A DNA stretch of 34,689 bases from Nitrospira sp. (GCA_005116965.1 SWDG01000027.1:684557-719245), one strand, 5' to 3'; positions 1 to 34,689 are shown, counted from the first letter of the stretch. Numbers and translations are program-made. Notes: generated from the sequence alone by a model not told the origin.

Positions 1-92
1 GTGTTAACATAAACACCGAATGTGTGCCTCAAGATGCGCAGCGAGAGCAGCCATCTGGTAGGAGCACCAGTTGCCATCACCAAGGAGGAACC

Positions 93-551
93 ATGAGAGG
101 GACGCGGTTGATTGTGACGTTGTGTAGTTTCATCGCCGTTGCCTTGTGGAGTACGGCCGGCTGGTCCGGCCCTGAGTCCGACCCCCTGAAGCCTCGTGTG
201 CCAGAGGCTGAACGTGGGGAAGCACGAAAAATGAAGAGCCCGATCACCGTGACTCCTGACGTCATCGCCAAGGGCAAGGATCTCTATGAAGGCAAGGGCA
301 CCTGCCTAAACTGTCACGGCCAGAGTGGCGAGGGTGATGGGGCCGGTGGAATGCTGCTTACACCAGGCCCACGAAATCTTACAAATTGTAAGTTCCATAA
401 GAAGCGGAACGACGGGGAACTGTTCTGGGTCATAAAGAACGGAAGCCCTGGTACAGGGATGCCTGCCCTGCTCAAGGGTAACATCATCACCGAAGAAGAA
501 GCCTGGACGATCATCGCGTATGAGCGAACATTCTGTGTCGACAAGGAATAG
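93..551 (+). CDS. Secreted monohaem cytochrome c (class I-like)
   Basis: This 152-residue protein is a small periplasmic electron carrier. Residues 5-25 form a hydrophobic signal segment. The haem site is CLNCH (Cys71, Cys74, His75), followed by a Gly-rich GEGDGAGG stretch typical of short cytochromes c. Met123 in the TGMP motif is the likely sixth haem ligand. I chose ATG 93 because a strong AAGGAGG lies at 82-88; the frame is open further upstream, but that part lacks a ribosome site and would bury the signal peptide. A hairpin terminator follows the gene, so it is probably a single transcription unit. The redox partner is unknown; donation to a terminal oxidase or an oxidoreductase is inference. 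Two extra cysteines (Cys99 and Cys148) could form a disulfide. Confidence 0.85.
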   Translation: MRGTRLIVTLCSFIAVALWSTAGWSGPESDPLKPRVPEAERGEARKMKSPITVTPDVIAKGKDLYEGKGTCLNCHGQSGEGDGAGGMLLTPGPRNLTNCKFHKKRNDGELFWVIKNGSPGTGMPALLKGNIITEEEAWTIIAYERTFCVDKE

Positions 552-590
552 CAACTGCAAAGACTTTCACTCTGCGACATGATAGTTGGC

Positions 591-634
591 GGGCTGTCAG
601 TCAAGAATCTCGACTGACAGCCCGTGTTCTCTTT
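591..634 (+). terminator. Rho-independent terminator after the cytochrome gene
   Basis: A perfect 12-bp inverted repeat (591-602 with 612-623, arm GGGCTGTCAGTC, 9-nt loop) is followed by a T-rich tract GTTCTCTTT. It lies 40 nt after the cytochrome stop codon. Confidence 0.75.
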
Positions 635-775
635 CCCATCAGCCCCCATGCTTGTCAGCGCAAGAAGCTGAACCGTACCTTCTTCTCCCTCACCCCTTTC
701 TTTCTTTGCATCAAAAGGTATAGGCTATTGTCGATTTGGTTCTACAGGAGCTCTGTATGTATAAGGAGGACTCCG

Positions 776-2116
776 ATGAACCTTCAGACATTTCTCCTCT
801 TTTCTCAAGACTCCGACCTCAAAGAGCTCCTCCAAACAGTTTCGCCTCACGCCACCATTCACTCCGCCGATACGGTATCTGAAGGACTCGCTCTCTGGTC
901 TGATATTTCACCCGCACTGGTCGTTGCCGAGGGGAATGCCCATACCCTGACTCCCCTCTTTGAATATGCTCGTCAAGCGCCCCACTCTCCACCCCTCCTT
1001 GTGATCGGGGATCGCCATTCCATCAGAGACGCGGTGGAGATTATGCGTGCCGGTGCGGTCGATTACCTGACTAAACCGGTTTGTCTCGAAGACCTCCAGC
1101 TCGCTATCCCACAAGCCCTCCACCGGTCCAGATTGTCGGTTCTCCCGTCCTCGCCGCCTGATCCCTTTGCGTCCATCATCAGCGTCTCGCCGCAAATGAA
1201 TCTCATGAAGCAACTGGCCAAAGAAGTGGCGTTGACGGATGCGACCGTCCTCGTCACCGGTGACAGTGGGACCGGCAAAGAACTGTTTGCCGAGGCGATT
1301 CATCACTACAGTCCACGAGCCAAGGGTCCGCTGATTGCACTGAATTGCGCCGGCATCCCAGAGAATCTCCTAGAATCCGAGTTATTCGGTTATGAATCGG
1401 GTGCCTTTACCGACGCCAAGCGGGCAAAGCCCGGACGATTCCAACTGGCGGAGGGGGGAACATTATTTCTCGATGAGATCGGGGAAATGAGTTCGGCGGC
1501 ACAGGCCAAACTCCTCCGTGTGCTGGAAAACCATACGATCGATCCCTTGGGCGATACTCGCAGTCGCAAGGTCGATATCCGCATCATCGCCGCCACAAAT
1601 GAGGATCTGCTGGCCCACATCAAGGCCGGTCGGTTCCGCCTGGATCTCTACTATCGGCTGAATGTGTACCAGCTCCGGATTCCTCCGTTGCGTGAACGGC
1701 GCGAAGATATCGAACCGATTCTCTTGATTTTTTTGGAGCGAGCCAAACAGGAGCGCGGGTGTCGAATTAGGGCTATCGACCCGGCAGCCCTTGCCGTCCT
1801 TCACAACCACGACTGGCCTGGAAACGTCCGCGAGCTCCACAATGTTGTCGAATGGCTGACCATCACCTGCAAAGCAGAGATCATTCAACCTGCTCATTTA
1901 CCAGCCTCCGTGAAAACCGTTTCCTCGACCAATGGCGTGAGCCAGGGTCCCAAGCCGTCGTTGCTCGCCTTCGGCCTGTCGTTTCAGGACATGGAAAAAC
2001 GGATGCTCGAAGAAGCGCTTCGAAAGACGTCCGGCAATATCTCGGAAGCCAGCCGCCTCCTGAAGATGACGCGCAATACGCTTCGTTACCGCATGGCAAA
2101 GTATCACCTGTCTTGA
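776..2116 (+). CDS. Sigma-54 activator with degenerate receiver domain (NtrC type)
   Basis: This 446-residue protein has a receiver-like domain (about 3-115), an AAA+ sigma-54 interaction domain (about 130-365) and a Fis-type helix-turn-helix (about 400-446). The AAA+ domain has Walker A GDSGTGKE (162-169), the sigma-54 contact loop as GAFTDA (209-214) and Walker B LFLDEI (230-235). In the receiver the phosphorylatable Asp is absent: the strand reads ALVVAEGN with Glu52 at that place, and the N-terminal acidic pair is altered to SQDSD. The Lys of the LTKP motif (Lys100) is kept. The protein is therefore likely to be always on or controlled without phosphorylation. ATG 776 is chosen for the AAGGAGG at 763-769. 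No kinase gene adjoins it; HD-GYP genes follow. Confidence 0.9.
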   Translation: MNLQTFLLFSQDSDLKELLQTVSPHATIHSADTVSEGLALWSDISPALVVAEGNAHTLTPLFEYARQAPHSPPLLVIGDRHSIRDAVEIMRAGAVDYLTKPVCLEDLQLAIPQALHRSRLSVLPSSPPDPFASIISVSPQMNLMKQLAKEVALTDATVLVTGDSGTGKELFAEAIHHYSPRAKGPLIALNCAGIPENLLESELFGYESGAFTDAKRAKPGRFQLAEGGTLFLDEIGEMSSAAQAKLLRVLENHTIDPLGDTRSRKVDIRIIAATNEDLLAHIKAGRFRLDLYYRLNVYQLRIPPLRERREDIEPILLIFLERAKQERGCRIRAIDPAALAVLHNHDWPGNVRELHNVVEWLTITCKAEIIQPAHLPASVKTVSSTNGVSQGPKPSLLAFGLSFQDMEKRMLEEALRKTSGNISEASRLLKMTRNTLRYRMAKYHLS

Positions 2117-2201
2117 TGCGACAGCTCTCGCTTCAGCGTCCAAGTCCCGATGCCATGTAGGTCTTCATGGGCGCATGACTGTGTTGCAGTCACTCGAGCC
2201 T

Positions 2202-2228
2202 TAAGATTTGCTGACGCAGACCGATACT
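2202..2228 (+). promoter_or_regulatory. Possible sigma-28 (FliA-like) promoter, copy 1
   Basis: TAAGATTT (2202-2209) and ACCGATAC (2220-2227) resemble the sigma-28 boxes TAAAGTTT and GCCGATAA. The spacer is 10 nt, one short of the usual 11. It is homologous to a better-spaced element before the next gene. A start at ATG 2264 would leave a short leader. Confidence 0.3.
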
Positions 2229-2263
2229 GCTCCGGAGAAGGCGCGACTCAACCCGATATTCCT

Positions 2264-2989
2264 ATGACAAAGCGGATTGGAATCGACGAATTACAAGCAG
2301 GCATGCTGATCGAACAGCTCCATCTCGCCGGTGTGGGGACGTTGCTGCACGACATTGGAAAAACAAAAGTGCCCCTTGAAATCCTGAACAAACCCGGCCG
2401 GTTTGAAGCGCACGAGATGGAGATTATGAAGCAACATGTCCTCAGGGGGGTTGAGGTCTTGGCCAGCACAACCGACTTAGGAGATTCGTACGTCCAGCCT
2501 GCGCTCGAGCACCACGAGCGAGTGAACGGAGCCGGATATCCGAATCGGCGCGCGCAGAAAGACATCAGCCAGTTCGGCCTCATCACGGCCATCGTCGATA
2601 TCTATGACGCGATGACGAGCGATCGGTGCTACCACAAGGGGCAACCTGCGCATCACGCCCTTCAGTTGCTTTATCGCCTCTCGCTCGAAGGCCACCTTGA
2701 CCCGACATTAGTTCAGCAATTCATACAGGTCGTGGGAGTCTACCCCGTCGGATCGGTCGTGGAGCTGAATACGGGCGAAACAGGCATCGTCAAACAGGTC
2801 AACCATGAGACGCCATTGGCTCCGGTGGTGCTCCTCGTGAAGAGTGCGGGAAATACGCTCCTTTCTCAACCAATAGAGCACGATCTCTCCGAGCAAACAG
2901 AGACGCCGCATCGGAGCATTACGACCGTCCTCTCTCCTCAACAAGCCGGCATTGACCCAACCCTCTATCTCGATAAGAAAGCCGCATAA
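2264..2989 (+). CDS. Internally deleted HD-GYP paralogue (copy 1 of 3)
   Basis: This 241-residue protein is a shortened version of the next gene. Residues 1-19 match the first residues of the neighbour's DUF3391 domain. The sequence then jumps straight to GVGTLLHDIGK, which is residue 187 onward in the neighbour, so about 165 codons are missing without a change of frame. The HD pair (His29-Asp30), the HHE motif and a GYP motif (NGAGYP) remain, but the first metal-ligand His of the HD fold (FYHSVN in the neighbour) is gone. Cyclic-di-GMP hydrolysis is therefore doubtful; a binding or partner role, or slow decay, is possible. The frame is fully open and ends in the family's DKKAA tail. ATG 2264 is placed by alignment with copy 2; no good ribosome site is visible. 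Confidence 0.75.
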   Translation: MTKRIGIDELQAGMLIEQLHLAGVGTLLHDIGKTKVPLEILNKPGRFEAHEMEIMKQHVLRGVEVLASTTDLGDSYVQPALEHHERVNGAGYPNRRAQKDISQFGLITAIVDIYDAMTSDRCYHKGQPAHHALQLLYRLSLEGHLDPTLVQQFIQVVGVYPVGSVVELNTGETGIVKQVNHETPLAPVVLLVKSAGNTLLSQPIEHDLSEQTETPHRSITTVLSPQQAGIDPTLYLDKKAA

Positions 2990-3062
2990 CCCACGTCAGC
3001 GCAGCATCGGACTTCACTCGTTTCTCCACACGATACAGCAACCGCTGCGTCTTCTTGAGCCT

Positions 3063-3089
3063 CAAGGTTTGTGTGAACTGGTCCGATAT
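3063..3089 (+). promoter_or_regulatory. Possible sigma-28 (FliA-like) promoter, copy 2
   Basis: CAAGGTTT (3063-3070), an 11-nt spacer, then TCCGATAT (3082-3089) fit the sigma-28 consensus TAAAGTTT-N11-GCCGATAA with the correct spacing. The ATG of the intact HD-GYP gene is at 3126. This would tie the gene to flagellar or motility control. Confidence 0.4.
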
Positions 3090-3125
3090 CGTTTACTGGA
3101 GAGTCCGACTCACCTTCCTATTGCC

Positions 3126-4346
3126 ATGAAAAAACAGATCTCCATCGACGAATTGCAGCCGGGGATGCAGATCGACAAGTTAGATCGGTCCTGGCTGGAC
3201 ACACCATTTTTTCGGCACCGAATGACGGTCACATCCTTCGAGCAAATCGCACAATTAAAAGCTAGCGGAGTACGCACACTGGTGGTGAATCTCGACGCAG
3301 AGGAGATTCCGGACACACCAGACGTGGCACCGGACATCGCCACGGATCCCGTGCTCACGACAGCGGAAGAACCGGCATCGGTGCCACCCACTATCCCATT
3401 TGAGGAGGAACTGCCGGACGCCAGGCGCGTGTATCAAGCCGCCAAGACGATCGTGCAGAACGCCATGCATGACACACGGCTTGGGCGAGCGATCAATATG
3501 GATGAAGTCAATCGGGTCGTCTCCGACATGACCGGCAGCGTGCTCAGAAATCCCGATGCCCTGACCAGTTTATCGAGGCTCAAGAAGTTCGATGAATACA
3601 CCTTCTACCACTCCGTCAATACCTCGATCCTGGCCATGTCCCTGGGACGCGATCTAAGCTTTGAACGTAATGCCCTGCACCAGATCGGAGTCGGAACGCT
3701 GCTGCATGACATCGGCAAAACCAAGATCCCTCCAGAGATTCTCAACAAGCCCGGCCGGTTTGAATCGCATGAGATGGAGATCATGAAGCAGCATGTCCTA
3801 CGGGGGGTGGAGGTGCTCACCACTACGACTGGATTAGGAGATTCCTACCTACGCCCTGCACTCGAACATCACGAACGGGTGGACGGCACCGGGTATCCAC
3901 ACAGACGAGTCAGAAGCGAACTCAGCCAATTCGGCCTCATGGCCGCAGTAGTCGACATCTACGATGCGATCACGAGCGATCGCTGCTACCACAAGGGACG
4001 TGTCGCGCATGAAGCCCTACAGTTTCTCTATCGCCTGGCTCTGGAAGGACATTTGGACACCACCTTGGTCCAGCGATTCATCCACGTAGTAGGAGTCTAT
4101 CCGGTCGGCTCAGTCGTGGAGTTGAATACAGGAGAAGTCGCCATCGTCAAACAGATCCACCACCATGTGCCGCTGACACCAGTGGTGCTCCTGGTCAAGA
4201 GCGCAGGGAATACCTTACTCTCAAAGCCCTATGAGCAGGACCTCGCCGCACAGATAGAAAAACCGCATCGCAAGATCGCGGCCATTCTGGATCCCCAGCA
4301 ATCCGGCATCGACCCGACCGACTACCTCGACAAGAAAGCGGCATGA
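3126..4346 (+). CDS. DUF3391-HD-GYP cyclic-di-GMP phosphodiesterase (copy 2, intact)
   Basis: This 406-residue protein has an N-terminal DUF3391 domain (about 1-130, starting KKQISIDELQPGM) and a C-terminal HD-GYP domain (about 150-320). Visible metal and catalytic residues are His162 (FYHSVN), the HD pair His194-Asp195 with Lys198 (LLHDIGKTK), HHE at 248-250 and the GYP triplet at 256-258 (DGTGYP). The family hydrolyses cyclic-di-GMP to pGpG or GMP in the cytoplasm. An extra C-terminal stretch (325-406) ends in DKKAA. It is the only complete copy in a tandem array. ATG 3126 is set by the DUF3391 family start; the nearest GGAG is far upstream, so translation signals are weak. A sigma-28-like promoter precedes it. 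Confidence 0.9.
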   Translation: MKKQISIDELQPGMQIDKLDRSWLDTPFFRHRMTVTSFEQIAQLKASGVRTLVVNLDAEEIPDTPDVAPDIATDPVLTTAEEPASVPPTIPFEEELPDARRVYQAAKTIVQNAMHDTRLGRAINMDEVNRVVSDMTGSVLRNPDALTSLSRLKKFDEYTFYHSVNTSILAMSLGRDLSFERNALHQIGVGTLLHDIGKTKIPPEILNKPGRFESHEMEIMKQHVLRGVEVLTTTTGLGDSYLRPALEHHERVDGTGYPHRRVRSELSQFGLMAAVVDIYDAITSDRCYHKGRVAHEALQFLYRLALEGHLDTTLVQRFIHVVGVYPVGSVVELNTGEVAIVKQIHHHVPLTPVVLLVKSAGNTLLSKPYEQDLAAQIEKPHRKIAAILDPQQSGIDPTDYLDKKAA

Positions 4347-4482
4347 AGCTCTCTCATCGCTGCAATGAACAAGGCTTCAATCTAGCCGATCCGCTAGCGC
4401 CGTCCATCTTCGTCCGCTCCATCCAGAACACACACGCATATAAGACTCCCGACCCCTTTTATAAATCATGAGACTGACAAAC

Positions 4483-4516
4483 CATTGACGAATGCAACTA
4501 CCTGGAACCGTCAATG
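4483..4516. promoter_or_regulatory. Inverted repeat, candidate activator-binding site
   Basis: CATTGACG (4483-4490) and CGTCAATG (4509-4516) are perfect 8-bp inverted arms with an 18-nt spacer. The centre lies about 110 nt before the start expected from the sigma-54 promoter at 4584, where enhancer sites for NtrC-type activators usually sit. Confidence 0.4.
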
Positions 4517-4583
4517 ATATGACAACTATTACTCAAGTTAACTACGTAACTCATGAATCCTTGCAATACTGACATATGCCGCC

Positions 4584-4601
4584 TTGGTACAGCTCTTGCT
4601 G
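4584..4601 (+). promoter_or_regulatory. Sigma-54 promoter for the zinc-ribbon gene
   Basis: TTGGTACAGCTCTTGCTG holds the GG (4586-4587) and GC (4598-4599) elements exactly 10 nt apart and has TTGCT at -12. It differs from the usual TTGGCAC-N5-TTGCT mainly by T for C after GG. The expected start is near 4611, leaving a leader of about 35 nt before ATG 4646. Confidence 0.7.
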
Positions 4602-4645
4602 TACTTCGCTGGCAGCTGTGAACACAACCACCCGAGGAGGAATCA

Positions 4646-4819
4646 ATGGAATGTCCCAAGTGTAAAGGGATGCTGATGTTGGAGCGGTTCTCGGATTTCT
4701 TTCTGGTCTTCTATGCATGGAAATGCATCAACTGCGGCGCCATGATCGACCGCACCATTTCCAATAATCGTAGAAAGAGTCTGGCTGCTCGAGAATCCCA
4801 GACCGTCGCCACTCGATAA
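4646..4819 (+). CDS. 57-residue zinc-ribbon protein
   Basis: The protein begins MECPKCKG and carries two CxxC pairs, CPKC (Cys3, Cys6) and CINC (Cys27, Cys30), enough for one structural zinc ribbon. Between them is an aromatic, hydrophobic stretch (FSDFFLVFYAW). The C-terminus is basic and polar (NNRRKS), which would suit nucleic-acid or protein binding. A clear GAGGAGG ribosome site precedes the ATG, and a near-consensus sigma-54 promoter lies 45 nt upstream. It sits between the intact HD-GYP gene and the HD-GYP remnant. The function is unknown. Sigma-54 control suggests use under a specific signal, possibly through one of the two activators in this window. Confidence 0.75.
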   Translation: MECPKCKGMLMLERFSDFFLVFYAWKCINCGAMIDRTISNNRRKSLAARESQTVATR

Positions 4820-4883
4820 GCTTGTACCGTTCGGGCTCGGATTCCTGGCCCGCAGAGCCCCAGTGGCAACCGAGGCTGATCAC

Positions 4884-5171
4884 AGGGATTCTTTCCAACG
4901 ATTGATCCAAATCGTTGGCATCTATCCAGTCGATTCAGTTGTGGCGCCGAATACGGGCGAGATAGGGATCATCAAACGGATCCACCATCATACGACGCTG
5001 GCGCCGATAGCGCGCCTGGTCAAGAGTGCTGGGAATACCTTACTCTCAACGCCGCACAAGCTGGATCTCTACGGGCAAATCGAGATGCCGCATCGCAAGA
5101 TCACGGCCATTCAGGATCCATAGCAAGCCCGTATCGATCCGACTGCCTACCTCGACAAGACGGCGGCATGA
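4884..5171 (+). pseudogene. 3' remnant of an HD-GYP paralogue (copy 3 of 3)
   Basis: From about FQRLIQIVG this stretch aligns with the last 90 residues of the intact HD-GYP gene: YPVDSVV, NTGEIGI, LVKSAGNTLLS and PHRKITAI match in order. An in-frame TAG at 5121-5123 interrupts it, and the same frame continues past it as QARIDPTAYLDKTAA to TGA at 5169-5171. All HD and GYP catalytic motifs are missing. The 3' flank (5172 onward, CTCATCGC...TTCAATCTAGCC) also matches the flank after copy 2, so the duplicated unit included downstream DNA. Confidence 0.8.
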
Positions 5172-5317
5172 ATGCCCCTCATCGCCTCAGTAAACGCATT
5201 TTCAATCTAGCCACTCAGCCATTTCCAACCCCTAGTTCTGGAGTAGGAGGTTCTCTATAAATAGTCCCGACCGTTTTTCAAGACCAATGTGACCATTTGG
5301 AGGTGATACCGGATGGT

Positions 5318-6118
5318 CTAGTCTTTCCCGTGTCTCAGACCATTCATGAATCGTAGCAGTTTTTCTCGAGCACCGGCATCTTCGAGGTTCGCCATTGGAA
5401 GAATATGATTGGCACGAATGTCGAAAGGTACCCGTTTGGGATCAGAGGCAAACATGATCAAATATTTGTGTAAGGCTGTCGCAAATCCGGCCTCAAAATA
5501 TACATTGGCATTGTGGTCAGGCATACCCACCACCACAAAGTGTGACTGACGAATCTTCTCTAAGAGCTCGACGTTAATGGCCTTGGTGGTCGCTATCTCA
5601 TCCATTCTTCTCAACGAGTAACCCGCCTCCGCCATCCAGGGTGTCAGTACATTCTGATACCACTCATCGCACTCCCCGTTGTTATAGGGCATCACCACAA
5701 ATCCATATTGCCGCCTCACAAGGGACTTTACCCTCGCAAGCAGTTCCTTTTCCGCCCACACTGTTAGACCACTGCCATCTCGAGGTTTAGGAAGAAACGT
5801 AAAGTTGGGATTGAAGTGGGAGACTTCCCCACGCACATCAAACTGGGACATGAGCAGAATTGCCTGCGTCCCGAGAACGGTCCCGAGTTCTTCGGCAAGC
5901 AGAAGCCCACCCATCCCGGCACCTTTATAGCGCAAACTGGCATCCACGATCACCATATCGAATAGCCGCTCGCGCACATAGCGGCTTGCTTCCGCAGGTA
6001 GTAACGCACATTCGACCTCATGGCCCAGGTGCTCCTGGAGGACATCCCTGTAGACTTTTAAGACTTCGTCTTGATCATCGACAATGAGAATAGTCAATCG
6101 GTTGAGGCGATCCATCAC
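5318..6118 (-). CDS. Receiver domain fused to a deoxyribosyltransferase/TIR-like domain
   Basis: The 266-residue protein opens with a full receiver domain (about 8-135): acidic pair Asp14-Asp15, phospho-acceptor Asp59 (MVIVDAS) and Lys111 (FLPKP). The second domain (about 138-260) starts YGFVVMPYNN and contains DHNANVYFEAG (201-211) and VPFDIR (230-235). This order, a P-loop-like start, an NVxYExG core and a PFD motif, is that of the nucleoside 2-deoxyribosyltransferase-like/TIR-like superfamily, in which the Glu (here Glu209) is catalytic for N-glycosidic bond cleavage. Its substrate here is unknown; NAD or a nucleotide is a family-based guess. The start overlaps the upstream kinase-hybrid stop by 4 nt (ATGA), indicating coupled translation and a common pathway. 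Confidence 0.75.
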   Translation of the reverse strand: MMDRLNRLTILIVDDQDEVLKVYRDVLQEHLGHEVECALLPAEASRYVRERLFDMVIVDASLRYKGAGMGGLLLAEELGTVLGTQAILLMSQFDVRGEVSHFNPNFTFLPKPRDGSGLTVWAEKELLARVKSLVRRQYGFVVMPYNNGECDEWYQNVLTPWMAEAGYSLRRMDEIATTKAINVELLEKIRQSHFVVVGMPDHNANVYFEAGFATALHKYLIMFASDPKRVPFDIRANHILPMANLEDAGAREKLLRFMNGLRHGKD

Positions 6119-7341
6119 ACCTCGCCTTTCTTAACAGTCAACGGAAGGAGCACCTGAATGCGGGCCCCGATTTTGTTTGAAACCAAAAGATCGCCGCCCA
6201 AACGATGCGTCAGCTCCTGAATCAAGTAGAGTCCATATCCACCGACCTGTTTGTCCCTTGCTGGTCGTAGCTCATGCGCGCGAATCTTGGCCAGCATGTC
6301 CTCTGAGAATCCCCTTCCCGTGTCTTGACACTCAAACGACAGCATGTTCATGCGCTCCATAACTTCGATTGTCAGCCAGATCTCGGCATTCTGCCGATCG
6401 GAGCACGCTTTGGTGGAATTCTTGAGCAGTTCACCCACGATAAAGGTGCTCACCCCACCAGGCATTGATATGTGATCTAGGGTAGTGGGTACCGTACAGT
6501 GATATGTGATCGATGGGTTCCCTTCGACAAAGGAAGAAATGGCTGCTTGGACCTGTGAATGAATCGAGTAGTTCTCGTCTTTGGCATAGAAGCTACGGGT
6601 GAGCTGTTGCATCACCTGTAGGAGCACACTGAGATGCCGAGCGGTCGGAATGATGTTTCGTACGGCGGAGTTCAGCTTGTGGTCGCTTTCGGCATCGTTG
6701 GGTTCTTGAGTAAAGTTTGGCTGGTCCAATTGAAACAGAATACTTGTGATGGTATTCAGGGCGTTGTGGAGCAAGCCACCCATGATGAACGGGTAGATGG
6801 GCATGAGGCTATGGTCTTGAAGAGACGAAGATTCTTGAGTGGCCTGTGAAGACGGAGAACGTATTACAGTGGCACTATTGCCTTGGTTATTCGGAGTCTC
6901 TACCTCAGCCATGGTCCCATAAGACGGCAAGGTGGGCTGCAACTCACGCTGTAGAATGTGAACTTCTCTGCGAAGGCGTACTCCTTTGAGCGCTCTCTCT
7001 ACCGCAATGTTCAACGCCTCTGAAGTAAAGGGCTTGGCCAGAAAATCTGTTGCACCACTTCGAATGCACTCAGTTGCTAGTTCTATAGTTGCAAAACCGG
7101 TCATAACTATAAAGCAGAGATCAGGATTATATTGTCGAGCCTGTTCTATGAGCTCAAGCCCATTAAGATCGGGCATCATGAAGTCTGTCAAAATCAGATC
7201 GGGCTGTTCCTCGCGAATAAGCTGAAGTGCGTCACGTCCATTAGTGCAAGACACTACCTCATACCCATCAGTTTTCAGCATAGCCTCTAACAGAATAAGA
7301 ATATCTTCATTATCGTCTACGATGCACACTTTTACATGCAT
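6115..7341 (-). CDS. Receiver-histidine kinase hybrid
   Basis: This 408-residue soluble protein has an N-terminal receiver (about 3-120) with Asp9-Asp10, phospho-acceptor Asp53 (LILTDFMMP) and Lys103 (LAKPF). A Ser/Gln-rich linker (140-180) leads to a kinase core. His192 in GGLLHNALNTI is the likely phosphorylation site, an unusual H-box without the classic HExxNP. The ATP domain has an N-box Asn308 (ELLKNSTKA), DTGRGF (340-345) and GGYGL (367-371). There is no membrane segment or sensor domain, so its input must be another kinase or a partner protein. It is the first gene of a two-gene operon; the likely target is the receiver-effector that overlaps its stop codon. Confidence 0.85.
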   Translation of the reverse strand: MHVKVCIVDDNEDILILLEAMLKTDGYEVVSCTNGRDALQLIREEQPDLILTDFMMPDLNGLELIEQARQYNPDLCFIVMTGFATIELATECIRSGATDFLAKPFTSEALNIAVERALKGVRLRREVHILQRELQPTLPSYGTMAEVETPNNQGNSATVIRSPSSQATQESSSLQDHSLMPIYPFIMGGLLHNALNTITSILFQLDQPNFTQEPNDAESDHKLNSAVRNIIPTARHLSVLLQVMQQLTRSFYAKDENYSIHSQVQAAISSFVEGNPSITYHCTVPTTLDHISMPGGVSTFIVGELLKNSTKACSDRQNAEIWLTIEVMERMNMLSFECQDTGRGFSEDMLAKIRAHELRPARDKQVGGYGLYLIQELTHRLGGDLLVSNKIGARIQVLLPLTVKKGEV

Positions 7342-7546
7342 ATCAATTACCCTCTCATGGACACACCTGCACAGAACTAACGGAAGAAATGTCGGTTACT
7401 TGTGCCGCAGTTACTTGAGTTCTTCAAGTCGAGGCCTGGCCAACTTCAAGAATGAGTCGTAGCAAGTCTTGCTCTTCCAAAGTTCAGAGACTGAACGCAG
7501 GAGACAAAGCGACACCATATATGCACCATGTATAGTAGAGCCTCAG

Positions 7547-8443
7547 CTACAGCTTCTTCCTCACATCCTTCCAATCCTTCGCTACCTTGGCCTTGCGCAG
7601 GACCTCGCCCTTCGTGGGTTCCGGCACCATGATGGCATCGAGGCGACGCTGCAGAAATGCCTCAGCAAATGCTTTGGATCGGCCGACCCCAGTCTTGATG
7701 GTCTTCCATCCCGAGGCATGGAGCTCGTCAATCTTTGCCCCCAAGGCGTTCGTATCAGCCGGCAGCGCCAAGATATAGCCAGTTGGAAGTTTGTGTCTCT
7801 TGAGCCAGTCCCTTGCCTCAGCGCTCTTCTGAAACCCATCCCCTCCCACAGGCAACGTCACGACATAGATGACACGATAGTAAAACTGTGTGAGCTTTCC
7901 CAGCTCATCGGCGACCTCTGCCATTGGCTTACGCTCCGATTCAGGCGCTATCCCGATGGAAGGGATTCGACTCGGTAGTGGTTCTTCAATCAGTGACGAC
8001 AATTCAATCACGAGGATGGGCTGCCGCTTCTCCCACACCGCGAGATTGGCTTGTCCTTCTGCCTGGTCGACTCGTGGGCTGTTGCCAATGCGGACGTGGA
8101 CTGGTGCGAGACCTTGCGCCTTTGGAGTATAGGCAAAGAAGGCCCTGCCATCACCACCGGTCAACGCCGTAGCGACAACCTTCCCATCTACCACGAGTTC
8201 AAGTGGTTCCCCGCCAAGCGCAGCAATAAGCATGAGACGTTTTGAAATGAGTTTGGCCTCTACGGTGGCCGGCTGGCCAGGAGCCGTCAGCGCGTCTCTC
8301 ACAAGGATCGCAGCGGGACGTTTCTCCGCCGCGATCAGCAGACTCGGTGAGGCAACAATGAGAAGGAAAAAAGCGAAACAGGCTCTGCGGGTTTGGCTCA
8401 TCATCTGCCGCATCGCCTTACTGGACAAGAAAAGACGGATCAC
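7547..8443 (-). CDS. Secreted protein of unknown function
   Basis: The 298-residue product has a hydrophobic N-terminal segment (about 20-38, FAFFLLIVASPSLLIAA) typical of a signal peptide. Residues about 45-125 look like an immunoglobulin-like beta domain (VVDGKVVATALTGGDGRAFFAYTP). The C-terminal half has alternating strands and helices (GYILALPADT, GWKTIKTGVGRSK, LDAIMVPEP) faintly like HAD-type lipin/LNS2 domains, but I see no catalytic Asp motif. The GTG at 8443 has an AGGA just upstream; ATG 8404 or 8401 is a possible alternative. It is the last gene of a compact minus-strand operon, 17 nt after bcp. The function is unassigned. Confidence 0.65.
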   Translation of the reverse strand: MIRLFLSSKAMRQMMSQTRRACFAFFLLIVASPSLLIAAEKRPAAILVRDALTAPGQPATVEAKLISKRLMLIAALGGEPLELVVDGKVVATALTGGDGRAFFAYTPKAQGLAPVHVRIGNSPRVDQAEGQANLAVWEKRQPILVIELSSLIEEPLPSRIPSIGIAPESERKPMAEVADELGKLTQFYYRVIYVVTLPVGGDGFQKSAEARDWLKRHKLPTGYILALPADTNALGAKIDELHASGWKTIKTGVGRSKAFAEAFLQRRLDAIMVPEPTKGEVLRKAKVAKDWKDVRKKL

Positions 8444-8460
8444 GAAATCCTGGGTGGACG

Positions 8461-8928
8461 CTAGGCCTTCAGCGCTTTCAGCACCTCGTCCGCATGGCCA
8501 TCGACGCTCACCTTCCGAAAGATCGCTTTGAGCTTGCCTTCGAGATCAATGACGAACGTGCTGCGCTCGATCCCCCAATACTTTCTGCCGTACATATTCT
8601 TCTCTTTGTACACACCGTAGGCCTTGGAGATCGCCGCATCTTCATCGCTGAGGAGCGGGAACGGCAGTCCAAATTTCTTGATAAACTTCTGGTGCGATTC
8701 TTTCCCATCCAAACTCACCCCCACGATGGCGCCTCCCGCCCGGAGGATCTGCGACTCCACATCACGAAAATCACAAGACTCTTTCGTGCAGCCAGGGGTA
8801 TCGTCTTTCGGATAGAAATAGAGGACGATTTGTTTGCCCTTGAAACTCTTCAAGGTCATGGATTTTCCATGCTGGTCCGGGATTGAGAGTTCCGGTGCCT
8901 GATCCCCTACCGCGAGTTCTTTGCTCAT
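8461..8928 (-). CDS. bcp: Peroxiredoxin, Bcp/PrxQ type
   Basis: This 155-residue thiol peroxidase reduces hydrogen peroxide and organic hydroperoxides in the cytoplasm, usually with thioredoxin as donor. The motif TPGCTKESCDF holds the peroxidatic Cys and the resolving Cys five residues later, the atypical two-Cys arrangement of PrxQ. VLYFYPKDDTPGCT and the closing ERSTFVID region are family hallmarks. I placed the start at ATG 8928 (MSKELAVG), preceded by AAGGA; an upstream in-frame ATG at 9027 would overlap the lipoprotein gene. It lies 13 nt after the TPR lipoprotein stop. trxA, a plausible reductant, is elsewhere in the window. Confidence 0.93.
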   Translation of the reverse strand: MSKELAVGDQAPELSIPDQHGKSMTLKSFKGKQIVLYFYPKDDTPGCTKESCDFRDVESQILRAGGAIVGVSLDGKESHQKFIKKFGLPFPLLSDEDAAISKAYGVYKEKNMYGRKYWGIERSTFVIDLEGKLKAIFRKVSVDGHADEVLKALKA

Positions 8929-8941
8929 AGATTCATCCTTT

Positions 8942-9400
8942 TCAATATCTCGGCATCCCGCCGAAGTTCGGTCGGTGGGTCCCATAGGGACGATCCTTCG
9001 TGCGGTCCTTGTTCTCAGGATTCCCATACGGTGAGAGCGCCGGTGAGTCCCAGATTGTCTTGTCTCCAGGAGACAGGTCGGCCGCTGCTAAAAAATGCTG
9101 CCTGGCGACTGCTGAATCGCCAAGTGCATTCAAGGCCAACGCATAGTTGTAATGGGCTGGCCCGGATTGCGGAGCCGCCGCGACCGCTTGCTCGAAATAC
9201 CGTTTGGCCTCCTCGTATTGTTTCGCCTGATACGCTTGCGTACCCTGTTCTGTCAGCGCCGTGGCCTGAGCCTTTACCTCATTATCAAGGACAAGCGGGA
9301 CAAGCGGTTTACGTTTCTGCGAACACGCCGTTATCCCAACCAGCAGCAACACGAGACCCAAAACTGCCAATCGTGCTACGGTTTTCCTCATCATAGCCAT
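8942..9400 (-). CDS. TPR-repeat lipoprotein
   Basis: The 152-residue protein starts with a lipoprotein signal: a hydrophobic stretch and a lipobox-like GITAC with Cys26, so it should be lipid-anchored in the envelope. Residues about 45-115 form tetratricopeptide-type helices (YQAKQYEEAKRYFEQAV, HYNYALALNALGD). The tail is Pro, Asn and Arg rich and probably unstructured. TPR proteins act as scaffolds; the partner is not evident. GAGGGTG stands just before the ATG, with a second ATG at 9394 also possible. The gene is 13 nt from its neighbours on each side, inside the six-gene operon. Confidence 0.8.
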   Translation of the reverse strand: MAMMRKTVARLAVLGLVLLLVGITACSQKRKPLVPLVLDNEVKAQATALTEQGTQAYQAKQYEEAKRYFEQAVAAAPQSGPAHYNYALALNALGDSAVARQHFLAAADLSPGDKTIWDSPALSPYGNPENKDRTKDRPYGTHRPNFGGMPRY

Positions 9401-9413
9401 ACACCCTCAACCT

Positions 9414-9689
9414 TCAGACCCTCGTCTGTTTGCGCGTCTCTTCTTCGAACGTCTTGCGATACAAGATATCCCACTCCGCGCTTCCTTCAACAATTCCCCG
9501 AGCATACGATGCCAACTTGGCTTTCACCCTTCGATCAATCTCCTGTTCCTGCGTCAACTCAGCAGCCACTACCTGCTTAATCGCTTTTAAAACCCGTTCA
9601 TCATTGCCCGTCACTCTCGCTCCGGTATATTTCTTGACGGTCGTGAGGATGACATGAGCCAGATGATTCGCCTTATCTTCGCTCAACAT
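9414..9689 (-). CDS. DUF507 family protein (second of a pair)
   Basis: This 91-residue, mostly helical and charged protein resembles DUF507. It begins LSEDKANHLAHVILTTVKK and has the family-like middle VLKAIKQVVAAELTQEQEIDRRVKAKLAS. The biochemical role of DUF507 is unknown. Its upstream neighbour is a paralogue of nearly the same length, and such pairing is my recollection of the family. No signal peptide is present, so it is expected to be cytoplasmic. It lies between the paralogue and the TPR lipoprotein in the same operon. Confidence 0.75.
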   Translation of the reverse strand: MLSEDKANHLAHVILTTVKKYTGARVTGNDERVLKAIKQVVAAELTQEQEIDRRVKAKLASYARGIVEGSAEWDILYRKTFEEETRKQTRV

Positions 9690-9778
9690 ATCTACGAACT
9701 ACCTGAAACGTGAGCAGTGAGGAGGCCGGGCTAACTCCCAGCGGCTCTTTCACCTTTTACGCTTCACATCATCACGTC

Positions 9779-10060
9779 CTATAGGATAATGCCTCGTTCA
9801 CGAACCAACTTCTGTTTCACCATTTGGAACATCTTTTGGTAATCAACCTGCCCTCGATTGATTTGCTGCTCATAGGCCTTCAGCAACTGTCGGACTTCCG
9901 CATTCACACGATCTTCAACGGATAGCTCATGGATGATGGCCTGCTCTAATACCTCGACGAATCCCTTGCGCTCTCCGATGAATTCGATGTGCCCTTCCTC
10001 TTGAAGACAACCGGTGAGGTTCTCGGCCATATGCCGTACACGTTCCTTGGACAGCCGCAT
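9779..10060 (-). CDS. DUF507 family protein (first of a pair)
   Basis: This 93-residue helical protein starts MRLSKERVRHMAENLTG and contains VLEQAIIHELSVEDRVNAEVRQLLKAYEQQI, parallel to the neighbouring DUF507 copy. I chose ATG 10060, the family-like start; an in-frame GTG at 10069 would overlap the stop of the cyclophilin-like gene (GTGA). Both choices imply translational coupling. The two DUF507 copies differ enough that they probably form a heteromer or have separate roles, which is inference. The function is unknown. Confidence 0.75.
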   Translation of the reverse strand: MRLSKERVRHMAENLTGCLQEEGHIEFIGERKGFVEVLEQAIIHELSVEDRVNAEVRQLLKAYEQQINRGQVDYQKMFQMVKQKLVRERGIIL

Positions 10061-10065
10061 GGCAC

Positions 10066-10449
10066 TCACCCCGGTTCAAGACAAATTGTCGGGACTTCCA
10101 TCACCTGCCGAAGTCGGGTCGCATCCCCTATGATTGCCCCGATGATATTCACGCGATCAGCAGGGACGGGATCGGCCCCCACACTCATGGGGGTTCTTCC
10201 AAAAAAGATCGCCAGGACTTTCCCTGCTCCCCAGAAGGCGATGTCTCCGACTTTCACCTGGGTCGTCGCGGTTTCTCGATAGTCGCGGACTCCGGAAATT
10301 GGGAAGTAGAATTCTTCTCCCCATGTGGTAATGGCAGCTGTGACCGGAAGCGCCGCGTAGACTTCATCAGCCGTCTTTGTTTTTCTGAGTTCAGCCTCTA
10401 GCTGAACTCCGCCCACGGTAATACGAATTCTCTTCGCCGGCGCGGTCAT
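10066..10449 (-). CDS. Cyclophilin-like beta-barrel protein (TM1367-like)
   Basis: The 127-residue protein fits the small Cyclophil_like family: it opens with RIRITVGGVQLEAEL, then has AALPVTAAITTWGEEFYFPI, VKVGDIAFWGAGKVLAIFFG and a final VNIIGAI. The fold is that of cyclophilin, but prolyl isomerase activity has not been established for the family. It is the first gene of the six-gene minus-strand operon and is divergent from the exonuclease gene. The 95-nt divergent gap probably holds both promoters. Confidence 0.75.
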   Translation of the reverse strand: MTAPAKRIRITVGGVQLEAELRKTKTADEVYAALPVTAAITTWGEEFYFPISGVRDYRETATTQVKVGDIAFWGAGKVLAIFFGRTPMSVGADPVPADRVNIIGAIIGDATRLRQVMEVPTICLEPG

Positions 10450-10507
10450 GCGATCGAAGGCCCACCCGTTTCTTTACTGCATTCTTCGTAATGTTGCGAA
10501 CTGTAGC

Positions 10508-10537
10508 TTGTCTCCTAGGCGAAATCAAGGCTACAAT
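10508..10537 (+). promoter_or_regulatory. Sigma-70-like promoter that may give a leaderless mRNA
   Basis: TTGTCT (10508-10513), an 18-nt spacer and TACAAT (10532-10537) resemble -35 and -10 boxes. The predicted first base (about 10544-10545) coincides with ATG 10545, and there is no Shine-Dalgarno before that ATG. Confidence 0.35.
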
Positions 10538-10544
10538 CCACGAG

Positions 10545-11336
10545 ATGCTGACCTCCAGCTTCATCTTTCTCCCAGGCGTCGGACCAGTCACGGAACGGCG
10601 TTGGTGGCAAGAGGGCCTGCTCGATTGGCGAAGCTTCCTGGATCGACCGTCCGTAGCCGGCCTCTCCAAGCAGCGCAAGACCTGGTACGATGAAGAGCTT
10701 CGAGAGGCGCAATCCCTGACAGAGAAGGGACAGATTCATATGTTTGGCTCTCGCCTTCCACGGCGAGAACATTGGCGACTGTACGAAACCTGCCGACCTC
10801 GGACCAGCTTTCTCGATATTGAAACGACCGGCGCATCGCCGGAATCAGGAGAGGTGACTGTGGTTGGGCTTCATCACGGAGGGAACACGACAAGCCTGGT
10901 TCGTGGGGAAACCTTGACGACCGAGCGGTTGCAGACGGAGCTTGATCACTGTGACCTCCTTGTGACATTTTTCGGGTCCGTCTTTGATGTCCCCTATCTC
11001 CGTGCCAAGTTTCCTGATCTCCGGTTTCCCACCTTGCACTTCGACCTCTGTTTTGCCGCCCGTCGGCTTGCGTTACGTGGAGGGTTGAAACACATCGAAC
11101 AAGAACTGGGGATCGAGCGCAACCAGACCATCAGCGGTCTCGACGGATTGGATGCAGTCCGCCTATGGTTCCTGTGGCGAGGAGGTGACATGATCGCTCG
11201 TGATACACTCTTAATCTACAACCGGGCGGATACCGAAAACCTCGTACTCCTTGCTGATCGTTTCTATGAGGACATGATGTCACGGTTTGGCCCTTCCTCA
11301 TTATCGACCACCCTTCAACCGGCCTGTTCCCAATGA
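10545..11336 (+). CDS. DEDD-type 3'-5' exonuclease-like protein (YprB-like RNase H fold)
   Basis: The 263-residue protein starts with a short helix-hairpin-helix-like element (FLPGVGPVTERRWWQ), a DNA-contact motif. A ribonuclease-H-like nuclease domain follows (about 85-245). The four acidic residues of a DEDDy site are visible: Asp91 and Glu93 (FLDIETTG), Asp148 (GSVFDVPYL) and the Y-N-R-A-D motif (Tyr225, Asp229). It probably trims single-stranded nucleic acid in the cytoplasm. I preferred ATG 10545 because the helix-hairpin-helix starts there; ATG 10491 is open in frame but without a ribosome site. Its stop overlaps the start of the PP2C phosphatase by 4 nt. Confidence 0.8.
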   Translation: MLTSSFIFLPGVGPVTERRWWQEGLLDWRSFLDRPSVAGLSKQRKTWYDEELREAQSLTEKGQIHMFGSRLPRREHWRLYETCRPRTSFLDIETTGASPESGEVTVVGLHHGGNTTSLVRGETLTTERLQTELDHCDLLVTFFGSVFDVPYLRAKFPDLRFPTLHFDLCFAARRLALRGGLKHIEQELGIERNQTISGLDGLDAVRLWFLWRGGDMIARDTLLIYNRADTENLVLLADRFYEDMMSRFGPSSLSTTLQPACSQ

Positions 11337-12088
11337 GCAGCTGGATCGGCATCGGTCAGAGCGAGATCGGACTCGTGCGCACCCTGAACCAGGATGCGTT
11401 CGCCGTCCTCGATGAGGTGGGTGTCTGGGCCGTCGCGGATGGAATGGGCGGTCATGTTGGTGGCGAAGTTGCCGCTCAAACGGCCATCGCAACCGTACAA
11501 GCCGAAGCACGAACCACAAGCACTCTGCTTTATAGCGATCAAGCATCCTCCGTGGAGGTGTTAACAGACCTGATCAGCCGAGCGCATGAAGCGATCGTCA
11601 ATCAGGCTCGATCAAAATCCAAGCTGAAAGGGATGGGCACGACCATCGTGCTACTGGCGATCGTCTCCGGTCCCGCCCCGATCGCCTACCTCGCCCATGT
11701 CGGCGACAGTCGTGCCTATCGGTTTCGATCAGGCACGTTGACCCCGCTGACCAAAGACCATACGCTCATCGAAAAATATCTGGAACGCGGTATCCTCACG
11801 GTGGAAACGGCGAAGACTCATCCAGAACGACATGTGTTGACACGTGCCTTGGGGGTCGGCTCGACGGTGAACCCTACCGTCACGGCCTTTCCGCTACTCC
11901 CAGAGGACCTGGTCCTGCTCTGCTCGGATGGGCTGACCAAGATGTTGGAGGACGAGGAGATCCGCACTGTGTTCGCTGCAGGCGAGCTCGATCCAACGCA
12001 GGTCTGCAACCGCCTCGTCACTGCGGCGCTCGATCGGGGAGGCGAAGATAACGTCACTGTGGTAGTGGTCGCGCCTCGTTGCTCCTGA
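11333..12088 (+). CDS. PP2C-type Ser/Thr protein phosphatase
   Basis: This 251-residue cytoplasmic phosphatase carries all the PP2C metal-binding motifs in order: an early RTLNQDAF, VADGMGGH, AHVGDSRAY, CSDGLT and the closing GGEDNVTVVVV. It removes phosphate from Ser or Thr using two Mn or Mg ions. The length is that of stand-alone bacterial Stp/PrpC enzymes. Its ATG overlaps the exonuclease stop (ATGA), so the pair is co-translated. No Ser/Thr kinase gene is in the window, so its partner is unknown. A hairpin terminator follows. Confidence 0.92.
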   Translation: MSSWIGIGQSEIGLVRTLNQDAFAVLDEVGVWAVADGMGGHVGGEVAAQTAIATVQAEARTTSTLLYSDQASSVEVLTDLISRAHEAIVNQARSKSKLKGMGTTIVLLAIVSGPAPIAYLAHVGDSRAYRFRSGTLTPLTKDHTLIEKYLERGILTVETAKTHPERHVLTRALGVGSTVNPTVTAFPLLPEDLVLLCSDGLTKMLEDEEIRTVFAAGELDPTQVCNRLVTAALDRGGEDNVTVVVVAPRCS

Positions 12089-12104
12089 CTCTACTTCGTT
12101 GTTG

Positions 12105-12132
12105 ACATGGCCAATCAGGCCGTGTAGTTTTT
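12105..12132 (+). terminator. Terminator after the PP2C gene
   Basis: ACATGGCC and GGCCGTGT pair over 8 bp (one G-U) around a 5-nt loop, followed by AGTTTTT. It lies 16 nt after the phosphatase stop. Confidence 0.65.
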
Positions 12133-12180
12133 CTGCGCATCCTAAACGTTTTGACCCTTATCATGCACATGGAGACCCTT

Positions 12181-13056
12181 ATGCCCCGTCGGGGATCGTT
12201 CATCTGTGGAAGTCTGTTGCTATTGATCGGTTATGCTGCAGTTGCGAGCGCCAGCGATCCGCTCGACCCTGAAACAGCCATTCGTCAATTGGTTAGGGCC
12301 AATGCGGAAAAAGATCTGCCAACGCTTTCTCGCCTCATGGCCCATGATGCCGACATCGTGAGTTACACCGTGGGTGGCCGCAAGTATGTCGGCTGGCCGG
12401 ACTTCGAACGAGAAATGCGCGAGGAGTTTGCCAACACTCAGAAAATAGAAACCCCCATTACGGAACTCAAGGTCTGGACGAAAGGTGACCTCGCCTGGTT
12501 TACCATGGAGATGGATTACACTCGCTATACCGGCGAAGGATCCACTGCGAAACGGATGGTCCTTCCCCTCCGTGAGACCGGGGTCCTGGAACGTCGTGCT
12601 GGTCGTTGGCAATTGCTGTCCTGGCACGAGTCATTCCGATCCGCTCAGCCGGGAGGCCCGCTTGCGTCGCCATCAGCGGCAGCAGGCTCACAGAAGCTCG
12701 TCAGCACGACGACTGCCGCCATGCCTGATGTGAGCGGGGAATGGGATATCCTCGAAGTCGAGGATGACAAACGCTACAAGGCGACGTTAGACAAGAATGG
12801 GAACGGCCCCTACACACAACAGGGTGGACGGTTTGTCACAACAAAAATCGAGAACCGACTGTGGCAAGGCACCTGGCACCAGCCTGGCAACGACCGCGAA
12901 GGCGGGTTTGAGGTTCTGCTCTCGGAAGACGGTACACAAGCCAAAGGAATCTGGTGGTACACACGAGTCGATACGAGAAAGAATATACCGCCAAAGGAAC
13001 ACGGCGGCACCTACCACTGGAAGAAGACGACATCGTCACCGGCGGTCCCTCAATGA
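12181..13056 (+). CDS. Secreted SnoaL/NTF2-like (DUF4440-type) protein with extra beta domain
   Basis: The 291-residue protein has a signal peptide (about 1-25, ending VASAS). An NTF2-like domain follows (about 30-150): AIRQLVRANAEKDLPTLSRLMAHDADIVSY, a GRKYVGW turn and GRWQLLSWHES at the end, the order of the SnoaL/DUF4440 superfamily. A second, beta-rich part (about 185-285) holds repeated aromatic strands (GEWDILEVEDD, RLWQGTWHQPG, GIWWYTRVDT) and could be a lipocalin-like ligand pocket. I chose ATG 12181 because GGAG stands at 12171-12174; TTG 12151 and ATGs 12163 and 12169 are less likely. The substrate or ligand is unknown. Confidence 0.75.
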   Translation: MPRRGSFICGSLLLLIGYAAVASASDPLDPETAIRQLVRANAEKDLPTLSRLMAHDADIVSYTVGGRKYVGWPDFEREMREEFANTQKIETPITELKVWTKGDLAWFTMEMDYTRYTGEGSTAKRMVLPLRETGVLERRAGRWQLLSWHESFRSAQPGGPLASPSAAAGSQKLVSTTTAAMPDVSGEWDILEVEDDKRYKATLDKNGNGPYTQQGGRFVTTKIENRLWQGTWHQPGNDREGGFEVLLSEDGTQAKGIWWYTRVDTRKNIPPKEHGGTYHWKKTTSSPAVPQ

Positions 13057-13138
13057 GCCAGCTTGTTTTTTCTGAGCCATAGCAAATGACATCGGAGTCC
13101 GGTTTACCATCACCGCTTCACTTCCTCTGGGAGGTTTT

Positions 13139-14143
13139 ATGCGCAGGTCCCTCGTTCTTTTTATCTCTCTCTTCTTCATGATCTCATCAGCCTACGCTGA
13201 TGGGGGCCATGAGCATCACGCTATCCCCACCCTGAAAAAACAGGTGGGCTCAAAGATCACGTATGGAGAGAACACCGCAGTGTTAACCTTCGGCCCCATC
13301 GATCTCCCGACAGGCCATGGCGAAGGCGATATGGGCGATTCCATGCCGCGGTTCAACTTCCAGTTGCCCGAAGACAAGTATTTGATTGGATTCAAGTCGG
13401 CTCTTTCTACAGTCGACGGAAAAGAATTGCCGAGAAACTATCTGCACCATATCTTGATGATCAACAACACCAAGCCCAGCGTCTCCTGCCCCGGTGAGCC
13501 GCTCTTCTTCGGTGGGGCCGGACTCGAAATGTCCGAGACACAATTCCCTGACGGATACGGTGTCCAGCTTTCGGCGACCGACAAGTTAATGACGGTCGTC
13601 GCGTTCTATCACGGAGCCCCTCCCACCAAGGACGTCATCGCAACGTTTACGATGTATTTCGCCCCGAAGGCCAAGCCGGTCAAAGCAATGGACGTCTATC
13701 AAGTCGGCGTTAACATCGTCTGTTTTACCAAGTTCGGTGATCGACCTTCGGATCAGACGGACGAAGGAATTGAAATCGGTCCGGGTGTCCAAGTCCGTAC
13801 GGCTCCACTGAAGTTCAGTATGGACGGCTGCGTCAAATACGCATATCCGCACGGCCACGATGAATTGCTCCTGATCGCATTGGAGAATAAGACCAAGAAA
13901 CAGACCCTCCTCCGAACTATTCCGGATGCTGAGCGTGATGGAACGCTTCGGGAATTCCTACCCCATCAAGTCTATAAAGACAGCCAGGGATTCCCTATCT
14001 CTAAAGACGAGGACTATGAGATGGTGATGGTCTACCACCATTCTCTACAAAACACTGAAGCCCAACATGGCATGGGCAATTATCTGCTGTATATGACGCC
14101 AGGTGCCTGCTCGGAAAAGGGCAAGACTGCCGCCGCGCATTGA
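13139..14143 (+). CDS. Secreted copper-monooxygenase-like protein (PHM/Nod19-like)
   Basis: The 334-residue exported protein (signal peptide about 1-20) has a His pattern like the two copper sites of peptidylglycine alpha-hydroxylating monooxygenase. His103-His104 (NYLHHIL) and His158 (AFYHGA) would form one site; His238 and His240 (YPHGHDE) and Met312 (HGMGN) would form the other. Spacings are close to those I recall for the animal enzyme (HH, H, HxH, M). Plant Nod19-type proteins share similar motifs. It could bind copper or act as an ascorbate-dependent monooxygenase in the periplasm; the activity is unproven. The His-rich DGGHEHHA start of the mature protein may also bind metal. GGGAGG precedes ATG 13139. 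Confidence 0.6.
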   Translation: MRRSLVLFISLFFMISSAYADGGHEHHAIPTLKKQVGSKITYGENTAVLTFGPIDLPTGHGEGDMGDSMPRFNFQLPEDKYLIGFKSALSTVDGKELPRNYLHHILMINNTKPSVSCPGEPLFFGGAGLEMSETQFPDGYGVQLSATDKLMTVVAFYHGAPPTKDVIATFTMYFAPKAKPVKAMDVYQVGVNIVCFTKFGDRPSDQTDEGIEIGPGVQVRTAPLKFSMDGCVKYAYPHGHDELLLIALENKTKKQTLLRTIPDAERDGTLREFLPHQVYKDSQGFPISKDEDYEMVMVYHHSLQNTEAQHGMGNYLLYMTPGACSEKGKTAAAH

Positions 14144-14149
14144 CCTCCC

Positions 14150-14190
14150 CTTGCAGGCCTGCCGACAAGAACATCCGGCAGGCCTGCAAG
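14150..14190 (+). terminator. Strong hairpin after the copper-protein gene
   Basis: A perfect 15-bp inverted repeat (14150-14164 with 14176-14190, arm CTTGCAGGCCTGCCG) around an 11-nt loop lies 6 nt after the stop. The T tract is poor, so it may act as a terminator, an mRNA stabiliser or both. Confidence 0.6.
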
Positions 14191-14441
14191 CAGTCCGCAG
14201 TTTTCCTATCGTCCAAAATTGTTCAGTTAAACGGCTCCATAGCCCTCTTTCCCCTACGAAAGAACAGGCCACCAGCCTGGGTTTCTCGCCACCACTTGTG
14301 ATATCACAATCACACCGTCTGTACTGACGTATCAAGCAGTGCTTTATAGCTGAGTTGATTGACACGCGGCGGTGACGTACAGCAGCCCCGCTGAATGACC
14401 TCCCAGACCGCAGGCTCGCCCACAAACACGGGAATCGTGCC

Positions 14442-17400
14442 ATGCCGCAGAGTGAGCCTGTTACTATCCTCCTCGTCAATGCGATCGCCGAGGAAATCAA
14501 ACTAGCCACGCTCACTTTTAGAAGATTCTTCCCAAACTGCCGCGTCGAAGCAGTCTACACCGTGGAGGAAGCGCTTCAGTGGGGACATCGGGCATCATGG
14601 CAGCTCATCCTAATCGATGAGGATGTGCTCGCCCAGCGCACTGCGCCTATTTTCTCGGAACTGAAGCGGCTTGTTCCCTATACCACGCTCGTGCTGCAAA
14701 CGGATCATACCGACTCTACCACCGCCTTGAATGCGCTTCGGTCGGGTGCGGATTGTATCCTTTACAAGAAATCACCAGGTTTTCTCGATGAACTGGTCTT
14801 GTACATAAGAGGTGCGCTCGAAACACGTGCCATCCGTATGACGCTCAAACAGACACAGGAACGTCACGACCGCCTCATCGATATCCTCAGCGATGGATTA
14901 TACGAACTCGATGTGGAAGGACGATTCGTCTATCTAAGCCCACTCGTCACTGACATGCTGGGCTACAGGCAGGACGAGTTACTCGGCATTCTCTACTCCG
15001 CAGTCATACCTTCTGATCAACAGGCTCTCGCTCATCATCGTTTCAATGACCGCAGAACAGGGCCGCGAGCAGCCCAGCGTATAGAGATCGATCTCCTCCG
15101 CAAGACCTCCGCTGACAAACCAGGCCATACCCGAGTCCGAGCCGAGATCAGCGCGAGGGGACTGTACGATGTGAATCACCGGTATCTTGGAACGCTGGGT
15201 CTGATGCGCGATATCTCACAGCACCGCCGGCAGACCAAGACCATTCACCAGCTTGAGCATCAACTTCGTGAGTCCGATCAACTTCTCGCCATCGCACGAC
15301 GCGTGTCAACCTTATCAAAAACTCTGCATGCCCCCCACCGTGCGATTCAAGCACAATCTCAACTCCTGCTCAAAACTATCCGCGATGCGCATCTGATGGA
15401 ACAAGTCGATTCGCTCGCGACCTACGCCGCTGAAGCCGTTCATCTAGGAAGCGAACTTATCCAGACAGCGACGGACATCGTCATCCGCCGGGACACTATC
15501 AATGACATCATCGAGGCTGTCCTAACCTCCACTCAACCTCTCCTCACACACACCGATTGGATTGAACGGGCATATGGACAGAATCTTCCGCCCTACACCG
15601 GAAGCCTTGACTCCATGGTGGATCTCGTGGGCATGCTCATCTCCCATGCCCACCGCTATATGGCGGCCATGGGAAACCCTCATCGACTACGACTCAGTAC
15701 CAGGATCAGCCCATCCGGATCCCCTGTAGACCAAGAAACAGCTCAGATTCCACAAGCGACGGCCACCGAATTCGAAATTCACATCCAAGAAACCGACATC
15801 ATCGTCGAGGTTGAGGAACCGCCACTGCAAGGAACAACCGGTGATCTCTTTGCGGCCTATGCGGTAATCAGACAGCTCGGAGGCCGTTGGGATTTTCAGG
15901 CCCCGATCAACGGTTTCTTGTCGATCAAGGTGTGGATTCCGGTGGAACTACCTCCTTTACTAGACAGTCCCGCTGTGCCTGTACTCTCCGCCGTTTCTTC
16001 GACAGCCGGCGCAGTCAAACGGACCGTCGAGGCGATTTTTAAAACTCCGGCGCACGCTTTGTCACCCACGCCCCTCCCCTTCACCCAATCAACGAAGCCT
16101 TTGCCTGAGCGCCGCAAATACATTCGGACGGCTGTCGACCTACCAGCGCGCGTTACCATTGGCACTCGACTGCATGAAGGTATCATGGTGGATCTGAGCC
16201 CAAGCGGAGCCGCGTTGGAGGTCGAAGGTGCACTCCCATCATTTGAACAACAGCCCGTCTACCTGCTCCTGAAGACAGTCGCGAGCATCATCGAACTGGA
16301 TGCCACCGCGTATGACCGAGGAGCCCTGCCCAGACAGGCCGACATTGAGCGGCGAGTGTCCCGTCTTGCACTCGAGTTCAACGCAGTCAATGAGAACCAA
16401 CGGAAGATCCTCGCATCGTTTATCGATGCAGCGCATGTACGCGCGCTTACCATAACGGTCGAAGCTCAGCTTCCGTCGATGGATAGGGCTGGTGACCTTG
16501 CAGCACCCTTTACCGAAGCGGGACTACCAGGCACGGAAGCTCGTGAGACCATGAGAGTTCGAGTCGCGCTGCGGGTCCGCATTGAAACTTCTAACGTTGC
16601 AGCCGGACGTCTGTTGGGCCTCGTCATCAACTTCAGCAGAGGCGGTGTATGCCTGCTCACAGAGCCGTTCCTGAAAATGACTGACGAGGTAGTTGCACTT
16701 CATTTTTCTTCGATCAGCACTCCTACTCAACCAAAACAACAAAACCCAGAAACACCAGACGCGATTCTGATCGGCCGCATTGTCCATCTGGCGCCTGATG
16801 CTACCGCTCCATCCGAGCTCACACCAGGGCCATCACAGCCGAGACAGCGCATCGGCATCCGTTTTTCCCAACTGACGCCGTTTGCAGAACGGGAAATCAA
16901 CCGCTTGATTGCACAACACATCGGCTCCTCCCTAGACATTGCCGATCCAGATAGCCAATCAGTGATCGTCAGCGACAGATGGGAATGCCGGAATATGCAC
17001 GGTCAAGCTATTGCGGTGACAGCCGACCATGCTCGCCATCACATGTCACCCGACACCCCGATCGTCATCGTGATCCCGGGATTCGGATCGACCCAAACTG
17101 ATTACGTCCCACTCTCGTTTCACCTCGCTGCCAACCATCTACACGTGCTTCGCTATGACCACTCGAACCATGTCGGCCAAAGCGAGGGCAGTGTCCTACA
17201 CATCACTCTAAGCAGCATGCAGACTGATCTCCAGAGCGTTCTGGACCTTGTCCACACCACATGGCCCTCCGCTCCAGTCACTCTCCTCGCCGAGGATATT
17301 ACTGCGCGAGTGGCGATGAAAGTTATGGCCCGGAGCACAGCTGCTGATCGGATTTTCCTGTTGAATCCTGTCCTCGACCTAGAAACCGCCCTCTCGACCA

Positions 17401-18653
17401 TCACTTACTCCAATGTCATTGAAACCTACCGACAAGGCCATCGCCGGGGCGTGGTCAATCTCTGGGGCCTCAATGTCAACTTCGACAAGTTTGTCGGCGA
17501 TGCGATCACTGGAGGGTATGTCGACTTAGCCTCGTTACCGGCTGACCTCGCTCAACTGGTCACTCCGCCAATTATTCTCGCCTCTCCCAGGAAGAACCGT
17601 CCCATTGAAGACATCTTCGGTCCTCAACATGAGCCTGGTCGTGCCATGGAAACCGCCTCACCCGTTGTATCGCTGCCGGCCGACCTGTCCGGAGAATCCG
17701 GCGACGACGATCGTCGTGCTGAAGCCTTCGAGATAATCTTGCAGTTGATCTCAACTCCCCTGATCGGCAGTCCTCCCTTGGCTCAGAGCCAGAAGTCGAA
17801 CCGCCGCGATGTGTATCAGCAACGGCAGTTAGAGCATGAGCGGATCCGCCTTCGCTACCACGTCTCGCAGGCTGCACGTAGCGCCTTGTGGGGAGCTCAT
17901 TTGGCCCACCTGCCTCAACTCGAACACTTGCCGAACTATTTGGGCATGACGAATGACCTGTATCGCCGGCTTCTTCCCCTTGAACCAGGCATGACTGTCC
18001 TCGATATCGGCTGCGGCCAAAGACACTTCGCCCGTCTCATGTTGACTAATCAGGCCTATCGGTCGGCGCATCACAGCAAACGGACGACCATCCCTCTCCG
18101 CTACGTCGGGTTGGACCAATCGCATGAATCGCTTAGACTTGCAGAACAGCAGTTCCATACCTTCGCTAAGGAACTGCCCAGCACGCTCAGGGCTGCCGTC
18201 CCAACTGCCCAATTGGTAACAACAAGCTGGATGCGCACAGACTGGAATGCACCGCTTCCTTTCACCAACGGATCGATTGAGCGCATTCTCTGCCATCTCT
18301 CGCTCTCCTTCACGTCCTCACCCCTTCATTGTCTCAGACAGATGCTCCGAGTCTTGCATCCGGACGGAACGGCCGTCGTGACCTGTCTTCAACCGCACAC
18401 CAACCTCTCGACACTATTTCGCCACCACCTGCTCGCCGAAGACCACGATGAATTTGGGTCTCCGGCCAAGATCGTCCTTCACTATCTCGGCCGTCTGCGT
18501 GAAGCCATTTGCCATGGCTTATTGCATATCTATGAGCGGGATGAGTTGGCACGTCTACTGACTCATGCAGGTGCGGGCCCAATCCAGTTTTTTCCTGTCC
18601 TCGACAACCAACTTCTACTCGCCGTTGTACGGAAGACCAAATCTGCTGGGTGA
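14442..18653 (+). CDS. 1403-residue fusion: receiver, PAS, kinase-like, two PilZ, LuxD-like, methyltransferase
   Basis: Domains in order: receiver-like (about 5-125, Asp59 in LILIDED, Lys109); PAS (about 140-262); decayed kinase core (about 285-500), where the H-box is LHAPHRAI and the ATP glycines are lost (GTTGDLFAAYAVIRQLGG); PilZ 1 (557-670; RRKYIR, DLSPSG); PilZ 2 (703-830; MRVRVALRVR, NFSRGG); an alpha/beta hydrolase domain like LuxD (about 838-1110; VIPGFGS, RYDHSNHVGQSEG); and a class I methyltransferase (about 1135-1400; VLDIGCG 1186-1192, YVGLDQS). PilZ domains bind cyclic-di-GMP. In the LuxD-like part the nucleophile place reads AEDITAR (Asp952), where LuxD has Ser in ASLSAR, and the HD of SSHDL aligns with PAD, so acyl transfer is doubtful. 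No membrane segments are seen. A kinase and a sigma-54 regulator follow. Confidence 0.8.
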   Translation: MPQSEPVTILLVNAIAEEIKLATLTFRRFFPNCRVEAVYTVEEALQWGHRASWQLILIDEDVLAQRTAPIFSELKRLVPYTTLVLQTDHTDSTTALNALRSGADCILYKKSPGFLDELVLYIRGALETRAIRMTLKQTQERHDRLIDILSDGLYELDVEGRFVYLSPLVTDMLGYRQDELLGILYSAVIPSDQQALAHHRFNDRRTGPRAAQRIEIDLLRKTSADKPGHTRVRAEISARGLYDVNHRYLGTLGLMRDISQHRRQTKTIHQLEHQLRESDQLLAIARRVSTLSKTLHAPHRAIQAQSQLLLKTIRDAHLMEQVDSLATYAAEAVHLGSELIQTATDIVIRRDTINDIIEAVLTSTQPLLTHTDWIERAYGQNLPPYTGSLDSMVDLVGMLISHAHRYMAAMGNPHRLRLSTRISPSGSPVDQETAQIPQATATEFEIHIQETDIIVEVEEPPLQGTTGDLFAAYAVIRQLGGRWDFQAPINGFLSIKVWIPVELPPLLDSPAVPVLSAVSSTAGAVKRTVEAIFKTPAHALSPTPLPFTQSTKPLPERRKYIRTAVDLPARVTIGTRLHEGIMVDLSPSGAALEVEGALPSFEQQPVYLLLKTVASIIELDATAYDRGALPRQADIERRVSRLALEFNAVNENQRKILASFIDAAHVRALTITVEAQLPSMDRAGDLAAPFTEAGLPGTEARETMRVRVALRVRIETSNVAAGRLLGLVINFSRGGVCLLTEPFLKMTDEVVALHFSSISTPTQPKQQNPETPDAILIGRIVHLAPDATAPSELTPGPSQPRQRIGIRFSQLTPFAEREINRLIAQHIGSSLDIADPDSQSVIVSDRWECRNMHGQAIAVTADHARHHMSPDTPIVIVIPGFGSTQTDYVPLSFHLAANHLHVLRYDHSNHVGQSEGSVLHITLSSMQTDLQSVLDLVHTTWPSAPVTLLAEDITARVAMKVMARSTAADRIFLLNPVLDLETALSTITYSNVIETYRQGHRRGVVNLWGLNVNFDKFVGDAITGGYVDLASLPADLAQLVTPPIILASPRKNRPIEDIFGPQHEPGRAMETASPVVSLPADLSGESGDDDRRAEAFEIILQLISTPLIGSPPLAQSQKSNRRDVYQQRQLEHERIRLRYHVSQAARSALWGAHLAHLPQLEHLPNYLGMTNDLYRRLLPLEPGMTVLDIGCGQRHFARLMLTNQAYRSAHHSKRTTIPLRYVGLDQSHESLRLAEQQFHTFAKELPSTLRAAVPTAQLVTTSWMRTDWNAPLPFTNGSIERILCHLSLSFTSSPLHCLRQMLRVLHPDGTAVVTCLQPHTNLSTLFRHHLLAEDHDEFGSPAKIVLHYLGRLREAICHGLLHIYERDELARLLTHAGAGPIQFFPVLDNQLLLAVVRKTKSAG

Positions 18654-18754
18654 AACAGCCTTTCGGGTGTATACTTCTAACCTAGTGATGATACGTAGAC
18701 TCGTTTCCACCACAACGAACTACGCGGACCGATACAACTTCGCGCACCATACTC

Positions 18755-20032
18755 ATGACAGATCATGGAGCTCCTCAATCGAACCCTGATCAGGCAGACA
18801 CAACATCACTGCAACGACTCACAAAATTCGCGCGGGACATAGGGTACCCGACAAGCCTTCCCATCATCGCAGAACGAATTCTTTCCGGTCTCTCCGAAGC
18901 ATCCCGGCACACTCTAGGGCTACTATATCTGCTTGATCATGAGCGAGAATGCTTTCGCTTGGTGAATATACCCACGCCGACTCCTTCAATAGCCGCGCCT
19001 CCCGTCGTTCCTCTCAAGCACCCTCTCGTTCAACAACTGGCTGATCGCCAGGACATCCTCGACTCGTCCGTGCTGGCCGACTCCCTGCGCACGACATTGC
19101 TGGACAACACAGCGGATGCCCAGTTCGCCACACTTCCCATTAATCTGGCCATCCCGCTGCTGAATCGAGGTCGGTTGATCGCCTTCGTAGTCCTCCAATC
19201 TCAAATAGAATCCACAGTCATCCCCTCCTATACCCTAGCACTACTGAGCGCTATGGCTCAGAGCGCCGCCAATGCGCTCGACTCGTTCCTATTGTACGAG
19301 GACCTTCATCAATCGAAAGTCCTCATGCGACGAACTGATCGACTTCGTTCATTGGAAACCATTGCAGGGGGCTTCGCGCATGAAATCCGAAACCCCTTGA
19401 CGTCGATTAAGACGTTCATTCAGCTGGCTCCGGAACGGAAGGATGACAGTCAATTTATCGGTGAATTTAGCCGTATTGTGCTCGAGGACGTCAATCGGAT
19501 TGAACGGTTGATTCAAGAGATTCTCGACTACGCTCGATACATGGAACCTCGGTTGACCGATGAGGATCTGAATGAAATCGTCTCGTCGTGCCTGTACTTC
19601 ATCCAAGTGAAGGCCGACAGCCGAGGGATCAAGATTGAAAAAGATTTGGCGCCGGAGCTTCCTCGTGGCATGTTAGATCGGCAGCAAATCAAACAAGTCC
19701 TCTTAAACCTGCTCTTGAATGCGATGGATGCCATCGGCGACAAAAACGGAACCCTTCGCGTACGGACCACTCAGCTAAAAAAAGCGGGCGGTGAGGTGTG
19801 GATACAGATACAGATCGAGGATACGGGACACGGCATCACACCTGAAAACCTTGACCATATCTTCGATCCTTTCTTTACCACGAAGTATGCGAGCACCATA
19901 AACGAAGGAACTGGTTTGGGACTGACCATCGCTCATCAGATCGTTCGGGAGCATCGAGGAGAGATTCAAGTTCAGAGCACGGAAGGGATTGGAACGACTT
20001 TCCTCATCAATCTTCCCTCCCATCGAGATTAG
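18755..20032 (+). CDS. GAF-domain sensor histidine kinase (NtrB type)
   Basis: This 425-residue soluble kinase has a GAF-like sensor domain (about 25-178). The dimerisation domain has His209 in GGFAHEIRNPLTSIKTF. The ATP domain has N-box Asn322 (LLLNAMDA), DTGHG (356-360), FDPFFTTK and GTGLGL (385-390), so all kinase boxes are intact. With no membrane segment it should sense an internal ligand or partner. It lies 16 nt before a sigma-54 response regulator, its evident partner. The start ATG 18755 lacks a clear ribosome site, and the 101-nt gap to the large fusion gene shows no terminator, so the genes are probably cotranscribed. Confidence 0.92.
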   Translation: MTDHGAPQSNPDQADTTSLQRLTKFARDIGYPTSLPIIAERILSGLSEASRHTLGLLYLLDHERECFRLVNIPTPTPSIAAPPVVPLKHPLVQQLADRQDILDSSVLADSLRTTLLDNTADAQFATLPINLAIPLLNRGRLIAFVVLQSQIESTVIPSYTLALLSAMAQSAANALDSFLLYEDLHQSKVLMRRTDRLRSLETIAGGFAHEIRNPLTSIKTFIQLAPERKDDSQFIGEFSRIVLEDVNRIERLIQEILDYARYMEPRLTDEDLNEIVSSCLYFIQVKADSRGIKIEKDLAPELPRGMLDRQQIKQVLLNLLLNAMDAIGDKNGTLRVRTTQLKKAGGEVWIQIQIEDTGHGITPENLDHIFDPFFTTKYASTINEGTGLGLTIAHQIVREHRGEIQVQSTEGIGTTFLINLPSHRD

Positions 20033-20048
20033 AACGTAAGGAGCGCTT

Positions 20049-21479
20049 GTGGAAAGTTTGGCTGTTAGAAAACGGGTTCTGCTGATTGATGACGATCCCC
20101 GAGTCCGTGCCTCCCTCAAGATAGTTCTCGAACCGATCTATGACATTCTCCAGGCATGTGATGGACAGGAGGGTCTCGATGTGTTTCGGAAGGATGAACC
20201 CGACCTCATCCTCCTCGATGTCATTCTCCCGGGAACCGACGGCCTCGCAGTGCTTCAAACGCTTCGTATGGAGAGCAAGAGGACTCCTGTCATCATGCTC
20301 ACAGGTACCAAATCTGTCAAAACAGCCGTCGACGCCATGAAGTTCGGAGCTGCTGACTATCTCTCAAAACCGTTCGACGTCGATGAGCTCCGTATCATCA
20401 TCGATCGCGCCCTAAACTCTTCCGAATTGGAGCAAGAGGTCAAGCAGCTGCGGGCTCAAGTCGTCCAGCGCTATGCCTTCCATAATCTGATTGGCAAAAG
20501 CCAGGGTATGCAAGAGATCTACTCAAAAATCGAGCAGGTCGCCGATAGCCGCACCACGGTGCTGATTACCGGAGAAAGTGGCACAGGGAAGGAATTAGTC
20601 GCAAAAGCCTTGCACTACAACAGTTCTCGACGCGAGCGCCCCTTCATTGCCCTGAACTGCGCCGCGTTGCCCGAAACGCTCATAGAAAGCGAACTCTTCG
20701 GCCACGAAAAAGGGTCGTTCACGGATGCCACAGCCCGACGCGTCGGACAGTTTGAATTGGCAAACACCGGAACGTTGTTCCTGGACGAAATCGGCGACTT
20801 GAGTCCGATCACGCAAGCGAAGCTCCTGCGTGTCATCCAAGAGCGAGAATTTACGAGAATCGGCGGTGTTCAATCAATCAAGGTCGATGTTCGTATCGTG
20901 GCGGCGACGAACAAGAATCTTGATGATCTCGTTCGAAAAGCGCAGTTTCGAGAAGACCTCTACTACCGCATCAACGTCATTGCGCTCGTTCTCCCCCCAC
21001 TCCGTGAACGCGGCGAGGATATTCCCCTCCTGGCCAAACATTTCCTCGAGAAACGGCTGGACGAGGAACGACGCCCTCGTATCGAATTCGGAAAAGAGGC
21101 ATTGGAGCTTCTAACTCGATATTCTTGGCCTGGCAATGTTCGCGAGCTGGAAAACTTCGTCGAGCAGGCGTTCATCTGGTCCCAGCATGCTGCGCAAATT
21201 ACTCCGGAGCATTTGCCGACGATGATCAAGAATGACGCTCGTTCAACATCACTTCGAGACGATACCCTCGCCGGTCGCATGTCGCTTGAAAAAGCCGTGA
21301 TGGAGTTTGAACGAGAGATTATCCTTGATGCGTTAAAACGGACTAATTACGTACAAACCCACGCCGCGAACCTACTTGGGATTAGCCGACGGATGCTGAA
21401 ATACCGAATGGACACCCTCAGCATCGGTCGTCCTGACAGTTCATCCACGCAAGAGCCAGACTTGCCCATGCAAGAATGA
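20049..21479 (+). CDS. Sigma-54-dependent response regulator (NtrC type)
   Basis: This 476-residue protein has an intact receiver (acidic DDD at 14-16, phospho-acceptor Asp57 in LILLDVILP, Lys107 in LSKPF). Its AAA+ domain has Walker A GESGTGKE (175-182), the sigma-54 contact loop as GSFTDA (222-227) and Walker B LFLDEI (243-248). A Fis-type helix-turn-helix closes it (about 425-460, AANLLGISRRMLKYRM). It starts with GTG 20049, preceded by AAGGAG at the right distance. It should be phosphorylated by the kinase immediately upstream and activate sigma-54 promoters. A sigma-54-like element sits before the next gene, and a much better one is at 4584. Confidence 0.93.
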   Translation: MESLAVRKRVLLIDDDPRVRASLKIVLEPIYDILQACDGQEGLDVFRKDEPDLILLDVILPGTDGLAVLQTLRMESKRTPVIMLTGTKSVKTAVDAMKFGAADYLSKPFDVDELRIIIDRALNSSELEQEVKQLRAQVVQRYAFHNLIGKSQGMQEIYSKIEQVADSRTTVLITGESGTGKELVAKALHYNSSRRERPFIALNCAALPETLIESELFGHEKGSFTDATARRVGQFELANTGTLFLDEIGDLSPITQAKLLRVIQEREFTRIGGVQSIKVDVRIVAATNKNLDDLVRKAQFREDLYYRINVIALVLPPLRERGEDIPLLAKHFLEKRLDEERRPRIEFGKEALELLTRYSWPGNVRELENFVEQAFIWSQHAAQITPEHLPTMIKNDARSTSLRDDTLAGRMSLEKAVMEFEREIILDALKRTNYVQTHAANLLGISRRMLKYRMDTLSIGRPDSSSTQEPDLPMQE

Positions 21480-21607
21480 CACACTTATGCACACATTATC
21501 CTCACCACCCTGTTAGTAACATAGGTATCCTACCATTATAGAAGTCTACGTATAGTTGCTCATGATTCAACCACCACTCTATATTGAAATTACTTGCACT
21601 AATTGAA

Positions 21608-21625
21608 AAGGAATGAGAATTGCTT
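21608..21625 (+). promoter_or_regulatory. Possible sigma-54 promoter before the receiver-HD-GYP gene
   Basis: AAAGGAATGAGAATTGCTT has GG (21610-21611) and GC (21622-21623) 10 nt apart with TTGCT at -12, but the -24 box lacks the CAC after GG. The sigma-54 activator gene ends about 130 nt upstream. Confidence 0.3.
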
Positions 21626-21656
21626 ACTGGGGAGTGACTTGGAGTAAGTATCGCGT

Positions 21657-22784
21657 ATGATCACAACCTCTCGTCAGTCAGGAACACCACCGACAGTCCT
21701 CGTGGTTGATGATGAAGCGGGGCCCCGCGATGCTCTTAAATTCATACTTCGTACCTTCTGCAACGTTCGGTCTGCAGAGAACGCCAAGATGGCCCTCGAG
21801 GTCATCGGTCAGGAGCCCATTGACTTGATCACACTCGATCAAAAGCTTCCGGATCGTCATGGGCTCGAGCTTCTCAGAGACATCAAGTACCATCACCCCA
21901 ACGTGGAGGTCATTGTCGTCACGGGGTACGGGAGCCTGAAGTCTGCCATGGAGGGTATCCGTCAGGGAGCCGCTGGTTACTTACTGAAGCCTTTCAACGC
22001 GAACGAGCTGACCACCCTTATTCAGCAGACAATGGACAAGAAGCGCCGACTCGACTTTCTTCGCTACTGCCTTCGGACACTACCAGACCTGTGGGGCTCG
22101 GAGGAAGAGAGTGCACGTGCATGGGACAAAATTAAGACGGAATATGCGTCGCTCTCTATTCACACGCAGAACTATGATGCTTTGCAGCAAGACGAGATGA
22201 CCCTGCTTCCACTCCTATCCGATGTTTTGGAAGCCACAGACCGCCAATTACTCAATCATTCGAGCCGAGTGAGTTTCTATGCTACGTTGATGGCTAGCCG
22301 ACTCAATCTCACCGTGTCCGAGCAAAAAGCGTTGGCCCTGGGAGCCTTTCTGCATGATGTAGGAAAAACAAGCCTCCCATCATATAGGTTCTCAGAGGAC
22401 CAGATCTTTCCGTCAGGCGAGGCCTCCCTCTGTAGAGAACACGTCGACAGCGGTGCACGAATGAGTGCGCCGTTGGGTTTGCCAATTGAGGCGAGGCAAA
22501 TCATCGCATCCCACCACGAGCGATGGGATGGACAGGGCTACCCTCATGGACTCCGAGGCGCGGATATTCCCTTACTGGCGCGTATTGTCGGCATCGCCCA
22601 AACGTTTGATCATCTGACCGCCGACGCACCTGGACGCATCGCCCTGCCCCTGGATGCCGCAATCCGTCAGATCTCACTTCAATCTCATACGCATTTTGAC
22701 CCGCAGTTGCTTGAACTCTTCGTTCAGGTCGTAAAGGACTCCCCCATCTCGCCTCGCGCCATGGAGATCGCTCCCGCCGCTTAA
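21657..22784 (+). CDS. Response regulator with HD-GYP output (RpfG-like)
   Basis: The 375-residue protein pairs a receiver (acidic DDE at 18-20, phospho-acceptor Asp61 in LITLDQKLP, Lys111 in LLKPF) with a C-terminal HD-GYP domain (about 190-370). Visible residues are His201 (NHSSRVS), His233-Asp234 (FLHDVGK), the HHERWDGQGYP motif and GYP at 294-296. The likely activity is cyclic-di-GMP phosphodiesterase switched by phosphorylation. The upstream kinase is the natural donor. In the same block the large fusion carries two PilZ cyclic-di-GMP-binding domains. The stop codon lies 1 nt from that of recN on the opposite strand. Confidence 0.9.
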   Translation: MITTSRQSGTPPTVLVVDDEAGPRDALKFILRTFCNVRSAENAKMALEVIGQEPIDLITLDQKLPDRHGLELLRDIKYHHPNVEVIVVTGYGSLKSAMEGIRQGAAGYLLKPFNANELTTLIQQTMDKKRRLDFLRYCLRTLPDLWGSEEESARAWDKIKTEYASLSIHTQNYDALQQDEMTLLPLLSDVLEATDRQLLNHSSRVSFYATLMASRLNLTVSEQKALALGAFLHDVGKTSLPSYRFSEDQIFPSGEASLCREHVDSGARMSAPLGLPIEARQIIASHHERWDGQGYPHGLRGADIPLLARIVGIAQTFDHLTADAPGRIALPLDAAIRQISLQSHTHFDPQLLELFVQVVKDSPISPRAMEIAPAA

Positions 22785-22785
22785 T

Positions 22786-24465
22786 CTATTCATGCGTTCC
22801 GGCGATCAACTCCGCCGCTGCAGATCGAGTCTTTGCAGTGATTCGCTCCCCACCGAGCATGCGCGCAATTTCACCCTCGCGACTTACGCCAGTCAACAAA
22901 CGCACCGTCGCCACCGTCCGCCCCTTGACCTCCAACTTTTCGACAGAGAAATGATGCTGGGCTTGAGAGGCGACCTGCGGGAGATGCGTGATGCACAGCA
23001 CTTGATGGTAGCGGCCCAACTCCCGTAGCCGTTTCCCAATCATGGCTGCGACCGCTCCTCCCACCCCCGTATCGATCTCATCGAAGATCAAGACCGGCAC
23101 GTGATCGACATCAGCAAGGACGGATTTCAACGCCAGCATCACCCGCGAGAGCTCACCGCCCGATGCCACTCGAGATATCGGTTTCAACGGCTCGCCTGCA
23201 TTGGTCGACAGCTGAAACTCGACACGATCGGCACCATCAGAACCGTATATTTCGTCAGGCCAAGAAGGCATAACTTGGACCAGAAACCGTACCGATCCCA
23301 TTTTCAACGCACTGAGCTCTTTGTCCACCAATTTCGTCAACCGCTTGGCTGCTTCCGTTCGCTTTCCTGAGAGCGCTCTGGCCAGTACCGAAACGTTCTG
23401 TTGTTGCTCCGTAATAAAACGATCATATCGATCGATCTCGCTGTCCACCTCGCGAAGTTGGCCTAACTCTTGTTTGACTCGATCCTGAGCCTCTAGAACG
23501 GCTTCAATCGTCCCCCCGTATTTCTTTTTCATCTTCTGGATGACAGCCAAACGATCTTCGATCGTACTAAGGCGCTGAGGATCTGCGTCTAGCCCCTCGG
23601 CATAGCCGCGAAGAGAATCGGCGACTTCTTTCAGAAGCACTTTGGCCTCGGACGCGAGCCGACCTGTTCCTCCCATCGCAGGGTCGATCTGAGTGAGCTC
23701 TCCTAACACACGCTCCATCGACACCAGATTCGCCAAGATACCCGCCGCATCGCCCTGAATTCGTTCCTGAGCTTCCAATGCCAATTCAGTCAGACGCCGA
23801 GACGCCCCCAACCGATGACGTTCAGCCTGTAGCAGCTCTTCCTCCCCCATACGGCAGGCAGCCTCATCCAATTCCTCCTGCTGAAAACTCAGCAGGTCTT
23901 CTTGCTGAGCCCGCTGTTGGAGCGTGATGGCAAGCGTAGTACGCTTCTCGCGGGAACTCACTAACTCACGATGGATTGATTGATATTGGGACCGCAGTTC
24001 CAGCAGACGACCAAAGGCATCCAGAACCTCAAGCTGCGCGGAGCTGGATAGAAGCGATTGCTGGTCATGCTGGCCATGGATATCGACAAGCGTACCGGCG
24101 AACTCCTCCAGCACATGGACAGGGCTAAGGATTCCGTTCAGGTACACCCGGTTTCTTCCTGAGCGTGCAATGATGCGTCGAATGATGAGTTGAGAATCGT
24201 GTGGGCCAAGGACTTCTTTGGCCCGCAGCCGTTGAAGAAGAGGATGTGCAAGCGGAATCTCGAACGACGCTTCAAGTTGGGCTTCGTCTTCACCGAAACG
24301 AATTTGGTCGCTTGAGGCTCGCCCACCGACAAGAAGCGCCACTGCATCGATTAATAACGACTTACCGGTCCCGGTCTCTCCAGTCAACACGGCAAATCCT
24401 GAGTCCATGTGCAGACTCAGTTGTTCGATCACAGCAAAATTCGTAATACGCAGCTCAGTAAGCAT
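22786..24465 (-). CDS. recN: DNA repair protein RecN
   Basis: This 559-residue SMC-like ATPase takes part in recombinational repair of double-strand breaks. It opens MLTELRITNFAVIEQL, has Walker A GETGTGKS (29-36), the family motif VDIHGQHDQQSLL, a long coiled coil (about 160-370), the signature ASGGELSRVMLALK and Walker B VLIFDEIDTGVGG near the C-terminus, followed by CITHLPQVA. The length is normal. It is transcribed away from trxA, separated by a hairpin element, and runs tail to tail into the receiver-HD-GYP gene. Confidence 0.96.
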   Translation of the reverse strand: MLTELRITNFAVIEQLSLHMDSGFAVLTGETGTGKSLLIDAVALLVGGRASSDQIRFGEDEAQLEASFEIPLAHPLLQRLRAKEVLGPHDSQLIIRRIIARSGRNRVYLNGILSPVHVLEEFAGTLVDIHGQHDQQSLLSSSAQLEVLDAFGRLLELRSQYQSIHRELVSSREKRTTLAITLQQRAQQEDLLSFQQEELDEAACRMGEEELLQAERHRLGASRRLTELALEAQERIQGDAAGILANLVSMERVLGELTQIDPAMGGTGRLASEAKVLLKEVADSLRGYAEGLDADPQRLSTIEDRLAVIQKMKKKYGGTIEAVLEAQDRVKQELGQLREVDSEIDRYDRFITEQQQNVSVLARALSGKRTEAAKRLTKLVDKELSALKMGSVRFLVQVMPSWPDEIYGSDGADRVEFQLSTNAGEPLKPISRVASGGELSRVMLALKSVLADVDHVPVLIFDEIDTGVGGAVAAMIGKRLRELGRYHQVLCITHLPQVASQAQHHFSVEKLEVKGRTVATVRLLTGVSREGEIARMLGGERITAKTRSAAAELIAGTHE

Positions 24466-24551
24466 AGCTGCAACAGAGGCAAAGCCTAGCTAATAGCAGA
24501 CGACACCTCGGGGCACTCAAAATGGCCCATGCCACCTGAAAAGTATCAGTG

Positions 24552-24682
24552 ACAGCAGACAAGATGCTCAAAACGGCTGTCCAGCGAGACCGCAGCGAGT
24601 GAAGAGGTGAGGCGTACGCCTTGGTACGTTGAGCCTCTGAACGATGCGAGAACGAGGCTGGCGGCCGTTTTCAGCATCTTGC
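24552..24682. repeat. 130-bp imperfect hairpin element (REP/MITE-like)
   Basis: The outer arms ACAAGATGCTCAAAACGGC (about 24559-24577) and GCCGTTTTCAGCATCTTG (about 24664-24681) are near-perfect inverted repeats, extended inward by CAGC/GCTG. The interior contains the palindrome AGGCGTACGCCT at 24610-24621. It fills the gap between trxA and recN and reaches the trxA stop codon. It carries no ORF of note. It is likely a dispersed non-autonomous repeat that also works as a strong hairpin after trxA. Confidence 0.6.
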
Positions 24683-25029
24683 TAGGCGGTCCCGGCGTGC
24701 TGAGCCAGCAGTGAGTCGATCACTTCCTTGAACTGTCGCTTTGGTCTGGCACCCACCAGCTTCTCGACCGGCTGGCCATTCTTAAAGAATAGAATCGTGG
24801 GAATACTCATCACCTGATAACGACCCGCCACCTCAGGATTCTCATCAGTGTTCAGTTTTCGAACCTTCAGCTTCCCTGCATATTCATTTGCCAATTCCTC
24901 CACGATGGGAGCCACCATTTGACATGGGCCGCACCACACCGCCCAAAAATCGACCATGACGAGTTCGGAGGCCTTCATCACTTCGGCATCCCAAGTAGAA
25001 TCTTCGACTTTTAAGGCGTCACCAGCCAC
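24682..25029 (-). CDS. trxA: Thioredoxin
   Basis: This 115-residue cytoplasmic disulfide reductase has the classic WCGPC active site within VDFWAVWCGPCQMVAP, plus the cis-Pro turn SIPTILFF and a terminal helix. I chose the GTG at 25029 (MAGDALKVEDSTW) because an AAGGAGGG stands about 7 nt before it and the protein then has the usual length. The upstream in-frame ATG at 25059 would place that ribosome site inside the gene. It can supply electrons to Bcp. A sigma-70 promoter is visible upstream, and a hairpin element follows. Confidence 0.95.
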   Translation of the reverse strand: MAGDALKVEDSTWDAEVMKASELVMVDFWAVWCGPCQMVAPIVEELANEYAGKLKVRKLNTDENPEVAGRYQVMSIPTILFFKNGQPVEKLVGARPKRQFKEVIDSLLAQHAGTA

Positions 25030-25079
25030 GTCTGCGCCCTCCTTCAGGGTTGAGATCATTGATGCATGATTGCGTGGGC

Positions 25080-25109
25080 ATCGTACCCCACCACTGTTTT
25101 TAGTGTCAA
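25080..25109 (-). promoter_or_regulatory. Sigma-70 promoter for trxA
   Basis: On the minus strand TTGACA (25109-25104), an 18-nt spacer and TACGAT (25085-25080) form a -35/-10 pair. It gives a leader of about 45 nt before GTG 25029 and would allow trxA to be expressed separately from lptD. Confidence 0.55.
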
Positions 25110-25116
25110 ACGGGGA

Positions 25117-27585
25117 TCACTGTGCAGGTTGAACTACGGGCAGTGCGGCACCTGTCTCGGAGGTCTGCGGAGGGATACCATAGGGCCCGCCCAGAGTCGC
25201 CCAAGGTAGCCCCCGTTCACCCCACAGAAGCGGGCTCAAAAGAGTCCGCATGACGACGGTCCCGGCACTTTCGGTCCAACCGATTCCAGTAAGACTCAAC
25301 ATAAAGCTGTATTGCTCACGATCCGGGAACTTCAAGTAATACAGCCCCACCGACCAACATCTACATGGATTCTGATACAAAGCGACCGCGTCCAATTCAG
25401 GACTTCGTCCATTCTTGACGTCGTAGTAGGCTTTGGCTCCGAACGTCCATCCCCACGGGGTGCGGAAGGCCCCGCCCATCGTCACAAACTGAATATCCTT
25501 CGTCGGAGCAAACACCTCATTAAATGAGATCGGGTTCCAGACGTCGCCTCGCCTGACCCGATTCCCATCTCTCGTGTACCGTTGTCCCACTTCGAAATAC
25601 CAGTTGGTTCCCTCTTGAAATCGAAGATCCGTGTTGAATTGACTCACCCCTGGTTGATAGGGATCGAAGAACGCGTCAACCGTCAGATACCGGTTGATCG
25701 GTGGTCGCAAAGCCCACGCCTGCGCCGCACGTCCGACTACCGGGGTATCCAACCACGCCGTCGTCATCAACGTCGGCAGATTATTGCCAATCACGGCCCG
25801 CATCCAGATATCAGAAAACTTCTTGCCTTGAATGGGCACCGTGGCCGGCTGGAGCGGCTGGGTAAATGATCCGAGGAAAGGGGCAACTCCTGGCGTAAAC
25901 TCACGCGCCAGCGTTTGTACATCACCGACATGATAACTCTGCGCCAACGTGAGATCGAGCCAGTTGAAAGCATTGGTCTTCCCTGATTCCAACACCCGAC
26001 TACGCAGCATATACGTCAGCAAATTCTTCTTCGGAAGATCATCGACTTGGTCAATTTGCGTCAACTTCGATTGATCAGTTGACGGCACATATTCGTAGGT
26101 GACCGTGGGCTCGAGGGTATGCAACAGACTGTTCCCATCAGCAAGGGCGAATCGGCGCGTCACTTTTGACGTGGCATCCACCCCCAACCAAAACGTCTCT
26201 CGATGCTGCCCTTCATCCGATTGCGCCCCTCTGGTGTAATAGACCTCACGGAACTTCGCTTGGGGTCGAATCCCGATCACATGCCCGAGATGCAGTACAT
26301 CTGTCGAAATACTAGGAACGACATTGATTCGATTCAGCGTAAATCCTTGATCGCGATAGAAATTGACATAGTTCCCTTCCATGCCCAACAAGATAGGAGA
26401 ATTGAACAGTGCGACGTGGGGCAGGCTATAGCCGGCCTCCGGAAGCCGTTGAAATGTATCCTTTCCTCCGGCTTGTAACGGTTGCAGATAGAGGCCCAGA
26501 AGATACAGGTTCCCGTAGGGCAAGCGCTGGGTCACCAAGAGATTTGATTCACTGCTCGGCGAGGCACGGAGTATCCCCGAATTGCTCAGCTGCTGGAAAT
26601 AGTTCGGGTCTGTGACCAAATTGGCGCTGGCGCGGAGCAGCAACGTATCGGTGAGGTATTGCGTATGGGTTCCGATGAGCGCCGCGCGTGCCTGTTTGAC
26701 ATCTTCCCCGGTGTCGGTGAGGCCGGAGACATTGGGAAGCTGAGTCTGTTGCAGATAACTCACATACCACTTGCCCCGAGATCGCCGGTCCAAAACATAC
26801 CGATACTCAAAATCGGACCCATATCCAAGGTCACTGTAGTAGGACGGTGTAACCGTCAAGTCTTGACTCGGATTAATCGCCCAAAAAAAACTCTGCTTCA
26901 GATGGAATCCAAATCGAGTGTCATAACTCGGGCTAGGAATTAGAAAGCCAGTTTGTCGTTTGGTCATGGGAAAGGAGAAGGTAGGGAGTGGAATCGTGGG
27001 CACGTCCAAGACACAGAACCACCCGCCTTTGGATCCCAATGTGTCTCCCATGGTCAGATCCAGATCCTTAAACCGAAAACGCCACGCCGGCACTTCTCCA
27101 TCTTGTGCATCACAATTCGTGAAGCTGCCCTCTTTGACTCGGTAGTGGTATTCAGAAAATCTCTGCAGGCGGCGGCCGGATATTGAGGAGTTGGTTGTCG
27201 GAGCGTAGAGTTGAGCATGCGTCGCCACGCCAGCCTCTGTATTCACATTGAGTTCCATTCGCTCAGCCGTCACATCGGCCTGCGGGTCCGTTAAATGAAC
27301 ATGGCCGACGGCAGTGAGAATCCCAGACAAGACTTGAATGGTGACGTGGTCAGCCGTGAGCGTAATCGCCCCCTGTCGAATCACCACCGATCCGTTTGCC
27401 TCGTAGACGTCTTGATCTTGTCGATAGTCGATCCGCTCGGCCGTGATATCGAGAGGCGCGGAGCCAGCAGGCGACGTTCCGGCACCAACTTGGGTGTCTG
27501 CCGCTGATCCAGGAAAAGGAATGAGCGTGAGGATGGCGACGATGAGAATGAGCTGCCAGCGGACCCACACGAGAGGACCCGCCAT
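25117..27585 (-). CDS. lptD: LPS-assembly outer-membrane protein LptD
   Basis: This 822-residue protein inserts lipopolysaccharide into the outer leaflet of the outer membrane. A signal peptide (about 1-29) is followed by an OstA/LptA-like periplasmic domain (about 40-140; ITAERIDYRQDQDVYEANGSV, GHVHLTDPQADVTAERMEL) and a large beta-barrel rich in alternating aromatic strands (about 200-780). Cysteines that could form the needed disulfides are in TNCD, WFCV and NPCRCW. I placed the start at ATG 27585, one nt after the folC stop (TAGcATG); a GTG at 27618 is the alternative. The gene shows an LPS-bearing Gram-negative envelope. It is last in the accD-folC-lptD run. Confidence 0.9.
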   Translation of the reverse strand: MAGPLVWVRWQLILIVAILTLIPFPGSAADTQVGAGTSPAGSAPLDITAERIDYRQDQDVYEANGSVVIRQGAITLTADHVTIQVLSGILTAVGHVHLTDPQADVTAERMELNVNTEAGVATHAQLYAPTTNSSISGRRLQRFSEYHYRVKEGSFTNCDAQDGEVPAWRFRFKDLDLTMGDTLGSKGGWFCVLDVPTIPLPTFSFPMTKRQTGFLIPSPSYDTRFGFHLKQSFFWAINPSQDLTVTPSYYSDLGYGSDFEYRYVLDRRSRGKWYVSYLQQTQLPNVSGLTDTGEDVKQARAALIGTHTQYLTDTLLLRASANLVTDPNYFQQLSNSGILRASPSSESNLLVTQRLPYGNLYLLGLYLQPLQAGGKDTFQRLPEAGYSLPHVALFNSPILLGMEGNYVNFYRDQGFTLNRINVVPSISTDVLHLGHVIGIRPQAKFREVYYTRGAQSDEGQHRETFWLGVDATSKVTRRFALADGNSLLHTLEPTVTYEYVPSTDQSKLTQIDQVDDLPKKNLLTYMLRSRVLESGKTNAFNWLDLTLAQSYHVGDVQTLAREFTPGVAPFLGSFTQPLQPATVPIQGKKFSDIWMRAVIGNNLPTLMTTAWLDTPVVGRAAQAWALRPPINRYLTVDAFFDPYQPGVSQFNTDLRFQEGTNWYFEVGQRYTRDGNRVRRGDVWNPISFNEVFAPTKDIQFVTMGGAFRTPWGWTFGAKAYYDVKNGRSPELDAVALYQNPCRCWSVGLYYLKFPDREQYSFMLSLTGIGWTESAGTVVMRTLLSPLLWGERGLPWATLGGPYGIPPQTSETGAALPVVQPAQ

Positions 27586-27586
27586 G

Positions 27587-28778
27587 CTAGCCACGAATCG
27601 GTGACAACCCGCAGCCACGCACTGCCGCTTTGATATCCCCCAGAAGCATCAACGATCCGGCAATACAGATGAGATCATGCGGCATGGCTCGGCTTCTGGC
27701 AACTGTCAACGCGTCCATAGGAAGGACGGCCTCACGTACCGGCCCTTGCCATTCGAGCAGGGTTGCACGGAGGTCTTGGACCGTAGCAGACCGTGCAAGG
27801 GTCGCCTGCGTCAGCACGATTTCCGACACACACGGCAACAGCGGATCAATAAATCCCCGCCGATCTTTATCCCGCATCATGCCCCAGACGAGGATAATCC
27901 GAGATGTGGGGTGACTGACGGCGAAGTCCTTGAGATACTCCGCGAGCGCATGCGCAGCGGCAGGGTTATGGGCGCCGTCGAGCACAACCGTGGGATACTC
28001 GCCGATCGCCTCTAACCGACCTTCCCATGAGACCGTACGCAGGCCATTGCGAACGGCTGCCGCATCCACAGCCATCCCAGCTCGATCCGCCGATTCAAGA
28101 AGTGCCAACGCACAGGCGGCATTGTCCCACTGGTGACGCCCTGCCAAACCACAAGTTAGATCCTCCCACAGACGAGTCACGCCACGATACGTGAGTCGCT
28201 CGAAACGATTTTCATCAATAGCAAAGTCGCGGCCAAGCTGCCACAGGGGAGCTGCACGATCCTGCGCGATCCGACGTAGAACCTGTTCAGCCTCCTCTCC
28301 CATCCGTCCGATCACAACAGGGACAAAGGGCTTAATGATTCCCCCTTTTTCAAATGCAATTGCCTCCTCCGTGTGCCCCAAATATTCTTGATGGTCCAGA
28401 CCGATCGTCGTGATCGCGCTGGCCAATGGTTGTTCCACCACGTTGGTGGCATCGAACCGCCCGCCTAACCCAACCTCCAATACGGCAACATCGACTTCCG
28501 ACCTCCGGGATCATGCATCCGTTGACACGAATCCTCTCCCGAAATTCGATGAGGTGAGGCGAGGTATAGAGCCCGACCCGTCGGCCTGCATGCTGAAGGA
28601 CGGCCGCAACCATCGCCGCCGTCGACCCCTTACCGTTGGTTCCTCCAATATGAAGGACGCGAAGTGAGCGATGAGGATTGCCGACCCTGTCCAACAGAAT
28701 CTGCATGGTCTCCAGGCCCAGCTTGATGCCGTGCTTCTGAAGCGCGTAAAGGTACTCAATCATGGAGGAGTCGCTCAT
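27587..28778 (-). pseudogene. folC: Folylpolyglutamate/dihydrofolate synthase, broken by an out-of-frame deletion
   Basis: The 5' part (28778 to about 28500) encodes a normal FolC start: YLYALQKHGIKLGLE, the ATP loop HIGGTNGKGST and TSPHLIEFRERIRVNG, ending MIPE. The 3' part (about 28498 to 27587) resumes in a different frame as EVDVAVLEVGLGGRFDATNVV and runs to a normal end. In intact FolC about 45-55 residues separate these two motifs, including a TTxxAF-type segment; here they are missing. So the locus has both a deletion and a frameshift at about 28495-28505. Read as given, no full-length enzyme can be made. FolC is normally essential, so a sequencing or assembly error, or a second gene elsewhere, must be considered. 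It lies between accD and lptD. Confidence 0.8.
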
Positions 28779-28803
28779 CGACAAGCCGGGAGGACGCAGA
28801 AGG

Positions 28804-29640
28804 CTAAAAATGATTCACGAGGGTGCCAACCGTCTCCTTGAGACGCTTGCGCTCGACGATCATATCGATCATACCGTGTTCGAGAAGAAACTCGGCCCGT
28901 TGGAACTGATCCGGCAACTGCTGCTTGATAGTTTGTTCGATGACACGAGGTCCCGCAAACCCAATCAACGCTTTTGGCTCCGCAATGATGACATCTCCCA
29001 ACATCGCCACACTGGCGGTGACACCGCCGAACGTCGGATCGGCAAGAATCGAGATAAACGGAAGTTTGGCCTCGCCCAGCTTCGCGACCGCAGTCGAGGT
29101 CTTGGCCATCTGCATCAACGAAAGGATGCCTTCCTGCATCCGCGCACCCCCAGAAGTGGTGACTAGGATGACCGGCAGCTTTAGTTCCAACGCCCGATCA
29201 ATCGCGCGGCAGAGTTTTTCCCCGACCACAGACCCCATACTCCCGCCCATAAAACTAAAATCGAAGATACAGAGCACCACCCGACGCCCGTTGACCAGGC
29301 CTTCGCCGATAACAAGCGCATCCTTCCGGCCCGTCTTTTCTTGGTGAGCCTTGACCCGATCTCGATACGGCTTGGTATCTTGGAACCTCAACGGATCCTG
29401 CGCTTCTAAACCCGCATCCCATTCTTTGAAGGTACCGAGATCAAGGAGCAAACCAATCCGCTCAGTGACCGAGATCGGGAAATGATACTCGCATTTTGGG
29501 CAAACCTTGTTGTTCCGGTCAACCTCCTTGCGGTAGACGATCTCCCGACAGTGATTGCACTTAAGCCACATCCCCTCGCTGCCTTTTGAACGGGGCGGCG
29601 GGGCGGATTCTGCAGGTTTCTCTTTCTTGAACCACGTCAT
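28804..29640 (-). CDS. accD: Acetyl-CoA carboxylase, carboxyltransferase beta subunit
   Basis: This 278-residue subunit transfers the carboxyl group from biotin to acetyl-CoA in the first step of fatty acid synthesis. The N-terminal zinc ribbon is visible (CNHC and CPKC), followed by the crotonase-like core with [25 protein letters not shown] and [13 protein letters not shown]. Length and start are typical. AGGACAATAACC precedes the ATG. It is first in the run accD-folC-lptD. The alpha subunit (accA) is not in the window. Confidence 0.96.
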
Positions 29641-29763
29641 GGTTATTGTCCTAGTGCAGTTCTACTCTCTCGACCCATATACGCTCCATCAATTCGCAGA
29701 GAATAGCACAGGGCTACCCTTGATGCACCCTCCTGCGTATTGCACCTGATACACCAGGCCGCA

Positions 29764-30471
29764 TCAATGCCCGAGGACTGAGGGGGTCAACTCCACCAAC
29801 ATCCATACCCCAACCAGGATACTGGCAAGGCTGGCAAATCCCTGAACTCCCACAAAGAGTCGCTGACTCATCGAACGCGAATAGATGACCGGCACACTCA
29901 AGGTCAAACCGATCGCCATCATGCCGATGATCGATCCCACGCCAAAGACGAGGATCGCCACAAGCCCGCTGACCATGGTTGTCGTTGCCGCCAAAATCAT
30001 CAACATCAACGCGGCTGATCCGGCAAGCCCATGCGCCATACCAATACACAGCGGACGAATTGCGTCCGTCATCCAATGCCGATGGCAATGATCGCGTTGT
30101 TGCTGGTGGCTGTGTAGGTGGACATGCGGCTGACCGTCGTGGTCATGGCTATGGACATGCCAACGCTCACGGTACAGTTTCAGCGCAAAACTCCCCCCAA
30201 GTACAATCAGGAGCAGTCCGACTCCGGACTCGGCCATGACCTCAAATTCAGCAGGAATATGGAATCCCCAGGCAAGCACGATCGATCCAACCAGCAACAG
30301 TGTCAGCGTATGGCCGGTCCCCCACCACAATCCGACAGCGCCGGACGCCAAAAATGAGGGCCGCTCAGCAAGAACGGTCGAGACCGCTGCAAGATGGTCC
30401 GTATCCAGAGCGTGCCGCAGTCCCAGCACAAAACCAATCCCGAGCAACGTCAACAAATCGGTATCAGGCAT
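29764..30471 (-). CDS. Nickel/cobalt-type membrane transporter (NiCoT/UreH-like)
   Basis: The 235-residue inner-membrane protein has about six hydrophobic helices. The first carries RHALDTDHLAAV, the metal-recognition signature of the nickel/cobalt transporter superfamily. A His-rich loop (HVHSHDHDGQPHVHLHSHQQQRDHCHRH, about 105-135) lies in the middle and is typical for metal-handling members. Uptake of Ni2+ for urease or hydrogenase is the likely role; export cannot be excluded from sequence. It stands 105 nt after moaA on the same strand, with no clear terminator between. Confidence 0.8.
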   Translation of the reverse strand: MPDTDLLTLLGIGFVLGLRHALDTDHLAAVSTVLAERPSFLASGAVGLWWGTGHTLTLLLVGSIVLAWGFHIPAEFEVMAESGVGLLLIVLGGSFALKLYRERWHVHSHDHDGQPHVHLHSHQQQRDHCHRHWMTDAIRPLCIGMAHGLAGSAALMLMILAATTTMVSGLVAILVFGVGSIIGMMAIGLTLSVPVIYSRSMSQRLFVGVQGFASLASILVGVWMLVELTPSVLGH

Positions 30472-30576
30472 CGTGCATCCAGAAATCCAATAGTGGGGTG
30501 ACTGCGTCCATCACACTCCGTACCAACACAAGCATGAAAGAGGCCAACACGGACTCGATGAGAACAGGTGCCTTGC

Positions 30577-31644
30577 TCACCCACCACGGGCATGCATTTC
30601 CAGATGGGGATCTTCCCGGAGCCGATCGATCTCGATCAACCCTCCGTCTCGAAGCCCTAGCCGTTCCAGCGCCTTCCGCTCCTCAGCGCCACGATCACGA
30701 CGAGCCGCCCATCCCGACCGAATGATCTCCCGCAGGTGCGCTGGATGCATGTTCATGCGAAGAGGCTTGCGGAGGTCAACGCCAGATCCCGCGTACAAGC
30801 ACAAGTACCACATCCCATCAGCGGTGACACGACTGCGGTCACACTGCGCGCAAAACGGTATGGTCGTCGAGGGGATAATCCCAAAGATCGTGCCGTCCGG
30901 CAAGCAAAATCGTTGGGCGGGAGCGGCCCCCCGTTCTGGAAGCGCCGTGATTCGACCGTACCGTCGCGCGAGGGTATCGAGGATCATGTCCTGAGACAGG
31001 ACCTTGTCCATCTTCCACTCGTTGGCCCCACCAACATCCATATATTCGATGAAACGCACCTCGGCCTGATACCGCTTGCCCCATTCGATCAACTCATTCA
31101 GTTCATCATCATTGAACCCGCGAATCGCAACCGTGTCGAGCTTCAGATTGGTAAAGCCCGCTTTCCCAACCGATTCAATGCCCTCTAGAACGCGCGAAAA
31201 TTCATCACGCCCCGTCAGTTGACGAAACCGCTCAGGCTTCAGGGTATCGAGACTCACCGTGATGCGGTCGAGGCCAGCATAGTAGAGGTCTTGGACAGAC
31301 TCGGCCAGTAGCACACCATTCGTCGTCAGGGCCACTTCGGTAATGCGTCGGTCCTGTCGAAGCAGCCGAACCAGCCGAGCCAGATCCCGACGCAACAGGG
31401 GCTCGCCCCCTGTCAGCCTGACCTTATCCACCCCCAAGTCGGCAAAATAGCCGACGAGCGTCGACATTTCTTCGAAGCTCAGGAGGTCTTCTCGCGGCAG
31501 CCAGACATACTCCGGCTCGGGCATGCAGTACCGGCAACGAAGATTGCAGCGATCGGTCACGGACAGCCGCACACTCTTCAACGGCCGCCCGAACATGTCC
31601 TGTACTGCCACAGGCACTATATTCCCCGTGAATTCATCCATCAC
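30577..31644 (-). CDS. moaA: GTP 3',8-cyclase MoaA (molybdopterin synthesis)
   Basis: This 355-residue radical-SAM enzyme converts GTP to 3',8-cyclo-GTP, the first step of molybdenum cofactor synthesis. The SAM cluster motif is CNLRCRYC (Cys33, Cys37, Cys40); TGGEPLLR and the C-terminal cluster CAQC...C follow. The C-terminus is ARGG, ending in the two glycines typical of MoaA. The protein is slightly longer than usual at the C-terminal end. It is third in the moaC, moaDE, moaA order. Mo cofactor would be needed by nitrite oxidoreductase-type enzymes, which fits the suggested organism. Confidence 0.95.
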   Translation of the reverse strand: MMDEFTGNIVPVAVQDMFGRPLKSVRLSVTDRCNLRCRYCMPEPEYVWLPREDLLSFEEMSTLVGYFADLGVDKVRLTGGEPLLRRDLARLVRLLRQDRRITEVALTTNGVLLAESVQDLYYAGLDRITVSLDTLKPERFRQLTGRDEFSRVLEGIESVGKAGFTNLKLDTVAIRGFNDDELNELIEWGKRYQAEVRFIEYMDVGGANEWKMDKVLSQDMILDTLARRYGRITALPERGAAPAQRFCLPDGTIFGIIPSTTIPFCAQCDRSRVTADGMWYLCLYAGSGVDLRKPLRMNMHPAHLREIIRSGWAARRDRGAEERKALERLGLRDGGLIEIDRLREDPHLEMHARGG

Positions 31645-31710
31645 TTGCAGCCGACCATTACTTTCAAGTCTTCAACACTCAGGTTCTCTTACGTTTCACG
31701 CTTCACGAAT

Positions 31711-32406
31711 TTAGGGATGTTCCTCCACCCAGACCTCCCCTTCAGGAGTATGTTCCAGCTTCCAAATCGGTGTGATCTGTTTCAGCTCATCAATCGCCCA
31801 CCGACAGGCATTGAACGCGTCGGCTCGGTGCTCTGCACCGGCGATGATCAACACAATATTTTCACCGATCGTGATTTCGCCATACCGGTGGATGATGAGC
31901 AACTCTAGGATATCGAAATCTTTCAACGCCCGTTCTCGAATTTCACGCAACTTCTTCTGCGCCATCCCTTCGTAATGCTCAAACGTAATCCCATCCACAT
32001 CCCGCCCGCGAGATCGATCACGCGCAATACCTAAAAATGTAGCGATTCCACCGATCCGTTTTGATCGACTGCGTACCCGATCAAGCTCCCGATCGAGAGA
32101 GAAATTCTCTCGCTGGATACGGGCGAACTGCCCCAGGTCTATCGGTTCCTGCCCTGATCCTCCGGCGAACGGAGGCAAAAGCGCAACCTCGTCGCCGTCA
32201 TTGATGATCGTCTCTTCGTGCGCAACATCCTGATTCACGGACACGAGCACCTTCCTCTTCTGAATCAGTTCCCCGATTGCGGGATAGCTGGCCTCGATTG
32301 CACCGACCAGATCCTTAACCTGCCGGCCATTCGCCACATTCAACGACAGGACCACCTGATTTCCCGCCAGCATCTTCGTCATACCGAACAATTTCACCGT
32401 AATCAT
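31711..32406 (-). CDS. MoaD-MoaE fusion (molybdopterin synthase)
   Basis: The 231-residue protein joins a MoaD ubiquitin-like domain (about 1-83) to a MoaE catalytic domain (about 88-231). MoaD must end in a free Gly-Gly that becomes a thiocarboxylate; here LLPPFAGG (Gly82-Gly83) is followed directly by SGQEP. MoaE residues are present: His193-Arg194 (AEHRAD) and Lys216 (PIWKLE). Comparable fusions (MoaX of mycobacteria) are cut after the glycines, and a similar cut is likely here. The gene lies 18 nt after moaC. Confidence 0.9.
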   Translation of the reverse strand: MITVKLFGMTKMLAGNQVVLSLNVANGRQVKDLVGAIEASYPAIGELIQKRKVLVSVNQDVAHEETIINDGDEVALLPPFAGGSGQEPIDLGQFARIQRENFSLDRELDRVRSRSKRIGGIATFLGIARDRSRGRDVDGITFEHYEGMAQKKLREIRERALKDFDILELLIIHRYGEITIGENIVLIIAGAEHRADAFNACRWAIDELKQITPIWKLEHTPEGEVWVEEHP

Positions 32407-32424
32407 CGTCCCTAGCCCCTACCC

Positions 32425-32919
32425 TTAACCATTCTTGGTATACAACCCTGATTTCCCGCCCGATTTGGAAAGCAGACAGACCTCGCCAAAACTCATCCCA
32501 CGATCCACAGCTTTGCACATATCGTAAATGGTCAACGCCGCAACCGAAGCCGCTGTCATGGCTTCCATTTCGACCCCCGTCGGTCCTGTTGTCTTGGCAA
32601 TCGCTGTAATGGTGATGGAGCAGCGGCCTTCTGGACTCGGCTGAGGCTCCTCCTTGAAAGAGATATCGACACTCGTCAGGAGAATCGGATGGCACATGGG
32701 AATGAGGTCCGGTGTCTTCTTCGCACCCATCACGCCTGCCACCTGAGCAACAGCCAGGACGTCACCCTTCGCGATCTTGCCTCGTTGAATCTTTTCAAGG
32801 GTTTCAGGAAATAGATACACCTTGGCCTGCGCAGTGGCGAGACGCTCCGTCGAGCCCTTGGCACTGATGTCGACCATCCGAGCTCGACCCGATTCATTGA
32901 AATGCGTAAATTCGTCCAT
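32425..32919 (-). CDS. moaC: Cyclic pyranopterin monophosphate synthase MoaC
   Basis: This 164-residue enzyme rearranges 3',8-cyclo-GTP to cPMP, following MoaA. The family motifs are all present: [52 protein letters not shown] and the final SGGKSG. The length is normal. It is first in the molybdopterin operon and has a near-consensus sigma-70 promoter 40-70 nt upstream. Confidence 0.96.
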
Positions 32920-32961
32920 TTTGTCCGTTGAATCAGCAACTTATAACCAGCACGCTGCGGG

Positions 32962-32991
32962 ATTATAGGTGCCGACGGAAACCAAGGTCAA
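32962..32991 (-). promoter_or_regulatory. Sigma-70 promoter for the moa operon
   Basis: On the minus strand TTGACC (32991-32986), 18-nt spacer, and a perfect TATAAT (32967-32962). It predicts a leader of about 35 nt before the moaC ATG at 32919. Confidence 0.7.
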
Positions 32992-33051
32992 GCCAATGAG
33001 AGACGGCGGTCTGTTGCCAAATACTGTCCCGAAGTACACTGACCTCGGTTG

Positions 33052-33539
33052 TCAATAATGGACGCCATGAGTTGCAGCCTCACGCCGCCGACTCTTGACG
33101 GGCCCACTGTTGGGGAAATACCGCAGGCGAGCGATTCCGGCGGGGAACCCGTCGGCACGCAATTCTGCTTGAAGTTGCTCTGGTCCGTACGTCTGACGGG
33201 TGCGCCCATGGGCCTGATTCGTGCCCGGCTCCTGCTGCCAGAAATCATTGGCGGGAAAGGCCACCACCTCGAATCCACGGTCACGATATCGCTCGTACAT
33301 TTCCCGAAGACCGGCATACTCGGCGTGTTTACAATCAACAACGCTTTACCTTTGAACGTCTTGAGATCAACAGGACGACCATCAATATCGGGAAGATGAA
33401 AACTGTCGAGCGGTACCGGCGATTGACGTGACAGCGATCGTGCACGCACCTGTTTCTCACCGGCGAACATTTCTCCGCTTGACCCGTTGCTGAGACCAAA
33501 TCCCATCAGTATCAATCCTGAAACAATCAGTAATAACAT
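33052..33539 (-). pseudogene. Glutathione-peroxidase-like pseudogene lacking its active site
   Basis: The 5' part (33539 to about 33345) encodes a signal-like segment and the start of a glutathione-peroxidase domain: FHLPDIDGRPVDLKTFKGKALLIVN. At about 33335-33345 the frame changes. The homologous continuation KHAEYAGLREMYERYRDRGFEVV...QEPGTNQ lies in another frame (33333 to 33052). The segment between IVN and YAGL, which in the family contains the catalytic Cys or Sec (xCGxT), is missing. After QEPGTNQ no family motif can be followed in any frame. The gene is inactive unless this reflects an assembly error. Confidence 0.7.
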
Positions 33540-33940
33540 TGGACATTAGTGAATGCTTGCGCCAGAGTTTTCCTTGCTTTGATGAAGGTAGACTGCTCGG
33601 TTCTGCGGGCTTACTGTGGAAGATAATGCCTGGGATTGTGCGCCCCAACCTCACAAGATCTATCGAATAGCAGAAGAACCGCGGCGCATTCTCAGCCACC
33701 TCCCCCAATTTCGTCAAGGCCATTTCCCAAGCAAGAGCAGTTCACGCAACAACCGTGTCCTCAATCACACTGTACCAGCCGGATTGTGGCAGAATTTCAG
33801 CTGACTTTTATTCCCCATCCCCCTCTTTTTGTAGTCTGGAAAAACGCCGCCCGTTTCAGTACACTCTCCCGACACTGAGCCGCTTGGCCAGAAGGAAAGA
33901 CTGCCGCACACGGTTTCACGAATTTGCAGCGAGGATTCCA
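33540..33940. other. 400-bp stretch without a recognised gene
   Basis: No ORF here has a family signal or ribosome site. It separates the peroxidase pseudogene (minus) from the small unknown gene at 33941 (plus), so divergent promoters are expected. I see no convincing -35/-10 pair. A GG-N10-GC pair at 33786 is too weak to call. Confidence 0.5.
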
Positions 33941-34351
33941 ATGGGATTACTAAGCAGACTTTTCAACATGCCATCGTTCAACGGCGCCACCAATGCGCTC
34001 TTGATAGAGTTGGCTATCCCTGAGTTCACAGAACCGCAACGCTCCCAGCTCAAAAGCCGAGTGCTTGAAGTCTACAAAACCCACACGACTTCAGACGGAT
34101 CGACCGAGATCATCCTGGCGCAACTGAACCAAACGCCACGCATTTTTCAATTGAATATCGTGGCCCTCGCTATGAAAGACCTCGGCTACCCACCGCCGTT
34201 CAGAAAAGAAAAGATTCAGAAGATCAAGAATCCGTTCGATCCAGTCCACGCAGATGAATATGCCTTGCGAGCGGTTGCTCGCCGCCTCAAGTGGCGCTAC
34301 GGCGTCGAGGTCTGGATCGCGGAAGAGTCAATCAGTTTTGATTCATGGTAA
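33941..34351 (+). CDS. 136-residue protein of unknown function
   Basis: The protein begins MGLLSRLFNMPSFNG and has no signal peptide or long membrane segment. A helical N-terminal half (TEPQRSQLKSRVLEVYKTH) is followed by a basic KEKIQKIKNPF segment and a C-terminal part RRLKWRYGVEVWIAEES. I do not recognise the family. AGGA stands 5 nt before ATG 33941, which I prefer to the open frame further upstream. It is followed by an OmpH-like gene with its own promoter. Confidence 0.6.
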   Translation: MGLLSRLFNMPSFNGATNALLIELAIPEFTEPQRSQLKSRVLEVYKTHTTSDGSTEIILAQLNQTPRIFQLNIVALAMKDLGYPPPFRKEKIQKIKNPFDPVHADEYALRAVARRLKWRYGVEVWIAEESISFDSW

Positions 34352-34363
34352 CGATTCCATCGC

Positions 34364-34392
34364 TTGACAGACCCACGAGGCGCGGGTATTCT
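34364..34392 (+). promoter_or_regulatory. Sigma-70 promoter for the ompH-like gene
   Basis: A perfect TTGACA (34364-34369), a 17-nt spacer and TATTCT (34387-34392). The predicted start is near 34399 and ATG 34435 follows. Confidence 0.75.
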
Positions 34393-34434
34393 CGCGTGGT
34401 TTCCCAAACTAGGCCAGGAGGCATAAGAACCAAG

Positions 34435-34689
34435 ATGCGTATTTCTGCTTTGCGATCCCTGTTTTTGGCGATGGCCCTTTCTCCCGTTCTCTTACTCGCT
34501 CTGCCTCACGCTCAAGCTGCGGAGTTTAAGATGGGTGTGGTAGACCCGCAATCCGTCTTAGAAAAATCCAAGGCTGGGAAACGCGCGCTTGAAACACTGA
34601 AGGAGTACGTAGGGACCAGACAGAAGCTTCTCGCCAAAGATGAGGAAGACCTTCGCAATACTGAGAAACAATTGAAGGAGCAGGCCCCC
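34435..34689 (+). CDS. OmpH/Skp-like periplasmic chaperone, 5' part
   Basis: The window ends inside this gene; 85 codons are visible. A signal peptide (about 1-28, ending HAQAAE) is followed by FKMGVVDPQSVLEKSKAGKRALETL, the usual opening of OmpH/Skp proteins, then a charged coiled-coil start (KLLAKDEEDLRNTEKQLKEQ). Such chaperones escort outer-membrane proteins through the periplasm, consistent with lptD in this window. AGGAGG (34416-34421) lies 13 nt before the ATG, a rather long spacing. Confidence 0.8.
   Translation, partial: MRISALRSLFLAMALSPVLLLALPHAQAAEFKMGVVDPQSVLEKSKAGKRALETLKEYVGTRQKLLAKDEEDLRNTEKQLKEQAP

Follow-up and report, generated by a model that had tools for sequence, protein, structure and literature searches.

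What kind of protein is encoded by a gene in which seven signalling and enzyme domains are joined, and does it act as an enzyme or as a regulator? This question is raised by a stretch of 34,689 nucleotides of a Nitrospira sp. genome (GCA_005116965.1, SWDG01000027.1:684557-719245; the window), in which a gene on the plus strand (14442..18653) encodes a giant protein of 1,403 amino acids with the order receiver (REC), PAS, pseudo-histidine kinase, PilZ, PilZ, pseudo-LuxD and methyltransferase.

Integrity and distribution of the giant gene

The open reading frame between positions 14442 and 18653 comprises 1,403 codons with zero internal stops. Full-length orthologues (44–94% amino acid sequence identity) with the same start and length are encoded in many Nitrospira genomes. 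Since the start MPQSEP and the same frame recur in independent genomes, an assembly artefact joining separate genes, which had been named as one way of refuting the original prediction, is ruled out. A match to the giant was present in 39 of the 79 Nitrospira species examined, and several sister genera encode giants of about 1,400 amino acids at the same locus. A scan with the single protein beyond the Nitrospirota returned only records from Nitrospira or Nitrospiraceae; within the Nitrospirota a family profile was used. No account of this domain order was found in the literature (most subscription journals lie outside the coverage of the searches), in line with the earlier statement that no described protein of this order was known.

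A few copies of the gene are damaged. The frame is broken in the copies of two genomes, G001 (L046/L019) and G002 (L045/L018), which are either pseudogenes or assembly errors; many of the compared genomes are metagenome-assembled, and errors may account for both cases. The copy in G014 contains one stop, which may likewise be an error.

Domain architecture

All seven regions of the predicted architecture were recovered by Pfam, profile or fold comparisons, with limits close to those first proposed. Pfam assigned the two PilZ domains (E 1.5e-14), the methyltransferase (5.4e-10), the Acyl_transf_2/LuxD region (6.8e-10) and the PAS domain (2.7e-9; residues 138–262, 14853..15227). The REC-like domain (residues 4–130, 14451..14831) falls short of the Pfam cut-off by sequence, yet its fold is clearly that of a receiver (Z 17.7; 134 aligned residues, rmsd 3.2). 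Two AF2 models were calculated from locus-derived alignments. In the N-terminal model (residues 1–840) the single domains are good, but their arrangement is unreliable (pLDDT 71, pTM 0.29), and in the PDB fold search with this model the list was taken up by REC matches. The C-terminal model (residues 545–1403) is confident (pLDDT 81.5, pTM 0.77).

The REC domain keeps D59, T87 and K109, while the Mg2+-binding acidic pair is replaced by N13-A14. The kinase-like region (residues 266–505, 15237..15956) aligned to the neighbouring histidine kinase with an hhalign probability of 95.5% (E 1.3e-8). Its H box is altered, with Lys293 in place of the phosphorylated histidine, and the N and G boxes are lost, in agreement with the predicted loss of the ATP-binding glycines. 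The histidine is missing in most orthologues and retained in a few; the N and G boxes are gone in all giants having the region.

Both PilZ domains carry the cyclic-di-GMP (c-di-GMP) contact motifs ascribed to them, R558xxxR562 (in RRKYIR) and D584LSPSG589 in PilZ1 (16098..16445) and R701xxxR705 (RETMR) and N730FSRGG735 in PilZ2 (16524..16931). These RxxxR and D/NxSxxG motifs are the canonical ones of PilZ receptors of the YcgR/YpfA type (PF07238), from which the giant differs by its tandem PilZ arrangement within a REC-PAS-pseudokinase/LuxD-methyltransferase fusion. PilZ2 is the better conserved of the two, with both motifs in nearly all orthologues.

The following domain (16959..17771) has an alpha/beta hydrolase fold. 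LuxD of Vibrio harveyi, a myristoyl-ACP thioesterase (1tht), was its top profile match (E 4.5e-30) and also the best PDB match of the C-terminal model (Z 23.2, 274 residues aligned, rmsd 3.5; Foldseek E 1.6e-12), the entire hydrolase domain aligning to LuxD. The LuxD catalytic triad (S114/D211/H241), in contrast, is absent from the giant: Ser114 corresponds to Asp952, Asp211 to Arg1050, and the triad histidine has no counterpart. The nucleophile position reads AED in 20 of 20 aligned Nitrospira sequences. Against NCBIfam NF052253 the giant scored 38 bits (curated cut-off 420 bits). Unlike LuxD, the hydrolase domain is fused to PilZ and methyltransferase domains, and no luxCDE context was seen around the giant.

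The C-terminal domain (17859..18650; motif I LDIGCGQRHF, motif II VGLD) is of the class I methyltransferase type, with 5w7k as a fold match (Z 19.8), so that structure prediction gave both the LuxD-like and the methyltransferase fold. A less likely alternative to a regulatory role is that the giant is a c-di-GMP-gated methyltransferase, in which the LuxD-like fold would only bind an acyl substrate for methylation by the C-terminal domain. Most Nitrospira orthologues keep the SAM-binding motif I (DIGCG, preceded by leucine in LDIGCG) and the acidic residue of motif II at the end of beta 2, the methyltransferase region evolves about as slowly as the other domains, and the model of the C-terminal half is confident (see above). 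The window protein, however, has lost the third glycine of motif I (GCGQR), and in several sister genera the giants retain the architecture but have lost the acidic residue, motif I or both, which argues against this alternative. For E. coli YnbC (b1410), whose annotation as a hydrolase/methyltransferase recalls the domain pair of the giant, kinship was not supported by BLASTP, in which neither the giant nor the deepest short form of the family gave a match.

Gene neighbourhood

The giant gene is preceded by a gene for a conserved 334-amino-acid protein of unknown family (13139..14143) and followed by genes for a soluble GAF-HisKA-HATPase histidine kinase (18755..20032), a sigma-54 response regulator of the NtrC/AtoC type (20049..21479) and a REC-HD-GYP protein (21657..22784), a probable c-di-GMP phosphodiesterase, all on the plus strand. 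Across genera, the order at giant loci is RNaseH-like, PP2C, SnoaL-like, 334-amino-acid protein, giant, GAF kinase, sigma-54 regulator, REC-HD-GYP and RecN, with exceptions such as L108, where a kinase match was not found. For the listed genes that follow giants, the prediction gave no transmembrane segment, and the window kinase has none either. PrsK/PrsR is the two-component system of XrtA/PEP-CTERM (PMC9850573); the sigma-54 regulator described here and the 7TM-GAF kinases (see below) score against the corresponding models (TIGR02916/TIGR02915), all under the curated cut-offs, and the kinase beside the giant differs from PrsK in having no membrane region.

The 334-amino-acid protein is strongly conserved, with a dN/dS of 0.02–0.06, and matched no Pfam or NCBIfam model. 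A second HD-GYP gene in the window (2952-4346) encodes a stand-alone DUF3391-HD-GYP protein. On the minus strand, a gene at 5318-6118, adjoining a REC-HATPase gene, shows a weak receiver domain together with a match resembling nucleoside deoxyribosyltransferases. A scan of the window for sigma-54 promoters gave no signal (16 sites, 16.2 expected). In the single-contig genome G060 (C1, about 1356.7–1361.9 kb; L150/L061), an apparent deletion has joined the giant, without a change of frame, to the part of the sigma-54 regulator that comprises AAA+ and Fis. The resulting protein has 1,714 amino acids and shares 86% identity with the regulator of the window across 300 amino acids; the kinase gene adjacent to the fused giant is missing.

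Loss of the giant and selection

The neighbours are more widespread than the giant: a match to the 334-amino-acid protein was present in 76 of the 79 Nitrospira genomes and a match to the kinase in 72, a few of the latter being the paralogue. Where the giant is lacking, the 334-amino-acid gene and the kinase gene lie about 300 bp apart in the genomes examined. Several of these gaps hold a remnant of the 3' end of the giant gene, extending for about 215 bp in three genomes (about 80% identity) and for about 75 bp in three others (78–81%), which demonstrates deletion at those sites; in the most diverged gaps the similarity was not significant. On a DNA tree of the neighbouring genes, four changes are needed, three of them forced by well-supported branches. 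The giant has thus been deleted repeatedly within Nitrospira while its neighbours were kept. As it is gone from about half of the genus and the kinase-regulator pair is retained, it is not required for the pair and is accessory to a core kinase-regulator locus.

The dN/dS of the giant (0.30–0.35, compared to 0.02–0.22 for the tested neighbours) indicates purifying selection, weaker than on the neighbours. It is improbable that the giant is a mere remnant of an enzyme, without a function today and in the course of being lost. This would fit the at least three forced changes on the neighbour-gene tree, the degraded 3' ends left behind at several sites without the gene, the frame-broken copies in two genomes and the fact that the giant is the fastest-evolving gene of its cluster. 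Against it, dozens of species keep the full-length frame, dN/dS lies at 0.2–0.35, the PilZ2 motifs are conserved, and Asp952 is conserved across genera, unlike scattered substitutions.

The stop codon of the giant gene is overlapped by a promoter-like block on the plus strand (CTGGxTGAAAC-N10-GTGTATACT, 18646..18675), which is conserved in most giant loci and the core of which is kept where the giant was deleted. The block is probably used by the kinase gene, and it may be the reason why the last residues of the giant (KSAG and similar) are conserved. Among the short copies compared, none was seen to have it. Its use as a regulon marker was rejected, as the genome has a single copy at up to two mismatches, the perfect site itself, and one further match with three mismatches.

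Short relatives and family history

A profile of the C-terminal half detected relatives in 71 of the 296 Nitrospirota genomes that were sampled. The short relatives retain Ser-Asp-His and an intact methyltransferase motif; the deepest short form found (L152, 549 amino acids) is without any PilZ domain, and in one genus (g12) a giant and a short copy occur together. The giant is, as supported by sequence and structure, a member of a family of PilZ-LuxD-methyltransferase proteins with catalytic-looking short members. The C-terminal halves of the giants cluster together with modest support (87/74, and in 88% of bootstrap trees). As the tree has no root and one odd giant, L108, stands on a long branch, the grouping is supported but not proven. 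The nucleophile residue is Ser in all 13 short copies, Asn in the three intermediates and Asp in 21 of 22 giants sampled across the family. That Asp952 acts as a new nucleophile, for a different hydrolytic chemistry of the kind known from haloalkane dehalogenases, is highly improbable despite this conservation at the nucleophile elbow, as known Asp-nucleophile hydrolases also require a histidine and the triad positions of the giants show no conserved His or Asp.

A 7TM-GAF histidine kinase is encoded directly downstream of the short copies wherever the downstream DNA is sufficient (L112 is among those where it is not), several of these copies being closely related and not independent. Members of the giant clade have the REC-PAS-pseudokinase part and a hydrolase that has lost its triad, and their partner kinases are without the 7TM sensor. 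A paralogous 7TM-GAF kinase occurs in nine Nitrospira genomes, in all of which a gene for an acyl-ACP reductase (PDB 6jzu match, E 2.7e-20) is located close by on the same contig; the reductase gene is immediately upstream of a 7TM-GAF kinase gene at the two loci inspected directly, L149 (3748-7854) and L151 (4431-8435). The reductase is not homologous to the LuxD-type enzyme of the short forms, and its N-terminus bears a weak likeness to PilZ (E 0.008, below the cut-off). That two unrelated enzymes of the acyl-ACP type occupy this position supports the view that the 7TM-GAF kinases may take an input derived from acyl chains. By analogy only, the PhcBS operon of Ralstonia may be compared, where the genes for a methyltransferase and a sensor histidine kinase lie side by side in a system (PhcB/PhcS/PhcR, PMC8578825) that signals with a fatty-acid methyl ester; the comparison applies to the short forms only, which differ by the additional LuxD-type hydrolase and PilZ domain. 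Taken together, the comparison suggests that the giant descends from an acyl-ACP-processing enzyme and membrane-sensor kinase pair, and that remodelling has turned it into a regulator, responsive to c-di-GMP, of the neighbouring two-component system.

Function of the giant protein

Of the two roles initially considered, modifier or scaffold, the first is not supported for the LuxD part, the triad of which is lost in all aligned Nitrospira orthologues, while a scaffolding or regulatory role is better supported. With a probability of roughly 55%, we consider the giant to be a c-di-GMP-binding regulatory adaptor, and not a LuxD enzyme, of the circuit formed by the adjacent GAF histidine kinase, sigma-54 regulator and HD-GYP protein. 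The neighbouring kinase, or another one, would signal to the REC domain and c-di-GMP would be bound by the PilZ pair; the dead hydrolase and the methyltransferase fold might form a module for docking or for sensing a ligand (acyl chain, SAM/SAH) and thereby adjust the output of the kinase, and the HD-GYP protein of the operon would reset c-di-GMP. Several observations count against the adaptor: about half of the genus has the kinase-regulator pair but no giant, the methyltransferase motifs are intact in most Nitrospira, so that a methylation activity may persist, the D/N residue of PilZ1 is missing from some orthologues, and the AF2 model of the N-terminal half has no confident domain arrangement.

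The ancestral short form may have released and methylated an acyl chain, to be sensed by its 7TM kinase. A wider scheme, which we hold to be speculative and rather doubtful as a whole, would be a c-di-GMP-linked lipid-signalling module of the Nitrospirota, in which a PilZ-fused acyl-ACP enzyme (either a LuxD-type thioesterase with methyltransferase or an acyl-ACP reductase) makes a fatty-acid-derived signal that is read by the adjacent 7TM-GAF kinase. The giant would then be an inherited pseudoenzyme, a synthase turned into an intracellular signal receptor.

Nitrospira are major nitrite oxidisers and include the comammox organisms. Little literature on c-di-GMP effectors of Nitrospira was found. 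The family described here forms a readable series, leading from a catalytic-looking acyl enzyme with a membrane kinase to a multi-domain pseudoenzyme with a soluble kinase, which makes the conversion of an enzyme into a receptor testable, and its short forms predict a possible pair of lipid-signal synthase and sensor.
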